Translations under genes and position numbers: made by a program
The notes under the pieces: model-generated
What the model was told of the DNA's origin: nothing
Seen by the model: only the letters and a program-made list of their open reading frames with translations
Database searches by the model: none
Shown here: positions 1 to 64,000 of the stretch, piece by piece
Layout of the letters: the number at the start of each line of letters is the position of its first letter
Position numbering within the stretch: position 1 is the stretch's first letter
Assembly (NCBI RefSeq): GCF_024623785.1
Contig: NZ_JANKBZ010000002.1
Coordinates: 372,001-436,000 of the forward strand
DNA from: Archangium lipolyticum
Lineage (GTDB): Bacteria; Myxococcota; Myxococcia; Myxococcales; Myxococcaceae
Length of the DNA: 64,000 nt
Direction: 5' to 3'

Positions 1-148
1 CCTCGTCTCGGCCAACGACAGCGCGGGCGCGCGTGCGCGCGGGCTGTCCGCGGGAGCCGACGGGTTCCTCAGCAAGCGTGAGTGCGCCGCGGGCCGTCTG
101 CTCGCCGAGGTGCTCGACGTGATGAGCCGGAGGGGGGCCCGGGCATGA
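1..148 (+). CDS. C-terminal end of a response-regulator receiver domain (probably a CheA-type hybrid kinase), 5' truncated
   Basis: The window opens inside a gene; reading from base 2 gives 48 residues ending at a TGA at 146-148. The sequence SAGADGFLSK is the usual end of a CheY-like receiver, where the lysine is the conserved switch lysine, followed by the last helix. The stop overlaps the start of cheB (ATGA), so the two are translationally coupled. A receiver directly upstream of cheB and an MCP fits a FrzE/CheA-type histidine kinase with a C-terminal receiver, but the kinase part lies outside the window, so a stand-alone regulator is also possible. Confidence 0.75.
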   Translation, partial: LVSANDSAGARARGLSAGADGFLSKRECAAGRLLAEVLDVMSRRGARA

Positions 149-1215
149 GCGGCGGGAAGGACCCCATCCGCGTGTTGGTGGTGGACGACTCGCCCACGAT
201 GGCGGACGCGGTCAGCGCGCTGCTGACGGACGATCCCCGCATCGAGGTGGTCGGCCGCGCCAACACGGGCAGCCGCGCGGTGACGCTGGCGCGCCTGCTG
301 CGCCCGGACGTCATCACCATGGACCTGCTGATGCCGGACCTGGACGGCCCGGCGGCCATCGCGGCCATCATGGCCGAGGCGCCGGCGCGCATCCTGGTGG
401 TGAGCGCCGTGGCGGATCAGCGCAACCTGGAGGTGTGCTTCCAGGCGATGAGCGCGGGCGCGCTGGAGCTCATCGGCAAGCCCTCCGTCACCAGTGGCGA
501 GGAGCTGCGCCGCTGGGGCCGGCAGCTGGCCGAGTCGGTGTGTCTGATGGCGGAGGTGCCCGTCATCTCCCGGCGGATGCGCATCGCCTCGCCGCCGCCG
601 CCGGTGATGGGCGCCCGGGTGGACATCTTCGGTCTGGCGGCCTCCACCGGTGGACCGCCCGCGCTGTCGGAGGTGCTCTCGCGCCTGCCGGCGGACCTGC
701 CCGTGCCCATCGTCATCGCCCAGCACATCACCGAGGGCTTCACCCCGGGCATGGTGCGCTGGCTGTCGCAGGTGACGCCCCTCAAGGTGGTCATCGGCCG
801 GGAGGGTGAGCGGCTGGAGCCGGGCCGGGTGTACTTCCCGCTGGATGGGCACGACCTGACGGTGGAGGGCGCCGGGGTGGTGCGGCTGACGCGTACGCGC
901 GGCGGACCGTGTCCCTCGGGAGACCTGCTGCTGGCCTCGCTGGCGCGCACCTATGGGAGCCGCGCCGGTGGGGGCGTGCTCACCGGCATGGGCGAGGACG
1001 GGGCGCGGGGCCTGCTGGACATCCGCAAGGCCGGCGGCGTCACCTTCGCCCAGGACGAGGCGTCTTCCGTCGTCTTCGGCATGCCCCGGGTGGCCATCGA
1101 GCTGAAGGCCGCGGACCGGGGCGTGCCCCTGTCCGCCATGCCGGACATCATCCGGATGAGCTGCCGTCGTGGCCCCATGTCTGGCCGCACTTCTGGTCCG
1201 GAGGGTGTGTCTTGA
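145..1215 (+). CDS. cheB: Chemotaxis protein-glutamate methylesterase CheB
   Basis: Removes methyl groups from glutamates of chemoreceptors and resets the chemosensory pathway; cytoplasmic. 356 residues, close to the family norm. An N-terminal receiver (about 9-125) carries the phospho-acceptor Asp60 in ITMDLLMPD; the C-terminal methylesterase domain (about 160-345) has the catalytic triad Ser167 in AASTGGP, His194 in IAQHI and Asp285 in MGEDG. The ATG at 145 was chosen because it overlaps the upstream stop (ATGA) and starts immediately before the receiver; a longer reading frame from 82 would only add shadow sequence of the upstream gene. It lies 58 bases before an MCP gene, so the three form one chemosensory operon end. 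Confidence 0.95.
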   Translation: MSGGKDPIRVLVVDDSPTMADAVSALLTDDPRIEVVGRANTGSRAVTLARLLRPDVITMDLLMPDLDGPAAIAAIMAEAPARILVVSAVADQRNLEVCFQAMSAGALELIGKPSVTSGEELRRWGRQLAESVCLMAEVPVISRRMRIASPPPPVMGARVDIFGLAASTGGPPALSEVLSRLPADLPVPIVIAQHITEGFTPGMVRWLSQVTPLKVVIGREGERLEPGRVYFPLDGHDLTVEGAGVVRLTRTRGGPCPSGDLLLASLARTYGSRAGGGVLTGMGEDGARGLLDIRKAGGVTFAQDEASSVVFGMPRVAIELKAADRGVPLSAMPDIIRMSCRRGPMSGRTSGPEGVS

Positions 1216-1273
1216 GTCTTCCTGTTCGCCGGCGCCTGGTGCCGGTTTCGATCTTCTCCGCTGAGGAGCTTCC

Positions 1274-2872
1274 GTGAGCGCCAACGCCACCTCCAAGCAG
1301 TCACTGGGCATCGGACCCAAATTCATCCTCATCACGGCGGCCGTCAGTCTCGCCGTGGCCGTCGTGCTCGCCGTGGTCGCCGCCCAGCGGCTGCGGAGCA
1401 GCCTCCTGGACACCACCGTGAGCGAGGGCAAGGCGATCATCGTCGGCTTCTCGGCGGCCGCGGAGCGGGCCTCGGCGGACGGCGTCACCTCGTTCGGGCC
1501 GCTGCTGAGCGCGTTCCAGAACGTTGGCAACGTGCGCTACGTGTACGTGGTGGGCGGCGACAACGAAGTCATCGCCCACTCGTTCCCCAAGGAATTCCCC
1601 CAGGTGCTGCTGGGCATCAACAGCCTGAAGCCCGAGGCGCCCGCCGGTGGCCAGAACGTGCAGGTGGCTGACCCGGCCAAGGTGGTGCTCGACACCGGCA
1701 AGCAGGAGGTCATCGACCTGGCCCTGCCCCTGTCCGGTGGCGTGCGCGGCGTGGTGCACGTGGGCATGAAGTACGAGGCCATCGACGGGCAGGTGGACAT
1801 GCTGCTGCTCAACATGGCGCTGCTGGGCCTGCTCCTCGCCGCCGGTGGCGCGGGGGCCGCGGCCCTGCTGAGCCGCTCCGTGGTGGGCCCGCTGCGCGAG
1901 CTCACCGACGTGGCCGCCCACATCGTCGAGTCCGGCGATCTCACCCGACCCATCCAGGTGAAGGGCAGTGACGAGGTGAGCCAGCTGGCCCACTCCTTCG
2001 AGCAGATGGTGAGCCGGCTGCGCGGGGTGACGCAGAACCTCCAGCAGGCCGCTGGGGCCCTCAAGGGCGCCACCGAGCAGCTCAACAACTCCGCCGCCGA
2101 CCAGTCGCAGACCGTGTCCCGTCAGGCCTCCGCCCTGCAGGAGACGCAGGTCACCGCGCAGGAGATCCGCCAGACGAGCCTCCTGGCCGCCCAGAAGGCC
2201 GACTCGGTGCTCTCCGTGGCCGAGCGCGCCGACGAGCTGAGCCGCACGGGCGAGGCCGCCCTGGAGCAGACGCTCGTGGGCCTCAACGACATCCGCATCC
2301 AGGTGCAGGAGATCGCCCAGAAGATCCTCGAGCTGGGCGAGCGCACCGTGCAGATCGGCAGCATCACCCAGACGGTGAAGGACCTGGCCGACCAGTCCAA
2401 CATGCTGGCGCTCAACGCCGCCATCGAGGCGGTGCGCTCGGGTGAGCACGGCAAGGGCTTCGGCGTGGTGGCTCGTGAAATCCGCGCCCTGGCCGACCAG
2501 TCCATCGAGTCCACGGACCGCGTGCGCGAGCTGCTGGACGATATCGGCAACTCGGTGAGCGTGGCCGTGCGCATCACCGAGCGCGGCTCGCAGCGCATGG
2601 AGGCGGGCCTGGAGCAGGTGCGCACCTACGGCAAGAACCTGCGCGAGCTGTCCTCCATCATCCAGGACAACGCCGCCGCCGTGCGGCAGATCGCCGCCGC
2701 CGTGGGCCAGCAGAACGTGGGCATCAACCAGATCACCACCGCCGTGAGCGACCTGTCCAAGATGATGGACGAGACCGTGTCGCGTATCGGCGCCACCGGT
2801 GAGGCCGCCACCACGCTGCAGGTCATCGCCGACCAGCTCAACAGCGCAGTGAAGACCTACCGCGTGCAGTAG
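1274..2872 (+). CDS. Methyl-accepting chemotaxis protein
   Basis: Chemoreceptor that controls a CheA-type kinase. 532 residues: TM1 at about 16-38, a periplasmic sensor region of about 135 residues (Cache-like in size, ligand unknown), TM2 at about 175-200, a HAMP segment to about 255, then the long coiled-coil signalling domain. The hairpin tip is recognisable in NAAIEAVRSGEHGKGFGVV (about 380-398). It uses a GTG start at 1274 with GAGGAG about 6 bases upstream. Placed after cheB, it is probably the dedicated receptor of this Che system. In myxobacteria such systems may control gliding, pili or gene expression; the sequence does not tell which. Confidence 0.93.
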   Translation: MSANATSKQSLGIGPKFILITAAVSLAVAVVLAVVAAQRLRSSLLDTTVSEGKAIIVGFSAAAERASADGVTSFGPLLSAFQNVGNVRYVYVVGGDNEVIAHSFPKEFPQVLLGINSLKPEAPAGGQNVQVADPAKVVLDTGKQEVIDLALPLSGGVRGVVHVGMKYEAIDGQVDMLLLNMALLGLLLAAGGAGAAALLSRSVVGPLRELTDVAAHIVESGDLTRPIQVKGSDEVSQLAHSFEQMVSRLRGVTQNLQQAAGALKGATEQLNNSAADQSQTVSRQASALQETQVTAQEIRQTSLLAAQKADSVLSVAERADELSRTGEAALEQTLVGLNDIRIQVQEIAQKILELGERTVQIGSITQTVKDLADQSNMLALNAAIEAVRSGEHGKGFGVVAREIRALADQSIESTDRVRELLDDIGNSVSVAVRITERGSQRMEAGLEQVRTYGKNLRELSSIIQDNAAAVRQIAAAVGQQNVGINQITTAVSDLSKMMDETVSRIGATGEAATTLQVIADQLNSAVKTYRVQ

Positions 2873-2892
2873 TCACGGAGCTGGGAAGGACG

Positions 2893-2929
2893 AAGGGCCA
2901 GGAGAGGGGAGACCCTCGACCTGGCCCTT
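2893..2929. terminator. Hairpin between convergent MCP and clpA genes
   Basis: A 10-base inverted repeat, AAGGGCCAGG at 2893-2902 and CCTGGCCCTT at 2920-2929, with a 17-base loop. It sits between the stop of the MCP gene and the stop of the opposing clpA gene and could terminate both. A short T-containing tract follows on the + strand; no long U-run. Confidence 0.5.
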
Positions 2930-2962
2930 GTCGTTTCCACTGCTTCTACGCCTCCACTGCTT

Positions 2963-5269
2963 CTACGCCGCCGGAGCCGGCTGCGGTGCGGGGAGCGCCT
3001 TGAGCTTCAAGCCCTCGCCCTCCACGTCGAAGCGCGCGGTGCCGCCGTCCTTCAGCTCGCCGAAGAGGAGCGCCTCGGCCAGCGGCTTCTTGAGCGTGTT
3101 GTCCACCAGCCGGGCCATGGGCCGCGCGCCGAAGGCCGGGTCGTACCCGTTCTCCGCCAGCCACGCCCGGGCCGCCGGCGTCAGCTCCAGCTTCACCCGC
3201 TTCTCGTCCAGCATCTTCTGGAGCAGGCCCACTTCCTTGTCCACCACCTTGAGGATGACCTCGGGCGGCAGGCCGGAGAAGAGCACCCACCCGTCCAGGC
3301 GGTTGCGGAACTCGGGCGTGAAGGTGTTTTCGATCGCCTTCTTCGCGCGCAGGGCGTCCGCCGGTGCCTGCTTGTCGCCGAAGCCGATGGACTTGGTGCT
3401 CATCTCCCGCGCACCCGCGTTGGTGGTGAGGATGAGGATGATGTTGCGGAAGTCCGCCTTGCGGCCGTTGTTGTCCGTCAACGTCGCGTGGTCCATCACC
3501 TGGAGCAGGATGTTGAAGAGGTCCGGGTGGGCCTTTTCAATCTCGTCCAGCACCAGCACCGCGTAGGGGTGCTTGCGGATGGCGTCGGTGAGCAGACCAC
3601 CCTGGTCGAAGCCCACGTAGCCCGGAGGCGCGCCGATGAGCCGGCTCACCGTGTGCTTCTCCGAGTACTCGCTCATGTCGAAGCGCAGGAACTCCACGCC
3701 CAGCACCGAGGCGAGCTGCTTGGCCAGCTCCGTCTTGCCCACGCCCGTGGGGCCCGAGAAGAGGAAGCTGCCGATGGGCTTCTCCGGCGCGCGCAGGCCG
3801 CTGCGCGCCAGCTTGATGGCGTCCACCACCGACTTGATGGCCGACTCCTGCCCGAAGATGACCTTGTTGAGCTCGGGCTCCAGGTTCTTGAGCTGCACGC
3901 CCTCGCTGGCGGACACGCTCTTGGCCGGAATCTTCGCCATCTTCGAGATGACGGCCTCCACGTCCGCCACCGTCACCTGGCCGGTGCGCTTGCCCTCGGG
4001 CTTGAGCCGCTCGGCCGCGCCCGTCTCGTCGATGACGTCGATGGCCTTGTCCGGCAGGAAGCGGTCGTTGATGTGCTTGGCGCTCAGCTCCGCCGCCGCC
4101 CGGATGGCCTCCGGCGCGTACTTCACCCCGTGGTGGTCCTCGTAGCGGCTCTTCAGCCCCTCGAGGATGAGGACGGTGTCCTCCACGGACGGCTCGCCCA
4201 CTTCGATCTTCTGGAAGCGCCGCGACAGGGCCCGGTCCCGCTCGAAGGACGCCTTGAACTCCTGGTACGTCGTCGAGCCGATGCAGCGCAGCCGGCCGCT
4301 GGCCAGCGCGGGCTTGAGCAGGTTGGACGCATCCATGGAGCCGCCGCTGGTGGCCCCCGCCCCGACGATGGTGTGGATCTCATCGATGAAGAGGATGGCG
4401 TCCGGGTGGTCCTGCAGCGCCTTGAGCACGCCCTTGAGGCGCTCCTCGAACTGGCCGCGGAACTTGGTGCCCGCGAGCAACGCGCCCATGTCCAGCGAGA
4501 AGATGACCGAGTTCTTCAGCGCCTCGGGCACCTTGCCCTCGTGGATGTGGAGCGCGAGCCCCTCGGCGATGGCCGTCTTGCCCACGCCCGTCTCGCCCAC
4601 GTAGAGCGGGTTGTTCTTCCGGCGCCGGCAGAGCACCTGGATGGTGCGCTCCAGCTCCTTCTCGCGCCCGATGAGCGGATCGATCCGGCCCTGCTTCGCC
4701 TCCTCGTTGAGGTTGGTGGTGTAGGCCTCCAGCGGGCTCTTGCGTGGAGACTCCCCCTCCTCGTCGTCACTGGCGGGTGCACTGCCGCGCGGCGCGCTCT
4801 CGGACTCGCTCCCGTCGGAGGACTCGTCCTTGGAGACGCCGTGGGAGATGTAGTTGAGCAGGTCCAACCGGGTGACGCCCTCCTCCTGCAGCAGGTAGAG
4901 GGCATGGCTCTCCTCCTCGCGGAAGAGGGCCACGAGGATGTCGCCGCCGTCGATGAACTTCTGCTCGGCGGACAGGGCGTGCATGGCGGCGCGGTGCAGC
5001 ACCCGCTCCACGCCGATGGTCTGTTGCGGCTCGGCCTCCACCCCATCGGGCAGACGCTCGACGGTCTCCTCCAGGAAGCCCTCCAGGCGTTCCTGCAGCC
5101 GCTTGACGTTGGCGCCGCAGCCCTTGAGCACTTCCCGGGTGCGTGCGTCCTTGGTGAGCGCGAGCAGCAGGTGCTCGAGCGTCAGGTACTCGTGCCGCAT
5201 CCGCCGCGCCTCTTCGAGCGCGTTGCGGAAACTGGCCTGCAACTCCTTGGCAATCAGCGGTCCTGCCAC
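2963..5269 (-). CDS. clpA: ATP-dependent Clp protease ATP-binding subunit ClpA
   Basis: AAA+ unfoldase that feeds substrates, including N-degron proteins brought by ClpS, to the ClpP peptidase. 768 residues, close to E. coli ClpA. It has an N-terminal Clp_N repeat domain (LTLEHLLLAL), a first AAA+ module with Walker A GETGVGKTA near residue 220 and DEIH Walker B, and a second module with GPTGVGKTE near residue 505, followed by the Clp D2-small domain. I chose the GTG at 5269 because GAGGAAGG lies about 8 bases before it and it falls just after the clpS stop (5274); a start at 5317 would overlap clpS by more than 40 bases. It forms an operon with clpS. Confidence 0.96.
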   Translation of the reverse strand: MAGPLIAKELQASFRNALEEARRMRHEYLTLEHLLLALTKDARTREVLKGCGANVKRLQERLEGFLEETVERLPDGVEAEPQQTIGVERVLHRAAMHALSAEQKFIDGGDILVALFREEESHALYLLQEEGVTRLDLLNYISHGVSKDESSDGSESESAPRGSAPASDDEEGESPRKSPLEAYTTNLNEEAKQGRIDPLIGREKELERTIQVLCRRRKNNPLYVGETGVGKTAIAEGLALHIHEGKVPEALKNSVIFSLDMGALLAGTKFRGQFEERLKGVLKALQDHPDAILFIDEIHTIVGAGATSGGSMDASNLLKPALASGRLRCIGSTTYQEFKASFERDRALSRRFQKIEVGEPSVEDTVLILEGLKSRYEDHHGVKYAPEAIRAAAELSAKHINDRFLPDKAIDVIDETGAAERLKPEGKRTGQVTVADVEAVISKMAKIPAKSVSASEGVQLKNLEPELNKVIFGQESAIKSVVDAIKLARSGLRAPEKPIGSFLFSGPTGVGKTELAKQLASVLGVEFLRFDMSEYSEKHTVSRLIGAPPGYVGFDQGGLLTDAIRKHPYAVLVLDEIEKAHPDLFNILLQVMDHATLTDNNGRKADFRNIILILTTNAGAREMSTKSIGFGDKQAPADALRAKKAIENTFTPEFRNRLDGWVLFSGLPPEVILKVVDKEVGLLQKMLDEKRVKLELTPAARAWLAENGYDPAFGARPMARLVDNTLKKPLAEALLFGELKDGGTARFDVEGEGLKLKALPAPQPAPAA

Positions 5270-5273
5270 GATT

Positions 5274-5600
5274 TCAACCTTCCTCTGGTTCCATCGAGAG
5301 GCGCAGCGGGAAGCCATTCTCCCGCGCCGCCGCCTCCACGGTCCTGATCTTCGTCTCGGCGACCTCGAACGTATAAACGCCAGCTACGCCGACTCCGTTG
5401 TAATGAACGTGCAGCATGATCTGCACGGCATCCGTCTCGGACTTGTGGAAGATCTCCTTCAACACCGCGACCACGAACTCCCGCGTCGTGTAGTTGTCGT
5501 TGTGCAGGAGCACCTTGTACAGGGTGGGCCGCTTGAGCTTCTTCTGCGGTACCGTCTCCGTGACGACGTTGGAATCCGGATCGGACTTCTCTCGGGACAT
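5274..5600 (-). CDS. clpS: ATP-dependent Clp protease adaptor ClpS
   Basis: Small adaptor that binds proteins with destabilising N-terminal residues and docks them on the ClpA N-domain. 108 residues; the core motif YKVLLHNDNYTTREFVV is clear, with the acidic Asn-Asp pair used in N-degron recognition, and an unstructured N-terminal extension that enters the ClpA pore. It is directly upstream of clpA with 4 bases between stop and start, the common clpS-clpA arrangement. An ATG start at 5600 gives the normal length. Confidence 0.96.
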   Translation of the reverse strand: MSREKSDPDSNVVTETVPQKKLKRPTLYKVLLHNDNYTTREFVVAVLKEIFHKSETDAVQIMLHVHYNGVGVAGVYTFEVAETKIRTVEAAARENGFPLRLSMEPEEG

Positions 5601-5609
5601 GGTCTCCCT

Positions 5610-6788
5610 CTAACGAGTAGGGGGCACGAACGGCCCCCGCTTGAATCCTGTTTCGGCTCGCCACCGGGGCAGGCCAGCCAGCACGGCTGCCCGTTCGTGC
5701 TCCAGGAAGGAGCGTACCGCCCGGTCGACCCCGGGGTGGAATAGCAAGTGAGCGCTCCAGGTCGGTTGTGGCTCGAAGCCCCGGGTGAGCTTGTGCTCCC
5801 CGCCGGAGCCCGGCTCGAAGCGCTCCAATCCCCGGGCGATCGCCTCGGCCACCGGGTGGTAGAGGCAGGCGTTGAAGTGGAGGAAGGGGTGCTCCTCGAA
5901 GCAGCCCCAGTAACGGCCGTACAGCACCCGGGGCCCCACCAGGTTGAAGGCCCCGGCCACCAGGCGTCCGTCCCGGCGGACCTCCACCAGCTCGCAGGCC
6001 TGGCGGAAGGTGGACAGCATCCGCGCGAAGAAGCCCGGGGTGAGGAGGCGCCGGCCCCACGGGTACTTGTCCACCGTGGAGACGTAGAGGCGATGGAGGT
6101 CGACGGGGTCCACCTCGGCCAGCGCCTCGCCGCGCAGCGTCCGCAGGGTGAGGCCCTGGGCGGCCGGGGCGCGCAGCTCGCGGCGGATCTGATTGCGCCG
6201 GTGGGTGTGGAAGCGGGTGAGGAAGTCCTCGAAGGAGCCGTAGCCGGCGTTACGCCATTGATACTGGACGCTCAGGCGCACCGCATAGCCGGCGGCCTCC
6301 AGGGCGGTGGCCTCGGCCTCGGTGGGGAAGTGCACGTGGACGCTGGAGAAGCCCTCGGCGCGGGCGTACTCCAGGGCGGCGCGGGCGAGCTCCTGCTCCC
6401 GGGCCGCCCGATCCTCGCCTGGAGCCACCAGCAGGCGGCGTCCGGTGACGGGGGTGAAGGGCACGGCCAGCACCAGCTTCGGGTAGTAGCGCACCCCGAG
6501 CCGCTCGGCGGCGGTGGCCCAGGCGCCATCGGCGACGAACTCACCGTGGCTGTCGTCCTTGAGGTACGCGGGGGCCGCCGCCACCAGCCGGGAGCCCTGC
6601 CACAGGGTGAGGTGGCGCGGGTGCCAGCCGGTGTGGGGGCCCACGCTGCCGCTCTCCTCCAACGCCGCGAGGAAGGCCCACTCCAGGAAGGGCCGTGCCG
6701 CGTCGTCGAGCAGCGCGTCCCAGGCCCCTCGGGGTACCTCGGTGATGGCGCGATGGAGGCGCAGGGTGAGCGGCAGCGGGTCGGACAT
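5610..6788 (-). CDS. COG3146-type GNAT/peptidoglycan-bridge-like protein
   Basis: 392 residues resembling the COG3146 (DUF482) family, which has the GNAT fold used by FemAB-like and acyltransferase enzymes; no reaction is established for the family. Family-typical stretches are FHTHRRNQIRREL near the middle and HFNACLYHPVAEAI near the C-terminus. No signal peptide or membrane segment, so cytoplasmic. It ends 10 bases upstream of clpS on the same strand, so it may share that transcript, although a functional link to Clp is not evident. Confidence 0.8.
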   Translation of the reverse strand: MSDPLPLTLRLHRAITEVPRGAWDALLDDAARPFLEWAFLAALEESGSVGPHTGWHPRHLTLWQGSRLVAAAPAYLKDDSHGEFVADGAWATAAERLGVRYYPKLVLAVPFTPVTGRRLLVAPGEDRAAREQELARAALEYARAEGFSSVHVHFPTEAEATALEAAGYAVRLSVQYQWRNAGYGSFEDFLTRFHTHRRNQIRRELRAPAAQGLTLRTLRGEALAEVDPVDLHRLYVSTVDKYPWGRRLLTPGFFARMLSTFRQACELVEVRRDGRLVAGAFNLVGPRVLYGRYWGCFEEHPFLHFNACLYHPVAEAIARGLERFEPGSGGEHKLTRGFEPQPTWSAHLLFHPGVDRAVRSFLEHERAAVLAGLPRWRAETGFKRGPFVPPTR

Positions 6789-6850
6789 CGTCGGGCGGTG
6801 TCAGCCTATAACGGCCTGACCGTGGACCCGCCAGCCAGCTCGGACCCCGC

Positions 6851-7291
6851 CTAGCGGCCCCGGGTGAGCTCGGCGGCCAGGAAGCCGCCCACCTCGGCCA
6901 GCCCGGCCCGTCCGCGCTCCCGGCCCTCGGGAGACTCCATCACCCGGCGAGCCGAGTCGCTGGCGGTACCGGCCTCCAGATCCGCCAGCACCAGGAAGGC
7001 GCTCCACCCGGGGGTCAGCTCCGCCACCCGTCCGGGGCGCATCGGCCTGTCCCGCAGCGTGGTGGCCACCTTCTCCACGAGCGCCTCGTCATCGAGCCGC
7101 TTGGACTTGCCCCGCATGGCCAGCCACGCCTCCTCCAGCAGCGAGCTCCACAGCCGGCCCTGGAGGGCGGAGGAGAGCCGCTGAGAAGCCTCCTCCTCGT
7201 CGATGTGGTGGGCGCGCGAGTAGGTGGGGGTCAACTTCGCCACCACGACGGAGCGTGTGGCGAGGTGTGCGAGCCGGGGAGGGTAGGCCAT
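6851..7291 (-). CDS. Hypothetical protein, 146 residues
   Basis: I do not recognise a family. The ATG at 7291 starts MAYPPRLAHLATRS and lies 13 bases after the stop of the TIGR02265 gene, suggesting co-transcription; a longer reading frame upstream is a shadow of that gene. The protein is soluble, charged and probably mostly helical (LDDEALVEKVATTLRDR), without signal peptide or membrane segment. Confidence 0.65.
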   Translation of the reverse strand: MAYPPRLAHLATRSVVVAKLTPTYSRAHHIDEEEASQRLSSALQGRLWSSLLEEAWLAMRGKSKRLDDEALVEKVATTLRDRPMRPGRVAELTPGWSAFLVLADLEAGTASDSARRVMESPEGRERGRAGLAEVGGFLAAELTRGR

Positions 7292-7304
7292 GGTGTTGTG
7301 CCTT

Positions 7305-7874
7305 CTACCAGCGGACGAGGAGGCGGAAACCCTGGTGGGAGCGATCCTCGACGGTGATGAGGGGCTGGGCGTGGGCCCGCTCCAGGGCGACCTCCAGCGC
7401 ACCGGCGATGAGCTCGGGGCGGTTGTGCACGTCCATGATGCTGACACGCCGGGCGCGCTCGCCCACGGACACCAGCTGCACCTCCAGGTCCGGCCGCCCC
7501 ATCATCGCCAGGTAGCGCGGCAGCCGCTCCACCACGCGCGCCGCGCCAATCATCGGCAGCGCCACGGCGGCCACCCGGCCCACCAGCGTCTCCGCGAAGC
7601 CCATGGTCAGCTTGCGGCCGAGCAACCGGTAGGCGTCCGCGTCCCCGAGCTCGCCACAGACCAGGTCCCTGGCGAGCGCGACGCACCGCTTCCACACCTG
7701 CACCGGGTAGTCGACCTCGGGACACCGCGGGTCATAGCCCTCGGCTTCCAGCGCTCGGGCGAGCTGGCTGTTCGGCTCCAGCCCCCGGACGAAGAGCCCC
7801 TCGAACACACTCGAGGGGATGCGGGGCTGTACGACGGGGCTGGGGGTCCTCGCCGGCAGACTCGGACTTTCCAT
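7305..7874 (-). CDS. TIGR02265 (DUF2378) family protein
   Basis: Member of a paralogous family found almost only in myxobacteria, function unknown. 189 residues from an ATG at 7874, which has GGGGAG about 6 bases upstream; the longer frame to 7976 has no ribosome-binding site. Family features seen are FEGLFVRGL near the N-terminus, an acidic/aromatic middle (VDYPVQVWKR) and a C-terminal segment where paralogues carry a glycine-aromatic strand (HQGFRLLVRW). It is cytoplasmic by sequence and leads a two-gene unit with the hypothetical gene downstream. Known family expansions in Myxococcus suggest a regulatory or developmental role, but nothing here proves it. Confidence 0.85.
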   Translation of the reverse strand: MESPSLPARTPSPVVQPRIPSSVFEGLFVRGLEPNSQLARALEAEGYDPRCPEVDYPVQVWKRCVALARDLVCGELGDADAYRLLGRKLTMGFAETLVGRVAAVALPMIGAARVVERLPRYLAMMGRPDLEVQLVSVGERARRVSIMDVHNRPELIAGALEVALERAHAQPLITVEDRSHQGFRLLVRW

Positions 7875-8060
7875 GGCACATCTCCCCGGTTGGGTGTCCA
7901 ACCGTTCTCTCAACTTATCATGCCTCGACAGAGAATCGCTGAAGTCGGGTAAGAATCTGATTGTCCGATAGAGCAACTCACATGGGGGACATTCCCCCGC
8001 GCTCGTGGTTGCCAGGGGCGGGCTGGCGGCTTAGAGGAAGGGCACAGGAGAGATTTCGAC

Positions 8061-8630
8061 ATGTCGGTGAACATCCAACTCGAGTGGACGCCCAACCCCA
8101 GCACGCTGAAGTACGTGGTGGACCGGCGGCTCGTGTCGTCCGGGGCGGTGAACATCACGAGCAAGGAGGCGGCGGAGGAGAAGTCGCCGCTGGCGCTCAA
8201 GCTGATGGGCATCCAGGGCGTGACGGCGGTGATGGTGGGCAGCAACTTCGTCACCGTCACCAAGGGCGAGCAGGGTGAGTGGGACGAGCTGAACGACGCG
8301 GTGATGGCCACGCTGGACGAGCACCTGGGCGCGGGGCTGCCGGCGGTGAACGAGGACGTGCTCGCGGCGGCGCGCGCGGCGGCGGCGGCGGGAGGAAGCG
8401 GTGGCTCGGTGGAGACGCGCATCCAGGAGATCCTGGATGGGGAGATCCGCCCGGCGGTGGCGCAGGACGGTGGGGACATCACCCTGGACCGCTTCGAGGA
8501 TGGAATCGTCTACCTGCACATGAAGGGCGCGTGCGCGGGCTGCCCCTCGTCCACGGCGACCTTGAAGATGGGCATCGAGTCACGGCTGCGTGAGCTCGTC
8601 CCCGAGGTCACCGAGGTGGTGTCCGTCTGA
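8061..8630 (+). CDS. NifU-like Fe-S scaffold/carrier (Nfu family)
   Basis: Carries or assembles [4Fe-4S] clusters for delivery to apo-proteins. 189 residues with two domains: an N-terminal Nfu_N domain (about 3-90, beginning QLEWTPNPSTLKYVV) and a C-terminal NifU domain (about 112-185) whose cluster-binding CxxC is Cys158-Ala-Gly-Cys161. An alanine-rich linker joins them. ATG at 8061 with AGGAGAG about 6 bases upstream. The presence of the Nfu_N domain makes it an Nfu-type carrier and not a nitrogen-fixation NifU. Confidence 0.93.
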   Translation: MSVNIQLEWTPNPSTLKYVVDRRLVSSGAVNITSKEAAEEKSPLALKLMGIQGVTAVMVGSNFVTVTKGEQGEWDELNDAVMATLDEHLGAGLPAVNEDVLAAARAAAAAGGSGGSVETRIQEILDGEIRPAVAQDGGDITLDRFEDGIVYLHMKGACAGCPSSTATLKMGIESRLRELVPEVTEVVSV

Positions 8631-8668
8631 GGCGGCAGGTCAAAGGCCAGCAGGTCCGGCGGGAACTG

Positions 8669-9487
8669 TTGCCGGACCAGTCCAAGGAGCTCCTGCGTGA
8701 GCTGCACCTGCTCACGCGCGAGGGGAACCTCAACGCGGATGCCCTGCGCAAGCTCAAGCAGGTGAACCACCTGGTGGGCCTGCTCAAGCCGGCGATGGAG
8801 GACGTGCAGTCCAGGCACGGGGCGCCGGTGGTGGTGGACGCGGGCAGCGGCAACGCGTACCTGGGGTTCATCCTGTACGAGGTGTTCTTCAAGGACGCCG
8901 AGGCGGGGACGGTGCTGAACGTCGAGGGGCGGCCGGAGCTGACGCAGCGGGCGAAGGAGCGCGCCGGGCGGCTGGGCTTCGGGCGGATGGAGTTCCAGAC
9001 GGCGCACCTGGAGACGGCGCAGTGGCCGGATCGCATCCACCTGCTCACGGCGCTGCACGCGTGCGACACGGCGACGGATGACGCGCTGGCGGTGGCCATC
9101 CAGAAGGGCTCGGACCACGTGGCGGTGGTGCCGTGCTGCCAGGCGGAGGTGGCCACGCAGCTCAAGGAGAGCCGGCAGGCGGTGGACCCGACGCTGGCAC
9201 TGCTCTACCAGCACGCGTGGCACCGGCGCGAGTTCGGCAGCCACCTCACCAACGTCATCCGCGCGTTGACGCTGGAGGCCTTCGGCTACCAGGTGACGGT
9301 GACGGAGCTGACGGGCTGGGAGCACTCGCTGAAGAACGAGCTGATCCTGGGCCGGCGGGTGCACAAGGAGAACCGGCAGGCGCGCGCGAAGCTGGAGTCG
9401 CTGCTGGGCTCCTTCGGGGTGCGGCCCAAGCTGACGCGGTTGCTGGGCGTGGAGCCCGCGTCGCGCACGGCGCCCACCGCTGGCTGA
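8669..9487 (+). CDS. Class I SAM-dependent methyltransferase (Methyltransf_32-like)
   Basis: Probable methyltransferase of unknown substrate. 272 residues; SAM motif I is VVDAGSGNAYLGFIL at about 55-70, and the later segments LTALHACDTATDDALA and VVPCCQAE are typical of the Methyltransf_32 group. The start used is a TTG at 8669, 38 bases after the nfu stop; no ATG or GTG lies in frame between the genes, so either TTG is used or translation begins further inside. It follows nfu closely and is probably co-transcribed. The Cys pair in VVPCC may matter for the substrate or a metal, which is inference. Confidence 0.8.
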   Translation: MPDQSKELLRELHLLTREGNLNADALRKLKQVNHLVGLLKPAMEDVQSRHGAPVVVDAGSGNAYLGFILYEVFFKDAEAGTVLNVEGRPELTQRAKERAGRLGFGRMEFQTAHLETAQWPDRIHLLTALHACDTATDDALAVAIQKGSDHVAVVPCCQAEVATQLKESRQAVDPTLALLYQHAWHRREFGSHLTNVIRALTLEAFGYQVTVTELTGWEHSLKNELILGRRVHKENRQARAKLESLLGSFGVRPKLTRLLGVEPASRTAPTAG

Positions 9488-9611
9488 GCACCCGGGAATC
9501 CCTCATCTGTATGAATCGTGCCCGGGCGGGCCAGGCCGTGGCGCGTGACTGCGGGTGACGTATGAAATAGTGTGGGGAACCAGACTTCTGCCGTCACCTG
9601 GAGCCCTCCTC

Positions 9612-10463
9612 ATGCCATGGTTGTCGTCCATTCCGCCGCTGCTGCCGATGCTGGCGCGCGGTGTCCTCATCGTGGTGGCGCTGGGCGCGCTGCTGTTCGC
9701 CTGCGCCCTGGTGGTGCAGTACCTCGTGCACCGCCACTGGTTGCGCTCCTACGGCCGTGCTCGCGAGCTGCTGTACCAGGGCTCGAGCGTTCTGGCGGAG
9801 GCGCGCTTCCGGGATGTGGCCCGGGTGTCGTATGGCTTCCGTCGCACGGTGGCGCTCTCGGGAGTGGCCGTCTGCCGCCTCAAACAGGGCGCGTACGCCG
9901 AGGCCGCGGCCATCCTGGAGCCGCTCTCGCGGCAGCCGCTGCCGCGCTCGCTGTGGTTGGACGAGATCGCCCTGCATGGGCACCTCGCATTGTGCCTGGC
10001 CATGCTGGGCGAGACCCGGCGGGCCTCGCGCCTCATCCACGAGGCCTGCCACCGCTTCAATGGAATGCCCACCTTCCTGGTGATGCCCTGGGTCGCCATT
10101 CTCTGCCGGGACGGGCACGTGGGCGCGGCGTTGAAGTTCTTGGACGAGAGCTGGCCGCTGGTGGTGAAGGATGGCCTGGCGTGCGACCGGATCCGGCTGC
10201 TCCGCGCCTACGCGCAGAGCAAGGTGGACCCCGAGCGTCATACCGCTTCCATCATCTTGACGCTGTACGGGCTCGCCCCGTTCCCGAAGGTGGAAATGGA
10301 GTTCTTCCGGGAGCACTGGCCGGTGTTCGCGGATTTCCTGCAGCGGGGCCAGGAGCTCGTGGCCTCCCGCGAGGAGGCGCGGGCCCGGAGACAGGCGGAG
10401 GAAGACGCGGCGTGGTCGGCGCGTGCGCGGCTGTCGGCACCGGAGGATGAGTCGTCCGGGTGA
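9612..10463 (+). CDS. Membrane-anchored helical-repeat (TPR-like) protein
   Basis: 283 residues. One N-terminal membrane segment (about 10-37, rich in Leu/Val/Ala) followed by a soluble, helical region with repeated alpha-hairpins that look like TPRs (ARELLYQGSSVLAEARF, AVCRLKQGAYAEAAAILEPL). The domain probably faces the cytoplasm and may serve as a protein-interaction platform; no specific role can be read. The C-terminus is charged and coiled. The ATG at 9612 is chosen because it places the hydrophobic segment near the N-terminus. Convergent with the kinase gene that ends at 10476. Confidence 0.7.
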   Translation: MPWLSSIPPLLPMLARGVLIVVALGALLFACALVVQYLVHRHWLRSYGRARELLYQGSSVLAEARFRDVARVSYGFRRTVALSGVAVCRLKQGAYAEAAAILEPLSRQPLPRSLWLDEIALHGHLALCLAMLGETRRASRLIHEACHRFNGMPTFLVMPWVAILCRDGHVGAALKFLDESWPLVVKDGLACDRIRLLRAYAQSKVDPERHTASIILTLYGLAPFPKVEMEFFREHWPVFADFLQRGQELVASREEARARRQAEEDAAWSARARLSAPEDESSG

Positions 10464-10475
10464 GACGCGCCCGGA

Positions 10476-12383
10476 CTACTCGTCCTGCTTCGTGTTCTCG
10501 CCCGGCTCCTTGTAGACGAAGCGCTTGACGGCGGTGACGAACGGGAAGCCCGGGATGCGGGCGGCCCCTGGCCGGGAGCCCGGGAGCTTCTCTTCCCCCT
10601 GCGCGTCCACGTTGCCCAGGATGAAGCACACGGGGTACTCCTTGCCGTCGGGCGTCTGGGCTCTCTCGTAGCGGCCGTAGACGCGGGGGCCCTCGGTGAA
10701 GAGCTCGCCGAAGAGCAGCGTGCCCCGTGGGAGCAGGCCCCTGTCATTGCGTGTCCTGCTGACGATGGAGCCGGAGCGGACTGTGGTGTACGGCTGGTCC
10801 GGGGTCGGCTTGTCCTGCTGGATGTCGGTGATGATGCTCGGGCCGTCCCCCCAGGCCAGACGGAGCTCTCTCATCACGATGCGAGACTCGGGAGGGCAGT
10901 CGGTACTGGCGGGGCGCGTCTGGGCACTGGCACAGGCCAGGCCCACGCAGGCGGCGGTGCCGAGGGCCTTGCCCGCGGAGCCGGGCTCGCGCTGGGGGGA
11001 TGCATCAGGGGTCATCTGTTGGGGCTTCTTCATGGGAGCGCCTTTCATGGCTCGTGCCTCCACGGGGGCGGCAGCCGCGGGGGTTGACTCCAAAGGTAGT
11101 GGGGCCGCGGCCGACCCAGCATCGGAGGGTTCCGGCGCTCGCGCCACTTCGCCGCCTCGGAACACGGGCTCCGGTGGGAGCGGAGCGGGGGCCTTGTTTC
11201 CCAGCACCACCCAGATGCCGGGCAGTGCGAGCCCGAGCCCCAGCACCCCGACCAGGGCTCTCCCGGGAAGTGCCCGGCCCGAGGCCTGGCGCGCCTCCGG
11301 GGCCGGTGCGGGTGCTCCTCTTCTCCGCCGCCGGACGGAGGAGCCTCCCTCGAGGAGCCGCACTCCGGGCTCGGTGACCGTCATCGGGCTGGTGGGGAAG
11401 GCAGGCCGGCGGATGCGCCGTCCCGGTGCCTCTCCCGCCTCGCGTGCCGGGACGGGCTCCCACTCGAAGAGGCTCGCCTCCCACGCCGCGCGCCGGCCGA
11501 AGGACGCCGCCTCCACCAGTGCATCGCGCACCTCGGCTCCCGTGGCGTAGCGCTCCCGGGGATTCTTGGCCAGCATGCGCACCAGCACATCGCTCAGTGC
11601 CTGGGGCACCCGTCGGTTGAAGTCCCGGGGCGCGTGCGGCCGGTTCCTCGTGATGGCCAGCGGGAGCAGATCGCCCAGCAGTTCGGGCGGGAAGGGGTAG
11701 TGCCCCGTCACCGCCCGGTACAGGCTCACGCCGAGCGCGTACAGGTCATCCGCGGCGCCCACCTCGTACGAGGCTCCCGGGAGCTTGCCCCGCTCCACCC
11801 AGAAGCGCATGGCCTCGGGGCTGCGCAGGTGGGTCGTGCCCGGTGGCAGGGGCGTGGAGGTGAGCGAGGTCGCGCCCGCGTAGGTGCCAATGCCGAAGTC
11901 CACCAGCACCGGCTCTCCGTCCGGCTCGCGGATGAGGATGTTCTCCGGCTTCACGTCTCGGTGCAGCACGCCCCGGCCGTGGAGCTCCCCGAGCGCCCCG
12001 GCCAGCTTCGCCCCCGCCTCGGCGAACTGGAGGAAGGAGGGGTTGAGCGTCTCGGCCCACCGGTCCAGCGGTGGGCCGGGCACCAGGTCCATCACGTGGA
12101 AGGTGTGGCCCTTCGGGTCCGGCCAGCGCCCGCAGCCGTGGAAGCGCACCACGTTGGGGTGGACCGCCTGCTCCATCAACAGCACTGCCTCGCGTTGGGC
12201 CCGCGGATCCTCGCGGCGCAGCGCCACCTTGAGGGCGAGCGGCAGGCGGGGGTGGTGGATGTCCTCCACCCGGTAGACGGCGCCGTAGCCGCCCACGCCC
12301 AGGGGCTCCACCACGCGCCACTGGCCTATGTCTGTTCCGGAGGGGAGGGCCTCGGGCCGGAAGAAGGTTGTCGTCTCGTGCAT
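10476..12383 (-). CDS. Eukaryote-like Ser/Thr protein kinase with C-terminal extracytoplasmic domain
   Basis: Transmembrane Hanks-type kinase, 635 residues. The kinase domain (about 20-285) has a glycine loop LGVGGYGAVYR, the ATP lysine in LALKVALR, the catalytic loop HRDVKPEN and the DFG motif as DFGIG, so it looks active. A Pro/Ala-rich linker leads to one membrane helix at about 376-396. The part beyond it ends in a domain containing LPRGTLLFGELF and GRYERAQTPDGKEYPVC, which recurs in the kinase at 34104-36155. It lies 8 bases downstream of a DUF2381 gene and is surely co-transcribed with it, suggesting that the secreted DUF2381 protein acts with the outer domain. Ligand and substrates are unknown. 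Confidence 0.9.
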   Translation of the reverse strand: MHETTTFFRPEALPSGTDIGQWRVVEPLGVGGYGAVYRVEDIHHPRLPLALKVALRREDPRAQREAVLLMEQAVHPNVVRFHGCGRWPDPKGHTFHVMDLVPGPPLDRWAETLNPSFLQFAEAGAKLAGALGELHGRGVLHRDVKPENILIREPDGEPVLVDFGIGTYAGATSLTSTPLPPGTTHLRSPEAMRFWVERGKLPGASYEVGAADDLYALGVSLYRAVTGHYPFPPELLGDLLPLAITRNRPHAPRDFNRRVPQALSDVLVRMLAKNPRERYATGAEVRDALVEAASFGRRAAWEASLFEWEPVPAREAGEAPGRRIRRPAFPTSPMTVTEPGVRLLEGGSSVRRRRRGAPAPAPEARQASGRALPGRALVGVLGLGLALPGIWVVLGNKAPAPLPPEPVFRGGEVARAPEPSDAGSAAAPLPLESTPAAAAPVEARAMKGAPMKKPQQMTPDASPQREPGSAGKALGTAACVGLACASAQTRPASTDCPPESRIVMRELRLAWGDGPSIITDIQQDKPTPDQPYTTVRSGSIVSRTRNDRGLLPRGTLLFGELFTEGPRVYGRYERAQTPDGKEYPVCFILGNVDAQGEEKLPGSRPGAARIPGFPFVTAVKRFVYKEPGENTKQDE

Positions 12384-12391
12384 GATTCTCC

Positions 12392-13261
12392 TCAGAGGGT
12401 GAAGGGGGCGAGGGCCAGGTGGCGCTCACCGTCACGCTCGCGCAGCTCCAGGCTCCAGCGCGGCCGCGTTGGCCGCGAGGGAGGCTCCAGCTCCACGGCG
12501 AGGAAGCGGGCCTCTCCGGGTTGGAGCCACGTTCCGTCCATCCATACGGGCAGCCGCCGGAGCACCTGGCCCGTCGCGTCCCGCAGCCACGCCTCGCCGG
12601 GCGCCCAGGACTGGGCTCCCGGGGCGAGCTTGAGCTGCACGGTCACCAAGGCATGGGCGAGCGTGCGGTAGACGTCGTGAGCGACCACCTCCACCTCGCT
12701 CGACAAGAGCGCGGACGGCAGCCGCTCGTGGGTCACGCCCCCCTGGAGCTCCCCCGAGAGCGCGAGCTTGACGAGGTTGCCCGCCTCGCACCGGGCGCGC
12801 ATCGCCTCCAGCTCGGACTCGAGCGCTGGCACCGAGCGCGGGTGGCGAATCACCCGCACCTGCGCATCCACCTGGGTGGTGGCGGGCACGAGCGCGAGCG
12901 TGGCGTGGGTGGGCGGCAGGCCATCCGCGAAGCCCACCTTGAGCAGCAGGGGCCTGTCCTCGGGCAGCGCGAGGGCCGGGCGCAGCACCACCATGCGGGT
13001 GGTCACCTCCACGAGGGCGAAGCGCTCCTCCCTTCCTTCCACCGAGAGCGAGTCCGGGTCGATCGCCGCATCGAACTCGAGCACGGTGGTGTAGCCGGGA
13101 GCGGCGCGCACCGTGGGCGCGGGAGCGGTGGGGCTGTCGGGGAGCACGAGGGCGCGGGCCTCGAGCCTGGGGTCGGAGAGGAGACGCGGCTGGGCCACCG
13201 CCGAGGCGGTACCCACCAGGGGCAACAGACACAGGGCGCGGCGCGTGAGGGCCAGGGTCAC
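12392..13261 (-). CDS. DUF2381 (TIGR02268) family exported protein
   Basis: Member of a myxobacterial paralogous family of unknown function. 289 residues with a Sec-type signal peptide (TRRALCLLPLVGTASAVA, cleavage around residue 23) and a predicted beta-rich body. Family landmarks are the N-terminal strand region ending VVLRPALALPEDRPLLLKV and the mid-segment VRVIRHPRSVPALESELEAMRARC, a helix following an RHPR motif. GTG start at 13261 with GGAGG about 10 bases upstream. It is the first gene of a two-gene operon with the Ser/Thr kinase downstream. A second DUF2381 gene at 33086-34063 is likewise paired with a kinase, which argues for a functional partnership. Confidence 0.88.
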   Translation of the reverse strand: MTLALTRRALCLLPLVGTASAVAQPRLLSDPRLEARALVLPDSPTAPAPTVRAAPGYTTVLEFDAAIDPDSLSVEGREERFALVEVTTRMVVLRPALALPEDRPLLLKVGFADGLPPTHATLALVPATTQVDAQVRVIRHPRSVPALESELEAMRARCEAGNLVKLALSGELQGGVTHERLPSALLSSEVEVVAHDVYRTLAHALVTVQLKLAPGAQSWAPGEAWLRDATGQVLRRLPVWMDGTWLQPGEARFLAVELEPPSRPTRPRWSLELRERDGERHLALAPFTL

Positions 13262-13435
13262 TCGGGAGGTTCCTCCAGCGAGTCAACCTATCAGGTCAAA
13301 GAGTGGACCGGCTGCGTCTCATGGCGCGGACCGTGGTGCCATGATTCCCCCTGTCCCGAGGGGGACGTGTGTGTCGATTACGAATGCCGCAAGGCATGCG
13401 ACCCGCGGGCCCCCTGGTACTGCATTCCAGGCTGA
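13262..13435 (+). pseudogene. Orphan Cys-rich coding fragment without a start codon
   Basis: The frame ending in TGA at 13433-13435 encodes a short Cys-rich run: GCVSWRGPWCHDSP, then CPEGDVCVDYECRKACD and WYCIPG, with nine cysteines in about 40 residues. Spaced Cys, Gly and acidic residues like this are typical of small disulfide-bonded repeats in exported myxobacterial proteins. No ATG, GTG or TTG with a ribosome-binding site lies in frame before the cysteines, and further upstream the frame runs antisense through the DUF2381 gene. It is best read as the surviving 3' end of a lost gene; a chance frame cannot be excluded. Confidence 0.35.
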
Positions 13436-13450
13436 GCGCCTCGCACCGCG

Positions 13451-14335
13451 CTACCCGTACGACTCCCGCTTGATGCGCTTGTCCTCGATGCCGAGGTCAT
13501 GGAGGTGGCCGAGCACCGTCTCCATGAAGCGCGGCGTGGCCGGCGTGCGCGTCTCCAGCGCCTTCTTCCGGTCCCACGGGGTGATCGCCGGGCCGCACAC
13601 GTAGATGAGGCACGTGGCGTGGTCCGGGAGGAACTCCCGCAGCAGCGCCTCGCCGATGCGGCCCTTGCGCACGGCGGGTCCGAAGCGGGACTCGTCCGTC
13701 TCGCGGGTGAGCGTGTGCACCACGCGCAGCTTCCCCGGGTGCGCGCGCTCGAGCGCCTCGAAGGCTTCCCGGTAGAGGATGTCACCCCACGTCTTGTTGG
13801 AGCAGATGACGGTGTGACGCGGCTTGAGACCCCGGTGCAGGGCGTCCTTGATGATGGCGAAGTTGGGCACCGCGCCGGAGCCAGCGACGATGTGGACGAG
13901 GTGGTCCGTGCGCTCCTCCACGTCATCCGGCAGCACGTAGGGACCCATGAAGCCCAGCACGCGCATCTTCGAGCCGGTGAGCGGGGCGTGGACCAGGTAG
14001 GGCGAGAGCAGGGGCGGGTAGCGGGTGAAGCCGGGGATGTAGTCCTCGTCCTTCACGGTGATGGCCACCAGGGACTCGTGAGGGGCGGAGGCGAGCGAGT
14101 ACGAGCGCGCGGGCTCCTTGCGCCCCTTCTGCTCCTGGAGATAGGTGGCGAACCGGCCGAGCGCGTGGAACTGGTGCGGATCCAGGTTGAGGAACTGGCC
14201 GGCGCGGTACTCGGGGCGCTCCGGGCCGAAGTCCAGATACAGGGTGGCGGTGTCGTGCGTCTCCAGGCGCACGTCGGTCACCGTCACTTCGTACTCCCGG
14301 GGGCGGTTCCGGGCGGTCGTCACGGTTGCGCTCAT
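13451..14335 (-). CDS. FAD/NAD(P)-binding oxidoreductase (ferredoxin-NADP reductase-like, no Fe-S domain)
   Basis: 294 residues with the two domains of the ferredoxin reductase family. The FAD domain carries RAGQFLNLDP and the flavin-binding RSYSLAS; the NAD(P) domain begins at about residue 150 with HIVAGSGAVPNFAIIKDAL and contains the late YVCGPA motif. There is no [2Fe-2S] module, so a partner protein must accept or give electrons; the partner is not encoded nearby. The ATG at 14335 gives a normal N-terminus; the frame to 14515 is overlap with the divergent gene. It is transcribed divergently from the RNA methyltransferase with 71 bases between starts. Confidence 0.85.
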   Translation of the reverse strand: MSATVTTARNRPREYEVTVTDVRLETHDTATLYLDFGPERPEYRAGQFLNLDPHQFHALGRFATYLQEQKGRKEPARSYSLASAPHESLVAITVKDEDYIPGFTRYPPLLSPYLVHAPLTGSKMRVLGFMGPYVLPDDVEERTDHLVHIVAGSGAVPNFAIIKDALHRGLKPRHTVICSNKTWGDILYREAFEALERAHPGKLRVVHTLTRETDESRFGPAVRKGRIGEALLREFLPDHATCLIYVCGPAITPWDRKKALETRTPATPRFMETVLGHLHDLGIEDKRIKRESYG

Positions 14336-14406
14336 GGACTCCTCCGTACCAGCCCGGTGGACGTTCCTCCCAGGAAAGCGTTGCGGCCGGGCGTCGGGCG
14401 CGGACA

Positions 14407-15552
14407 ATGCCGCTTCAGGTGACGAACGTCCAACAGAGGGAGCACATCTTCGTCTCGGCGCTGCCGGGGCTCGAGCCCGCCCTGGAGTCCGAGGCGGGTG
14501 TCCTGGGCTTTTCACCCCGGCGGGTGGAGGGCGGGGTGGAGCTCACGGGTGCGCCGGGGCTGCACCAGGAGGCCAACCTGCGCCTGCGCACGGCGAGCCG
14601 GGTCCTGCTGCGGCTGGGGCGCTTCCCCGCGCCGGATGCCGGGGCGCTCGCCAGGGGCCTGGCGGGGCTGCCCCTGTCCTCGGTGTGGGACGGGCGGGCG
14701 GTACCGAGGCTCTCGGTGGCCCTGCACCGCGCGCGCTTCAAGGGGCCGGACGCGGTGCTGGCCGCCGCGGCGCGGGCCTGGGGGTTGTCCTCGGTGGAGC
14801 GCGCGGGCGTGCTGGACGAGGAGTCCTCCGAGGGCCTCACCCTGCTGGTGCGGCTGGAAGGCGACACGTGCACGGTGAGCGCGGACACCAGCGGGGAGCC
14901 GCTGCACCGGCGGGGGTACCGGCAGGAGGTGAGCCGGGCGCCCCTGCGCGAGACGCTCGCCGCGGGCATCCTCGTGCTGGCCGGGTATGACGGGGTGGAG
15001 CCGCTGGTGGATCCGATGTGCGGCTCGGGCACGTTCCTCATCGAGGGCGCGTGGATGTCCCGGCGGCGGGCGCCGGGGCTCGAGCGTGCCTTCGCCTTCG
15101 AGCGCTTCCCCGGCTTCGACGCGGCCGACTGGGGTGCACGCAAGGCGAGGGCGGAGGCGGAGTCCCTGCCCGCGCCGCGCTCGGCGCTCCGGGGCTACGA
15201 CATCAACGCGGGAGCGCTGGGGACGGCCCGGCGCAACGCACGGCGCGCGGGAGTGACGCTCACGCTGGAGCGCCAGGACGTGCGCACGCTGGCGGCACCC
15301 GCGGGGCTGGGGCCCGGCCTGGTGGTGGTGAATCCGCCCTATGGCAAGCGGGTGGGTGAGGCGGAGGATCTGCCGGGGCTCTACCGGGCGCTGGGCGCCA
15401 CGTTCCGGCGGGCCTTCACGGGCTGGCGTGCCGCGGTGCTCGTCCCGGAGGACACGGGCCTCATCCGCGCGCTGGGGCTGCCCGAGGAGCGGAACCTCCC
15501 GGTGCGCAACGGAGGCCTGCGCTGCCGCCTCCTGCTGTGCACGTTGCGCTGA
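14407..15552 (+). CDS. THUMP-domain class I RNA N2-guanine methyltransferase (RlmL/TrmN-like)
   Basis: Probable rRNA or tRNA guanine-N2 methyltransferase, 381 residues. The N-terminal part (about 10-165) resembles a ferredoxin-like plus THUMP module (FVSALPGLEPALESEA). The catalytic part has VDPMCGSGTFLIEGA, shared by the RlmL/TrmN group, and the active-site tetrapeptide NPPY followed by GKR. ATG at 14407. The RlmK half of E. coli RlmKL is absent, so this corresponds to the shorter form common outside gammaproteobacteria. Exact target position is unknown. Confidence 0.87.
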   Translation: MPLQVTNVQQREHIFVSALPGLEPALESEAGVLGFSPRRVEGGVELTGAPGLHQEANLRLRTASRVLLRLGRFPAPDAGALARGLAGLPLSSVWDGRAVPRLSVALHRARFKGPDAVLAAAARAWGLSSVERAGVLDEESSEGLTLLVRLEGDTCTVSADTSGEPLHRRGYRQEVSRAPLRETLAAGILVLAGYDGVEPLVDPMCGSGTFLIEGAWMSRRRAPGLERAFAFERFPGFDAADWGARKARAEAESLPAPRSALRGYDINAGALGTARRNARRAGVTLTLERQDVRTLAAPAGLGPGLVVVNPPYGKRVGEAEDLPGLYRALGATFRRAFTGWRAAVLVPEDTGLIRALGLPEERNLPVRNGGLRCRLLLCTLR

Positions 15553-17169
15553 TCACCTCGAGGGGGGAAGGGGCCTGGACTCCAGGTGGAGGGGCAGCCG
15601 CAGCTCGAAGCGCGCGCCTCCTCCGGGCCGCTGGCCCACCGACACCGTGCCGCCATGGGCCAGCACCACCCGGCGCACCACGGCCAGTCCCAGTCCGGTG
15701 CCCGTGGCGCGCGTGGTGAAGAAGGGCTCGAAGATGCGCTGGGCATCCGCCGGGGCGACGCCCGGGCCCTCGTCCTCCACGGTGATGAGGATGCCCTCCG
15801 GTACACGCCCCACCGCCATGCGCACCTCGCCTCGCGGGGGCGAGGACTGCACCGCGTTGCGCACCAGGTTCTCCATCGCGAGCTGCAACAGCGTCTCGTC
15901 CGCCTGGAGCGTGGGCAGGTCCGGCTCCTCGTCCAGCGACACCCGTACGCCGCCGAGCTGCCGCCGCTCCTGGAAGAGCTCCAGCGTGCGCTGCGCCAGC
16001 TCACCCGCGTGGAGCGTGCGCGGCCGGGGCTCCAGCGGGCGCACCACGTCCAGCAGGTCGCGCACCATCGCATCCAGCCGCGTGGCCTCCTCCTCCAACA
16101 TCTCCACCGCGCTCGCGCTGACGGGGCCCAGCGTGTCCCGCTTCAGCACCGCCACCACGTTGAGGATGGCGCTCAGGGGGTTGCGCACCTCGTGGGCCAC
16201 CACGCCCGCGGCCTCGCCGAGCACCGTCAGCCGCTCCTGCGCCACCAGCTCCGCCTGCAGCCGCGACACCTCGGCCAGACGCGCGGCGGCGAGCCGGTGG
16301 TGGCGCACGTTCTCCAACGCCCCGCCCACCTGCCGCGCGAACAGCTCCAGCGTGGCCGCGCTCGCTGGCGTGAGCGCCTCGCCCTGCACCGACAGCACTC
16401 CGTAGGGCGCTCCCTCCACGAAGAGGGGGGCGTCCAGGGCGCGCCGGGCCGTGTACGTGCGCTTCAGCAGCTCCAGCACTTCCGGGCTGTGGAAGCGCTG
16501 GAGCGCGAGGAAGATGTCCTGGTGGAAGGCCGCCTTGCGCTGGGTGAAGACGTCCTCGAGGTGCGGCACGCTCGAGAGCGGGAAGCGCACCTCGGAGATG
16601 GGGCATCCGTAGAGCTTCTCGGCGGCGGCCACCGCGGCCGGCTCGTGCCGCATGGGCCCATGACGGAGCGTGTCCCCCTCCACCAGCATCACCGAGATGT
16701 AGAAGCCCTGCCGGTGGATGGTCTCCACGACCATCTCCAGCACGGCCTGCTCGTCGCGGCAGCGCACCATCTCACTGGAGGCCGTGACGAGCGCGTCGAT
16801 GAGCCGCCGCATGCTGGCCTCGCCCTCGGCGTCGAGCAGCATCAGCAGCGTGTCCTCGGGCCTCAACCCGCTGCCCCGGCGCATGCAGAACGTCCGCTCC
16901 TGGCCGCCGGCCACGCGCACGCGCAGCCACAGCGTGTCCGCGGCCATCTTCCCGAGCGCGTTCTCCGGGTGGAGCGGCTCCAGCCACGCGCGGTCCGAGG
17001 GGGCGGCGCGGGCCAGCAGCCGCGCCACGGGGGTGGCACGCACCTCCTCCAGGCCGAGGCCGAGCAGCGACAGCAGCGCCGGGTTGGCGTGGACCACCTG
17101 GTCGCCACGCACCACCAGGGCCGGTACCGGGAGCCCATCGAGCGGCCGGTACTCAGCCGTGTCGGACAC
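15553..17169 (-). CDS. PAS-GAF sensor histidine kinase, soluble
   Basis: 538 residues without membrane segments. A PAS-like domain (about 8-115, DQVVHANPALLSLLGL), a GAF domain (about 145-300), then HisKA with the H-box VVAHEVRNPLS (His at about 326) and an HATPase_c domain with NLVRNAV, DEGPGV and GTGLGLAVV boxes. It therefore looks like an active cytoplasmic autokinase that reads an internal signal through PAS or GAF. No response regulator is adjacent; the single receiver at 18287-18658 is the nearest. It converges with the RNA methyltransferase (stops adjacent, 15552/15553), so it has its own promoter upstream of 17169. Confidence 0.92.
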   Translation of the reverse strand: MSDTAEYRPLDGLPVPALVVRGDQVVHANPALLSLLGLGLEEVRATPVARLLARAAPSDRAWLEPLHPENALGKMAADTLWLRVRVAGGQERTFCMRRGSGLRPEDTLLMLLDAEGEASMRRLIDALVTASSEMVRCRDEQAVLEMVVETIHRQGFYISVMLVEGDTLRHGPMRHEPAAVAAAEKLYGCPISEVRFPLSSVPHLEDVFTQRKAAFHQDIFLALQRFHSPEVLELLKRTYTARRALDAPLFVEGAPYGVLSVQGEALTPASAATLELFARQVGGALENVRHHRLAAARLAEVSRLQAELVAQERLTVLGEAAGVVAHEVRNPLSAILNVVAVLKRDTLGPVSASAVEMLEEEATRLDAMVRDLLDVVRPLEPRPRTLHAGELAQRTLELFQERRQLGGVRVSLDEEPDLPTLQADETLLQLAMENLVRNAVQSSPPRGEVRMAVGRVPEGILITVEDEGPGVAPADAQRIFEPFFTTRATGTGLGLAVVRRVVLAHGGTVSVGQRPGGGARFELRLPLHLESRPLPPSR

Positions 17170-17276
17170 GTCTTCCTCCCTTCGTCACCCTCCGGGCAGG
17201 CGCCGGGTGGCTCCGCATGCAATCACCTCCAGGGTGGTCCGTATGCAAGAGCGTAGGGCTTCCTGGGAGTACGCAC

Positions 17277-17387
17277 ATGCGCTTCGCCAACGTGACGAAT
17301 CCGGACGAACTGGAGCTGAAGGCGGTCGTGGTGGTGGCCGCCACCTGGTTCTTGCTGACCGCGGTGTTCCTCAGCCGGATGATGTAG
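17277..17387 (+). CDS. Putative 36-residue single-pass membrane microprotein
   Basis: The frame reads MRFANVTNPDELELKA, then a hydrophobic stretch of about 16 residues (VVVVAATWFLLTAVFL), then SRMM and TAG. ATG at 17277 has GGGAG about 7 bases upstream. The acidic-then-hydrophobic layout and a plausible ribosome site make it more convincing than a chance frame. It is divergent from the histidine kinase and its last 17 bases overlap the 3' end of the opposing PilZ gene. Function unknown. Confidence 0.45.
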   Translation: MRFANVTNPDELELKAVVVVAATWFLLTAVFLSRMM

Positions 17388-18276
17388 TGGCCGGGACACG
17401 GCTGTTGCGCAGGAACTCGTCCACGAAGGACCGCTCCTCCGGGCGGAGATCCGCCAGGCCGAGCCCATACCCGCGCGGCTGCTTGCCGTCATCCAGCGTG
17501 TACTCCCAGATGACGGAGCTGCGCAGCTTGATTTGACGCTGCTGCTGCTCGAAGTCGAGCACCAGGTCCACGCGCGTTCCCAGCTTCAACGGATTGTCCG
17601 TGGGCAGGAACATGCCACCGGCCTGGATGTTGATGATGCGGTGGTCGGTGAACATGCCCACGTTGCGCGCGGTCACCTTGATGGCGATCTGGAGCCTGTC
17701 GTTGCGCACCTGCATCCCGACGAACTCCTCGGCCGAGTAGCTGTAGGCCGGGGCCTGCTGGGCCGCGCGCGACATCTGGGCCGTGGCCCCCCGTGCTCCG
17801 GGCTGCGGGGCGGGACGCGCGGGAGCACTGGCCTCCGCTTCGCGCATGCGGCGCGCGAGCAGCTCGTACACCTCGGCGGCGGCCTTGCGCAGCTCGGGGT
17901 GGGTGTCGGGCGAGTGGTGCTCCGGTGAGAAGCGCTTCGCCACCCGGAAGAAGGCGCCGCGCAGCTCCTCCAGGGGCGCGGTCGGCTGCACGCCGAAGAG
18001 CTGGTGCGCGGGCATGTTCTGCATCTGGCGCAGCTGCTGCCGCAGCCGCTCGGCCTGCTGCAGCTCGTTGGCCGGTTGGGCCTTGGCCGCGTTCGCGCTC
18101 AGCAGATCCTTCACCTCGTTGAGCTGCTCGATGGGCAGCCACGAGGTGCCATCACGCGAGGCGCGGGTGACGGCCTTGAGCCGCCCCGAGCCGATGAGCT
18201 CACGCAGCGCCTGGAGCGTCAGGGGCCCCAGCACGCGACCAATGGAGTCTCCAATCCAGTAGTTCGACACGTGCAC
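17371..18276 (-). CDS. PilZ-domain protein with N-terminal GYF-like and J-like domains
   Basis: 301 residues. N-terminus (about 4-52, NYWIGDSIGRVLGPLTLQAL) resembles the GYF_2 fold; about 85-145 resembles a J domain (QLFGVQPTAPLEELRGAFFRVAKRFSPEHH), lacking an intact HPD since HHSPD replaces it; the C-terminal PilZ part (about 205-290) is of the myxobacterial TIGR02266 type (INIQAGGMFLPT, LRSSVIWEY). PilZ domains often bind c-di-GMP through an RxxxR motif before the core; I do not see a clear one, so nucleotide binding is uncertain. GTG start at 18276. It follows a single-domain response regulator by about 10 bases, so both are co-expressed and may form one output module. Confidence 0.85.
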   Translation of the reverse strand: MHVSNYWIGDSIGRVLGPLTLQALRELIGSGRLKAVTRASRDGTSWLPIEQLNEVKDLLSANAAKAQPANELQQAERLRQQLRQMQNMPAHQLFGVQPTAPLEELRGAFFRVAKRFSPEHHSPDTHPELRKAAAEVYELLARRMREAEASAPARPAPQPGARGATAQMSRAAQQAPAYSYSAEEFVGMQVRNDRLQIAIKVTARNVGMFTDHRIINIQAGGMFLPTDNPLKLGTRVDLVLDFEQQQRQIKLRSSVIWEYTLDDGKQPRGYGLGLADLRPEERSFVDEFLRNSRVPATTSSG

Positions 18277-18286
18277 TCCTCGGGAA

Positions 18287-18658
18287 TCAGTGGGCCAGGG
18301 CCTTGCGGACGGCGAGGGCGATCTCCAACGGGTGGAAGGGCTTGCCCACGAAGCCTACCGCCCCGGCGGACATGGCCTGCTCCACCACCGGCTCCGCGTC
18401 CATGCTGCTGATGATGAGCACCCGCGTGTCCGGAGAGGAGTCCTTCATGGCCGCGAGGACCTCCAGCCCGCTGCGCCGGGGCATGAAGAGGTCCAGCAGC
18501 ATCACCGCGGGGCGCTCGCGCGCGGCCACTTCCAGACCTTCCTGACCATCCGAGGCCTCGAGCAGTCTCACCTCGAGACCACTCTCCTGGATGGCATCCT
18601 TGAGGAGGCTGCGGACGAACCGATCGTCGTCGACGAGTAGAAGGGTGGGGGTGGACAT
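18287..18658 (-). CDS. Single-domain response regulator (CheY-like)
   Basis: 123 residues, a receiver domain only. The acidic pocket LLVDDD, the phospho-acceptor Asp in VMLLDLFMP, Ser/Thr in LIISS and the conserved Lys in GFVGKPF are all present. No output domain, so it must act by binding a partner, plausibly the PilZ protein encoded directly downstream. I took the ATG at 18658 since it begins right before the first strand; an ATG two codons earlier is also possible. Divergent from the M20 peptidase gene. Confidence 0.93.
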   Translation of the reverse strand: MSTPTLLLVDDDRFVRSLLKDAIQESGLEVRLLEASDGQEGLEVAARERPAVMLLDLFMPRRSGLEVLAAMKDSSPDTRVLIISSMDAEPVVEQAMSAGAVGFVGKPFHPLEIALAVRKALAH

Positions 18659-18800
18659 GCGCATGAATGATAAGCCAGCTGGCTCTTGAATGCCCGTGGA
18701 GTCGGGAAACACGTGCAACGATGAACGCGCGGTGAAAGATGATGGACTGAAAGTCGACGCACCGCGTGAATCCGCCTGTTTTTGGAGTAAGTGAGAAAGC

Positions 18801-20186
18801 ATGTCCACCGACCAGGCTCTCGCCCATTTCGAAGCGCGGAAGAACAGCTATCTCGAAGATTTGAAGGAACTCGTCCGCATTCCCAGTGTGTCTTTCGATG
18901 GGTTCGATCCGGCCCACGTGCGCCAGAGCGCGGAAGCCACAGCGCGGCTGTTGAAGTCGCGTGGCTTCGAAAACGTGCGGCTGCTGGAGATAGAGGGCGC
19001 GCACCCCTATGTGTACGGCGAAATCCTGAAAGCGCCCGGCAAGCCCACGCTGCTGCTGTATGCGCACCATGACGTACAGCCGGCGGGGGACGAGGCGGCG
19101 TGGAAGAGCCCGCCGTTCGAGCCGCAGGTGCGGGACGGGCGCCTGTACGGCCGCGGTTCGGCGGACGACAAGGCGGGCATCGTGGTGCACACGTCGGCGG
19201 TGGACGCGTGGCTGAAGGGCACGGGGAGTCTGCCGCTGAACGTGAAGGTCGTCATCGAGGGCGAGGAAGAGGTGGGAAGTGAGCACCTCGGCACGTTCCT
19301 CAAGAAGCACTCGGCGCTGCTGAAGGCGGACGCCATCGTGCTGACGGACACGACCAACTTCGACACGGGGCTGCCCTCCATCACCACGGCGCTGCGCGGG
19401 CTGGTGACGGTGGACGTGGAGGTGCGCGCGCTCAAGCAGGCGGTGCACTCGGGCATGTGGGGCGGACCGGTGCCGGACCCCGTGATGGCGCTGTGCCGGA
19501 TGCTCGCCACGCTGACGAACGCGGACGGCTCCATCGCCATCGAGGGCATCTACGACAAGGTGCGCCCGCTGAGCGAGGCCGAGCGCAAGAGCATCCAGTC
19601 GCTGCCGGGTGACGCGGCGTACTTCAAGCAGCAGGTGGGCATGGTGCCGAAGGCCGAGCTGCTGGGGGGGCGCCACCCGTGGGAGATGAACTGGCGGCAG
19701 CCGGCGCTGGCCATCAACGCCATCCAGGCCAGCAGCCGCAAGGACGCGCGCAACATCATCTGCGACGTGGCGTGGGCCCGCGTGGGCATCCGCGTCGTCC
19801 CCGACATGGACGCCCAGGAGGTACAGCGGCGGCTGGTGGAGCACCTGGAGAAGGTGGTGCCCTGGGGACTGGAGCTTCACATCAAGCAGGACCCGCCCGC
19901 GGGCCCGTGGTTCACGGATATTTCGCATCCCGCCTTCCAGGCGGCCTTCCGGGCGCTGCGCAAGGGCTACGGGACGGAGCCGGTGGCGATTGGATGCGGT
20001 GCGTCGATTCCCTTCGTGGAGCCGTTCGCCCGGGAGCTGGGCGGGGTGCCCGCGCTGCTCATCGGCGTGGAGGACCCGTACACCAACGCGCACTCGGAGA
20101 ACGAGAGCCTTCACCTGGGTGACTACGAGAAGGCGGTGCGCAGTGCCATCCACTTGTACGAGGAGCTGGCCAGGGAGCTGAAGTAG
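18801..20186 (+). CDS. M20 family dipeptidase/metallopeptidase
   Basis: Zinc-dependent dipeptidase-like enzyme, cytoplasmic, 461 residues. Metal and catalytic motifs of the M20 family are in place: [11 protein letters not shown] (His and catalytic Asp), [13 protein letters not shown] (bridging Asp) and [10 protein letters not shown] (catalytic Glu and metal Glu). The central lid/dimerisation domain follows (AVHSGMWGG), and the late His is in NAHSENE. Length fits the dipeptidase subgroup and not the shorter DapE/ArgE enzymes. A single gene with its own promoter region in the 142 bases shared with the response regulator. Confidence 0.93.
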
Positions 20187-20207
20187 CGCCGCCGCGTCGA
20201 CGGCCCG

Positions 20208-21647
20208 TCATCCCACCCGGCGCCCACCGATGCTGGCGCCGGCGTCGGGGGACAGCCGCCGGTAGAGCGGGCCGGCCAGCATGGACACCACGCCCACGGC
20301 GATGAAGGGCAGCATGAAGCGCTCGGGCGTCAGGTGCGCCTCCTCACCTCCGCGCGCCAGATGCAGCATCAGACCGCCGAAGCTGATGCCCATGCTCACG
20401 CTCATCTGTTGGATCACCACCGCCAGGGTGGAGGCGTTGCTGACGGAGGACGGGGGGATGTCCGCGTAGGCCACGGTGTTGAGGGCGGTGAACTGCAGGG
20501 ACCGCACGAAACCACTCACTCCCAGGACGAGGATGATGAAGGGGATGGGCGTCGCGGCGCGGAAGAAGGCCGGGACGGCCGTCAGCGCGGCGGTGAGGAG
20601 GTTGGAGGCGATGAGGATGGAGCGGAAGCCGTACCGCCGCAGCAGCGTGGGCGCCACGGGCTTGCACGCCAGGGCCCCCGCGCTGGTGAAGAGGGTCACC
20701 AGCCCCGTCTCGAACGGACCCCAACCCAGCCCGACCTGGAACAGCAGCGTCAACAGGAAGGGTGTCGCGCCCAGCCCCAGGCGGAGCAGGACGCCGCCCG
20801 TCAGGCTCGCGCGATAGGTGTCGATGCTCGCCAGGCGCAGGTCGAGCACCGGCCGCTCGCTCCCACGCGCGTGCGCGACGTAGGCCACCAGCGCTCCGGC
20901 CGCGATGGCCACGAGCGCGAGCTGCACGGGGACTGGAACGAGGCCGACGCCCACCAGCTCGGCCGCCCCGATGGTGGCGGTGATGGCGAGGGCCGCGAGG
21001 GCGAAGCCCTTGCCGTCGAACCGGCCTGGATCCGGTTGATGCAGGGGCGGAACGAACCGCGCCACCGCGAGCATGCCGAGCACACCCACCGGCACGTTGA
21101 TGAAGAAGATCCACGGCCAGTCCGCGACGCCCAGGATGAGGCCGGCCAGCGGGGGCCCGACGAGCGGGCCGACGAGCGCTGGCATGGTGAACCAGCTCAT
21201 CGCGGAGACGAGCTTGTCACGAGGCGCCGAGCTCACCACGATGAGCCGGCCCACCGGCACCATCAACGCTCCACCCAGTCCCTGGAGCGTCCGGAAGAGG
21301 ACCAGCTGGGCCAGGGACCGCGAGAAGCCGCACAGCACCGAGCTCACCAGGAAGACGGCCATGGCGCTCATGAACACGCGCCGGGGCCCGTACTTGTCGG
21401 CGATCCACCCGCTCGCCGGGGAGAGCACCGCCAGCGCCAGGATGTAGGAAGTCAGCGCGAGCTTCAGGTGGACGGGATCCGCGCCGAACGTGCGCGCCAG
21501 GGCTGGCAGGGCGGTGGACAGCGCCGTGGAGTCGATGAACTCCATGAACAGCGCGCTGGCCACGGCGATGGAGGCCAGCCGGGTGCTACGAGCCGATCCG
21601 GTGGGCTCCTGCGCGGACGGGTTCGCGGGAAGGGGAGAGGCGGACAC
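20208..21647 (-). CDS. MFS transporter, DHA2 (EmrB/QacA-like) drug exporter
   Basis: 479 residues with about 14 predicted membrane helices. The first loop has GWIADKYGPRRVF, the MFS motif A region, and the segment FRTLQGLGGALMVP matches the DHA2 family. Such proteins export hydrophobic drugs with protons; the substrate here is unknown. GTG start at 21647. No adjacent periplasmic adaptor gene (EmrA) or TetR-type regulator is visible. It is divergent from the large histidine kinase with 226 bases between starts; I see no clear operator there. Confidence 0.9.
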   Translation of the reverse strand: MSASPLPANPSAQEPTGSARSTRLASIAVASALFMEFIDSTALSTALPALARTFGADPVHLKLALTSYILALAVLSPASGWIADKYGPRRVFMSAMAVFLVSSVLCGFSRSLAQLVLFRTLQGLGGALMVPVGRLIVVSSAPRDKLVSAMSWFTMPALVGPLVGPPLAGLILGVADWPWIFFINVPVGVLGMLAVARFVPPLHQPDPGRFDGKGFALAALAITATIGAAELVGVGLVPVPVQLALVAIAAGALVAYVAHARGSERPVLDLRLASIDTYRASLTGGVLLRLGLGATPFLLTLLFQVGLGWGPFETGLVTLFTSAGALACKPVAPTLLRRYGFRSILIASNLLTAALTAVPAFFRAATPIPFIILVLGVSGFVRSLQFTALNTVAYADIPPSSVSNASTLAVVIQQMSVSMGISFGGLMLHLARGGEEAHLTPERFMLPFIAVGVVSMLAGPLYRRLSPDAGASIGGRRVG

Positions 21648-21873
21648 GTCCTCTGCTATGCACCCGCTGGGCGAGGGCTGCCACGGGGTTGGCGCCGGGC
21701 GGGCGCCAGCGGTGTACCTGCGGTGATGGCCGCTGATAGTTGGACTCGAAAGTCTGGAGACCTCACCGTGCAGGGCCTTGGCGGGCCGGTTGCCGCTGTC
21801 GTTTTGTGGTCAGAGGAACTCCATGGAAGGAAGGGGACAGGGGATTGGCCTCTGGCGCGATTGAGGCGGGGAG

Positions 21874-24800
21874 ATGGCATGCTCTCTATTGAACCGAATC
21901 GCTTTCGCCTCCCGCTGTTCCATTTCCATGCAAGACCACCCCGGCACTCCCCTCCGTTTTCAACTCTCCCAGCGTCTCTACGGACGGGATACGCACATCG
22001 CCACGCTGCTACAGGGCTTCGGGCGGGTCGCCCAGGGACGCCGGTCGGAGTTGATCCTGGTTCGTGGATACTCCGGCATCGGGAAGTCCTCGGTGGTGTA
22101 CGAGCTGCGCGCGCCCGTGGTGCGGCGGGGCGGATTCTTCCTGAGCGGGAAGTCCGATCAGTTCCAGCGGGACATCCCCTACGCCACCCTGGCGCAGGCC
22201 ATCGACGGGCTGACGCAGCAACTCCTGGCGGGCCCGGGTGAGGAGCTCGCCCGGTGGCGTGAGCGGCTGGGCGAGGCCTGGGGAGAGCTGGGCCAGGTCC
22301 TCGTGGACGTGGTGCCGCATCTGGAGCTCGTGGTGGGCCGGCAGCCGGCGGTCCCGGAGTTGCCCGCCAATGAGTCGAAGCACCGCTTCCATCGGGTGTG
22401 CCAGAAGTTCCTCGGCGTGTTCGCCACGCCCGAGCACCCGCTCGTCGTGTTCCTGGATGACCTGCAGTGGGCCGATCTGGCCAGCCTCGAGCTCCTCCGG
22501 CACCTGCTCGTCCACCCCGAGACGCCGCCGCTGCTGCTGATCGGCGCCTACCGTGACAACGAGGTGAGCCCCTCCCACCCGCTGGCGTTGCTCCTGACGG
22601 ACCTCCGCGTGGCGGGCGTGCGGATGACGGATCTCCGGCTCGAGCCGCTGAGCCGCGAGCACATCCAGCAGCTCGTGGCGGATTCGCTGCCGGGAGCGGG
22701 GGAGAGCACGGTCGGGCCCCTCTCGGCCCTGGTCCACGAGAAGACCGGCGGCAACCCGTTCTTCCTCACCCAGTTCCTGTTGACGTTGCACCATGACGGC
22801 CTGCTGACCCGGACGCCCGAGGGCGGATGGCGGTGGGATGCCGCGGGCGTCCGGGCGAAGGACTACTCCGACAACGTCGTCGACTTCATGGTGAGCCGGC
22901 TGCGCCAGTTGCCCATGCGCACGCAGCACCTGCTGCAACTGGCCGCCTGCGTGGGCAACGTCTTCCCTCGCCAGCTGCTGGTCATCATCTCCGGCGCGGA
23001 GCCGAGCGAGGTGGAGGCGGGCCTCGAGGAGGCGCTCCGGGAGGGCATGCTGGTGCGCGCCGGTTCGGAGCAGTGCCGGTTCCTCCACGACCGCATCCAG
23101 CAGGCGGCCCACGAGCTCATCCCCGCGCAGGAGCGCAAGGCCGTCCACCTGCGCATCGGCCGCCTGATGCTGGCGAGCCTGTCTCCGGAGGAGGTGCGCG
23201 AGAAGATCTTCGATGTGGTGGGGCAGCTCAACGAGGGGGCGGAGCTGATCGCCGACGCGCGGGAGCGCCACCGCGTCGCAGGGTTGAACGCGGAGGCGGG
23301 CTGGAAGGCCCGGGCCTCGACGGCGTTCCGCTCGGCCGCGGACTTCTTCGCGTTGGCCTTCACGTTCATTCCAGGCGACCCCTGGGAGACGGACCCGGAG
23401 CTGGCGTTCAAGCTCCAGCTGGACCGGGCTCACAGTGAGTTCATGAGCGGCAACGCCGCCGAGGCCCGCCGCCTGGTGAAGGCGCTCCGGCTCCGGGCCA
23501 GGGCCCGTTCGGAGCTGGCGGCGGTCTACCGCCTGGAGAGTGAGCTCCTCCTGGCGGCCAACGAAATCGAGGGCGCCGTCACCTGCCTGCTGGATGGCCT
23601 GGCGCAGATGGGCATGCCGATGTCGCCCCATCCCTCCTGGGAAGAGGTGGTGACCGCCAACGAGGAGGCGTGGGCCCTGCTGGGCGAGCGCCCCATCGAG
23701 AGCCTCATCGAGCTGCCCCTCATGACCAACCCGGACACGAAGGCGTTGATGGACGTGCTCTCCTCGCTGTTCACGCCGGCCATCACCACCGACCAGAACC
23801 TGCTCGTCCTCCACCTGTGCCGGATGCTCTCGCTGAGCCTGCGGTACGGCAACACCGAGGCATCCGTCCACGGGTTCGGCTGGTACGGCTTGATGCTGGG
23901 GTCCATCTTCAAGCGTTACCGGGAAGGCCATGCCTTCAGTGTGCTCGCGTATGAGCTGGTCGAGCGCCACGGTTTCACCTCCGCGCGGGGGAGGGCGCTC
24001 TACAGCCTGGAGATGACCAGCTGCTGGGTCCAGCCCCTCTCCGTCGCGCTGGAGCACGTCCGCGACGCCTTCCACCACGCGCTGAGGGCTGGGGACTTCC
24101 AGATCGCCTGCTATTGCAGCAACCACATCGTCACGAACCGCCTCACCCTGGGGCACCCCCTGGAGGAGGTCTACCAGGAGTCCGTCGCGCGTCTCGACTT
24201 CGCGCGTCAGGCGGGCTACCCGGCGGTGGAGGACGTCATCCACCACGTCCAGCGCTACGTGCAGCAGTTGCGAGGGCTGTCCCGCTCGTTCGACACGATG
24301 AGCGGCGACGACTTCGACCAGGAGGCCTTCGAGGCCAGGCTGACCCCCCAGCACATGAGCATCATGCGGTGCTGGTACTGGATCATCAAGATGCAGTCGC
24401 GCTTCATGTGCGGCGCCTACGCGCAGGTGCTGGAGGTGGGGGAGCGGGCCGCCGAGCTCATCGGCACCTCACTGGGCCACATCCAGCTGATGAGCTTCTA
24501 CCTCTATCGCGCGCTGGCGCTGGCGGCCTGTTACCGGGCGGCGGCGCCGGAGGAGCAACGGCGGTACCTCGAGCTCATGCGGGAGTACCAGGGGAAACTG
24601 GCGGAGTGGGCGGGCTATTGCCCCGAGAACTTCCGCGCCCCCGAGCGGATGGTCTCCGCGGAGCTCTTCCGTGTCACCGGCCACATGGAGGAGGCGCTCC
24701 GGGCCTACGAGGAGGCCATCCACTCCGCCCGCGTGCACGGCTTCATCCAGAACGTCGGCCTCGCCAACGAGCTGGCGGCGCGGTTCTGGCGCGAGCACCA

Positions 24801-26340
24801 GGTCCCGACCCTCTCGGACACCTACGCCCGGCATGCCCGGGAGGCCTATCTGAAGTGGGGCGCGCTGGGGAAGGTCCGGCACCTGGATGATCAGTGGCCC
24901 CATCTGGTCCCCCTCACGGCCCTTCAGGCTCCCCTCTCCGACGCGGGGGCGGGCCAGCAGGTCGACGCGCTCGCCGTGGTGCGGGTGCAGCAGGCCATCT
25001 CCGGTGAGTTGGACCTCGAAAAGCTGGCGGCGACGCTGGTGCGCGTGGCCGCCGAGCACGCGGGGGCCCAACAGGGCGCCTTGCTGCTCGTGGACGATGA
25101 CAAACTCACGGTGGCGGCGCTCTCGGGGCTTGGTGAGGAGGACCTGCCAGGGAGCCTTCTCTCCTACGTCAAGCGCACCGGGGAACACGTGCTCGTCGCC
25201 GACGCCTCCCTGCCGCACCCCTTCGTGTCCGACGCCTGCTTCGAGCGCGGCCGGGTCCGGTCGGTGCTGTGCCTGCCGCTGGTGCGCCAGGATGTGCTCC
25301 AGGGAGTGCTGTACCTGGGAAACACGCTCGCTCCGCACGCGTTCACCCCGGCACGCCTCGCGTTGCTGGGACAACTGGCCTCACAAGCCGCCATCTCCCT
25401 CGGGAACGCGCGGCGGCACGCCGAGCTCCAGCGCGCCGAGGCCGCCCTGCGCCACGTCAACGAGGAGCTCGCGCAGCGCCTGGAGGAGCGTGCGTGGGAG
25501 CTCCGGCAGGCCCAGGCCCGGCTGATGGACGCGACGCGCGAGGCGGGCCTGAGCGAGGTGGCCGCCAACGTGCTCCACAACGTGGGCAACGTCCTCACCA
25601 GTGCCGTCCTGAACACGCACATGCTGCGCGAGAAGGTGGACGTCTCCCGCATGGTCCGGCTCAAGCAGCTCACGGTCATGCTCCAGGAGCATCAGGAGGA
25701 CCTGGCGGGCTTCCTGACGAAGGATTCCCGAGGCACCCAGTTGATGAGCTACCTCTTCGGCCTGGCCGATGAGTTGCTGCGCGAGCACGCGTCGATGAAG
25801 GAGAGCGTGGGGAAGTTGAAGGAGCACATCGAGCACATGCGCGCCATCCTCCACGTCCAGCAGGCCTATGGACGGCATACGCTCCTGCCCGAGGAGTGCG
25901 AGCTCTCCCAGCTGGTCGAGGATGCCCTGAGCATCCAACTGCCGGCGCTCCAGCGCTACGGCATCACGGTCACCCGGGAGCTCCACGTGCTGCCCAAGGC
26001 GCGGCTGGACAAGCACCGGGTGCTGCAAATCCTCATCAACCTCATCACGAATGCCCGCAACGCCATGAACGGGCAGCCCGAGCCGAAGCGGCACCTGCAC
26101 GTGCGGCTCGACGCGGAGGGGCGCACGGCGCGCATCCAGGTGGTGGACAGCGGGAAGGGGATCGCCACGGAGCACCGCGAGCGGCTGTTCTCGCAAGGCT
26201 TCACCACCCGCGCGGACGGGCAGGGCCTGGGGCTCTATTCGAGCGCGCTGGCGGCGAAGTCGTTGGGAGGGCGGCTCACCCTGGAGAGCGAGGGGCCGGA
26301 CAAGGGCGCCACGGCCACGCTGGAGCTGCCGCTCGCGTAG
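21874..26340 (+). CDS. Giant AAA-ATPase/GAF/histidine kinase signalling protein
   Basis: 1488 residues, soluble. Order: AAA_16-type ATPase with Walker A RGYSGIGKSS (about 64-73) and Walker B VVFLDDLQWAD (about 192); a long helical TPR-like region; a GAF domain (about 1030-1180); a coiled segment; a dimerisation helix with VLHNVGN (about 1231) in place of a standard HE-N-P box; and HATPase_c with NLITNARNAM, DSGKGI and GQGLGLY. Relatives in myxobacteria and cyanobacteria carry an N-terminal Ser/Thr kinase before the AAA module; it is absent here. ATG at 21874 has GGGGAG 6 bases upstream; an ATG at 21928 lacks a ribosome site. No receiver gene is adjacent. Confidence 0.9.
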   Translation: MACSLLNRIAFASRCSISMQDHPGTPLRFQLSQRLYGRDTHIATLLQGFGRVAQGRRSELILVRGYSGIGKSSVVYELRAPVVRRGGFFLSGKSDQFQRDIPYATLAQAIDGLTQQLLAGPGEELARWRERLGEAWGELGQVLVDVVPHLELVVGRQPAVPELPANESKHRFHRVCQKFLGVFATPEHPLVVFLDDLQWADLASLELLRHLLVHPETPPLLLIGAYRDNEVSPSHPLALLLTDLRVAGVRMTDLRLEPLSREHIQQLVADSLPGAGESTVGPLSALVHEKTGGNPFFLTQFLLTLHHDGLLTRTPEGGWRWDAAGVRAKDYSDNVVDFMVSRLRQLPMRTQHLLQLAACVGNVFPRQLLVIISGAEPSEVEAGLEEALREGMLVRAGSEQCRFLHDRIQQAAHELIPAQERKAVHLRIGRLMLASLSPEEVREKIFDVVGQLNEGAELIADARERHRVAGLNAEAGWKARASTAFRSAADFFALAFTFIPGDPWETDPELAFKLQLDRAHSEFMSGNAAEARRLVKALRLRARARSELAAVYRLESELLLAANEIEGAVTCLLDGLAQMGMPMSPHPSWEEVVTANEEAWALLGERPIESLIELPLMTNPDTKALMDVLSSLFTPAITTDQNLLVLHLCRMLSLSLRYGNTEASVHGFGWYGLMLGSIFKRYREGHAFSVLAYELVERHGFTSARGRALYSLEMTSCWVQPLSVALEHVRDAFHHALRAGDFQIACYCSNHIVTNRLTLGHPLEEVYQESVARLDFARQAGYPAVEDVIHHVQRYVQQLRGLSRSFDTMSGDDFDQEAFEARLTPQHMSIMRCWYWIIKMQSRFMCGAYAQVLEVGERAAELIGTSLGHIQLMSFYLYRALALAACYRAAAPEEQRRYLELMREYQGKLAEWAGYCPENFRAPERMVSAELFRVTGHMEEALRAYEEAIHSARVHGFIQNVGLANELAARFWREHQVPTLSDTYARHAREAYLKWGALGKVRHLDDQWPHLVPLTALQAPLSDAGAGQQVDALAVVRVQQAISGELDLEKLAATLVRVAAEHAGAQQGALLLVDDDKLTVAALSGLGEEDLPGSLLSYVKRTGEHVLVADASLPHPFVSDACFERGRVRSVLCLPLVRQDVLQGVLYLGNTLAPHAFTPARLALLGQLASQAAISLGNARRHAELQRAEAALRHVNEELAQRLEERAWELRQAQARLMDATREAGLSEVAANVLHNVGNVLTSAVLNTHMLREKVDVSRMVRLKQLTVMLQEHQEDLAGFLTKDSRGTQLMSYLFGLADELLREHASMKESVGKLKEHIEHMRAILHVQQAYGRHTLLPEECELSQLVEDALSIQLPALQRYGITVTRELHVLPKARLDKHRVLQILINLITNARNAMNGQPEPKRHLHVRLDAEGRTARIQVVDSGKGIATEHRERLFSQGFTTRADGQGLGLYSSALAAKSLGGRLTLESEGPDKGATATLELPLA

Positions 26341-26350
26341 ACCCTACGCG
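26334..26350. terminator. Short perfect hairpin over the stop codon of the giant kinase
   Basis: CGCGTAG at 26334-26340 and CTACGCG at 26344-26350 form a 7-base stem with a 3-base loop that includes the TAG stop. There is no T-run after it, so it may be an mRNA 3' end structure or a weak terminator. Confidence 0.3.
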
Positions 26351-26438
26351 CGCCAAGGGGTGACACCTGTCTTCGCGCCGGGTGTTCCATTCGCGCGGCG
26401 CGAGGATGCTCATCCATTCGGCCGCCAGGGAGGAGCCG

Positions 26439-27452
26439 ATGGCTGGACGTATGCGTGTCCTGTGCCGGGTGTTGACGCTGGGGTTGTGTGTTTCAGTGGC
26501 CGCGTCGGTGGGCTGTCTCGATGCCTCGGAGCCGGGCAATCTGGTGCCCGCGACAGTGGTGGAGGACCCTTCGCTGCCGCGGGCGCGTTGGAATGGTGCC
26601 TCCTTCCACATCGAGGAGCTCGGGCCCGAGGGAGCCCCCGTGCTCATCTTCCTGCACGGCGGCCCGGGCGACGACTACCAGTACCTGTTGCCGCTCGCGG
26701 ACCGGCATGACGGGGTGAGTCTCGCGGACGAGCATCGGCTGGTCTTCTGGGATCAGCGGAGCGCGGGTTTATCGGAGCGCTTCTCGGCTCCCGAGGCGCT
26801 CAGCCTGGAGAACCACCTGCGCGACCTGGAGCAGCTGGTGGAGCGCGTCGCTGGCGAGCGCCAGGTGGTGCTCGTGGGTCACTCGTGGGGAGGCCAGTAC
26901 GCCGCGCTGTATATGAGTGCGCATCCCGAGCGGGTGGCGGGGGTGGTGCTGCTCGAACCGGGAGAATTCAGCACGGAGCTGGGGAAGCTGGTGCCGGGCT
27001 TCGCCCCGGACCTGACCGCCGAGTGGGTCAACGACTGGGCGTGGGCGCGTCAGTTGTTGGCGACGGATGACCATGCTCGCGCCGACTTCGCGCTCACGGT
27101 GGGCCTGCTCGCGGAGAACTCCCAGCCGGGCCGCAATGACAGGCCGGTGCCCTCCTGGCGCACGGGGGTTGCGTCGAAGGTGCACGTCTACCTGGCGCAG
27201 CTCTCGGAGCGGAGCTTCGACTTCACCGCGAACCTGGACCGGGTCCAGCCGGAGGTGCTGTTCATCGTGGGCGGAGCCACCGAGGACCTTGGTGCCGCGT
27301 TCCAGGAGAAGCAGCGTGTCCTCTTCCGGCGCTCGCGTCTGGAGGTCATTCCGGACGCCGGTCACAACGACATCGTCTACTGGCGGGCCGCGGAGTCCGT
27401 GGCGCTCATCCGGGACTACCTGCGCACGCTGGACCTGGAGGGGGCCCGATGA
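26439..27452 (+). CDS. Alpha/beta-hydrolase lipoprotein (proline iminopeptidase-like)
   Basis: 337 residues. Lipoprotein signal sequence with lipobox SVGC (Cys at about residue 26), so it is anchored to a membrane outside the cytoplasm. The hydrolase core has the oxyanion segment LHGGPGDDYQ, the nucleophile elbow GHSWGG and the catalytic His in DAGHND; this pattern is that of the S33 proline iminopeptidase/prolyl aminopeptidase group. ATG at 26439 with GGAGG 5 bases upstream. The last four bases overlap the next gene (ATGA), an unusual partner that looks like an outer-membrane protein, so both probably act at the cell surface. Confidence 0.85.
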   Translation: MAGRMRVLCRVLTLGLCVSVAASVGCLDASEPGNLVPATVVEDPSLPRARWNGASFHIEELGPEGAPVLIFLHGGPGDDYQYLLPLADRHDGVSLADEHRLVFWDQRSAGLSERFSAPEALSLENHLRDLEQLVERVAGERQVVLVGHSWGGQYAALYMSAHPERVAGVVLLEPGEFSTELGKLVPGFAPDLTAEWVNDWAWARQLLATDDHARADFALTVGLLAENSQPGRNDRPVPSWRTGVASKVHVYLAQLSERSFDFTANLDRVQPEVLFIVGGATEDLGAAFQEKQRVLFRRSRLEVIPDAGHNDIVYWRAAESVALIRDYLRTLDLEGAR

Positions 27453-28126
27453 GAGCCGTCTCTCTCTTGCTGGGGCTCCTGGCCGGGGTGGTGCTGTTTC
27501 CGCAGCGGGCGGTGGCGGACGTGGCTTCCAGGCCCACCGAGGGCCATCCCAACGCCCTGTATCTGGACCTCGGGGTGGATGGTGCGCCCGTGACGGGGCG
27601 GCTGGGCTATGCGCGAGCGCTGGGGACAGGGTTCGTGGCTCCCACGTGGGTGTTCGCCGACGCGGCCATCCCGTTGTTGCGGCCGGACTTCGGTGACTTC
27701 GCGCTGCGCTCGGGCGCGCGAGTGCATCTCCTGCGCTCGGGCCGGTTCGAGCTGCCCGTGCAGGCGGCGGTCCTGCTGCGAGGTACGCGAAACGTCTCCT
27801 TCTCGGCGAGGGGATGGGGTACCGAGCTCGGGGTACAACCGGGCTGGTACGCAGAGCGCTGGCTGTTGGCCGCGGAGCTCTCGTGGGACCAGCAGTGGCT
27901 CACCTACCTGGAGCCCACGGCCGAGCACCGGAGCCGCATCTACGCCGATGCGCGCTCTGGCTGGTACGGAGGCTCCGCCGTCACCCTTCGCGCGGGCGCG
28001 CGAGTGGGATTGCTCTCGTCAGAGCGGTTCGAGCTGTTGCTCCGAGCGGGTTACGAGTGGCACGGCCGCTATGACGCGATGCTGCCGCCGCTCTACGCCC
28101 TGGTGAGCGCGAACGTGCGTTTCTGA
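27449..28126 (+). CDS. Putative outer-membrane beta-barrel protein
   Basis: 225 residues with a signal peptide (LLLGLLAGVVLFPQRAVA) and alternating polar/hydrophobic strands (GRLGYARALG, LQPGWYAERWLLAAELSWD-like segments), ending in ...SANVRF. A C-terminal phenylalanine preceded by alternating residues is the usual Bam-recognition signal of outer-membrane barrels. No family was recognised. Translationally coupled to the upstream hydrolase lipoprotein. Confidence 0.65.
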   Translation: MRAVSLLLGLLAGVVLFPQRAVADVASRPTEGHPNALYLDLGVDGAPVTGRLGYARALGTGFVAPTWVFADAAIPLLRPDFGDFALRSGARVHLLRSGRFELPVQAAVLLRGTRNVSFSARGWGTELGVQPGWYAERWLLAAELSWDQQWLTYLEPTAEHRSRIYADARSGWYGGSAVTLRAGARVGLLSSERFELLLRAGYEWHGRYDAMLPPLYALVSANVRF

Positions 28127-28136
28127 CGGCCGGGCC

Positions 28137-28589
28137 CTACTTCTTCGCCGTGCTGCTGATGATGTGGGCCACGGCGTTCTTGACCCAGTCCTTGATGGAC
28201 GCGGTCTCGAAGGCGGTGGCCTGGCGCTGGGGGTACTTCTTCTCGAAGTAGTTCACGGCGGCCACGCCCATGGCGAAGGCGGTGCCACCGCTGGCGGCGC
28301 CCTTGAGGAGCCAGCCGGCGACGGGAATCCACCCCACCGTCTCGCCCACCACGGCGGTGGCGGCCTTGCGCGCGACGATGCCCGCGCCCAGCGTGGGAAT
28401 GAGCCCGAGCGCCTCGCCCAGGGAGAGCTTCTCTCCGTAGATGCCGGCCACGTGGTAGATCATGTAGGCCTCGATGGCCGACGTGACCGCCGTGTGCGCG
28501 CCGGGAACGGGAATGGGAATGGCCGCGGCACCCGCCGCGCGGAGTGCGCTCTCCTCGACCCACGCGCGCGCCGCCTTGTCTGCGTTCAT
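28137..28589 (-). CDS. DUF697-like small membrane-associated protein
   Basis: 150 residues with hydrophobic, glycine/alanine-rich helices: IPIPVPGAHTAVTSA, a YGEKLSLGEALGLIPTLGAG segment and GWIPVAGWLLKGAASGG, the pattern seen in DUF697 and related proteins that associate with GTPases or membranes. ATG at 28589 has a GGGGGGA stretch about 6 bases upstream; the long frame beyond it is a shadow of the opposite strand. No GTPase partner is adjacent. Role unknown. Confidence 0.7.
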   Translation of the reverse strand: MNADKAARAWVEESALRAAGAAAIPIPVPGAHTAVTSAIEAYMIYHVAGIYGEKLSLGEALGLIPTLGAGIVARKAATAVVGETVGWIPVAGWLLKGAASGGTAFAMGVAAVNYFEKKYPQRQATAFETASIKDWVKNAVAHIISSTAKK

Positions 28590-28769
28590 TGGTATCCCCC
28601 CTGGGGTGGTGTGGTGGGAGAGTACGTTACAGGAAGTGCCCGCTCCTTTGCTCGTGCACCGGGCGAGCCAACCGCTGGAGTCGGATGTGACCGCGAATTG
28701 ACCCGGCTGGAACAGGGCCTTTGCACGGGTGGAGGAGCATGCGTGTTGACTCCTCGAAAGGAGCCGCAC

Positions 28770-29006
28770 ATGAACGTCGCGTCCCTGGTGAACCCCCCCC
28801 GTCCCGATGCTCCCTCTCCTGGCGCCTTGAAGCTGCTGCGGGTCGAGGCCAGCGTGCTCGCCCAGGCCTTCCTCGGCTCGGCCCGTGAGAGCGTGCTCGC
28901 CTTCCGCTTCATGCGGAGCCTGCTGCTCCACGGAGGGGCCACCGTGCCTCCCGCCCCCAGCGGGCCTGCCAAGAGAGGCGCTTCGGGGACCCGGGCCCTC
29001 GCGTAG
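28770..29006 (+). CDS. Hypothetical protein, 78 residues
   Basis: Start supported by a strong ribosome-binding site (AAAGGAG, 6 bases before the ATG at 28770). The protein begins MNVASLVNPPRPDAP, has one helical middle part (LKLLRVEASVLAQAFLG) and a basic tail. No family recognised and no signal peptide. It is preceded by about 180 bases of non-coding sequence shared with the divergent DUF697-like gene. Confidence 0.55.
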   Translation: MNVASLVNPPRPDAPSPGALKLLRVEASVLAQAFLGSARESVLAFRFMRSLLLHGGATVPPAPSGPAKRGASGTRALA

Positions 29007-29407
29007 ACCCTCATCCCGTTCTTCACGAGAAGCACCTGGGCCGCATCGAGCCTCTTGCGCGGTAAGCAGGTTGTAGTCGGCCCTGGGCCCTCAGCGCGAC
29101 ACGCGTACCAGCGTCGTCATGTGGCTCTTGAGATCGAGGGGCTCGAGAGCGGCCGGCGGATGGAAGCGCATCGCCCGAGGATGACCTTCCAGCCGTTCCG
29201 GGCCGCCGCCTCCTCACGGATGAGCTCCGCCTCCTTGGCCGCATCCACGCGCTCGCCGTCCTTGAGCACAACCGCCCGAAGATCGCTCGTGATCGGACGA
29301 CCCGGTAGGAAGGCAGGGCTCTCCTCGTAGGATGGGGTCTTGTCTGAGTGGGCAGGTACTGCTTGATTGAGCGCCACCGCCTGGGGCGCTTCGAGAGGGC
29401 GTGCACG
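29007..29407. other. 401-base gap between the 78-residue protein and the toxin candidate
   Basis: No intact gene. It contains the minus-strand relic described at 29093-29345 and, near its right end, GAGAGG about 10 bases before the ATG of the lipoprotein gene at 29408. Frames on the + strand here have no coding character. Confidence 0.5.
29093..29345 (-). pseudogene. Relic of a minus-strand gene, probably frameshifted
   Basis: Two adjacent minus-strand frames both give protein-like sequence with high G/C at third positions. From about 29345 to 29170 one reads SDLRAVVLKDGERVDAAKEA and ends NGWKVIL; a one-base shift at about 29168 leads into MRFHPPAALEPLDLKSHM and a TGA at about 29093. Joined, they would form the C-terminal 80 residues of an unknown protein. 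No credible start is present upstream, since the region runs into the toxin gene. Family unknown. Confidence 0.3.
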
Positions 29408-31660
29408 ATGAGGACTTACCCGTGGGCCGTGCTGCTGCACAGGTGGGCCGCGCTGCTGGGGGCTGTGCTGCTCTTCACCGGCTGCGTCACGCTGGCGCCG
29501 CGACAGGCCGGCAGCACCGCGGAGGGACCCCTCTCCCTCTCCACGTTGCGAGAGGCGGGGACCATTACGCCCCCGCTCGAGGCGCCCTTTCCTCTTGCTT
29601 CCACGGCGAGCTCGGGCGAGGCGTCCGCGTACGAGGTGGCCCGCGCGGGGCCTGCTTCCCAGAATCCGCCCTCGTGCGGAGGGCTGCCCCCGGGGTGGCC
29701 CGACTTCTCCTCCAGTGACAGGGAGGCACTGCTCGCCCCCTTCCTCAGTTGCACCTCGCCCGGGGAAGTTCTCGCCCTGCAGGAGCGGGTGGACATGCCC
29801 AGGCTGGTGGACGCTTTGGACGACTGGCGTGCCGTGCGACTCGGTGCCCTGGGCCCACCGCGCGAGGACGTTGCCCTCCTGCTCAATAAAAAGCGCACCT
29901 CATTGCTCCTCAATGCTCCCGAGGCCTATGGGCGCCTCAACGCGCAGGTGCTCTCCGTCTTCATTGTCGACTCGGCCTACGACAATGACTTGAGGGAGAT
30001 CCTCTTCCTGCTGGCCCAGGACAATCGGCTGGCGGAAACCCTCGCGCTGCTGCCCGCGTTCCAGGTGGCGTTGGAGAAGCGGGGGTTGAAACCCACGGCC
30101 CGTGTGGACCGGGACTCCGAGCTCGGAGACGTGGGCCGGGGCCTGGTCCGAGCTGGAAGGGACGTGCTCTCCAGCTCTCCAATGAGCTCGGACGGAGGGG
30201 ACTTCGCATTCCTCCCTATACGAGGCCAACTGCCGCCGGAGTACCAGGAGGCCCTCGCCACGGCCGAGAAGGAGTTGGTGCGGGATGCCTCGGCGGACAC
30301 CCTGGCGCTGAGTGTGTTTGACCACCTCACCTTTGGCGTGCCGCTGGGTGGCTACGGCTTTGTCACCACCACCCTCCATGGCGGGCGGTCGCTCTGGCAG
30401 GGAGAGTTGGAGAAGGGCACGCGCGAGGTAGCACCAGCGCTGGTGGTGGCCCTCGTCGCGGGTGGCAAGGGCCCGCGCTACCTCTCCAAGGGGAAAGGCG
30501 CTGCGGGTGTGCGCCTGCACCTCCTCACCGGGCTCGAGGCCGCGGAAGCGCGGCTGCGGGCCCTGACGGAGACGGCGCGGCAGCTCCGAGGGGTGATGAG
30601 CCTGGAGGGCCTGCGCGACCTGGTGCGCTACCTCCAGGCGAGCCGGGAGGCAGGCCGTTTCGTCTCCGTGGGTGGGGGGGACGCCGCGCTGGCGCTCTAC
30701 GAGGCCCGGGGAGATGTGGCCAAGGCGCGGCCGCTCATGTCCAAGGCCAGGCCTGGGGCCACGGGCTCCCCGCCCGTGAAGGGTGGCGTGGGCGTCGGCG
30801 CTGGGGAAGCCGTCGGCGCGGCGGACGACGCCGCGCGTCCCTCTGTCAAGAAGGCCGGTGTCACGGAGCGCCATGGCACCCTGGACTCGTTGGTGGATGA
30901 GGGGGTTGGCCACACGCGGCAGGTGGTGGAGGCAAAGCTGGCGGCGGCGGAACACGAGGCCACGGGCCCGCGCCTGCCCAAGGACGTGAGGGTACTGGAG
31001 CAGCACCGCCCCATCCTCGACGCCCCGCCGCCGGAGGCCCGGGGCAACCCGCGCTGGCGCGAGTACGTCGACTACTACAAGAAGCGCTTCATCGAGGTGG
31101 AGGAGGGCACGGCCGTCGAAGGCCCCCTGAAATGGGCGGGCTACGAGCGGCTGCGCGGCTGGTTTGCCCGGGGCATGGCCTTTGAGCGTGACATGGTGAA
31201 GGTGTTGAAGGCTGACGCGGAGAAGCCGCGGGCTGAGCGCCGCTTCCTCGGGGACTTCGACAAGCCCCGCATTGAAACGCAGGTGGGCGTGAGGAAGCCG
31301 GGCCCCGGCCTTCGTTACGCGGATGTGCTCGTTATCGAGGAGGGTGGGCTCGGCGGGCAGCCACGGCGCGTGGAGACGTTCAGCTTCAAGAGCCGAAATC
31401 TCGCACTATTAGAGGAAGAGGCATTGAAGGCGCAGATGAAGGCGGACGCGAGGGAAGCTCTGCGGAACTACGGCGAGACGCTGGATATCCGCCGAGGCTC
31501 CCTCCAGTCCCTGCTCCCAGGGGGCGGCGAAGTGCAGGTTCCAAGGGTTCGTCTCATTTACGAGGGAGGCGACCTCAAGCCCAAGAATGTAGACGTATTG
31601 AAGGCAGCCGTGAACGAAACCAAGGCAGTGGTTCCGGGAGTCGAGGTGGTGTTTCAATGA
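29408..31660 (+). CDS. Large lipoprotein with a variable C-terminal domain, SitA-like polymorphic toxin candidate
   Basis: 750 residues. Signal sequence with lipobox FTGC (lipidated Cys at residue 26). A long N-terminal region (about 60-480) contains glycine-rich and hydrophobic stretches (FGVPLGGYGFVTTTLHGG, VAPALVVALVAGGKG). After a Gly/Ala-rich linker (about 455-480) comes a charged C-terminal domain; Asp639 in YADVLV followed by VETFSFKSR (Glu656, Lys661) loosely resembles a PD-(D/E)XK nuclease core. Size, lipidation, modular C-terminus and ATGA coupling to the next gene match the SitA/SitI lipoprotein toxins that Myxococcus transfers by TraA/TraB outer-membrane exchange. That assignment is inference. 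No sitB-like gene is adjacent. Confidence 0.6.
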   Translation: MRTYPWAVLLHRWAALLGAVLLFTGCVTLAPRQAGSTAEGPLSLSTLREAGTITPPLEAPFPLASTASSGEASAYEVARAGPASQNPPSCGGLPPGWPDFSSSDREALLAPFLSCTSPGEVLALQERVDMPRLVDALDDWRAVRLGALGPPREDVALLLNKKRTSLLLNAPEAYGRLNAQVLSVFIVDSAYDNDLREILFLLAQDNRLAETLALLPAFQVALEKRGLKPTARVDRDSELGDVGRGLVRAGRDVLSSSPMSSDGGDFAFLPIRGQLPPEYQEALATAEKELVRDASADTLALSVFDHLTFGVPLGGYGFVTTTLHGGRSLWQGELEKGTREVAPALVVALVAGGKGPRYLSKGKGAAGVRLHLLTGLEAAEARLRALTETARQLRGVMSLEGLRDLVRYLQASREAGRFVSVGGGDAALALYEARGDVAKARPLMSKARPGATGSPPVKGGVGVGAGEAVGAADDAARPSVKKAGVTERHGTLDSLVDEGVGHTRQVVEAKLAAAEHEATGPRLPKDVRVLEQHRPILDAPPPEARGNPRWREYVDYYKKRFIEVEEGTAVEGPLKWAGYERLRGWFARGMAFERDMVKVLKADAEKPRAERRFLGDFDKPRIETQVGVRKPGPGLRYADVLVIEEGGLGGQPRRVETFSFKSRNLALLEEEALKAQMKADAREALRNYGETLDIRRGSLQSLLPGGGEVQVPRVRLIYEGGDLKPKNVDVLKAAVNETKAVVPGVEVVFQ

Positions 31661-32997
31661 AACGGCTGAGCGTGCACGACTTGAAGCCGGAGGATCGCCT
31701 CCGGCTCACTTTCGACGGTGGCTTCGACCAGCGGGCCGCATTGGAAAGAGAGCTGGGGCCCTTTCTCCAGGCACTTGAGCAGCACGCCGACGGGTGGATG
31801 CCGGACATCGTCAACGGCAAGCGTCAACGGAAATATTCTCGCGCTTCCTTTTGGAAGGCCCTGGAGGAGCGGCGCGACGAGAACACCACGGGTCTCGGGC
31901 TCTATCGTACGACGTGGCCCGCGTTGGACATGTCGCTCAGTCTCTGGTTTCCGCCGCTACCTCCCAAACTGGGAATCTTCATCAACGTCAAGCCCCTCTC
32001 TTTCTTCGCGGAAGCGGAGCGTTGTCACCGCTTCGTGGAGATGGTGCGCGCCTGGGCCTCTCGCTACCCGGTCACTCATGCAAAGGCTCACAGCGCCGAT
32101 GATACGGAACTGGCGGGCTCTCCCAATTTTGGCCGCGATGACGAGACTGAGTACAGAGACGGGTTCGACAAGGTTTACGAGGTCTTCTGGCTCAACGTCT
32201 TCGGCTCCAAGCTGGTGGAAACGGTCGGCCGCGAGCGCATGCTGTCCACGCCGGCTCACCGGGTGGAGGAACTGCCCAACGGCTCCGTCCTCCTGGTGAC
32301 GTGGCCCACGGTGGCGGATTTCGCCAGCAAGGAGGCACGGCTCGCGCAGGCTCGCGCCCACGTCCACCTCCGGCCAGACCTTGACTTCGACACCGTGCTG
32401 CGAACCTTGCATGAGCGCAGTGCCACGCTCGCCCCCGTGGAGCCCCGCTTCCACCCTGACCTGGCGCCGCTCCTCTCGCGCGTGGTGGACCGCGCCGCCA
32501 GCCATGAGCGCCAGCACCGAATCGCCGAACTCAACATGTGGCGCCCGCCCGATCCGGAGGAGTGGCTCCCTGCCGACTCCGCCCTCTCCCCGGACGTGGA
32601 AAATCTAGAGCGTGCTCTGCGGCAGTACAGCCTCTACGCCGAGCACCTCGTGGCGCTACTGCACTCGGAGGTGCCCTCGGTTCTCAAGGCGACGCCCGAG
32701 TCACTCACGGATGCCGACTTCTACTTCTGGCGGGAGGAGTTCCCGAAGAGTCGCCTTCGGGAGGCCATCGACGGGCACGCGGTGCCCGCCATTGGTGCGT
32801 ACCTGGGTGAAGTGCTGGTGCGCAACCTGGGCGGCAGGTGGATTCCGCGCCAGAAACTCGAGGAGGCACAGGTGCTGGTTGGCAACCGCATCTGGTTTCC
32901 GTTTGTCCGGGCCCGCCATTACATGCGCTCGCGACAGACGCTGTTGGACTACTCCCTCACCCAGCTCTTCCACGTGGCCGAGAGGAACAGGGGCTGA
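31657..32997 (+). CDS. Probable cognate immunity protein of the lipoprotein toxin candidate
   Basis: 446 residues, no signal peptide or membrane segment, so cytoplasmic, where an immunity protein against a nuclease would be needed. Its start overlaps the toxin stop (ATGA), so the two are made together. The N-terminal half (about 1-250) has the mix of aromatic strands and helices (GLGLYRTTWPALDMSLSLWF, VYEVFWLNVFGSKLVETVG) seen in Imm52/DUF3396-type immunity proteins; the C-terminal half contains AIGAYLGEVLVRNLGG, a segment common in DUF6278-like proteins. It is longer than usual immunity proteins and looks like a fusion. Family assignment is tentative. Confidence 0.55.
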   Translation: MKRLSVHDLKPEDRLRLTFDGGFDQRAALERELGPFLQALEQHADGWMPDIVNGKRQRKYSRASFWKALEERRDENTTGLGLYRTTWPALDMSLSLWFPPLPPKLGIFINVKPLSFFAEAERCHRFVEMVRAWASRYPVTHAKAHSADDTELAGSPNFGRDDETEYRDGFDKVYEVFWLNVFGSKLVETVGRERMLSTPAHRVEELPNGSVLLVTWPTVADFASKEARLAQARAHVHLRPDLDFDTVLRTLHERSATLAPVEPRFHPDLAPLLSRVVDRAASHERQHRIAELNMWRPPDPEEWLPADSALSPDVENLERALRQYSLYAEHLVALLHSEVPSVLKATPESLTDADFYFWREEFPKSRLREAIDGHAVPAIGAYLGEVLVRNLGGRWIPRQKLEEAQVLVGNRIWFPFVRARHYMRSRQTLLDYSLTQLFHVAERNRG

Positions 32998-33085
32998 TAA
33001 CGGAAGCGAGTCCCCGGGTGGGGAGGTGCGGTGCCTCGTGCCCATGGGGGAGGTTGGGTCTTCCTTTTTCCGCAGGGTGTGGCGG

Positions 33086-34063
33086 CTACTCGGGTGTCGA
33101 GCCCTGCTTCGCAGCCGCCGGGAACGTGATGTTCCCGATTGTGACGGTGCGTGGTCCTTGTGTCTCCCATAGCTTGAGGGTGCAGGGGCAGCTGAGTTGC
33201 CCCGGGTCTCTCTGGGCACCCACTACGATGGCACCAAGGGTTTCGGGAGGGATGGCTGTCTCTTGCCACACGGATAGCTCCACCTCCTCGCCCTTCGAGT
33301 CCTTCAATACTGCTCCCGCTGCTGTCCAGGGCTCGGCGCCAGGGTTTAGGAACTCAAGCCTTGCTGCCAGGCTTCCCGGGTGGCTGTAACTCCTGATTCC
33401 ACGTGCTGATAGGGCGTTGTTGGGGTGGTGCTCTACCTGTTTCCACATGTCTTTTGATTGCACGGCGTTTGTGCGTTCCAGCCATACTGTGCCCATGAGT
33501 CCGCCTGGCTCTTTGCGCTCGAGCAAAAGCCGCGCCTTTTCTTCCTGGCACTGGTTCGCTCTGACCTGCGCCTCGGCTGCCTCCTTCTTGAGCGCGTCCG
33601 CAGCACGAGGGTGGCGGAACACCTCCACGCGTCGTGCTCCTCGTGCTGCATGCCCCACCAGCCAGAAACTTGTTCTCTCCGGGGCTGCGCCATCATTGAA
33701 ACGCACGGTCAGCTTGACGCGCTCCGCGGGTAGGAAACCTCGTTTCGGATAGACGGTCACGAAGTCATCGCCTTGCGCGACGCTCACGGAGCGACTGACT
33801 GACTCCACCGCCACCGCCCCTGGTGTCAACGGAGAATCGAATACGAACGTCACAGGCTCCTCTGGGGTGGCACATACGCTGGGTGCCTCGTTGGAGCCGG
33901 TCGTCAAGTCAACGCGGGAGGTGGCGGAGCATTCGGGGGGGCGGGGCGGATCGGCGGTTTCTACGGTGCCTGCCTGGAGGGCCAAGACCAGGAGGGCGCC
34001 GGATGTCGGCGGGAGCACGGGAATCAATCTCCAGGATACAAGCGGTACCGAGGCCAGCTGCAC
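33086..34063 (-). CDS. Second DUF2381 (TIGR02268) family exported protein
   Basis: 325 residues with an N-terminal hydrophobic export signal (about 15-35). It shares the layout of the DUF2381 protein at 12392-13261: strands ending YPKRGFLPAERVKLTV, then VEVFRHPRAADALKKEAAEA with the same helix after an RHPR motif, and a beta-rich C-terminus. GTG start at 34063. It lies 40 bases downstream of a Ser/Thr kinase, the reverse gene order of the first module. Codons here are less GC-rich than in neighbours (for example around 33400-33700), which hints at later acquisition or relaxed selection. Confidence 0.85.
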   Translation of the reverse strand: MQLASVPLVSWRLIPVLPPTSGALLVLALQAGTVETADPPRPPECSATSRVDLTTGSNEAPSVCATPEEPVTFVFDSPLTPGAVAVESVSRSVSVAQGDDFVTVYPKRGFLPAERVKLTVRFNDGAAPERTSFWLVGHAARGARRVEVFRHPRAADALKKEAAEAQVRANQCQEEKARLLLERKEPGGLMGTVWLERTNAVQSKDMWKQVEHHPNNALSARGIRSYSHPGSLAARLEFLNPGAEPWTAAGAVLKDSKGEEVELSVWQETAIPPETLGAIVVGAQRDPGQLSCPCTLKLWETQGPRTVTIGNITFPAAAKQGSTPE

Positions 34064-34103
34064 CCGTGTGAATGCCGGGTGCGGTGGCGTGCGGTAGACG
34101 GTG

Positions 34104-36155
34104 TTATTGGAAACGATTCGTTTGACTCAGTTGCAGGATGGACGTTCCCTTGATGTTGCCCGGCCTGCTCTCTTCGTCAGGGCAGTCACCCACGCCTACA
34201 GGGCAATCGTCCGTCGGTGCGTCTCGATAGATCTGAATGCAAACCGGATGGATCTGCCGGTCTGGTGTCTGTGCTTGGGTGAAGCGGCCGAAGAAACGAT
34301 TCTCCCCAAACACCAGCGTCCCGATCAGCAGGGTGCCGCGTGGTAGTTTGTCCCAACCCATATCCAACTCCAGAGTCATGGGGCCCTCGTGGAGGGTAGG
34401 CCTTTCCTGCGGCTCTCCCTTGTAGCCTGGCACAAGGCCATATCCCCGACTGCTAATACCAAACCGGGTGTGCGTCTCGCGCCAGCCAGCGGGGCATTCG
34501 ACGGGCGCTGGCTCGGGGCGCACCTGGGGACCCGCGCATCCGGTGAGAATGGTGGTGCAGACACCGGCCGCCGTGCAGACCCGTTTGGCAATGGGGATGC
34601 ATTTCGACGTTTTGCCCCGCGACTGGGACGTGGGCTTCTCTTCGGGCTTCAAGCGGGATTCTTTCTGACGAAGCATGGTGGGGGAGGGCGCGGGGGGTTG
34701 GGCCCTGTCGGGCGCCGCGCTTGATATAGCTTCGGCAGGGTTGCCCGATCGCGCCACTTCGCGGACAAAAGCAGCCTGAGTCGTCACCTCACCCTGAGTG
34801 GATGTGTAAGGTTGGAGTGCGGCCCTCTTCTCTTCGGGCGGGGGCTTGGGCGGGCGCATGGAGCCCACCGCGATCGCCACCACCGCGAGCCCCACCATCA
34901 GCGCGATCCCCAGGGGAAGGGCGTCCGCACCGCTCATCCAGCGGCGCCCGCCCCGGGCCCTCCCTGGCTCGGCTTCGTCAGCCATTGCCCCCACGGCGGG
35001 GCTTTCCGCGTGTCGTGAGGCGGCTGCCTCTGTCTCGTGAGCGGCCGGTGTGTCCACCGCCAGGGTGGGTACCTCAACAAGGGCGGGCGGCTCGTCCGGC
35101 GGCGCTGCCGCTGGTTCCTCCTGCACTGGTGGCTCCTCCACTGGCCTCCAGCCGCGCCGGGGCCTGTGGGCCATCCACCGCTGTCCCTCCCTCGGTTTCT
35201 TCTGGTGGGGTTCTCCGCCCTTGCCCGAATTGCTCTCCGTCGTCGCGTCGTGGGGCGGCGGAGGTTCCATCAGCGGCACGTCCCAGCTCGCGTCCCCCTC
35301 GGCCGCGGCCAGCACCGCTTCCAGTGCCTCGCACAACTCGTCGTCATCCTTGAAGCGTGCCCTCGCGTCCTTCTCCAGCATGCGCATGCACAGCCGGCTC
35401 GCCGCCTCGGGCACTCGCGGGTTCGTGACGTGGGGCTCCCTGGGCGTGTTCAGCAGGATCCGGTCATGCAGCCCCATCACCATCCGGCCGCCGAAGGGCA
35501 CCTCATCCGTCAGCAGCCAGTACAGGAGCACCCCCATCGCCCACAACTCGTCGGACAGCGTGTAGGTGTAGATGTTTTCTTCTGTCTCGCCCCTCAGGAA
35601 CTTGATCATCTCGGGGCTGCGATACTCGGGGGTCCCGGGCGGCACCAGGCCCGGCGTCGTCTCCGTGGGAATTCCCTTCATGGCCCCGAAACCGAAGTCG
35701 ATCACCACCGGCTCGCCGTCGTCGGCGCGGATCATGATGTTCGTTTCCTTCAGGTCCCGGTGCAGCACCTCGCGCCGATGCACCTCCCTCATGGCTCGCG
35801 CGACCTTCAAGTACGTGTTCATCCCCACCCGGGCCGTGGGGTTGAAGCGCTGCGCCCACCGGTCCATCGTCAGCCCGGGGACGTAGTCCATGACGATGTA
35901 CGGATAGCCCAGGTCCGGGTCCGGCCACCGCTCGCACGCGCGAAAGCCCACCACGTTCGGTAGCTGGAGCCGGAGCATCAGCGTGATTTCCCGCCGGTTC
36001 CAGCCCGTCAGCTCCAGGTCCGCCAGGAACTTGATGGCGAAGGAGCGCTCGCCCCGCTCGGCCTTGTACACATGGCCCGAGCCGCCCTCTCCCAGCTTCT
36101 GGGTGATGATGTAGTCGCCGACCCGGGCGCCAATTCTTGGAAGGTGGATGATCAG
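34104..36155 (-). CDS. Second eukaryote-like Ser/Thr kinase with the shared C-terminal extracytoplasmic domain
   Basis: 683 residues if started at CTG 36155. The kinase domain has LGEGGSGHVYKA, the ATP lysine in FAIKFL, HRDLKETN and DFGFG, so it should be active. A Pro-rich linker, one membrane helix at about 415-433, then an outer region whose Cys-containing part and the motifs LPRGTLLIGTLVFG and GRFTQAQTPDRQIHPVC match the kinase at 10476-12383. An annotated start inside the glycine loop (GTG at 36071) would delete the ATP-binding loop; the frame is open back to a TAG and the only start-like codon is CTG at 36155, preceded by GAGGAG. Co-transcribed with the DUF2381 gene downstream. Confidence 0.85.
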   Translation of the reverse strand: MIIHLPRIGARVGDYIITQKLGEGGSGHVYKAERGERSFAIKFLADLELTGWNRREITLMLRLQLPNVVGFRACERWPDPDLGYPYIVMDYVPGLTMDRWAQRFNPTARVGMNTYLKVARAMREVHRREVLHRDLKETNIMIRADDGEPVVIDFGFGAMKGIPTETTPGLVPPGTPEYRSPEMIKFLRGETEENIYTYTLSDELWAMGVLLYWLLTDEVPFGGRMVMGLHDRILLNTPREPHVTNPRVPEAASRLCMRMLEKDARARFKDDDELCEALEAVLAAAEGDASWDVPLMEPPPPHDATTESNSGKGGEPHQKKPREGQRWMAHRPRRGWRPVEEPPVQEEPAAAPPDEPPALVEVPTLAVDTPAAHETEAAASRHAESPAVGAMADEAEPGRARGGRRWMSGADALPLGIALMVGLAVVAIAVGSMRPPKPPPEEKRAALQPYTSTQGEVTTQAAFVREVARSGNPAEAISSAAPDRAQPPAPSPTMLRQKESRLKPEEKPTSQSRGKTSKCIPIAKRVCTAAGVCTTILTGCAGPQVRPEPAPVECPAGWRETHTRFGISSRGYGLVPGYKGEPQERPTLHEGPMTLELDMGWDKLPRGTLLIGTLVFGENRFFGRFTQAQTPDRQIHPVCIQIYRDAPTDDCPVGVGDCPDEESRPGNIKGTSILQLSQTNRFQ

Positions 36156-36249
36156 GCCGCGAGCCTCCTCGGGTTCGCGGCTACCCTAGCAGAACGTGAC
36201 TTATGCGGTAGTGCCGTCCCGGGTCATGGACGGGGTTGAGTCCCAGGGC

Positions 36250-37449
36250 TCAGGTACCCTCACCCTTGCCCTCTCCCGGAGGGAGAGGGGGAGGGGGCGC
36301 GGGAGGCGGGATTCCCTTGCCCGCGTAGGCCACCACCTTCACCTCCGACGTGTCGTCCAGCGCCAGCCCGTCCCCCTTCGCCTCCGTGTTCGTCACCGCG
36401 ATGACGTCTCCCCGGTTCAGCTTCAGGAAGCGCTCGTTCTTCTCCGTCCGGTGCTTCTCCTGCATCGCCAGCCCCAGCCGGCCCTCCGGCCCGCAGCCGA
36501 TGTAGCGCTGCCTCCCCTTGCCCTCCAGCGACTCGGACACGATGCGGAACAGCCGCTCCGGTCTCGGCTCCGGCCAGCCCTCCCCCTTGGGCGCCAGCAT
36601 CAGGTAGCTCATCTTCAGCGACTCCTTGTGCAGCCCCGCCGCCTTCGCGATCTCCTCCACCACCCTCGGCATCGGCCACTGGCGCTCCGCATGGCACCAG
36701 TCGCTCTCCTTCACCAGCGCCGGGCACGCTCCCCGGTACATGCACGGCGCCCGGATGGCGTACCCCTTCTCCACCATCGCATCCCGCACCTTCAGCAGCA
36801 GCCTCGACGTCTCACGCAGCGCCGGCTCCAGCACCAGCAGGCTCCCGCCCGGCTTCACCTGCGCCAGCACCTGCTCCAGCAGCGCCGCCCTCGGCTTCAC
36901 CGACTCGTCCCCCGCGCCGTACAGCTCGTTGAGGACGTGGCCCATGGTGATCAGGTCGTACTTGCCCTCCGGCGGGGCCGCCTTGCGCGTCGGGTCCCAC
37001 TCCCGGGTCGCCAGGGCCTCGCCCGCCTCCGCGGCGAGCGCCCGGGCGAGCGCCAACGCCGGCTTGCTCCGGTCCGCCGCCGTCACCTCCGCCGCCCCGG
37101 CGTCCAGTGCCGCGAAGGCCATCGGCCCCGGTCCGCTCCCCAGGTCCAGCACCGCCCGTGGCCGGTTGGGCAGCTCCCCCAGGGCCTCCCGGGCCTGGGC
37201 ATAGGAGACGGGCCAGTAGAAGAGCAGGTAGGCGCCCAGGAGCTTCGGGTCGTCCATGTACCGGGCCCCCGCGAGCTTCCGGTCGCGCGTCAGGCCGAGT
37301 GATAACTGCTTCACACCCGCGCCGACCTCCTTCACCTCCTGGGGCGTCAGCCGCGTCTCCGGCCCCTCCCCCCGCTTGCGCGCCTCGCGCCACACGGCGA
37401 TCAGCCGCGGTATCCACCGCTCGAGGTCCTTGCCGTACGCGCCACTCAT
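36250..37449 (-). CDS. Rsm22/METTL17-family methyltransferase-like protein
   Basis: 399 residues, related to mitochondrial Rsm22/METTL17, which helps assemble the small ribosomal subunit. The SAM motif is AVLDLGSGPGPMAFAALDAG (about 100-119), with MGHVLNELYG after it. Four cysteines expected to hold an Fe-S cluster in the family are visible: APCMYRGACPALV, ESDWCHAE and YIGCGPEG. The last residues, PPPAPPPPLPPGEGKGEGT, are encoded by a palindromic repeat (36255-36290), so the C-terminus is an insertion product and not part of the fold. ATG at 37449. The kinase gene downstream is separated by about 95 bases. Confidence 0.88.
   Translation of the reverse strand: MSGAYGKDLERWIPRLIAVWREARKRGEGPETRLTPQEVKEVGAGVKQLSLGLTRDRKLAGARYMDDPKLLGAYLLFYWPVSYAQAREALGELPNRPRAVLDLGSGPGPMAFAALDAGAAEVTAADRSKPALALARALAAEAGEALATREWDPTRKAAPPEGKYDLITMGHVLNELYGAGDESVKPRAALLEQVLAQVKPGGSLLVLEPALRETSRLLLKVRDAMVEKGYAIRAPCMYRGACPALVKESDWCHAERQWPMPRVVEEIAKAAGLHKESLKMSYLMLAPKGEGWPEPRPERLFRIVSESLEGKGRQRYIGCGPEGRLGLAMQEKHRTEKNERFLKLNRGDVIAVTNTEAKGDGLALDDTSEVKVVAYAGKGIPPPAPPPPLPPGEGKGEGT
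36255..36290. repeat. REP-like palindromic repeat, copy 1
   Basis: TACCCTCACCCTTGCCC followed by the palindrome CCCTCTCCC-GGA-GGGAGAGGG. This copy overlaps the 3' end of the Rsm22-family gene and encodes its Pro/Gly-rich tail. Four further copies occur at 44571-44604, 44631-44665, 44725-44760 and 52304-52340. Confidence 0.8.
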
Positions 37450-37512
37450 CCGACCCTGCCTTCCACAACGAGGGGTCGCCTCTTTGGGGCAACCGCGTTA
37501 AACCCTGTCCGA

Positions 37513-38508
37513 ATGATTTCCGTCCGAGACCTGCGCAAGCACTACCAGGTCCACAAGCGCCCGCCCGGCCTCATGGCCGCCTTCCGATCCGTCCTCCACC
37601 GTACCTACACCAACGTGAAGGCGGTGGATGGCATCTCTTTCGAGATAAAGCCCGGAGAGCGCGTGGGCTTCCTCGGCCCCAACGGGGCGGGGAAGACCAC
37701 CACCCTCAAGGTGCTGTCGGGACTGCTCCACCCCTCGGGGGGTGAGGTGCTCGTGGATGGCCACGTTCCCCGCCACCGGGAGGACGCGTTCCTCAAGAAG
37801 ATCATGCTGGTGATGGGGCAGAAACAGCAGCTCCTCTGGGACCTGCCGCCCTCCGAGACGTTCGAGCTCAACCGCGCCATCTACGATGTCCCGCGCGCCC
37901 AGTTCAAGCAGACCCTGGACGAGCTGGTGACGCTGCTGGAGCTCGAGGAGCTCATCGGCAAGCCGGCGCGGCAGTTGTCGCTGGGCGAGCGGATGAAGTG
38001 CGAGCTGGCGGCGGCGCTCATCCACCGTCCGAGGGTGCTCTTCCTGGACGAGCCCACCATCGGCCTGGACGTGTCCATGCAGGCCACCATGCGGGCGTTC
38101 ATCAAGTCCTATAACGAGCGGCACGGGGCCACGCTCATCCTCACCAGCCACTACATGGACGACGTGGCGGCGCTGTGCCCGCGCGTCATCGTCATCGACA
38201 AGGGCCAGCTGTCGTACGACGGAGGCCTGGACGCGCTGGTGCAGCGGGTGCGGCCCGAGAAGCGGGTGGTGCTGCGCCTGAACCAGCCGGTGGACGCGGC
38301 GAGCCTCGCCCCGCTGGGCAAGGTGGTGACGCACGACAGCGCCACCGCGGTGCTCCAGGTGCCGCAGGATGCCGTCAACGCCACCGTCAGCCGGGCGCTC
38401 TCCAACCTGCCGGTGCAGGACCTGACGGTGGAGAACGCGCCGCTGGAAGAGGTCATGAGCGAGCTGTTCGCCGAGAGCAAGGCGCGGCGGGGGTCGGTGA
38501 GCGCATGA
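37513..38508 (+). CDS. ABC transporter ATP-binding protein (COG4586 type)
   Basis: ATPase of a three-gene ABC-2 exporter, 331 residues. Walker A GPNGAGKTT (about 56-64), signature LSLGERMKCELA, Walker B VLFLDEPTIGLD and the switch His in SHYMDD are all intact. A C-terminal extension of about 100 residues follows, as in COG4586 proteins. Its stop overlaps the start of the first permease (ATGA). Substrate unknown. Confidence 0.93.
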   Translation: MISVRDLRKHYQVHKRPPGLMAAFRSVLHRTYTNVKAVDGISFEIKPGERVGFLGPNGAGKTTTLKVLSGLLHPSGGEVLVDGHVPRHREDAFLKKIMLVMGQKQQLLWDLPPSETFELNRAIYDVPRAQFKQTLDELVTLLELEELIGKPARQLSLGERMKCELAAALIHRPRVLFLDEPTIGLDVSMQATMRAFIKSYNERHGATLILTSHYMDDVAALCPRVIVIDKGQLSYDGGLDALVQRVRPEKRVVLRLNQPVDAASLAPLGKVVTHDSATAVLQVPQDAVNATVSRALSNLPVQDLTVENAPLEEVMSELFAESKARRGSVSA

Positions 38509-39308
38509 GCGTGCGGAGCACACTGCGGGCCTTCCCCACGCTGCTGCGCGTGGGGGTCTCCGAGGCGGTGGCCTACCGGGCGGAGATGTTCATCTGGGTG
38601 CTGTCCACCACCATGCCGTTCATCATGATGGCGCTGTGGACGGCGGTGGCGCGCACCGCCCCGGTGGGGCGTTATGGCGGAGACGACTTCGTCCGCTACT
38701 TCCTGGCCGCCTTCGTGGTGCGGCAGATGACGGGGGCCTGGGCCGCCTGGCAGATCAACTACGAGGTGCGCCAGGGCACGCTGGCCATGCGCCTGCTGCG
38801 CCCCATCTCCCCGCTGTGGAGCTACGCGGCGGAGAACCTCGGCTCCTTCCCCATGCGGCTGTTCGTGGTGGTCCCCGTGGCGGCCTTCTCCGTCTACAAG
38901 CTGGGCTGGGGCTCGGTGCCCCAGACGGCCTGGGGCTGGGTCTTCTTCTTCCTGTCGCTCTTCGGGGGGTGGCTCATCACCTTCCTGGCCAACGTGGCCA
39001 TCGGGACGATGAGCCTCTTCATGGAGAGCAGCACCAAGCTGATGGACGTGTGGATCGCCCTCTTCTTCGTGTGCTCCGGCTACCTGTACCCGGTGGAGCT
39101 CTTCCCGCCCGCGTTCCGGGCGGCGCTCGACTGGCTGCCCTTCCGCTATCAGATCGGCCTGCCGGTGGAGCTGATGACGAACGCGCACGACTTCCGGACG
39201 GCGCTGGTGCTGCTGGGACGCCAGTGGCTGTGGGTGGCGCTGATGCTGGCCATGTCGCTCGGCTTGTGGAAGCAGGGGCTGAAGCGCTTCTCGGCGTTTG
39301 GAGGGTAG
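38505..39308 (+). CDS. ABC-2 permease subunit, first (COG4587-like)
   Basis: 267 residues with six predicted membrane helices and the family segment QMTGAWAAWQINYEVRQGTL followed by LLRPISPLW. Start ATG at 38505 overlaps the ATPase stop. It belongs to the ABC2_membrane_6 type of permease pairs, which normally form a heterodimer with the second permease downstream. Confidence 0.9.
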   Translation: MSVRSTLRAFPTLLRVGVSEAVAYRAEMFIWVLSTTMPFIMMALWTAVARTAPVGRYGGDDFVRYFLAAFVVRQMTGAWAAWQINYEVRQGTLAMRLLRPISPLWSYAAENLGSFPMRLFVVVPVAAFSVYKLGWGSVPQTAWGWVFFFLSLFGGWLITFLANVAIGTMSLFMESSTKLMDVWIALFFVCSGYLYPVELFPPAFRAALDWLPFRYQIGLPVELMTNAHDFRTALVLLGRQWLWVALMLAMSLGLWKQGLKRFSAFGG

Positions 39309-39312
39309 GGGC

Positions 39313-40107
39313 ATGTTGCGGCGCTACATCCGGCTGTTCGGTGTCCAGCTCCGGGCCTCCAGCCTGCTCGCGATGCAGTACCGCGGGGACTTCCTGGTCG
39401 AGGGGCTCATCTCCCTCTTCTGGTCGGTCACCGCGCTGGCCCCGCTCTTCGTCGTCTTCCAGAAGCAGGAGCAGCAGATCGGTGGGTGGTCCTTTGGCGA
39501 GTCGCTGCTCGTCATCGGCTGGTTCACCCTGCTGCAGGGGATTCTCGAGGGGGCCATCAGTCCAAGCCTCACCGGCGTGGTGGAGCACATCCGCAAGGGG
39601 ACGCTGGACTTCGTGCTGCTCAAGCCCGCGGATGCGCAGTTCCTGGTGTCCACCACGCGCTTCCTGCCGTGGCGGGCCACCAACGTCCTGGTGGCGCTCG
39701 GCATCTTCGTCTACGGCTTCCATCTCCTGGGGCGCACTCCCTCCCCGCTCGGGGTGCTGATCTCGCTGGTGCTGCTGGGGTGCAGCGTGCTGCTGCTCTA
39801 CTCGTTGTGGATCCTCACGGTGAGCGCGGCCTTCTTCGTGGTGAAGGTGGACAACCTCACGTACTTCTTCACGTCCATCTTCGACGCCGCCCGCTGGCCG
39901 GCCTCGGTGTTCCGCGGGGTGCTGGCCTTCATCTTCACCTTCGTGATTCCGCTGGCGGTGATGACCACCTTCCCGGCGGAGGCCATGCTGGGCCGGCTGC
40001 CGCTGATGGCACTGGTCTGGTCGGTGCTGGGGTCCGCCTTCTTCGCCTTCGTGTCGCGCCGGGTCTGGCTGTACTCCATCGGCCACTACACGTCCGCGAG
40101 CAGTTAA
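39313..40107 (+). CDS. ABC-2 permease subunit, second (COG3694-like)
   Basis: 264 residues, six predicted membrane helices. GVVEHIRKGTLDFVLLKPAD in the first half is the matching family motif. ATG at 39313 has a purine-rich GAGGGTAGGGG just before it and lies 4 bases after the previous stop, so all three genes form one operon. It converges with the gas-vesicle cluster (stops 14 bases apart). Exported substrate unknown. Confidence 0.9.
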   Translation: MLRRYIRLFGVQLRASSLLAMQYRGDFLVEGLISLFWSVTALAPLFVVFQKQEQQIGGWSFGESLLVIGWFTLLQGILEGAISPSLTGVVEHIRKGTLDFVLLKPADAQFLVSTTRFLPWRATNVLVALGIFVYGFHLLGRTPSPLGVLISLVLLGCSVLLLYSLWILTVSAAFFVVKVDNLTYFFTSIFDAARWPASVFRGVLAFIFTFVIPLAVMTTFPAEAMLGRLPLMALVWSVLGSAFFAFVSRRVWLYSIGHYTSASS

Positions 40108-40121
40108 GCCGCTCCGGGGGG

Positions 40122-40436
40122 CTACGTGTCCCGTCCCCCGTCCAGCTTCGCCACCACCGCCTCCAGCTCCGCTACCCGGCGCGCGAGTCCCTCGGGCTCG
40201 CTCGTCCCCGCCAACCGCGGCGACAGGTGTGGATCGTTCCTCCAGAAATCCATCCCCATCGCGGCGGCCTTGTCCACCGAGCACACCACCAGGCGCACCT
40301 GGATGGTGAGCAGCTCGATGTCCAACAGCTTGATCTTGATATCACCCGCGACCACCAGTCCCTTGTCGAGGACGCGATCCAGTACGTCCGCGAGCGTCGC
40401 GCTCCGGGGGCTCTGGACGATCTGCTGTGTCGCCAT
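40122..40436 (-). CDS. gvpJ: Gas vesicle protein GvpJ (GvpA-fold family)
   Basis: 104 residues. The GvpA/J/M fold is seen in TLADVLDRVLDKGLVVAGDI and LTIQVRLVVCSVDKAA, followed by MGMDFWRNDP, the region typical of GvpJ; the tail is a short coiled helix. Minor structural protein thought to help nucleate or shape the vesicle shell. Last gene of the cluster. Confidence 0.85.
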   Translation of the reverse strand: MATQQIVQSPRSATLADVLDRVLDKGLVVAGDIKIKLLDIELLTIQVRLVVCSVDKAAAMGMDFWRNDPHLSPRLAGTSEPEGLARRVAELEAVVAKLDGGRDT

Positions 40437-40448
40437 GTCTCCTCCTCC

Positions 40449-40769
40449 TCAGAGCAGCTTGCCAAGTGGGCCCAGGTCGAGGTTCAGGTCCTCCTCCGTG
40501 AGCCCGAACTCCACGCGGAGCCGCTCGATCTCCTCCGCCTGACGCATCAGTGCCGTCCCGAGGCGCTCGATCTCCTCGTCACTCAGTGTGTTGCCCTCCA
40601 TGCGGCGGATGGCCTGCTTCTCGAGCAGCTCGTGCAGCAGCCTGACCAGGGTGAGCACCAGCTGTCCGAGCCCGTTCTTCAGCGTGCCTTCGTCGAGTGA
40701 GAGCCGCCGCGCGGGCGGCGTGAGCTGTTTGCGCAGCGCCGCCTCGAGCTCCCTTGTCTCGCCGCTCAT
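40449..40769 (-). CDS. gvpK: Gas vesicle protein GvpK
   Basis: 106 residues; the sequence TLKNGLGQLVLTLVRLLHELLEKQAIRRME is diagnostic for GvpK. Accessory protein needed for vesicle formation in other organisms. The ATG at 40769 overlaps the stop of the preceding gvpS-like gene (ATGA), so expression is coupled. Confidence 0.92.
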   Translation of the reverse strand: MSGETRELEAALRKQLTPPARRLSLDEGTLKNGLGQLVLTLVRLLHELLEKQAIRRMEGNTLSDEEIERLGTALMRQAEEIERLRVEFGLTEEDLNLDLGPLGKLL

Positions 40770-40990
40770 CTCCCTCCTCCACCGAAGAGGGGTTTCATGG
40801 ACGAGGGGGGGATGAGACCCGCGCGCCGTGCCGTATCCGTCGAGCACAAGATGAGCTGCAGGCCGAGGTAGACGAGGTCCACGTCCGCCACCGACAACAC
40901 GATGTCACCTCGCAGCGCCACGCCCTTGTGGAGCACCCGGTCGAGCGCCTCACAGAGCGAAATGGACTCGGATTCCCGTTCCATCGTCAT
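40766..40990 (-). CDS. gvpS: Gas vesicle protein GvpS (GvpA-like minor component)
   Basis: 74 residues made almost only of the GvpA core: LCEALDRVLHKGVALRGDIV and LVYLGLQLILCSTDTARRAG, closest in pattern to GvpS of Bacillus and Streptomyces clusters, although GvpM is similar. GGAGGAGA precedes the ATG at 40990, and both ends overlap the neighbours by four bases. Confidence 0.82.
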   Translation of the reverse strand: MTMERESESISLCEALDRVLHKGVALRGDIVLSVADVDLVYLGLQLILCSTDTARRAGLIPPSSMKPLFGGGGR

Positions 40991-41253
40991 GTCTCCTCCT
41001 CGCCTGCCTCGACACCCTCGGCCTCCTGGCGCGCGAGGATGGCGTCGAGCCGATCCAGCAGCTCCGCCTCCTGTGTCTCGAACTCCTGCTCCCCGAGCTG
41101 TCCGGCTTCGAGCCGCAGGTACAGCTCCCGCAGCCGCGCCTTGAGCTCCTCCTCTTCCTTCTCCTGTTCCTGACTCAGGGCGTCGTCGACCTTCCTGGCG
41201 ACCCAGAGCAGGCCGTGGAGCGGTGCGAAGAGGAGGTCGTCGATGAGCAGCAT
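40987..41253 (-). CDS. gvpG: Gas vesicle protein GvpG
   Basis: 88 residues: LLFAPLHGLLWVARKVDDAL at the N-terminus is the GvpG hallmark, and the rest is a Glu-rich coiled coil ending in acidic residues. Accessory factor for assembly. The ATG at 41253 is 2 bases after the stop of the GvpF/L gene upstream. Confidence 0.9.
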   Translation of the reverse strand: MLLIDDLLFAPLHGLLWVARKVDDALSQEQEKEEEELKARLRELYLRLEAGQLGEQEFETQEAELLDRLDAILARQEAEGVEAGEEET

Positions 41254-41255
41254 CG

Positions 41256-42023
41256 TCACTCCCGCGTGGTGCTGCTCGTGGACTTCAGCTCCGTGAAGCT
41301 GTGGGGCGCCCACGGTCCGTGGAACTCGAACGTGAAGTGGTCATCGAAGCCCGCCGCGGCGGCTTCAATCACCTTCTCGAAGGCCGCCACCCCCTCGCGC
41401 GGCACGAGACACGAGAGGTTCATCACCTCGCGCTCTCCCCGTGGCGCGTTCCACTTCAGCTCGATGCCGTGTTCCCCGAGCACCGCCATGACGCGCTCGG
41501 AGTGCTCCCGCCGATCCGTCTCGCGGATGTCCTCGAACAGCTTCCCCACGGCGAGCAGCTCCTCGCGATGGATGTCGTGACGGCCCCTCATTTGATCGCG
41601 GACGGCGCCGAGCTCCGGGTGGGTCTCGACGAAGTAGCCGAAGAGGTCCGGGGCGCTCCAGCTCACCTTGAGCCCCATCTCCACCTTGCCAGCGACATGC
41701 TCGAGCTGCTCCTTGAACACCGCACGGTTGTCGAGCAGCCGGCCGCGCACGTCCTCATCGTTCCGGGCGACGAGTCCGAACGCGGCCGGCAGCACGGTGC
41801 CGCGCTCCATCAAGTGCCGCAAGACGGCCTGATGCGCGAGGAGGTGCTTGCGTTCAGGCCGGAGGCGCGCGCGGCTCACCCGGCTCACCGCCGCGGCGAT
41901 GTCCCCCACGGTGACGCAGTAGACCTCGCCTCCCTCGATGCCAATCACCCCAGCCTGGCCGAGACCCTCCGGGCCGGCGAGAACGGCATAAAGATACGTG
42001 CCCCCTGCCTGAACGTTCGTCAT
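41256..42023 (-). CDS. GvpF/GvpL family gas vesicle protein, first
   Basis: 255 residues. TYLYAVLAGPEGL at the N-terminus and the mid-region AVLRHLMERGTVLPAAFGLVARN match GvpF/GvpL, proteins thought to chaperone GvpA and take part in assembly. The C-terminal half (NLSCLVPREGVAAFEKVIEA, FHGPWAPHSF) also fits. It follows gvpA by about 40 bases. Position after gvpA and before gvpG resembles gvpF of other clusters, but F and L cannot be told apart here. Confidence 0.88.
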   Translation of the reverse strand: MTNVQAGGTYLYAVLAGPEGLGQAGVIGIEGGEVYCVTVGDIAAAVSRVSRARLRPERKHLLAHQAVLRHLMERGTVLPAAFGLVARNDEDVRGRLLDNRAVFKEQLEHVAGKVEMGLKVSWSAPDLFGYFVETHPELGAVRDQMRGRHDIHREELLAVGKLFEDIRETDRREHSERVMAVLGEHGIELKWNAPRGEREVMNLSCLVPREGVAAFEKVIEAAAAGFDDHFTFEFHGPWAPHSFTELKSTSSTTRE

Positions 42024-42062
42024 TTCCCCGGCTCCTCGTGTGTCGTGATCAGGTTCGTCCGG

Positions 42063-42365
42063 CTACATGGCGGGCGCGGGAATCGCCGCGCCCGGCATGG
42101 CCGGCATGGCCACGCTCGTCGCCACCGGCAGGGCCGCGTTCTTGAGCGACTGGGCCGCCTGGGTGCCGCCGGTCAGACCGATCGCCGCCGCGTACTTCAG
42201 GTACGTCTCGACCGAGGCGATGACCACACGCGCTTCCACCGCCAGGAGCTGGATGCCGACCAGTGACACCGTGGCCCACACATCGATGACGATTCCCTTG
42301 TCGAGGATGATGCTGACCACTTCCGCCAGGCTGGACGAATCCGTCGACTTCTGAATGTTCGCCAT
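42063..42365 (-). CDS. gvpA: Gas vesicle structural protein GvpA
   Basis: Major shell protein, 100 residues. The conserved core is almost textbook: [20 protein letters not shown], then [20 protein letters not shown] and [14 protein letters not shown]-terminal extension rich in Ala, Pro and Met (about 22 residues) goes beyond the usual 70-75 residue protein. GGAGG precedes the ATG. A single gvpA is present. Its upstream region (42366-42525) probably carries the promoter. Confidence 0.95.
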
Positions 42366-42475
42366 TGCTGCCTCCTCGTGTCACCTCGGTTGAGCCTGGC
42401 CAGTCGGGTCTTTCGCGAGCGCGGCGCGCCTGCGCGGCCTTTCCGTCCATGCTTGTCTTTACGAGTAACAGGAGT

Positions 42476-42515
42476 GTCCGACGTGTTTGTCATTGGACAG
42501 AACCGTCCGACATGT
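42476..42515. promoter_or_regulatory. Direct repeat upstream of gvpA, candidate operator
   Basis: GTCCGACGTGT at 42476-42486 and GTCCGACATGT at 42505-42515 differ at one base and are spaced 29 bases start to start, close to three helical turns. Between them lies TGTC-N4-GACA. They are in the 160-base gap ahead of gvpA, where the gvpA promoter must be. No convincing sigma-70 or sigma-54 boxes could be assigned. The regulator is unknown. Confidence 0.4.
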
Positions 42516-42525
42516 ACACCTGGCT

Positions 42526-43233
42526 TCACGCCATGAAATTGAAGGGAGGCCACGGTCCGCTCAGCGCGAGCTCCGCGGGCACCTCGCCGGAGTCCGGCGA
42601 CAACGCGGCGCGAAACGCGGGCACCCGGTCGCGCGGCACGAGGAAATACAGCGAGCAGAGCGCGGGCTCACCCGGGCGCGGGGCGGAGAGCTCCGAACGG
42701 TGCTCCCTGCACAGCGGCGCCACCTTCGCCAGCAGGGCCCGTTCCAGCGCCGCGCCCTGGTCTCGCAGTCGGTTCTCGGCGGAGTAGTGGTGCCGCCGTG
42801 CCGCGAGGTAATCGGCGCCCGAGCGGCTCTTCGGCTTCACGGGCGCGGAGGGTGGGGGAGGCGCGGAGAGCAGTGCTCGTACTCCCATCTCCACGCAGCC
42901 GGAGACACGCTCGAGTGCGCGCAGATAGGCGGCCCGCTGCTCGTCGAGGTGCGCGCGCACCGCCGCTTCGTCCAGAAGCACGCTCCCGAAGCGCATCGGC
43001 AGGACATCGGCGATGGCGTGTTGTGCGCGGATGGCTCGCTCGTAGGCGAGCAGCTCCGGCGCGGCCGGTGTCGCCATCCAGGTGCGTTCCTCGACGCGTG
43101 AGACCACGGCCGCGAGCCCACCGTCCACGACGCGCTGGAGCCTGCCGCCCCGCACTCCTCGCTCCTCGTCTGGCCATGCCGAGGATGCGTCCGTGATGCA
43201 ATACAGCAGCAGCCCGGTGTCGCTCTCAGCCAT
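42526..43233 (-). CDS. GvpF/GvpL family gas vesicle protein, second
   Basis: 235 residues. GLLLYCITDAS begins the family N-terminal domain, VLPMRFGSVLLDEAAVRAHL is its core motif, and LYFLVPRDRVPAFRAALS leads the C-terminal domain, ending SGPWPPFNF. It overlaps the third F/L gene by 8 bases at its start. It is upstream of gvpA and separated from it by the 160-base gap with the direct repeat. Confidence 0.87.
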   Translation of the reverse strand: MAESDTGLLLYCITDASSAWPDEERGVRGGRLQRVVDGGLAAVVSRVEERTWMATPAAPELLAYERAIRAQHAIADVLPMRFGSVLLDEAAVRAHLDEQRAAYLRALERVSGCVEMGVRALLSAPPPPSAPVKPKSRSGADYLAARRHHYSAENRLRDQGAALERALLAKVAPLCREHRSELSAPRPGEPALCSLYFLVPRDRVPAFRAALSPDSGEVPAELALSGPWPPFNFMA

Positions 43234-44083
43234 GCGTCCGTTCCTCGGGCGTGCCGCCCGGCTCCTCCCCGAGGCGTGGCGCGAAGTTGTAGGCCGGCCA
43301 CGGCCCTCGCGCGGACAGGTGCAGGCCGTGCCCTGACAGTTGCTCCGCCAGCGGTGCGAGGCGCCTGATGAGCTCCTCCTCCGCGCCGCGCGGAAGGAGG
43401 AGTGCCCAATGAAAAGCCCCTTCCAGCGCGGGCTCCTCCGGGCCGTGCGAAGGCGGCCGCAGCACGCGCCGCTCGAGCACCAGCCCCGCGAGCGCCTGCG
43501 CGATCGTCGTCTGGGCCTCCTGTATCCACACCTGTGCCGCTCGGGCCGCGTCTTTTCGCAGCTTCTGCTCCAGCAGATAGCGTGCCCCGGGCGATGCCGG
43601 CAGTTTCGCCGTGCGCGGATCGGCGTTGAACAGGACTGCTTCGCAAGCCTGGAGGTGCACCGAGCCCTGGAGCGACCACTCCTCCTCGTGCTCCGCCTTC
43701 TCGATGAAGGTCTTGATCCGTGACCGTTCGCGCCGGAGCAGCTCCTCGAGCCGCTCCGCCGAAGAGAACAGGCACCCGAAGCGCAGCGGCAGCACCGGCG
43801 AGGCGCGCATCGTCTGCTCGATGACCTCCTCGTGACGCATCGCTCGCGGACCGAGCCAGGCCAGGTCCTTCAGATGGGCCTCGCCCGCCTCTCCCGTCCA
43901 GTCGTGGAGCGGCACCTCACAGCAGATGGCCGCGAGATCCTCGTGCACTCGCGCGAAGAGCGACGAGTCTTCCGCGAAGCCCAGGCCCGACGCTGAACCC
44001 GCGGCGTCCGCTCGCGCGAAACAGAAGACGTAGAGCCCCATGACAGCGGGGCCCTCCAAATAGGCAGCATCCCTTGCATTCAT
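43226..44083 (-). CDS. GvpF/GvpL family gas vesicle protein, third
   Basis: About 285 residues from ATG at 44083 (another ATG at 44041 or a TTG at 44131 are alternatives; none has a clear ribosome site except the TTG, with GGGGAG). MGLYVFCFARA starts the family domain, VLPLRFGCLFSSAERLEELL is the core motif, and the end ARGPWPAYNFAP matches the other two copies. First gene of the gas vesicle group in the direction of transcription. Confidence 0.82.
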   Translation of the reverse strand: MNARDAAYLEGPAVMGLYVFCFARADAAGSASGLGFAEDSSLFARVHEDLAAICCEVPLHDWTGEAGEAHLKDLAWLGPRAMRHEEVIEQTMRASPVLPLRFGCLFSSAERLEELLRRERSRIKTFIEKAEHEEEWSLQGSVHLQACEAVLFNADPRTAKLPASPGARYLLEQKLRKDAARAAQVWIQEAQTTIAQALAGLVLERRVLRPPSHGPEEPALEGAFHWALLLPRGAEEELIRRLAPLAEQLSGHGLHLSARGPWPAYNFAPRLGEEPGGTPEERTHG

Positions 44084-44149
44084 GGTGTCCCGGACTGTCG
44101 CACGCACCTCCGACACGTTCGGGACGGGCAAGGGTTCTCCCCTGGATGT

Positions 44150-44539
44150 TCACCCGGGCACGATCGCGTCCGCCTCGATCTCCACGAGCATGGCCGGATC
44201 GATGAGACGGCTCACCTGGACCATGCTGGTGGCGGGCCGGATGGTGCCGAAGAACTCGCCATGGGCCCGGCCCACCTCCTCCCAACGGGAGATGTCCGTC
44301 ACGTACATGCGGGTGCGGACCACGTGCTCCATCCCAGCACCCAGGGCCTCGAGCGCCGCCTGGATGTTGCGAAGCACCTGGACCGTCTGGGCGTAGGCGT
44401 CTCCCTCGCCCACCAGGGTGCCGGCCGCGTTCGTGGCGGTGGTGCCGGAGACCGTGATGAAGGGGCCTACGCGGACGGCGCGGGAGTAGCCCACGCGGGG
44501 CTCCCATGGGGTTCCGGTCGAGTAGGTGTTGCGCTGCAT
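44150..44539 (-). CDS. ridA: RidA family protein (YjgF/enamine deaminase)
   Basis: 129 residues. Hydrolyses reactive enamine/imine intermediates from pyridoxal enzymes in the best-studied members. The fold motifs [28 protein letters not shown] with the catalytic-type Arg and [12 protein letters not shown] are present. It precedes the gas vesicle genes on the same strand with a 66-base gap; a functional link is not evident. Confidence 0.9.
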
Positions 44540-44570
44540 GGTGACTCCTGGGGGGCGTAGGTGGGGTAGA

Positions 44571-44604
44571 CTCTCACCCTAGCCCTCTCCCAGAGGGAGA
44601 GGGG
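44571..44604. repeat. REP-like palindromic repeat, copy 2
   Basis: CTCTCACCCTAGCCC then CCCTCTCCC-AGA-GGGAGAGGG. It lies in the 334-base divergent gap between ridA and prfC (44540-44873), which holds three copies and little else. Confidence 0.8.
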
Positions 44605-44630
44605 ACATCCACGGTGGGAATCGAGTTGGA

Positions 44631-44665
44631 CCCTCTCCCCCTGGGAGAGGGACGGGGTGAGGGTA
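44631..44665. repeat. REP-like palindromic repeat, copy 3, inverted
   Basis: CCCTCTCCCCCTGGGAGAGGG followed by ACGGGGTGAGGGTA, the reverse-complement orientation of the other copies. Facing copies 2 and 4 can pair to form larger hairpins. Confidence 0.75.
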
Positions 44666-44724
44666 TGGGTGGACTCGGGTTCCCCACTCTTTCCCCGCTC
44701 CACGGGTTGGAAGACGGGGATACC

Positions 44725-44760
44725 TACCCTCACCCTGGCCCTCTCCCAGAGGGAGAGGGG
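44725..44760. repeat. REP-like palindromic repeat, copy 4
   Basis: TACCCTCACCCTGGCCC then CCCTCTCCC-AGA-GGGAGAGGG, same orientation as copy 2. The following 113 bases up to prfC contain no gene. Confidence 0.8.
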
Positions 44761-44873
44761 ACATACACAGGGTACGAGGAGGGCTCGTTTGCCCGGATGC
44801 TCTCCGGCGGAACGGCTCCCACGCATGGAACCCCGCGAAAAAACGCACGCCCCGTGATAGTTCCTCTCCCGAT

Positions 44874-46493
<1,620 letters not shown>

Positions 46494-46639
46494 CCCGAGA
46501 CCCGTTCGCGGGACGACGTCTAGCCCGGGCCTGACGCTGGACGTCGGACATCTTCGGACACTCCCGGCCTGGATTGGACGGGAGACCATTGTTGGGCCAG
46601 GGCTCCATTCCCAGCTTCGCCCCCTTGATAGGAGGGGCC

Positions 46640-47230
46640 ATGCGGGTCCTCGCGAGATGGAGCCTTCTGCTGCTGTTGCCGCTGGCTGGGTGTGTCCACA
46701 GCACGGGTGTCGAGCCCCGGCGGTTCTTCATGGACAAGGCCATGAAGAATGAAGTCGAGCGCCGGGAGCTGTTCGAGGCCACCCTGCGCGTGCTCGATGA
46801 GAACCCTGAGTACGTCGACCAGCTGTTCCGGTTGCTGCTCGGGCACCGCTCGTCGCTCAACCGCTTCCTCGCCATCAACGCCAGCGGCCTGGACGATCCC
46901 CAGTACGCGGCGCTCATGGCCCACCACCTGGTCCGCAACCCCGAGCCACTCACCGAGGTGATGGTCCAGGTCCTCGAGGCGGCGAAGGACGAGCCCGAGG
47001 CCCAGCGTGCCGTCCTCACGGCCATCCGGGCGCAGAAGGAGGAGGTTGCCGCGCAGCTCCTCTCCGATCCAGAGACGCTCTCGGCGGTGATGGGGGCGCT
47101 CGCGAAGCGGGGATCGGAGGACTCCGCCATCGCCCGTCAACTGCGCTCGCTCGTGGACGAGCTGACGCCAGGACACGGCGGCAGCGGGCAGGAGCAGGGT
47201 GACAAGGATTCCAAGCCCAAGCAGGAGTGA
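46640..47230 (+). CDS. Putative lipoprotein of unknown function
   Basis: 196 residues with a lipoprotein signal (MRVLARWSLLLLLPLAGC; Cys at 18). The body is helical with HEAT-like amphipathic pairs (NPEPLTEVMVQVLEAAKDEP, EVAAQLLSDPETLSAVMGAL), ending in a charged, disordered tail. ATG at 46640 is preceded by AGGAGGGG. No family recognised; only followed by a terminator. Confidence 0.7.
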   Translation: MRVLARWSLLLLLPLAGCVHSTGVEPRRFFMDKAMKNEVERRELFEATLRVLDENPEYVDQLFRLLLGHRSSLNRFLAINASGLDDPQYAALMAHHLVRNPEPLTEVMVQVLEAAKDEPEAQRAVLTAIRAQKEEVAAQLLSDPETLSAVMGALAKRGSEDSAIARQLRSLVDELTPGHGGSGQEQGDKDSKPKQE

Positions 47231-47233
47231 GCG

Positions 47234-47250
47234 GGGCGCTTCGGGCGCCC
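47234..47250. terminator. Hairpin with UUCGG loop between convergent genes
   Basis: GGGCGC at 47234-47239 and GCGCCC at 47245-47250 with the loop TTCGG. It lies between the stops of the lipoprotein gene and the opposing hypothetical gene and can serve both directions. Confidence 0.5.
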
Positions 47251-47258
47251 GGTGAGAC

Positions 47259-47804
47259 CTATTTGTACGGCACCACGGTGCCGCCCCGGTGGGCCGAGTC
47301 GCGCAGCACCAGCTTGCCCTCCTTGTGCAGGCGCGCGGCCTTGGGGCCCACGAGGAAGGCCTTGGGGTCACCCTTGCGGAAGGTCTTCTTCAGGTACTCC
47401 TCGATTTCACGGAACTGGCGCCGGAACTGGTCCGAGGCCGCGTCCTTGCGGCCCGTCTGCGGCGTCACCTCCAGCTCGGCCCAGAGCTGGCCACTGAGGA
47501 GCTCGCCCTCCTCGTTCATCCGGCAGCGCTCCATGAAGATGACCGGCGAGCGCACCTCGTCGATGCGCCAGAAGCCCTTGTCCGGACCCCGCTTCACCTT
47601 GTCCACGATGGCAGGTCCCACGGAGACGGCCACCAGGTACAGGTCCTCCTCGGGCAGCCGGGGATGGTTCGCCTCGCTGGCCCGGAAGGTCTTCCAGTCC
47701 GGAGGGACGCGCCGGGGGTACACCTCCAGCTCGATGCGCTCGAGGAAGCGGAAGAAGGCGACCTCGTCATCGGGGGACATGAAGAACTGAACCTGGCTGG
47801 CCAT
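47259..47804 (-). CDS. Hypothetical protein, 181 residues
   Basis: Cytoplasmic, alpha/beta protein starting MASQVQFFMSPDDEVAFFRFL. Contains an Arg/Glu-rich stretch (RRQFREIEEYLKKTFRKGD) and ends HRGGTVVPYK. The phrase QFFMSPDDE and overall pattern occur in uncharacterised myxobacterial proteins; function unknown. The start is ATG 47804, 67 bases from the divergent M32 gene, so the two share a promoter region. Confidence 0.65.
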   Translation of the reverse strand: MASQVQFFMSPDDEVAFFRFLERIELEVYPRRVPPDWKTFRASEANHPRLPEEDLYLVAVSVGPAIVDKVKRGPDKGFWRIDEVRSPVIFMERCRMNEEGELLSGQLWAELEVTPQTGRKDAASDQFRRQFREIEEYLKKTFRKGDPKAFLVGPKAARLHKEGKLVLRDSAHRGGTVVPYK

Positions 47805-47871
47805 GTTCCGGCAATTAACCGAATGCCGAGGCTTGCGGAAGTCCGAGGCGAATCGGACTAAAGAATCCGCC

Positions 47872-49371
47872 ATGGAAAAGACCTTCGACGCGCTGCTCGC
47901 CCGGATGCAGGAGCTTCGGGACCTCGGTGGACTCATCGGCCTGGCCACGTGGGACCAGGAGACCTACCTGCCCTCCAAAGGGGCCGAGTCCCGGGCCTTC
48001 CAGCTCTCCACCATCCAGGGCATCCACCACGAGCGCCTGGTCGACCCCCGGCTGGGCGAGCTGCTCTCCTGGGCCATCGGCAACAAGGGCCTCACGGACG
48101 ACCAGCGGGCCATGGCGCGCGTGCTGACCCATGAGCGGGACCGGGCGGTGAAGGTGCCCAAGGCGCTGGTGCAGGCGCTCGCCGAGGCCCAGAGCCGGGG
48201 CCTCGTGGCCTGGCGCGAGGCACGCAAGCAGAACCGCTTCGCCGTCTTCCAGCCCGCCCTGGCGCGGCTGCTGGCCCTGCGCCGCGAGCAGGCGGATGCC
48301 TATGGCCACTCCGGCGAGCGTTACGACGCGCTGCTCGAGGGCTACGAGCCCGGCATGCGCGTGGCCCGCCTCACCCCGGTGCTCTCCGCGCTCCGCGACA
48401 ACCTCATCCCCCTGGTGGCCGCCCTCCAGGCCGCGCCTCGGAAGGTGACGGACTTCTTCCAGGGCCGGCGCTTCGACCTCGACACGCAGTGGCGCCTCTC
48501 CCTGCGGCTGCTGGCGGACATGGGCTTCGACCTGGAGGCGGGGCGGCAGGACAAGAGCATCCATCCCTTCTCCAGCGGGCAGCACCCGAAGGACGTGCGC
48601 CTCACCACGGACCTGGAGGAGGGCACGCTGACGGGCCTCTTCAGCACGCTGCACGAGGGCGGGCACGGCCTGTACGAGCAGGGCTTCTCCGAGTCCCACT
48701 ACCGCACGCCGCTGGCGAACGCTCCCTCCATGGGCCTGCACGAGTCCCAGTCGCGCATGTGGGAGAACCTGGTGGGGCGCGGCCGGCCCTTCTGGACGCA
48801 CTACTTCCCCGTGATGCGCGAGGCCTTCCCCGAGGCGCTCGCGGGCGTGGACCTGGACACCTTCCACTCCGCAGTCAACCGCGTCACGCCCTCGCTCATC
48901 CGCGTGGAGGCGGACGAGGTGACGTACAACCTGCACATCGTCCTGCGCTACGAGTTGGAGCTGCTGCTCATCCGCGACGAGCTGCCGTTGAGCGAGCTGC
49001 CCTCGGCGTGGAACGAGCGCATGCGGCGCTTCCTGGGCGTCACCCCGCCGGACGACACGCAGGGCGTGATGCAGGACATCCATTGGGCCTGGGGCGAGTT
49101 CGGCTACTTCCCCACGTACTCGCTGGGCAACCTCTACGCCGCGTCCCTCTACGCCGCCGCGAAGCGCGCCCTGCCGGGATTGGAGGAGGGCATCGCCCGC
49201 GGCCAGCTCCTTCCCCTGCGCGACTGGCTGCGCACCCATGTGCACGCCGAGGGCTACCGCCTGCCCGCCGAGGAGCTGGTGCGCAATGTGACGGGCCAGG
49301 GCCTCACCGACTCGGATTTCCTCGCCTACCTCAAGTCCAAGTACGGCGCCCTCTACGGCGTGTCCCTCTGA
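47872..49371 (+). CDS. Carboxypeptidase Taq (M32 family)
   Basis: Zinc carboxypeptidase acting on C-terminal residues, cytoplasmic, 499 residues. The metal motif HEGGH is at His261-His265 ([15 protein letters not shown]), followed by the conserved [12 protein letters not shown] with the third ligand and the late HPNY-like [15 protein letters not shown] at 47872 gives the normal N-terminus ([16 protein letters not shown]). Its stop overlaps the end of the opposing NUDIX gene. Confidence 0.94.
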
Positions 49372-49850
49372 CCGGTGGGGCCGCGCCGCCGCGCCGCGTG
49401 CTCGAGGTAGGCCCGCACCACCTGGGCGAGCGGCAGCCGGAGCGCCGTGTCCAGGTCGATGAACTCGGCCCACACCACCTCGCGGTTGTCCAGGGTGAGG
49501 GTGGGCCGGGTCTGGACCTCGAGTTCGACGAAGTGGCAGCGGTCGCGCTTGAACTCCTCCGTGCCCCGGGTCTCGAAGACCTCGCGCAGCTCTCCGGGGG
49601 AGACGCGCAGCCCCACCTCCTCGCGCAGCTCGCGCGCGCCGGTCTGCTGCGGGGACTCGCCGGGGTGCCTGCCCCCTCCGGGCATGCTGAAGTCCTGCTT
49701 GTACGAGTTGCGCAGCAGCAGCACCTCGCGGCCATGCCAGATACCCACGAGCGTGCCCTCCGTCCTCGGGCGGCGCACGAACCAGTACGCCCTCGCCAGG
49801 GTGTAGGCACCGCGGTACGCCGTGCGCACGAGCGGGTCGAGCAGATCCAT
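49353..49850 (-). CDS. NUDIX hydrolase
   Basis: 165 residues. The Nudix box is GGGRHPGESPQQTGARELRE-EVGL (about 60-83), with the metal-binding glutamates in REEVG present. Hydrolyses nucleoside diphosphates linked to other groups; substrate unknown. The N-terminal segment (LVRTAYRGAYTLARAYWFV) is a short hydrophobic helix often seen in such proteins. Convergent with the M32 peptidase, overlapping by 19 bases at the 3' ends. Confidence 0.9.
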   Translation of the reverse strand: MDLLDPLVRTAYRGAYTLARAYWFVRRPRTEGTLVGIWHGREVLLLRNSYKQDFSMPGGGRHPGESPQQTGARELREEVGLRVSPGELREVFETRGTEEFKRDRCHFVELEVQTRPTLTLDNREVVWAEFIDLDTALRLPLAQVVRAYLEHAARRRGPTGQRDTP

Positions 49851-49908
49851 GTTCCCGGACGCTAGTCGAGGGGGTCGGCCCGGGCCAGTCCACTTGCGGA
49901 GTCGCGTC

Positions 49909-51558
49909 TCAGCTCCGCTGCCCGCGCAGCCGCGTGTACACGTAGGAGACGGCCAGCAGCATCGCCCCGAGCAGGATGAAGGTGAGGATGCGCTGGTTCG
50001 GTGGCAGGCCCGCCAGGTCGACGAGGACCAGGCGCCCGAGGGTGAACGCCAGCACCGCGAGGCCCACGAAGCGGTACCAGCGCTCGCGCAGGACGAAGCC
50101 CAGGGCGAACAGGGCGAAGGCCGCCACCCCCCAGCCCAGCGTGCCCAGGTCCTTCGGCATGAGCTCGCCCAGGAGCCCCACCAGCGCGAGCCCCGCGCCG
50201 GCCGTGCAGAAGAGCTGGAGCGCGGTGCGGCGGCGCCCCTGGAGGGGAGGGGGCAGCCGGGCCGATTCGATGACCCCGGAACGCTCGACGAGCGTGAAGC
50301 TCACGAGGAGCGCGGCGTACAGGAGCGCGCGGCCCGAGGGCGGCAGCCAGGTGGCCCCGAGCGCCACGTAGAGGAGCCCCACGCCCACCACCTGTAGGGC
50401 GCTCGCGCCCAGGACCCGTCCCGAGAGCCCCGCCACGAGCCCCACCGCCGTCCAGGCCCGCACCAGCGCCGTGTCCTCGTAGTGCGCGGGCAGTCCCATC
50501 GCGAGCGTGACGACACCCGTGGCCAGGTACGCCTGCAGCAGCGAGAGGGGGGCGCCCCGCAGGTGGCCCACCCCGGCCCCCGCGCCCTGCGCCAGCGCGA
50601 CGATGACGAAGAAGGTGAAGAGGCGCGGCTCGTTCCAGCGTCCCACCTCCAGCGCCCCCAGGGTGAGCAGTCCCACCCAGTTGAGCAGCGCGAAGGAGAG
50701 GCTCGCCCTCCGTGACAGCTCGCGCGGGTGGACCAGCAGCGCCACCGAGAAGAGGATGTAGTAGAGCGCGAGGAAGGAGAGGCTCAGCGCCAGCCGCTCG
50801 TTCGCGGGTTGGCCCGGAGCGATGGCCTCCGTGCGCATCGCCCAGACGACGTGCGTCGAGTAGACGGCCACCAGGCTCGACAGCGGCACGATGACCCAGC
50901 GGTTCTTCACCAGGAAGAACAGCGCTCCGCCCGCCAGCAGCGTGGTGGACAGCAGGGTGAAGACGGTGATGTCGCTGAGCATCCCCGTGTGCAGCCCGAG
51001 GAAGAGCGCGATGCCCGCCACCGTCTCCGACTTCATCCGGTCCGCGATGACCACGATGCCCACCACGTGCAACGCCAGCAGCACGAGCGCGAGCGTCTCG
51101 CTGGGGATGACCCGCACCGAGGGCACGAAGTGCAACGCGTACGTGACGAAGTAGGCGAGCGCCAGCCCTCCTCCGAAGACGATGCGTCCGAAGAGCTCAT
51201 GGCGGCGCGACAGCCACAGGCCCAGCGCCGCCAGCCCCGCGCTCAGCAGGTAGCCCGCTCCCACCCGCACCAGCACGCCCAGCTCGCCGAAGTGGTAGAT
51301 GATGAGGAAGGCGAAGCCGAGGATGAGCGACACGATGCCCACCCGGCTCAGCCAGTACGTGCCCAGGTGCGCCTCGAGGTCCCTCTTCTCCGGAGCGGGC
51401 GCGGGCGCCGGGGTGGCCGGGACGTCAGGTGCCGCTGGGGCGGGCGGCCGGACCGTGGCCGCCGTCTCCAGGTGCTCGATGCGCGCCTCCAGCCGGGAGA
51501 CCGTCGCCTCCAGCCGCCGCACCACCTCCCGCAGCTCCTCCGCGTCTCCCTCCGCCAT
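49909..51558 (-). CDS. DUF2339 multi-pass membrane protein
   Basis: 549 residues from ATG 51558. Begins with a coiled coil (LREVVRRLEATVSRLEARIEHLE), a Pro/Ala linker, the DUF2339 signature LEAHLGTYWLSRVGIVSLILG, and then about 14 or more hydrophobic helices up to the C-terminus. DUF2339 proteins are often annotated as putative integral membrane proteins of unknown role. A longer reading frame to 51600 adds nothing convincing. Confidence 0.85.
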   Translation of the reverse strand: MAEGDAEELREVVRRLEATVSRLEARIEHLETAATVRPPAPAAPDVPATPAPAPAPEKRDLEAHLGTYWLSRVGIVSLILGFAFLIIYHFGELGVLVRVGAGYLLSAGLAALGLWLSRRHELFGRIVFGGGLALAYFVTYALHFVPSVRVIPSETLALVLLALHVVGIVVIADRMKSETVAGIALFLGLHTGMLSDITVFTLLSTTLLAGGALFFLVKNRWVIVPLSSLVAVYSTHVVWAMRTEAIAPGQPANERLALSLSFLALYYILFSVALLVHPRELSRRASLSFALLNWVGLLTLGALEVGRWNEPRLFTFFVIVALAQGAGAGVGHLRGAPLSLLQAYLATGVVTLAMGLPAHYEDTALVRAWTAVGLVAGLSGRVLGASALQVVGVGLLYVALGATWLPPSGRALLYAALLVSFTLVERSGVIESARLPPPLQGRRRTALQLFCTAGAGLALVGLLGELMPKDLGTLGWGVAAFALFALGFVLRERWYRFVGLAVLAFTLGRLVLVDLAGLPPNQRILTFILLGAMLLAVSYVYTRLRGQRS

Positions 51559-51647
51559 GCTCTCCTCGTGGCTCCAGCGCATGGAGCCCGTCCGTCTCAT
51601 TAGACGGACGTTACTCCGAACGTGACGGGAGAATGGCGCTCGTTACC

Positions 51648-51998
51648 TCAGGTGAAGAGCAGCGGCCGGCAGGCCCTCGCGAGCTGCAGCGCATCCCGCG
51701 CCAGCACGTTCGAGGCCATGTTGCCGTCCAGCCACGCCGCGCGCGCCACCTGGTTGCTCAGCTCGAAGCACAGCGTCGCCGTGCGCCTCGCCAACCGGCT
51801 GTCCTTCTGGAGGGCTCGCGCGTTCAGCTCGCACAGCTCCGCGCATTGGCGCAGCAGGCGCATCGGCTCGCTGTCGGCGCGTATACCCCTGGCCGCCAAT
51901 TGCTCCATCGCCGCCTCGCACGCGGCCTGACAGCTCAGGCTCGCGTCGATGCAGTGATGAACGTCGGCGATCGCGCCTCCGAGTCGCACTCCTGACAT
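51648..51998 (-). CDS. Small Cys-rich helical protein, four-helix copper-storage (DUF326)-like
   Basis: 116 residues from ATG 51998, with GAGGTGG upstream. Cysteines at residues 16, 23, 27, 52, 56, 77 and 109, plus His14-His15, lie on amphipathic helices: HHCIDASLSCQAACEAAMEQ, LLRQCAELCELNARAL and TLCFELSNQVARAAW. The CxxxC spacing on helices resembles Csp/DUF326 copper-storage four-helix bundles, but fewer cysteines are present. The frame up to 52145 has no ribosome site. Role inferred only. Confidence 0.55.
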   Translation of the reverse strand: MSGVRLGGAIADVHHCIDASLSCQAACEAAMEQLAARGIRADSEPMRLLRQCAELCELNARALQKDSRLARRTATLCFELSNQVARAAWLDGNMASNVLARDALQLARACRPLLFT

Positions 51999-52348
51999 GC
52001 CCACCACCTCCACAGCGGCTTCAAACCTACGCACGTTCCCCCCAGCCGCAACCGGATCTGCTTCCTCCCCGCCGACTTGTTCAATCGGCCGCATGACAGG
52101 GGGGCTCGTGCCTACTGCCACCAAGAAGTACGCACAGGAGCACACCAGGGTTCCCGCGCCGTTCTTCGCGGAACTCCGGCAAACCGCTCGATCAGCGCGG
52201 ATTCACTTCGTGTCCCTGCAAGTGGGACGCCGGGAGACACGGGCGGAAGATTCCGCTGCACGTGAGTCCGGAGCGGGAGACAGGTGGGCACCGCGGTGAC
52301 GGATACCCTCACCCCGTCCCTCTCCCAGAGGGAGAGGGGGTTGTTTCC
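51999..52348. other. Non-coding gap of about 350 bases
   Basis: Between the small Cys-rich protein and the RNase D stop. Contains the fifth palindromic repeat at 52304-52340 and no frame with coding features; base composition is lower in GC than the surroundings in places. Confidence 0.6.
52304..52340. repeat. REP-like palindromic repeat, copy 5
   Basis: TACCCTCACCCCGTCCC followed by CCCTCTCCC-AGA-GGGAGAGGG, identical in layout to copies 2 and 4. It lies just past the stop of the RNase D gene, so it may form the transcript end. Confidence 0.8.
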
Positions 52349-53518
52349 TCAGCCGGAGACAGGGTGTTGGGAGAGCAGCGTGAGGAGCTCCTCTCCGTAG
52401 AGTTGCACGCGCTTGTCTCCGAAGTAGGGCACCGCCCTCAGCTCATCCAGGTTCGCCGGCGGCCGTGACACGATCGTGTCGAAGATGGCGTTGGGCAGCA
52501 CCACCGAGGGCGTCACCTTGCGCGCCCCCGCCTTCTCCACTCGCCACGCCTTCAGCGCGTCCTCGCGCTTGCGCCGGTTCGCGTCCTTTGGTCCTCGCTG
52601 CTCCTCCTGCTCCGGCTTCAGCTCGCCCCGGCGCGACTTCTCCAGCAGCTCGCGCACCAGCGCCAGCACCTCGTCCCCATGCGTCCGCACGAAGGCCCCT
52701 CGCACTCCCGCCGCCTTCACCAGCTCCTTCGAAGTGCCCGGTGGTTTCACCGCGATGTCCGTGATGGCCATGTTGGAGAGCATCCGCCCCATGGGGACGT
52801 TCTCCGCCTCGGCCCACTCCAGCCGCTTGCGGTGCAGCGCCTGTGCGATGGCGTTCGCCAGCACCAGCTGCGTCGGCGTCAGCCCCGCCTTCGGCAGCTT
52901 CGGCTTGAAGTCCGCTCCCACGTCCGGCCGCGCCGCCGCCTCGTCGCACATGCGCTCGCAGTCGAGCAGCACTTCCTCGAGGATGCCCGCCTTCCGGCTC
53001 TCCTCGCGCACCTGCCGGCCCAGCTCCACCAGGTAGCGCACGTCGTTGGCGATGTAGTCCCTCATCCCGGGTGGCAGCGGCCGGAGCGAGAAGTCCGACT
53101 GTTGGTGCTCCTTCGGTAGCTCCACGCCCAGCCGCTCGCGCGCCAGGTCCGCCAGCCCCACCTTGGGCCAGCCCAGCAGCGTCGCCGCCCGGTGGGTGTC
53201 GAAGAGGCCCCTCACCCGCACGCCCGCCTCGGCCAGGTAGGGCAGGTCTCCCGACGCCGCATGGAAGAACTTGGTCCGCCCGGGGTCCTCCATCACCGGC
53301 GCCAGCAGCGACGGCTCCACTCCCGGCTGGAGGGTGTCGAAGAGGAAGACGTCCTCGTCCGTGCCTACCTGGAGGAAGCACAGGCGGGCGCGGAAGGCGT
53401 GCATCGCGTCCGCCTCCACGTCCACCGCCAGCTCCGGGGCGGCCTCGAGCTTCCGGGCAGCCTCTTGGGCTCCCGGGGCATTCACTACGTCCTGCGCACC
53501 TTGTGGGAAGGTCGGCAT
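52349..53518 (-). CDS. rnd: Ribonuclease D
   Basis: 3'-5' exoribonuclease for tRNA maturation, 389 residues. DEDD residues: Asp33 and Glu35 in AVDVEADAM, the Asp in FHAASGDLPYL, and the Tyr/Asp pair in YIANDVRYL (DEDDy type). Two HRDC-like helical domains follow, as in E. coli RNase D. ATG 53518. It is divergent from ttcA. Confidence 0.93.
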   Translation of the reverse strand: MPTFPQGAQDVVNAPGAQEAARKLEAAPELAVDVEADAMHAFRARLCFLQVGTDEDVFLFDTLQPGVEPSLLAPVMEDPGRTKFFHAASGDLPYLAEAGVRVRGLFDTHRAATLLGWPKVGLADLARERLGVELPKEHQQSDFSLRPLPPGMRDYIANDVRYLVELGRQVREESRKAGILEEVLLDCERMCDEAAARPDVGADFKPKLPKAGLTPTQLVLANAIAQALHRKRLEWAEAENVPMGRMLSNMAITDIAVKPPGTSKELVKAAGVRGAFVRTHGDEVLALVRELLEKSRRGELKPEQEEQRGPKDANRRKREDALKAWRVEKAGARKVTPSVVLPNAIFDTIVSRPPANLDELRAVPYFGDKRVQLYGEELLTLLSQHPVSG

Positions 53519-53597
53519 GGCGGAAGGCAGGCTAGCGGACCGGGTGTGTACGTGTAGCGTGTTTTTTCCCCAGCCGCCGCTAGGATGACAACCGCCG

Positions 53598-54407
53598 ATG
53601 AATCCCGACGTCCTTCGCCTCGAAAAGAACCTGCTTGGCCACATGGGCCGGGCCATCGCGGACTACTCCCTCATCTCCGAGGGGGACCGCATCATGGTGG
53701 GTGTGTCGGGTGGGAAGGATTCGTACACCCTTCTCTACCTGCTCCGCGAGCTGCAGCGCCGCGCCCCAGTGAAGTTCGAGTTGCTCGCGGTGAACCTGGA
53801 CCAGGGGCACCCGGGCTTCCCGGCCGACAAGCTGGAGAACTGGTTCAAGAGCGAGGGCTTCGCCTACAAGATGCTCAAGGAGGACACCTACTCGGTCGTC
53901 CTCGAGAAGACGCCCCCGGGCAAGACGCAGTGCACGGTCTGCTCCCGGTTGCGGCGCGGCATCCTCTATACGGCGGCGGTGGAGCTGGGCTGCACCAAGA
54001 TTGCCCTCGGCCACCACCGGGACGACCTCATCAACACCCTGCTGCTCAACCTCTTCTTCGCCGGCTCGCTCAAGGCGATGCCCCCCATCCTCAAGAGCGA
54101 CGATGGGCGCAACACCGTCATCCGCCCGCTGTGCTACGCGGCGGAGAAGGAGATCGCCGCCTACGCGGAGGCGAGGCAGTTCCCCATCATCCCGTGCGAC
54201 CTGTGCGGCTCGCAGGAGAACCTGCAGCGCAAGCGCATGCAGCGGCTGGTGGAGGAGCTGGGCAAGGAGATTCCCAATGTCCGGCAGAGCGTGCTGTCCG
54301 CCATGAGCAACGTGCGGCCCAGCCACCTGATGGACCGGAGCCTCTTCGATTTCTCCGAGCTCGCGCCCGAGGACGGCACGAAGCCCGAGAGCACACAGGC
54401 GCAGTAG
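53598..54407 (+). CDS. ttcA: tRNA 2-thiocytidine biosynthesis protein TtcA
   Basis: Makes 2-thiocytidine at position 32 of tRNA using an Fe-S cluster. 269 residues. PP-loop SGGKDS at 37-42, then the two CxxC pairs CTVC and CDLC that hold the cluster. The C-terminal part ([15 protein letters not shown]) is TtcA-specific. ATG 53598. Confidence 0.95.
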
Positions 54408-54442
54408 GACGGCAGCACGAACGATTCTGGGAGGGTTGGCGG

Positions 54443-55270
54443 ATGCCTCGAGAGCTGGCGGTGAAAGCGCGCAAGGAGCGGAATGCCGCGCTGGTGGAGG
54501 TGATGCTGCTGGCGGCCATGGCGGATGGCCGTGTGTCGCAACTGGAGATGCAGACGCTGCTCCGGCGCGTCATCGAGCGCCCCGAGTTCGAGGGCACGAA
54601 GCCCGAGGAGCTCAACTCGCTGGTGGAGGCGAGCGCCCAGCGGTTGTCCAAGGCGCATGACCTGGAGGAGATCCTCGCCTCGTTCCGGGCGCGGCTGCCG
54701 GACCACAAGACGCGGATGCTGGCCTTCGGGCTGGCGGCGTCCGTGGCGTTCTCGGACCACCGGGCCACGCGCACGGAGCTGGGGCTGCTCAAGACGTTCC
54801 AGGCCGCCCTCGGCATCTCCGAGGACGAGGTGGCGCAGATCATCGACGTCATCGAGAGCGGAGGCAGCCTGGCGGAGGCGCTGGGCGAGCCGCTGGAGCG
54901 GCTGTACGCCGAGGTCATGGTGCTGGTGAGCGCGGCGGACGGGCGTCTGAAGGAAGCGGAGGCGCGGGCACTGGTGGAGAGCTTCGCGTCGGATCCGCTC
55001 TTCCACAACGTGAGCCCCGAGCGTGCCCAGGCCTTCGTGAGCGAGGCGGTGGCGGCGCTGGCCGCCGAGGGGTTGCCGGCGCGGCTCCAGGTGATGGCGC
55101 ACGGGCTGACGACGCACACCCAGCGGTTGAAGGCCTACCGGCTGGCGACGAAGATCGCCCACGCGGGAGGCCAGGAGCCGAGCCTGAGCGAACAGCGCAT
55201 CCTCAACATGCTCCAGGCCACCTTCGGGCTCGCGGACGACGAAGTCGCGCGGCTGGACCGCGAGGCGTAG
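54443..55270 (+). CDS. Tandem TerB-like helical protein
   Basis: 275 residues, soluble. Two TerB-like domains: VEVMLLAAMADGRVSQLEMQ at the start and VMVLVSAADGRLKEAEARAL in the second half; each has the Ala-Asp-Gly turn where TerB proteins bind metal. Role in tellurite or metal stress is not established. ATG 54443 with GGAGGG upstream. It follows ttcA by 35 bases and precedes the PhnD-like gene by 25, so the run may be one transcript. Confidence 0.75.
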   Translation: MPRELAVKARKERNAALVEVMLLAAMADGRVSQLEMQTLLRRVIERPEFEGTKPEELNSLVEASAQRLSKAHDLEEILASFRARLPDHKTRMLAFGLAASVAFSDHRATRTELGLLKTFQAALGISEDEVAQIIDVIESGGSLAEALGEPLERLYAEVMVLVSAADGRLKEAEARALVESFASDPLFHNVSPERAQAFVSEAVAALAAEGLPARLQVMAHGLTTHTQRLKAYRLATKIAHAGGQEPSLSEQRILNMLQATFGLADDEVARLDREA

Positions 55271-55295
55271 TAGGAGGAGGGACCCGCACGCCACC

Positions 55296-56117
55296 ATGTC
55301 CGTCTCCCCTCCCACTCCCGCGCGATTCTCCTTCCGGTTCGGTCTGCCGCCCTCGCTGGGCAATTCCCTGGCGCGCGACCGGGCCGAGCACCTGGCCTCG
55401 CTCATCGAGCGGGCCCTGGGCCGCAAGGTGGAGGTGAGCGTGGCGGCCAGCTACGAGGCGCTCGCGAAGGACCTGCTGGCGGGCCGGGCGGATGCCGTCT
55501 GGGCGCCGCCCTTCGTGTGCGCGCGGGTGGAGGCCATGGGCGTGCGCGTGCTGGCGCGCGGGGTGCGGCGGGGGCGCTCGTCGTACCGCTCGGCGCTGGT
55601 GGCGCGGGTGGGCTCCGGGCTGAAGCTGGAGACGCTACAGGGCAGGCGGGTGGCGTGGGTGGACCGGGACTCGGTGGCGGGCTACCTGCTGCCGGTGGCG
55701 TACCTGAAGGCCAAGGGGCAGGAGCCGGCCAAGACGTTCGCCTCGCAGCAGCTCACGGGCTCGTACAAGGCCTCCCTGGAGGCGGTGCTGGGCGGCACGG
55801 CGGACGTGGCGAGCGTCTTCTGCCCGCCGGAGTCCACGGGGCTGACGTTCGCGGACGGCGTGGAGGTGGTGCTCCCGGGCAAGGGGAGGGAGTTCGAGCT
55901 CATCGCCTACACCGAGGAGGCCCCGAACGATGGGGTGCCGGTGGGCATGGGCGTGGCGCCGGAGCTGGTGGGCCAGCTGGAGCGGGCCCTGCTGGGGCTG
56001 CACGAGAGCGAGGACGGCAAGCGCCTGTTGGAGGAGATCTTCACGGCGGAGCGCTTCGAGCCGGCCCCTCGCATGGGCTACCGGGCCCTCTACCGCGTGG
56101 CGCTGGCGAGCCTCTGA
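55296..56117 (+). CDS. PhnD-like substrate-binding protein without signal peptide
   Basis: 273 residues of the phosphate/phosphonate (PhnD, COG3221) periplasmic-binding type: [21 protein letters not shown], a [13 protein letters not shown] segment, and [20 protein letters not shown]. It lacks a signal sequence, so it is probably cytoplasmic, unlike transport-linked members. No permease or ATPase gene is nearby. Substrate unknown; might serve a regulatory or sensor role, which is inference. Confidence 0.75.
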
Positions 56118-56154
56118 GTTGCGCCGGGGACGGCGAAGTCCTTTACTCGGGGTC

Positions 56155-56706
56155 ATGCTCATTCCCACGCTCGTAGCTGGCTTCTTCGCGGGAGCCACCC
56201 CCCAGGTGGGGGACGTCGCGCCGGACTTCACGGTGGAGGACACCGCCGGCAAGTCGTACACCCTGTCCCAGATGGTGAAGCAGGGCCCGGTCATCCTGGC
56301 CTTCTTCCCCAAGGCGTTCACAGGTGGTTGAACGCGCGAGCTCTCGGCGTACCGGGACCGGTACGCGGATGTCGAGAAGCTCAACGGCCAGGTCCTGGCC
56401 GTCAGTACGGATGACAAGGAAACGTTGGCGAAGTTCAAGGAGTCGTTGAAGGCGCAGTTCCCGTTCATCCCGGATCCGGATGCGAAGCTGACGAACCTCT
56501 ACGAGGTGAAGACGCCAGTGTTGAAGCTGGCCAATCGCTACACCTTCGTCATTGGAGAGGAGCGGAAGATTCTCAAGGTGGAGTCCGGCAAGGACGCCAT
56601 CGATCCGAACGGGGCGATCGTGTCCTGTCCCATCCGCAAGCCGAAGGCGGCGGAGGCAGGCGCGGACGCGGCGGTGAAGGAGGCAGGAAAGGACGCCGGG
56701 AAGTAG
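56155..56706 (+). CDS. Peroxiredoxin with in-frame TGA at the peroxidatic position, probable selenoprotein
   Basis: Thiol (or selenol) peroxidase of the AhpC/TSA family. Reading from ATG 56155 gives [20 protein letters not shown]... [16 protein letters not shown] and FFPKAFTGG, then TGA at 56329-56331, then [19 protein letters not shown] continuing in the same frame to TAG at 56706 (183 residues counting Sec). The TGA is at residue 59, exactly where relatives have the peroxidatic Cys (FFPKAFTxGC-T). The frame after it keeps high third-position GC and conserved motifs ([12 protein letters not shown]). A hairpin starts 7 bases after the TGA. The simplest reading is selenocysteine; a C-to-stop point mutation is the alternative. 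The short N-terminal hydrophobic stretch may be an export signal. Confidence 0.75.
56338..56382 (+). promoter_or_regulatory. Candidate bacterial SECIS element
   Basis: Stem-loop just after the TGA: outer stem GAGCT/AGCTC and CTCG/CGAG (with one bulged A), an internal loop GGATGT on the 3' side, then GCGTACC/GGTACGC (56347-56353 with 56360-56366) and the apical loop GGGACC at 56354-56359. The apical loop lies 22-28 bases after the TGA, within the window usual for bacterial SECIS. Bacterial SECIS lack a strict sequence consensus, so this is structural evidence only. Confidence 0.55.
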
Positions 56707-56727
56707 CGGGCGCCCCACGAGCGGGTG

Positions 56728-56760
56728 GGGTGACCGGGGCTCCTCGGGTTCCGGTCACCC
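56728..56760. terminator. Hairpin terminator between peroxiredoxin and lipoprotein genes
   Basis: Perfect 10-base inverted repeat GGGTGACCGG (56728-56737) and CCGGTCACCC (56751-56760) with a 13-base loop, between two convergent genes. Works for both directions. Confidence 0.6.
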
Positions 56761-56772
56761 TGTCCGCGTGGC

Positions 56773-57933
56773 TCAGTAGACCGCGAGCCCCACCGACCAC
56801 GAGCTGATGAAGGCGCGGGTGTCCGGGCCGGCGGTCGGCAGCCAGTCCTGGGTCCAGCGGAAGGTCAGCCCCAGGCGCGTGGTCAGCTCGAACTCCGCGA
56901 GCCCTCCGAAGGAGACATAGGGCCGCGTGCCCCGCGCGTCGGGCAGCATCGGTCCGGCCGATGCGGACCAGGACTGGCCGCCGCCGACGAAGGGACCCAG
57001 GTGCAGGCGCCACAGGGCGATGGGGTACCACTGGGCCTCCAGGCCCAGGCGCACGTTGTAGAAGGCGTTGGTGGCATCCCCACCGAGCTGCAGGCGCGAG
57101 TGGGCGAGCAGGCCGAACTTCTTCGCGGGGTAGTAGCCGAGCCCGAAGTGGAAGCCGAGGCTCCGCTGGCTGTAGCGGCCGGGCAGCGTGAGGTGATCGT
57201 TGCCGGCGCCGAACTGGTACGAGAAGCCCTTGCGGTTGAGCGGCGCGGCGTCGCGCAGCCACATGCCGGCGCCCTCGGTGCCCGATAGCGTGGCCCGGTC
57301 GAGATTCCTCAAGTGCTCGGGGGCGAGCTCGTCGAGCGCGACGATGCTCTGCCCGCCGCTCTCGTGCCAGAGGTGCACCGGGTGGTGCGGATGCACGGCG
57401 ACCGTGCCCTCGTAGCGGGCCCCCTCGGTGGCCGCCAGTCCCACGCCGGCCGCGACGCCGACCACGATGGCCGCCACCAGCAGCACGTGGATGTCGTTGA
57501 TGTTGCCGACGGAGCCGCTCGAACCCGAGCCCGAGGCGGACGACGGTGTGCCGCCGCCGGACGAGGACACTCCGCCGACGGGCGAGGCGTCGTGGACGGA
57601 GGGCGGTGGCCGGGGGGGAGGCGGCTCGTAATAGGGCGCGCCGTAATCGACGTAGAAGGACGGCACCCAGTGGCCATGCAGGCCCAGGGAGTAGCCCGGT
57701 GGTGGCTCACCGCCAGGCTGCTCCCAGGTGGGGGCGGGCTCCGGCTCCGCGGCCGTCGAGAACTGCTGCACGGCATAGACGCCCTGACCACGCTCCTGCG
57801 GCGGCGTCTCCACGAGGCGCTCCAGCTCCGTGCGTGGAATCTCGTAGTGGTGGCCGAGGCACCCGCTCGTCAGCACCGCGAGGAGCGTGGTGAGTGCCAG
57901 GACCAGGTGACGCGGAGTCGAGAGATGTGTCAT
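56773..57933 (-). CDS. Lipoprotein with Gly/Ser linker and beta-barrel-like C-terminal domain
   Basis: 386 residues. Lipobox LTSGC (Cys about residue 25), an N-terminal Pro/Tyr-rich segment (PPPGYSLGLHGHWVPSFYVDYG), a Gly/Ser run, a hydrophobic helix (VLLVAAIVVGVAAGVGLAA) and a C-terminal half of alternating strands (GFHFGLGYYPAKKFGLL, YVSFGGLAEFELTTRLG) ending GLAVY. Reads as an outer-membrane-associated protein; no family recognised. The ATG at 57933 overlaps the stop of the MocR gene upstream (ATGA), an unusual pairing. Confidence 0.65.
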   Translation of the reverse strand: MTHLSTPRHLVLALTTLLAVLTSGCLGHHYEIPRTELERLVETPPQERGQGVYAVQQFSTAAEPEPAPTWEQPGGEPPPGYSLGLHGHWVPSFYVDYGAPYYEPPPPRPPPSVHDASPVGGVSSSGGGTPSSASGSGSSGSVGNINDIHVLLVAAIVVGVAAGVGLAATEGARYEGTVAVHPHHPVHLWHESGGQSIVALDELAPEHLRNLDRATLSGTEGAGMWLRDAAPLNRKGFSYQFGAGNDHLTLPGRYSQRSLGFHFGLGYYPAKKFGLLAHSRLQLGGDATNAFYNVRLGLEAQWYPIALWRLHLGPFVGGGQSWSASAGPMLPDARGTRPYVSFGGLAEFELTTRLGLTFRWTQDWLPTAGPDTRAFISSWSVGLAVY

Positions 57934-59423
57934 GCGCCCCTCCTGAGCGGGATTATACCGGAGAGACGCTCCAATGCCTCCCACACGGCGCTGGGTGGAT
58001 ACGCCCCATACCCCAGCACGAGTGCCGGAGGCATTCGCCGGCGCAGCGTGAACCGCGAGAGCGGGAACACGTCCACTTCGACCCGGGCCGCGGCCCGCGC
58101 GGCCTCCCGGTCATCCCTTCCGCGCTCCAACCAACCCAAGACGTGACTCCCCGCATCAGGAACATCCACCCGGAGGCGCTCTCCGAACAGGCGCTCCACC
58201 GCCGAGACCAGGTGGTCACGCCGTTCGAGCGTCGAGGCACGAAGCCGTCTCAGGTGACGCGCGAACCAGCCGCTCTCGAGGAACTCCGCGAAGGCGAGCT
58301 GGGTGAGGTACGGCGAGTGGCGATCCACGAGAACACGCACCGCGGCGAAGGCATCGACGAGCTGCTCGGGCACGATGACGTACCCAAGACGCAGGCCCGG
58401 AAGGAAGACCCGGCTGAAGGTGCCGACATAGAGGATCCGTTGTGACTCATCCAACGCGGCGAGTGCGGCCACGGGGCGGCCTTCGAACCGGTACTCGCTC
58501 TCGTAGTCATCCTCCACGATCCAGCGCCGTCTCTCCCGCGCCCACGCCAGGAGCTCGAGCCGCCGCGACAGCGAGAGCCGGACGCCCAGGGGAAATTGAT
58601 GTGACGGCGAGACGAACGCCACGGCCGCGTCCGGAGCGCGAGCCCGTCCCATCCCAACGCACAGCCCCTCTCCATCCACGGGGACCGGCACTGCGCGGCC
58701 TCCATAGGCCATGAGCGCACCTCGGATGCCCGGGAAGCCGGGATCCTCGACCCACGCCGTCGCGCCGGGCTCGATGAGCACGCGGGCACAGAGATCGAAG
58801 CCCGCCTGGGAGCCCGCTGTCACGAAGACCTGGTCGGCATGGGCACGTACACCCCGCACGGCACAGACATGCTCGAGGATGGCCTCCCGAAGCCCGCGCG
58901 CTCCCTGCGGCTCGCCATAGACGAGGTCCCGCTTCGTTGCGCGCCGGGCGGCACGCGCCACCGCCCGAGCCCAGTCCTCCTGCGGAAAGAGATCGAGCGG
59001 TGGAAGACCCGCCCGAAAGGGACGGGGGCCTCCGTCATACGACAGCAGCGCGCCGCGGCCCGCGTGGAGCAGGCGGCGCGCACGGGTGGCAATCCTCGGA
59101 GGTTCCCGTTCCACCCGCCGCGCGGGCGCGTGAGCCGCCACGTTCATGCGCGCCTCGGGAGGAACGTCGACGACCCTCGGAGCACGGCGAGCCTCGATCT
59201 GGACGTACCCCTCGTCCGCGAGCGCGTTGTACGCGGTGACAACGGTGATCCTCGCCACGCGCAGCTCGCGCGCGAGACGCCTCGCGGAGGGCAGCCTGGC
59301 GCCACGCGGAAGCTCGCCGCCGAGGATTCGTGCTCGGAGCTCCTCGACGATCTGCTTCTGGAGAGGCGCATTCCGCCGCAGCGTCACGAGCGGGTGTGAG
59401 ACATCGGCTCGACCGTTTCGCAT
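57930..59423 (-). CDS. MocR/PdxR-type GntR regulator with aminotransferase-like domain
   Basis: 497 residues. N-terminal GntR wHTH (about 15-80: LPSARRLARELRVARITVV), then a fold-type I aminotransferase-like domain. Expected landmarks are present: PGFPGIRGAL, IVEDDYESEYRF, and GTFSR-VFLPGLRLGY. In most members the residue after GTFS is the Lys that binds PLP; here it is Arg338 (CGG codon). Either the effector site no longer binds PLP covalently or the role differs. It regulates unknown genes; divergent from the nucleotidyltransferase at 59491 and coupled to the lipoprotein downstream. Confidence 0.87.
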   Translation of the reverse strand: MRNGRADVSHPLVTLRRNAPLQKQIVEELRARILGGELPRGARLPSARRLARELRVARITVVTAYNALADEGYVQIEARRAPRVVDVPPEARMNVAAHAPARRVEREPPRIATRARRLLHAGRGALLSYDGGPRPFRAGLPPLDLFPQEDWARAVARAARRATKRDLVYGEPQGARGLREAILEHVCAVRGVRAHADQVFVTAGSQAGFDLCARVLIEPGATAWVEDPGFPGIRGALMAYGGRAVPVPVDGEGLCVGMGRARAPDAAVAFVSPSHQFPLGVRLSLSRRLELLAWARERRRWIVEDDYESEYRFEGRPVAALAALDESQRILYVGTFSRVFLPGLRLGYVIVPEQLVDAFAAVRVLVDRHSPYLTQLAFAEFLESGWFARHLRRLRASTLERRDHLVSAVERLFGERLRVDVPDAGSHVLGWLERGRDDREAARAAARVEVDVFPLSRFTLRRRMPPALVLGYGAYPPSAVWEALERLSGIIPLRRGA

Positions 59424-59490
59424 CTGGCCCCATGTGTCGTGTGGTTTCTGGCCCTATGGATGGGTCCAGGCAGGATGCTATCAGGGCGGC

Positions 59491-60297
59491 ATGCAACACC
59501 TACCGCTCCGACACCGTGAATTCCTGACCTCCGCGCTGGGGGCCTGGCGGGCCAACCCCGGCATCCTGGGGGTCCTGGCGGGCGGCTCGTTCCTGAGCCG
59601 GAGCATGGATGAGTTCTCCGACCTGGATCTCATCCTCGTCGTCTCGGACGAGCTGCGGGCCACCATCGCGCAGGAGCGCACCACGATCGCCCGCGCCGCG
59701 GGTCCCCTCCTACAGGGATTCACGGGGGAGCACGTGGGCGAGCCCCGCCTGCTGATCTGCCTCTACGGTCCGCCGCTGCTTCATGTCGATCTGAAGTTCA
59801 TCTCCGTCTCCGAGCTCGACTCCCGGATCGAGGAGCCGGAGATCCTCTTCGAGCGGGCTGGCGTCATCACGGAGCGGCTGCGCTCGACGCGGGCGAATCC
59901 CCTGGAAACGCCGTCGGCGCAGTGGATCGAAGACCGCTTCTGGGTGTGGATCCACTACGGCCTCGACAAGCTCCGGCGCGGAGAGCTGTTCGAGTGCCTG
60001 GACATGCTGGCGTTTCTGAGGGCCCAGGCCCTGGCGCCGCTGATACAGCGCATCGACGGTGGCTTGTGGCGCGGGGTGCGGCGGCTCGAGGCCTCACGCC
60101 ATGCATCGGCGCTCTCGCGGGTCTGTGCGCGCCACGACGCACAGGAGTGTCTTCGCGCGATGGCCGCCGCGGTCGAGGTCTACACCGCGCTGCGGAGTCA
60201 GCTCCACGAGTCGCTCGGACCTCGGCACTCACCGGCGGAGCCTGTCGTCCGCGCATACCTGGCGGAGGTGTGCGCCGCGAGTCAGGGCGGCCACTGA
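59491..60297 (+). CDS. Nucleotidyltransferase-domain protein
   Basis: 268 residues. VLAGGSFLSRSMDEFSDLDLI is the polymerase-beta-like nucleotidyltransferase motif (GGS...DxD), followed by a third acidic strand (LHVDLKFISV), and a helical C-terminal domain as in aminoglycoside adenylyltransferase-like proteins. ATG 59491. Could modify an antibiotic, a tRNA or a protein; none of these can be chosen from sequence. Confidence 0.8.
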   Translation: MQHLPLRHREFLTSALGAWRANPGILGVLAGGSFLSRSMDEFSDLDLILVVSDELRATIAQERTTIARAAGPLLQGFTGEHVGEPRLLICLYGPPLLHVDLKFISVSELDSRIEEPEILFERAGVITERLRSTRANPLETPSAQWIEDRFWVWIHYGLDKLRRGELFECLDMLAFLRAQALAPLIQRIDGGLWRGVRRLEASRHASALSRVCARHDAQECLRAMAAAVEVYTALRSQLHESLGPRHSPAEPVVRAYLAEVCAASQGGH

Positions 60298-60313
60298 GGG
60301 AGGGTGGCCCCGC

Positions 60314-61480
60314 TTACGTCTCCGTCCCGGTGTCCCCGCCGGGCTCCCGGCTTCCCGCGGGGCGCCGGGCTCCCTGGGCCGCCCGTGGACGCGGAGGCGC
60401 GCCAGTCCCCGCGCCCGCCGCCCGCGCCGGCTTCGCCTGTCCCTGCTCGGCGGGGGCCACCTTCGTCGAGGAGTGCGAGCTGTTCTCCCGCATGAGCCGC
60501 GGGTCGTACTGGATGACGGTGGGCTCGCTGGCGAAGTGCTCCTCCTCGAGCTCCGCGGCGTACAGGTCCCTCATGTACCCGGTGAGGTGGGCGTGGGTGC
60601 CCGGGAGCCGCTCGGCGATCAGGAAGTCCTCGAGGGCGAGCTGGAACTCTCCGGCGCTCTGGAAGCGCTCCTCCCGCCTGCGGGCCAGCGCCTTCATCAC
60701 CACCGCGTCGAGCGCCTTGGGGACGCCCGGCACGGCCTCGGAGGGCGGAGGTACCTTGGCGCCGACCACGGCCTTGAGGGTGGCCATGTCCGACTCGCGC
60801 TTGAAGAGCCGCTGGCTGGCGAGCAGCTCGTAGAAGACGATGCCCAGGCCGTACACGTCCGAGCGGGCGTCGAGCTCCTCGCCGCGGGCCTGCTCCGGGG
60901 ACATGTACGCGTGCTTGCCCTTGATGGTGCCGACGATCGTCTGGGACAGCTTCCCCGAGGCCTTGGCCACGCCGAAGTCGATGAGCTTCACGTTGCCGGT
61001 GAAGCTCACCAGCACGTTCTGCGGGGACACGTCACGGTGGATGAGGCCCAGCCTGCGGCCCGAGGGCGAGCGCGCCTGGTGCGCGTGGTCCAACCCGGCG
61101 GCGGCGTCCGCGATGAGGCGGCACTTGAGCCCCAGCGGCATCCCGCCCTTGCGGTGGTTGGCGCGCGCGTTCACGTGGCTGACGGCCTCGCCCTGGACGT
61201 ACTCCATGGCGATGTAGAGCACCCCGTCCACGTCCCCCAGGTCGTAGATCTGCGCGACGTTGGGGTGGTTGAGGTAGCCGGCGATGCGGCCCTCATCCAG
61301 GAACATCTTGATGAAGTCCGGGTCCTCGGAGAGGTGTGGCAGGAGCCGCTTCACCACCAGCAGCTTCTGGAAGCCCACGGGCCCCTTCTGCCGGGCCAGG
61401 AAGACCTGGCCCATTCCGCCGGTTGCCAGTTTGCGCAGCAGCTCGTAACGGCCGAAGGTTTCCACGGGTGGGGCAACCAT
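60314..61480 (-). CDS. Eukaryote-like Ser/Thr protein kinase, cytoplasmic
   Basis: 388 residues. Glycine loop LATGGMGQVFLA, VVK lysine in LLVVKRLL, catalytic loop HRDVSPQN, DFG as DFGVAKA, and the activation segment with MSPEQARGE. No membrane helix; the C-terminus is a Pro/Ala/Arg-rich disordered tail. HRDVSPQN and VAKA are typical of the myxobacterial PknB-like cytoplasmic branch. ATG 61480. It follows the ASH-repeat gene by 52 bases on the same strand and may be co-transcribed. Confidence 0.92.
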   Translation of the reverse strand: MVAPPVETFGRYELLRKLATGGMGQVFLARQKGPVGFQKLLVVKRLLPHLSEDPDFIKMFLDEGRIAGYLNHPNVAQIYDLGDVDGVLYIAMEYVQGEAVSHVNARANHRKGGMPLGLKCRLIADAAAGLDHAHQARSPSGRRLGLIHRDVSPQNVLVSFTGNVKLIDFGVAKASGKLSQTIVGTIKGKHAYMSPEQARGEELDARSDVYGLGIVFYELLASQRLFKRESDMATLKAVVGAKVPPPSEAVPGVPKALDAVVMKALARRREERFQSAGEFQLALEDFLIAERLPGTHAHLTGYMRDLYAAELEEEHFASEPTVIQYDPRLMRENSSHSSTKVAPAEQGQAKPARAAGAGTGAPPRPRAAQGARRPAGSREPGGDTGTET

Positions 61481-61532
61481 ATCCGCCCCGGGCCCATGGG
61501 CGGAAGGTGCCCCACCCCCCTTGACGCGGCCC

Positions 61533-64000
61533 TCAGGGGGCGGGTGGAGGAGCCGGGCAGGCGCTGCGGTAGCGGACCTCGATGGTCTGACCTGGCGTGG
61601 GCACCGCGTTGGGCTGGAAGACGACCGCGTTGCGGGCGGGGTCATAGGTCCACTGGTCCACCGGGAGCTTCACCCCCGCGACGCGCACGGACATCTCCGC
61701 CGTGCCATTGGGCGTGGCGCCGAGGGCGAAGTCCGCCTGCGGCCTGTCGGCGCGCTGCAGGAGCTTGTCCAGGAAGGAGCCGTAGTCGCCCATGCAGATG
61801 GAGCCCACCTCGCCGTTGGTGCGCTTCGCCACGGTGGAGAAGCGCGGTCCCGGGGGGCCCGCGGTGGTGCAGCCGTTGTCCGTGGGCACGAGCGCGTAGA
61901 GCTGGGTGCGGTGCGCCATGCCGGTGCCCTTGATGGACTGGAGGAACTGCACGTAGCTCTCCGCGTCGAAGCCCGAGTGGTCGTCCTCGTCGGACACCAC
62001 CACCACCGCGAGCCGGGCCGTGGAGCGCAGGAAGCCCAGGTTGCCGTCGTTGGGCAGCGGGGTGCGCGGATCATCCGCGCTGGTGGCCAGGGGCGAGGAG
62101 AGCGCCTGGCGCATCGTCTCCAGGCCCTGCACCAGGTTGTGGCACAGCCCCACGTCGTCGATGTTGGCCTGCACGCCCGCCGCCGCCGTGGGCGAGTCGC
62201 TGGAGATGGCGCGGGAGCGGCTGCCGTCCACCGGGACGAGCCGGCCGCCCTCACCGCCCGCCGTCACACCGCCGCACGCGGACGCCCGGGCCGCCAGACC
62301 CGTGCTGGTGACGCCGATGCGCACGTCCACGCCGGCCTGCCGCGCGCGCTCCAGCCAGCCGGGGAGGGCCGCCTTCAGCCGCGCCTGGTAGGCGTCCATG
62401 GTGGTGGTGTTGGACACCACGAAGAGGACGTCCAGCTGGCTGTTGGTGCCCTGGATGAAGCGGTCGAGCTGGAGGCCCTCGTGGTTCGTCTCCGCCAGCA
62501 GCGGGACGAGCAGCGGGCTCGGCTCGTTGGTCGCGAAGACGAAGAAGGGGCTGAAGTGCTGGCCGAGCACGTTGCGCTCGTAGGAGAACTCCAGCTCGAA
62601 GCCCTCGCCCGGGGCCAGCGTGCGCGGCAGCTGCATGGGCGTCATCAGCGCGTACTGGTTGCTGGTGCCCGCGCCGATCTGGAAGTCACGCACGTCGATG
62701 GGCGCGGCGCACTGGTTGGAGATGAGCGTGCGCCGGCGGCCCACCGCGCAGTCGTAGCGGATGGGTCCGAAGTCCACGAAGGCCGGCGCGGCGACCAGGC
62801 AGCTGTCCTGCGACACACCTCGGAGGGGCAGTGTCACCGTGGGGTTGGCGGGGTCGTTCACCGTCAGCCGCAGCTCGCCCTGGTACTGGCCCGGCGTCTG
62901 GGGCCGGAAGGCGATCATCGCGCTGAAGGCCGTGTCGTACGGCACCACGCCACCGGCGAGCTTGCCGCCCGGCATGTAGAAGACGCCCCCGGCGTCGTTG
63001 GACAGGTGGATGTCCTTCACCGCGCACTCGGCCCGGCCGGGGTTGCGGAAGGAGAAGCCCAGCACGGCACCGCGGCCGGGTGTCACGTTGCCGAAGTCCA
63101 GCACCGGCCACGGCTTGAGCTCGTAGACACAGGGGCCGGTGGCCCGGGCGCGGCCGGTGAGGACGATGGTGCGCTCGGGCGTGAACCTGTCATCCGACAT
63201 GAGCACCAGCGTGGCCTGCCAGGTGCCCTCGGTCTTGGGCTCGAAGTACACCGTCAGGTCGATCGCGTCCGTGCCCGGGGCGATGAGGATGTCGTCGACC
63301 CCCAGCGCCGGCCAGGCGGTACCCGCCTTCCAGGGATGGGCCTGCTTGCCACGCATGGGCACGTCCACCGAGAAGTGTTCCGCGCTCCCGGCGCCTCGCA
63401 CGCCCCGGAAGACGAGGTTGCCGGTGGTGCCGCCGTTGGAGATGCGGATCGTCTTCCCCAGCTTGCCGCCCACCGGCAGCTCGCCGAAGTCCAGCGCGGC
63501 CGGAGCCACCGCCAGCGTGGGCCGGCCACCGCTCGCATCCAGGAGCACCTCCGACTGGCGCGCCTTGTCCGACTCGTAGCCCAGCGTCAGCGTGCCCTTG
63601 TTGGGCCCGGAGAAGCGCGCGGCGAACTCCAGCGGCACCTCCACCGCCTCGCCCGGCTTCACCTCCTGACGCTGCATCGCCTTGAGCGGCGTGAAGGACT
63701 TGTCGCTGGTGCTCAGCCCCATGATGGTGACCGGCCGCCAGGTGATGTTGCGCGCACGCGTATAGGACTGGGTGCGCTCGTGCACGGGGATGGCCTCGAA
63801 GGGCACCGGCTCCGGCTCGAAGACGAAGGCGCTCGGCACCGAGCGTCCGGCCAGCTCCGCCACTGTCGGCGTGCAGTTGCCGCAGGCCTTGACCTTCACC
63901 TGCGCGCGCATGTCTCCCAGCGCGCGTGGCAGGTACTTCGCCTGCACCTCACGCGTGCTGAGCGGCGGCACGGTGATCGTATCCGCGCTGAAGGCATCGG
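61533..64000 (-). CDS. Large choice-of-anchor-D (ASH/HYDIN-like) surface protein, 5' end outside the window
   Basis: At least 820 residues; the frame remains open to the window's edge (the GTG at 63971 is an internal codon). Repeats of ASH type are seen: LDFGELPVGGKLGKTIRISN, LDFGNVTPGRGAVLGFSFRN and VDFGPIRYDCAVGRRRTLIS. A central von Willebrand-A-like part follows (LDVLFVVSNTTTMDAYQARL) with VVVVSDEDDHS, and a beta-rich C-terminus ending CPAPPPAP. Likely exported and involved in adhesion or assembly; the signal peptide would be outside the window. Confidence 0.8.
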   Translation of the reverse strand, partial: DAFSADTITVPPLSTREVQAKYLPRALGDMRAQVKVKACGNCTPTVAELAGRSVPSAFVFEPEPVPFEAIPVHERTQSYTRARNITWRPVTIMGLSTSDKSFTPLKAMQRQEVKPGEAVEVPLEFAARFSGPNKGTLTLGYESDKARQSEVLLDASGGRPTLAVAPAALDFGELPVGGKLGKTIRISNGGTTGNLVFRGVRGAGSAEHFSVDVPMRGKQAHPWKAGTAWPALGVDDILIAPGTDAIDLTVYFEPKTEGTWQATLVLMSDDRFTPERTIVLTGRARATGPCVYELKPWPVLDFGNVTPGRGAVLGFSFRNPGRAECAVKDIHLSNDAGGVFYMPGGKLAGGVVPYDTAFSAMIAFRPQTPGQYQGELRLTVNDPANPTVTLPLRGVSQDSCLVAAPAFVDFGPIRYDCAVGRRRTLISNQCAAPIDVRDFQIGAGTSNQYALMTPMQLPRTLAPGEGFELEFSYERNVLGQHFSPFFVFATNEPSPLLVPLLAETNHEGLQLDRFIQGTNSQLDVLFVVSNTTTMDAYQARLKAALPGWLERARQAGVDVRIGVTSTGLAARASACGGVTAGGEGGRLVPVDGSRSRAISSDSPTAAAGVQANIDDVGLCHNLVQGLETMRQALSSPLATSADDPRTPLPNDGNLGFLRSTARLAVVVVSDEDDHSGFDAESYVQFLQSIKGTGMAHRTQLYALVPTDNGCTTAGPPGPRFSTVAKRTNGEVGSICMGDYGSFLDKLLQRADRPQADFALGATPNGTAEMSVRVAGVKLPVDQWTYDPARNAVVFQPNAVPTPGQTIEVRYRSACPAPPPAP

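Follow-up and report, generated by a model that had tools for sequence, protein, structure and literature searches.

A DUF2381 protein and a membrane Ser/Thr kinase of Archangium lipolyticum as a VirB9/VirB10-like pair, probably converted from a type IV secretion core into a receptor-kinase family

An EMBO J review (PMC12624023) assigns TraK, TrwF and DotH to its VirB9 row of type IV secretion system (T4SS) subunits, and describes VirB10 as a protein that spans from the cytoplasm to the outer membrane, makes up part of the core complex through its C-terminal domain together with VirB9, and senses ATPase activity. Hanks-type membrane Ser/Thr kinases such as the PASTA kinases (PknB/StkP) are another closely comparable system, with a cytoplasmic kinase, one transmembrane (TM) segment and an extracytoplasmic sensor-like domain. 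The A. lipolyticum locus that we describe here has the same layout as the latter, but its outer domain (OD) is VirB10-like, a dedicated secreted partner gene stands beside it, and the kinase reached 116 bits with NF033483, the PASTA kinase equivalog, whose cut-off is 450. With the T4SS core subunits (VirB9/TrwF/TraK/DotH and VirB10/TrwE/TraB/DotG) it shares the VirB10 topology and, in T4SS-linked relatives, the gene order; a TrbI match in those relatives and fold matches of DUF2381 to TraK, DotH and VirB9 add to the likeness. It differs from them in that the short cytoplasmic end of VirB10 is replaced by a Ser/Thr kinase, no T4SS was detected in the genome, the ODs lack the antenna part and have gained a Cys pair, and about fifty copies are present.

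The partner protein is a clear member of Pfam DUF2381 and of NCBIfam TIGR02268 (Myxococcus xanthus paralogous family), a family entered without a function, which the present analysis ties to VirB9 and to the OD. The literature that we searched, with many subscription papers outside its scope, contained no paper with DUF2381 or TIGR02268 and no description of a DUF2381-OD pairing or of a kinase-VirB10 protein, and the words 'kinase' and 'Myxococc' are absent from the T4SS nomenclature review PMC12857230.

The window, i.e. the whole stretch of 64,000 nucleotides that was analysed, contains two modules with the following features:

12392..13261, minus strand: DUF2381/TIGR02268 gene, 289 aa, VirB9-like periplasmic protein with a signal-peptide-like start (judged by eye)
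12384..12391, minus strand: intergenic gap of 8 bases, GGAGAATC, with a Shine-Dalgarno-like GGAG before the kinase start
10476..12383, minus strand: membrane Ser/Thr kinase gene, 635 aa, with cytoplasmic kinase, TM segment, Pro-rich linker and VirB10-like OD
11514..12329, minus strand: kinase domain of the Hanks type; it carries the Gly loop GVGGYG as well as ALK, HRDVKPEN and DFG
10518..10949, minus strand: OD of the first kinase, VirB10/TrbI C-terminal-like, with a conserved Cys pair, LPRGTLL and AQTPDGKEYPVC
33086..34063, minus strand: second-module DUF2381 gene, matched by profile search
34104..36185, minus strand: second-module kinase frame, start putative; a GTG at 36071 lies downstream of the Gly loop
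34110..34547, minus strand: OD of the second-module kinase, matched by profile search

The first-pass annotation had reported a secreted DUF2381 gene 8 bases ahead of a transmembrane Ser/Thr kinase, and both the coordinates and the family scores agree with that description (Pfam DUF2381, 157.2 bits with a cut-off of 29.2; TIGR02268, 151.7 bits with a cut-off of 76.15; Pfam Pkinase, 89.9 bits with a cut-off of 31.7). All four Hanks motifs (Gly loop, lysine, HRDxKxxN and DFG) are present in the window kinase, and the catalytic motifs are also intact across the distinct fused kinases of the genome, with HRDxKxxN in 34 out of 35 and D[FL]G in all 35. The window kinase has the topology of VirB10 (cytoplasmic N-terminus, one TM segment, Pro-rich linker, C-terminal domain): its hydrophobic segment, ALVGVLGLGLALPGIWVVL, is followed by the C-terminal domain carrying LPRGTLL and AQTPDGKEYPVC, and a hydrophobic segment was found after the kinase domain in 30 out of 36 kinase-OD frames of the genome. 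LPRGTLL and an AQTPD..PVC pattern had been noted as common to the outer domains of both modules' kinases, and we see both in the two sequences, the second-module kinase having LPRGTLL and AQTPDRQIHPVC. The second module has the reversed order, with the kinase upstream and DUF2381 (33086-34063) downstream; both gene orders, DUF2381 first and kinase first, were thus seen.

The window's genome measures 12.6 Mb in 75 contigs and gave 53 DUF2381 matches, which we counted as 51 genes. Around each of them we searched all frames of about 8 kb on either side (less at contig ends), using profiles built from the window proteins. A same-strand OD gene was found within 6 kb of 48 out of the 51 DUF2381 genes, against about 1.3 expected under random placement; the random positions relative to such kinases that had been named beforehand as part of what would refute a link were not seen. 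The three DUF2381 genes without an OD neighbour are either short or degenerate (L101, L102) or at a contig edge (L104), and 5 of the 53 OD places in the genome are without a same-strand DUF2381 neighbour. Among the 48 pairs, the OD was fused to a kinase in 35, stood beside a split kinase frame in one and was kinase-free in 12. The kinase-free ODs are small solo genes, many with a lipoprotein-like start, and two of the 12 pairs (L086, L092) seem to be cut or truncated. We rejected the idea that a lipobox ahead of the OD proves processing, the strict motif being found in only 12/35 kinase frames and 4/15 solo frames. In the 12 kinase-free pairs DUF2381 is accompanied by an OD that is neither fused to a kinase nor split from one, so its association is with the OD and not with the kinase. 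The first-pass proposal that DUF2381 proteins are periplasmic partners of this kinase class therefore holds as far as an envelope partner is concerned, given the conserved pairing, the co-occurrence and the correlated divergence described below, but the partner is the OD and not the kinase.

The pairing extends across Myxococcota. In 193 genomes searched at E<=0.001, 72 had both DUF2381 and the OD, 6 only DUF2381, 1 only the OD and 114 neither (kinship among genomes being ignored in these counts), with DUF2381 present in 78 genomes overall. In 17 genomes other than the window's, with all their DUF2381 genes listed, an OD or VirB10-like domain was found beside 24 out of 27 DUF2381 genes, the other three being at contig ends. 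The viral contigs searched gave no relatives.

The divergence of DUF2381 follows that of the OD more closely than that of the kinase. DUF2381 distances correlated with OD distances at r 0.91 and with kinase distances at r 0.74, and the partial correlations were 0.79 and 0.23, respectively (n=33 kinase pairs in both cases); none of 5000 shuffles came near. Before the correlation, 5 of 49 pair rows without near-complete domains were dropped (the rows represent 48 pairs, with one broken gene counted twice). Nearest neighbours agreed in only 24 out of 44. Because the OD and the kinase are one polypeptide and the OD correlates better, the pattern points to DUF2381-OD contact, a prediction drawn from sequence divergence. 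Common descent as a unit contributes to the correlation, which could also have its origin in joint duplication of the genes and not in contact.

In other Myxococcota, we found the pair closing a T4SS operon with the order VirB2-3-4-5-6-8, DUF2381, kinase+OD. This is the order of virB2-virB10 in plasmid R388, and DUF2381 occupies the VirB9 place and the OD the VirB10 place. In 19 loci from 14 genomes, VirB8 is followed by a protein of the DUF2381 type and this by a VirB10 domain fused to a kinase, mostly with VirB4/5/6 upstream; two of these loci, L220 and L222, are nearly identical. Because the operon profiles were iterated with a permissive inclusion threshold (1e-3), gene order counts for as much as score in the weaker operon labels. 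According to Pfam, L220 and L227 carry TrbC/VirB2 at 3e-6 (just below cut-off), a TraC-type VirB4 above cut-off, TrbL/VirB6 (above cut-off in L227), weak TraE or VirB8, and DUF2381 above cut-off; L227 also has a VirD4-like TraG-D_C match. A version of this operon whose VirB10 has no kinase occurs in L273 and in L266, the latter on a contig of plasmid size from the same genus as the window. Finally, plasmid NZ_CP123279.1 of Myxococcus sp. MxC21-1 has a gene row like that of the T4SS-linked loci (a TraC family protein, three hypothetical proteins, a DUF2381 family protein and a protein kinase), in which the annotation gives the pair no more than these names; a TrbI match at E<=0.05 was not found for this kinase.

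The structure model of the window DUF2381 protein (mean pLDDT 66.9) has an N-terminal beta domain, a helical linker and a C-terminal beta domain, i.e. the two beta domains plus linker of the VirB9/TraK-like fold. Its best Foldseek matches were TraK of the F plasmid (4.1e-8) and DotH (2.3e-6), and the Z values obtained with VIA were 11.2 for DotH, 10.0 for TraK and 9.1 and 8.8 for VirB9/TrwF; absence from the VIA lists was not counted as evidence. By sequence the support is thin. The window DUF2381 protein had no VirB9-family Pfam match (CagX, TraK_C) above cut-off, and no CagX was among the matches listed for the copies of its genome, of which 2/41 matched TraK_C at 0.049 and 1/41 matched DotH_IcmK at 4e-4. 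The T4SS-linked homologues gave CagX in 3/25 (best 0.014) and TraK_C at 2.3e-4 in 1/25; one L266 protein matched both CagX (0.042) and DUF2381 (1.8e-5), and TraK_C was found at 2.8e-4 in L271. The DUF2381 profile did not match the single sequences of R388 TrwF, R751 TrbG and F TraK, and the search of DUF2381 against PDB by sequence returned nothing useful. The window gene does not lie between virB8 and virB10, no T4SS genes having been detected in its genome.

For the OD, the kinase of L220 matched Pfam TrbI/VirB10 with 36.1 bits (cut-off 35), and its domain alone with 40.0 bits. With the OD in the VirB10 place and this TrbI match in a T4SS-linked kinase, we identify the kinase as a VirB10 with a cytoplasmic kinase. 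At E<=0.1, TrbI was matched by 17/23 and the TraM transposon family by 21/23 of the T4SS-linked VirB10-like domains, and their profile, compared to solved structures, gave at E<=1 nothing but VirB10 (6gyb, E 0.0012) and ComB10 (0.017). The same profile matched the ODs of the window's genome at 97.6%. Eleven out of the 44 ODs scanned in that genome matched TrbI themselves (best 0.0012), and the window's own OD scored 11.5 bits versus the cut-off of 35. The OD model was poor (pLDDT 42.5); its top 13 Foldseek rows were all VirB10-type, but with E 6e-3 and Z at most 4.7. The Cys pair was present in 43 of 44 OD rows. Matches of the OD to fatty-acid-binding-protein-like domains of eukaryotic proteins (E 0.028 and weaker) were taken as chance and this reading was set aside, because VirB10 dominated the Pfam, profile and fold results.

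Sequence comparison, gene order, trees and fold matches give good support to the homology of the two proteins with VirB9 and VirB10, and once the T4SS operons had appeared, the generic ligand, chaperone or sensor of the first-pass annotation was replaced by a VirB9-like plus VirB10-like pair. We read the module as a T4SS outer-membrane core pair that has been converted and would now serve as a receptor-kinase family, with a probability of roughly 0.7 for this reading, signalling included. A role of DUF2381 as a chaperone or stabiliser of the OD, with no part in sensing, would also agree with its pairing with kinase-free, lipoprotein-like ODs and with its divergence correlated to that of the OD; it is nevertheless unlikely, as no chaperone family match stood out and the kept VirB9/VirB10 arrangement and the diversified copies would be left unexplained.

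In the DUF2381 tree, 47 copies detached from T4SS operons were split by one branch (support 97) from 25 T4SS-linked ones, and in the kinase tree 40 detached kinases fell on one side of a branch with support 99; rows below the length limits were left out of both trees. With the synteny and the fold matches, these trees place the origin of the pair in a T4SS operon. The detached kinases being one clade, simple kinase loss in the solo copies is preferred, and re-fusion of kinases onto lipoprotein ODs was rejected. Three T4SS-linked kinases (L268, L269, L235) fell among other kinases, of which the tree has only 13, and some kinase-VirB10 fusions may therefore have arisen separately. The detached pairs might be imagined as surveillance or exclusion decoys, engaging incoming or resident conjugation machines and reporting or blocking them via the kinase, as would suit the homology to T4SS core subunits, the many diverged copies and the T4SS plasmids of close relatives, one of them in the same genus; we consider this improbable, a little more so than the chaperone role, because in the tree the detached copies group by themselves, far from the plasmid VirB9s.

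Neither TraC_F_IV, nor an L220-type VirB4 at 1e-10, nor a VirB8 at E<=1 was detected in the window's genome, and the eight operon profiles gave no clear match in the fetched loci of that genome (best E 0.01). Beginning at the PxGT motif, the remainder of the OD measured 71-108 aa in 36 out of 41 ODs of the genome versus 124-172 aa in 20 T4SS domains, and neither these tail lengths nor the alignments showed an antenna insert for an outer-membrane pore in the former; the shortened stretch is the site of the VirB10 outer-membrane antenna. Persistence of the detached pairs as small conduits for export or attachment, with the kinase only gating them, is the least likely alternative: VirB9/VirB10-like parts are indeed kept as pairs and the T4SS-linked relatives have the kinase in a full operon, but VirB4 and VirB8 were not found in the genome, none of the eight profiles clearly matched its loci, and the OD tails are short where the antenna would lie.

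In the conversion that we favour, the pair would have arisen within a T4SS operon and then left it, duplicating to about fifty copies and losing the channel-forming part. DUF2381 and the OD would assemble in the periplasm, presumably by direct binding into an oligomer, as VirB9 and VirB10 do, and this assembly would have been kept as a sensor, read by the kinase domains that replace the cytoplasmic end of VirB10. An envelope or cell-contact event may alter the DUF2381-OD assembly, and the change would pass inwards through the linker and the TM helix and bring the kinase domains together. The kinase would then phosphorylate cytoplasmic targets, perhaps including, in some loci, an adjacent soluble kinase and HTH regulator.

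These results give a structural identity to DUF2381, a family without function, and account for the outer domain shared by a large group of kinases in A. lipolyticum, in which parts of a secretion channel have apparently been reused as a receptor; they also show that T4SS exist whose central VirB10 subunit bears a kinase. Chances seem to us even that the pairs make up a new class of envelope receptor kinases, with a VirB9-VirB10 core taken from a secretion machine, the channel lost and about fifty pairs each having a matched periplasmic partner, and that the T4SS-linked form is a channel with a built-in kinase reporting or gating the state of the channel. With a kinase-bearing VirB10, the ATPase-sensing role that PMC12624023 records for VirB10 becomes testable as phosphorylation, and since each pair predicts a specific partner, tests of interaction and specificity are simple.

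In five loci (L079, L081, L087, L090 and L093), genes for a soluble kinase and an HTH protein stand by the pair, and these are possible outputs of the pair.

The kinases linked to VirB10 at three loci of other Myxococcota (L268, L269 and L235) grouped with other kinases in the kinase tree, and these loci perhaps represent separate kinase-VirB10 fusions. At L220, also outside the genome of the window, a recombinase gene lay downstream of the type IV secretion operon:

L220:15370-16446, tyrosine recombinase (Phage_integrase, 3.9e-22)

Its presence there suggests an integrative element.

Among the 193 Myxococcota genomes searched, G156 was the only one that contained the VirB10-like outer domain (OD) but not its VirB9-like partner DUF2381; its contig carrying L235, which encodes a kinase with a VirB10-like domain, is only 4 kb long and thus too short for the absence of DUF2381 to be judged. 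Two OD genes of the window's own genome were also found with no DUF2381 neighbour:

G000:C3:353431, OD gene
G000:C36:78752-79205, OD gene split in two pieces

The kinase-OD frames of this genome presented a second hydrophobic segment with a cysteine, partly lipobox-like, immediately N-terminal to the OD, and a strict lipobox preceded the OD in 12 out of 35 frames. No hydrophobic, partly lipobox-like segment was found at this position in those forms linked to type IV secretion that were inspected by eye.

At five loci of the same genome (L079, L081, L087, L090 and L093), the kinase-OD/DUF2381 pair had two neighbours, an XRE-type HTH gene and a gene for a soluble kinase (~360-440 aa), with which it possibly forms an extended module.

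The second-module kinase of the window had no in-frame ATG, GTG or TTG upstream of the Gly loop (36072-36185, minus strand), and may use another start codon. Two genes adjoin this module:

29348-32997, plus strand, a gene whose 770-aa product begins like a lipoprotein, then a 446-aa gene

Neither had a match in the Pfam search; we take them to resemble a lipoprotein toxin/immunity pair.

Follow-up and report, generated by a model that had tools for sequence, protein, structure and literature searches.

The locus and its in-frame TGA codon

The window analysed here is a 64-kb stretch of DNA (G000:C2:372001-436000) within the 12.6-Mb genome of Archangium lipolyticum, and it carries a gene that is predicted to encode a selenocysteine-containing peroxiredoxin (Table 1). 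The ATG at 56155 is in frame with a TGA codon, and reading through this TGA gives a protein that continues for 124 codons to a TAG stop at 56704-56706. The match of the read-through protein to the Pfam family AhpC-TSA covers residues 18-140 (111 bits, cut-off 26) and crosses the TGA, which occupies the position of the peroxidatic cysteine and completes the motif PxxxTxxU. Pro52, Thr56, U59 and Arg128, which make up the PxxxTxx(C/U) motif and the active-site arginine, are all present. An earlier, sequence-only reading of this DNA had placed an in-frame TGA at the peroxidatic cysteine of an AhpC/TSA protein and an intact frame of 124 codons beyond it, and both are borne out.

Table 1. Features of the peroxiredoxin locus, with positions counted within the window
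Feature	Position	Strand	Evidence
Stand-alone upstream neighbour, phosphonate-type substrate-binding protein (PF12974)	55296..56117	+	Pfam 1.2e-42; no part of a conserved operon
Selenocysteine peroxiredoxin gene (predicted)	56155..56706	+	183 codons and TAG stop, one TGA read through; Pfam AhpC-TSA 4.6e-32, spanning the TGA; a close homologue present in 110 of the 145 genomes searched in the order
TGA within the frame, candidate codon for Sec59, the peroxidatic residue of the PxxxTxxU motif	56329..56331	+	Among 112 homologues, 51 have TGA and the other 61 TGC or TGT
Entire stem-loop, a putative bacterial SECIS element	56338..56382	+	RNAfold -25.7 kcal/mol
Upper part of the stem-loop: 8-bp helix (56347-56354 paired with 56359-56366), GGAC loop (56355-56358)	56347..56366	+	Paired cells 93.3% in TGA and 62.0% in Cys sequences; compensatory changes
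Codon (TGT) of the putative resolving cysteine, Cys158	56626..56628	+	Cys in all 112 homologues, whether of the Sec or the Cys form

The frame is also open 5' of the ATG. A TTG at 56119 is a candidate start that would add 12 residues (window positions 56119-56154), and these, together with the hydrophobic N-terminus of 14 residues, would look like a signal peptide.

The PF12974 neighbour adjoins the peroxiredoxin gene in just two genomes, this one and its nearest relative (G005), and its match to the 'putative selenate' binding protein TIGR04553 is weak (48.6 bits, cut-off 250). An operon link with a phosphonate/selenate-type binding protein was rejected, since the neighbour is kept only in the nearest species. 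The plasmid search gave no match. Scanning the 64-kb window for further read-through TGA frames returned only the apparent end of an ordinary gene, with a start following at 40449, at thresholds strict enough to leave the peroxiredoxin itself unlisted.

Selenocysteine machinery in the genome

The sequence-only reading had named selA, selB, selD and the tRNA-Sec gene as a check on its proposal, and all four are present in the genome. SelA is matched with 478 bits, SelB with 320 bits (above the cut-off), SelD with 379 bits and tRNA-Sec with 73 bits, the last having the anticodon TCA according to ARAGORN. The selD gene has a TGA of its own (L068:1531-1533, G000:C47), which follows a CAG codon and precedes the hairpin GCGCAG-GTT-CTGCGC, and SelD of A. 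lipolyticum is itself a predicted selenoprotein. An automatic call of this selD gene would probably begin 3' of the TGA.

SelA was detected in 128 of the 145 genomes of the order, and because it is nearly universal there, its presence discriminates little. One complete genome without SelA (G076) has a cysteine codon at residue 59. No SelA match was obtained in two genomes with TGA, G049 and G124, whose assemblies are incomplete (80% and 87%).

Exchange of TGA and cysteine codons among relatives

We searched the 145 genomes with the window protein for close homologues, read the codon of residue 59 in each fetched locus, and built the tree from 112 homologue sequences. The codon is either TGA or a cysteine codon (Table 1), and never TAA or TAG. 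In all the TGA copies the frame is open for about 100 or more codons past the TGA, and these copies span three family-level groups. Since 51 of the 112 homologues carry TGA at exactly the same codon with an open frame beyond, the TGA is neither chance nor decay.

The same exchange is found inside the genus. TGA is kept in four of the five other Archangium species; the remaining one, a record of A. lansinium (G002), has TGT and still has SelA. Thus cysteine at residue 59 in relatives and TGA in near strains, the pattern that the sequence-only reading had expected of selenocysteine, are both seen. Decay of the 3' half in close relatives, which that reading had named as grounds for giving it up, is not observed: TGA copies within Archangium give a dN/dS of about 0.14 past the TGA and 0.18 ahead of it, and the second half of the gene is therefore maintained as protein. 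The genome also carries a cysteine paralogue (L036, G000:C2:185201-185746) that is 77% identical to the window protein and is likewise present in G005; this paralogue keeps the full 8-bp hairpin described below.

A second, different Sec-peroxiredoxin is predicted at two further loci of the genus (L052, G002:C1:11259049-11259453; L055, G001:C1:11016292-11016663). It is BCP-like, with YPKADTPG-TGA-T followed by the hairpin GCGG-GTT-CCGC. The G002 genome, which bears the first of these loci, is the one whose orthologue of the window gene has cysteine. An Acidimicrobiia metagenome-assembled genome (L020) contains a similar TGA form.

The hairpin downstream of the TGA

Bacterial SECIS elements have in common an apical loop with a guanosine directly downstream of the UGA (PMC1088965). 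In the window gene, RNAfold reproduces exactly the stem-loop that had been noticed from the letters. Its 8-bp upper helix begins 16 nt, and its GGAC loop 24 nt, past the TGA, so that the UGA is closely followed by a hairpin whose small apical loop has an early G, and most TGA relatives retain this hairpin. The folding energy is low compared with dinucleotide shuffles (z = -2.6). It is unremarkable compared with synonymous-codon shuffles that keep the peptide, 25 of 200 of which were as good, an outcome explained by the near-palindromic nature of the encoded peptide, AYRDRYA. As energy alone is unexceptional by this measure, the hairpin needs comparative evidence.

RNAalifold returned no consensus pairs for either the TGA set or the Cys set, and we used pair counts on the one named helix in its place. 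The helix is more fully paired in 41 distinct TGA sequences than in 55 distinct Cys sequences (Table 1), in counts that are inflated by the relatedness of the sequences. Double-sided changes occur in 5 cells of the TGA set against 0.7 expected, a value that none of 500 shuffles reached, whereas the Cys set has no clear excess. In two homologues (L167 and L168) U-A replaces A-U as the middle pair, even though this turns Tyr66 into Phe and Tyr70 into Asn.

Codon usage follows the same division. Among TGA copies that encode AYRDRY, Arg67 is CGG in 30 of 32, Arg69 is CGG in 28 of 32 and Ala65 is GCG in all 32, while CGG makes up 31% elsewhere in the same genes; in the corresponding Cys copies the counts are 11, 6 and 17 of 23, all of them inflated by relatedness as above. 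Arg67 itself is found in all 51 TGA forms as against 40 of the 61 Cys forms. A tree-controlled test of the association between hairpin and TGA had only four supported pairs and was under-powered (p 0.25-1).

The helix is not uniform among the TGA copies. Six of the eight pairs are formed in seven genomes (G094, G097, G104, G108, G109, G114 and G120) and seven in the A. violaceum-type copies, while three distant TGA copies form three to five pairs and have other predicted folds. Several Cys homologues retain the hairpin, and the encoded peptide is palindromic; for these two reasons we rejected the hairpin as a stand-alone proof of selenocysteine. Our comparison across sequences indicates that the helix is a mark of the TGA forms, though not diagnostic alone. 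Of the claim that the stem-loop marks a selenoprotein, what stands is its preferential conservation in TGA copies; taken alone it is weaker than had been implied, as some Cys homologues have it.

Active site and proposed chemistry

Thr56, Arg128 and Cys158 are invariant in the 112 homologues, and Pro52 is found in all but eight. Cys158 is usually the sole cysteine besides residue 59, and is probably the resolving residue. The best structure matches are peroxiredoxins of the BCP/PrxQ type and AhpE, and the sequence matches agree. Within the AhpC/TSA superfamily, the predicted protein is closest to the group formed by BCP/PrxQ and AhpE. The AlphaFold2 model behind the structure matches is of moderate quality (pLDDT 74, pTM 0.70), and the block around residue 158, with pLDDT about 63, is too weak for geometry.

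A mechanism can be proposed for this enzyme. SelB carrying Sec-tRNA-Sec would meet the hairpin just past the UGA, and the ribosome would insert selenocysteine at residue 59 instead of stopping. Sec59 would then attack and reduce peroxide, and Cys158 could resolve the selenenic acid by forming a Se-S bond. This bond would be reduced again by a thiol reductant, likely thioredoxin or a thioredoxin-like donor.

Evolution of the predicted Sec/Cys switch

On the best tree, which is unrooted, at least 10 switches between Sec and Cys are counted, four of which are forced by well-supported branches. On the same unrooted tree TGA forms predominate in two of the three sampled family-level groups and in the early branches of the third. 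Some Cys forms adjoining TGA forms have the helix left, with seven of eight pairs in L032 and all eight in L036, L037, L094, L096 and L110. Because TGA forms dominate in these groups and early branches, and because some neighbouring Cys forms retain the helix, the pattern fits repeated replacement of selenocysteine by cysteine, with the helix as a relic in the Cys forms. This direction, read from an unrooted tree, contrasts with the table of a 2006 survey, which as we read it gives Cys-to-Sec events for Prx (PMC1794560).

At roughly even odds, we would go one step further. The Sec-peroxiredoxins of this order may form a natural series in which selenocysteine has repeatedly given way to cysteine and an RNA signal dictates protein sequence: S/T-A-Y-R-D-R-Y-A would be held in set codons as long as selenocysteine is used, and once the UGA is changed to a cysteine codon the constraint would be released and peptide and codons would drift. 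The enzyme itself would pair its selenocysteine with a resolving cysteine at a C-terminal place not seen in PrxQ or AhpE.

Discussion

We consider it highly probable (about 0.95) that the window gene encodes a peroxiredoxin with selenocysteine in its PxxxTxxU motif. The sequence-only reading had called it a probable selenocysteine peroxiredoxin, and this is supported by the exchange of TGA and cysteine codons, the selenocysteine machinery, purifying selection past the TGA and the comparison of hairpins.

That the gene is instead a pseudogene, a cysteine peroxiredoxin recently hit by a nonsense mutation while its 77% identical paralogue does the work, has some initial appeal: this genome and G005 do have such a paralogue, and TGA is one substitution away from TGC or TGT. 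Homologues from three family-level groups, however, have this TGA in common and an intact frame beyond it, selection past the TGA is purifying, and neither of the other stop codons is ever found at the site. The chance that the gene is a pseudogene is negligible, and conservation refutes the idea in practice. UGA is the leakiest of the stop codons, and a programmed stop or near-cognate read-through that inserts an ordinary amino acid such as tryptophan would yield a short and a long form. Nothing specific speaks in favour of this. Relatives without TGA always have a cysteine codon here, and no TGG (Trp), CGA (Arg) or any other sense codon; the site is that of the catalytic cysteine, the selenocysteine machinery is complete, and the hairpin lies at the distance of a bacterial SECIS element. 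Read-through of this kind is very improbable.

Rather more room must be left for a selenoprotein that is no peroxidase, namely a redox protein of peroxiredoxin fold that has a thiol-disulfide or a regulatory role. ResA-type oxidoreductases are among the fold matches too, the single other conserved cysteine is at an unusual C-terminal place, and Pro52 of the motif is replaced by Val or Thr in some Sec forms. Against this, PxxxTxx(U/C) and Arg128 are kept, with Thr56 and Arg128 unchanged throughout the homologues, and BCP/PrxQ and AhpE peroxiredoxins are the best matches in both sequence and structure. A function other than that of a peroxidase is thus unlikely, and a selenocysteine peroxiredoxin remains our preferred reading.

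Automatic annotation will probably show such TGA genes as truncated or as pseudogenes. The family offers close Sec and Cys versions of one enzyme, both inside one genus and as paralogues in one genome. Such pairs are a direct setting for asking why selenocysteine is kept or dropped, and how an RNA signal in a coding region limits the evolution of the protein.

Our literature search found no paper on selenoproteins of Archangium or Myxococcus, while Anaeromyxobacter is covered. The window protein can be compared with several known families. PrxU is a Sec-peroxiredoxin. The window protein shares the AhpC/TSA fold with PrxU-type thioredoxin-dependent peroxiredoxins (NCBIfam NF040737), but with 42 bits against a cut-off of 270 it is no member of that equivalog family. 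With BCP/PrxQ (NF006960) and AhpE/BcpB (PDB 2cx3, 5epf, 3drn, 1xvw) it shares a similar-sized core and the active-site threonine and arginine. It differs from BCP/PrxQ in its score (66.9 bits, cut-off 140), from PrxQ in having no cysteine five residues past the peroxidatic position, and from both groups in having one cysteine near the C-terminus and, as predicted, selenocysteine in place of cysteine.

That Sec-peroxiredoxins exist, as the sequence-only reading had stated, is right. Prx selenoproteins with the motif TxxU or PxxxTxxU (PF00578) are described from Anaeromyxobacter dehalogenans, Geobacter metallireducens and Syntrophobacter fumaroxidans (PMC1794560, PMC13188914); A. dehalogenans was listed with three of them in 2006 (PMC1794560), and PxxxTxxU is the motif of known Sec-peroxiredoxins (PMC13188914). 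Since such enzymes are already known, the novelty of the window gene is modest. It resembles them in family, in motif, in the predicted use of selenocysteine for the peroxidatic cysteine and in the stem-loop just past the UGA, and Anaeromyxobacter is a myxobacterium too. It differs in its large-genome Archangium-type host, in the interchange of Sec and Cys inside one genus and in the conserved C-terminal Cys158. What our sequence comparison adds to the known Sec-peroxiredoxins is the apparent repeated switching between selenocysteine and cysteine among close relatives, together with an RNA signal that seems to shape the protein.
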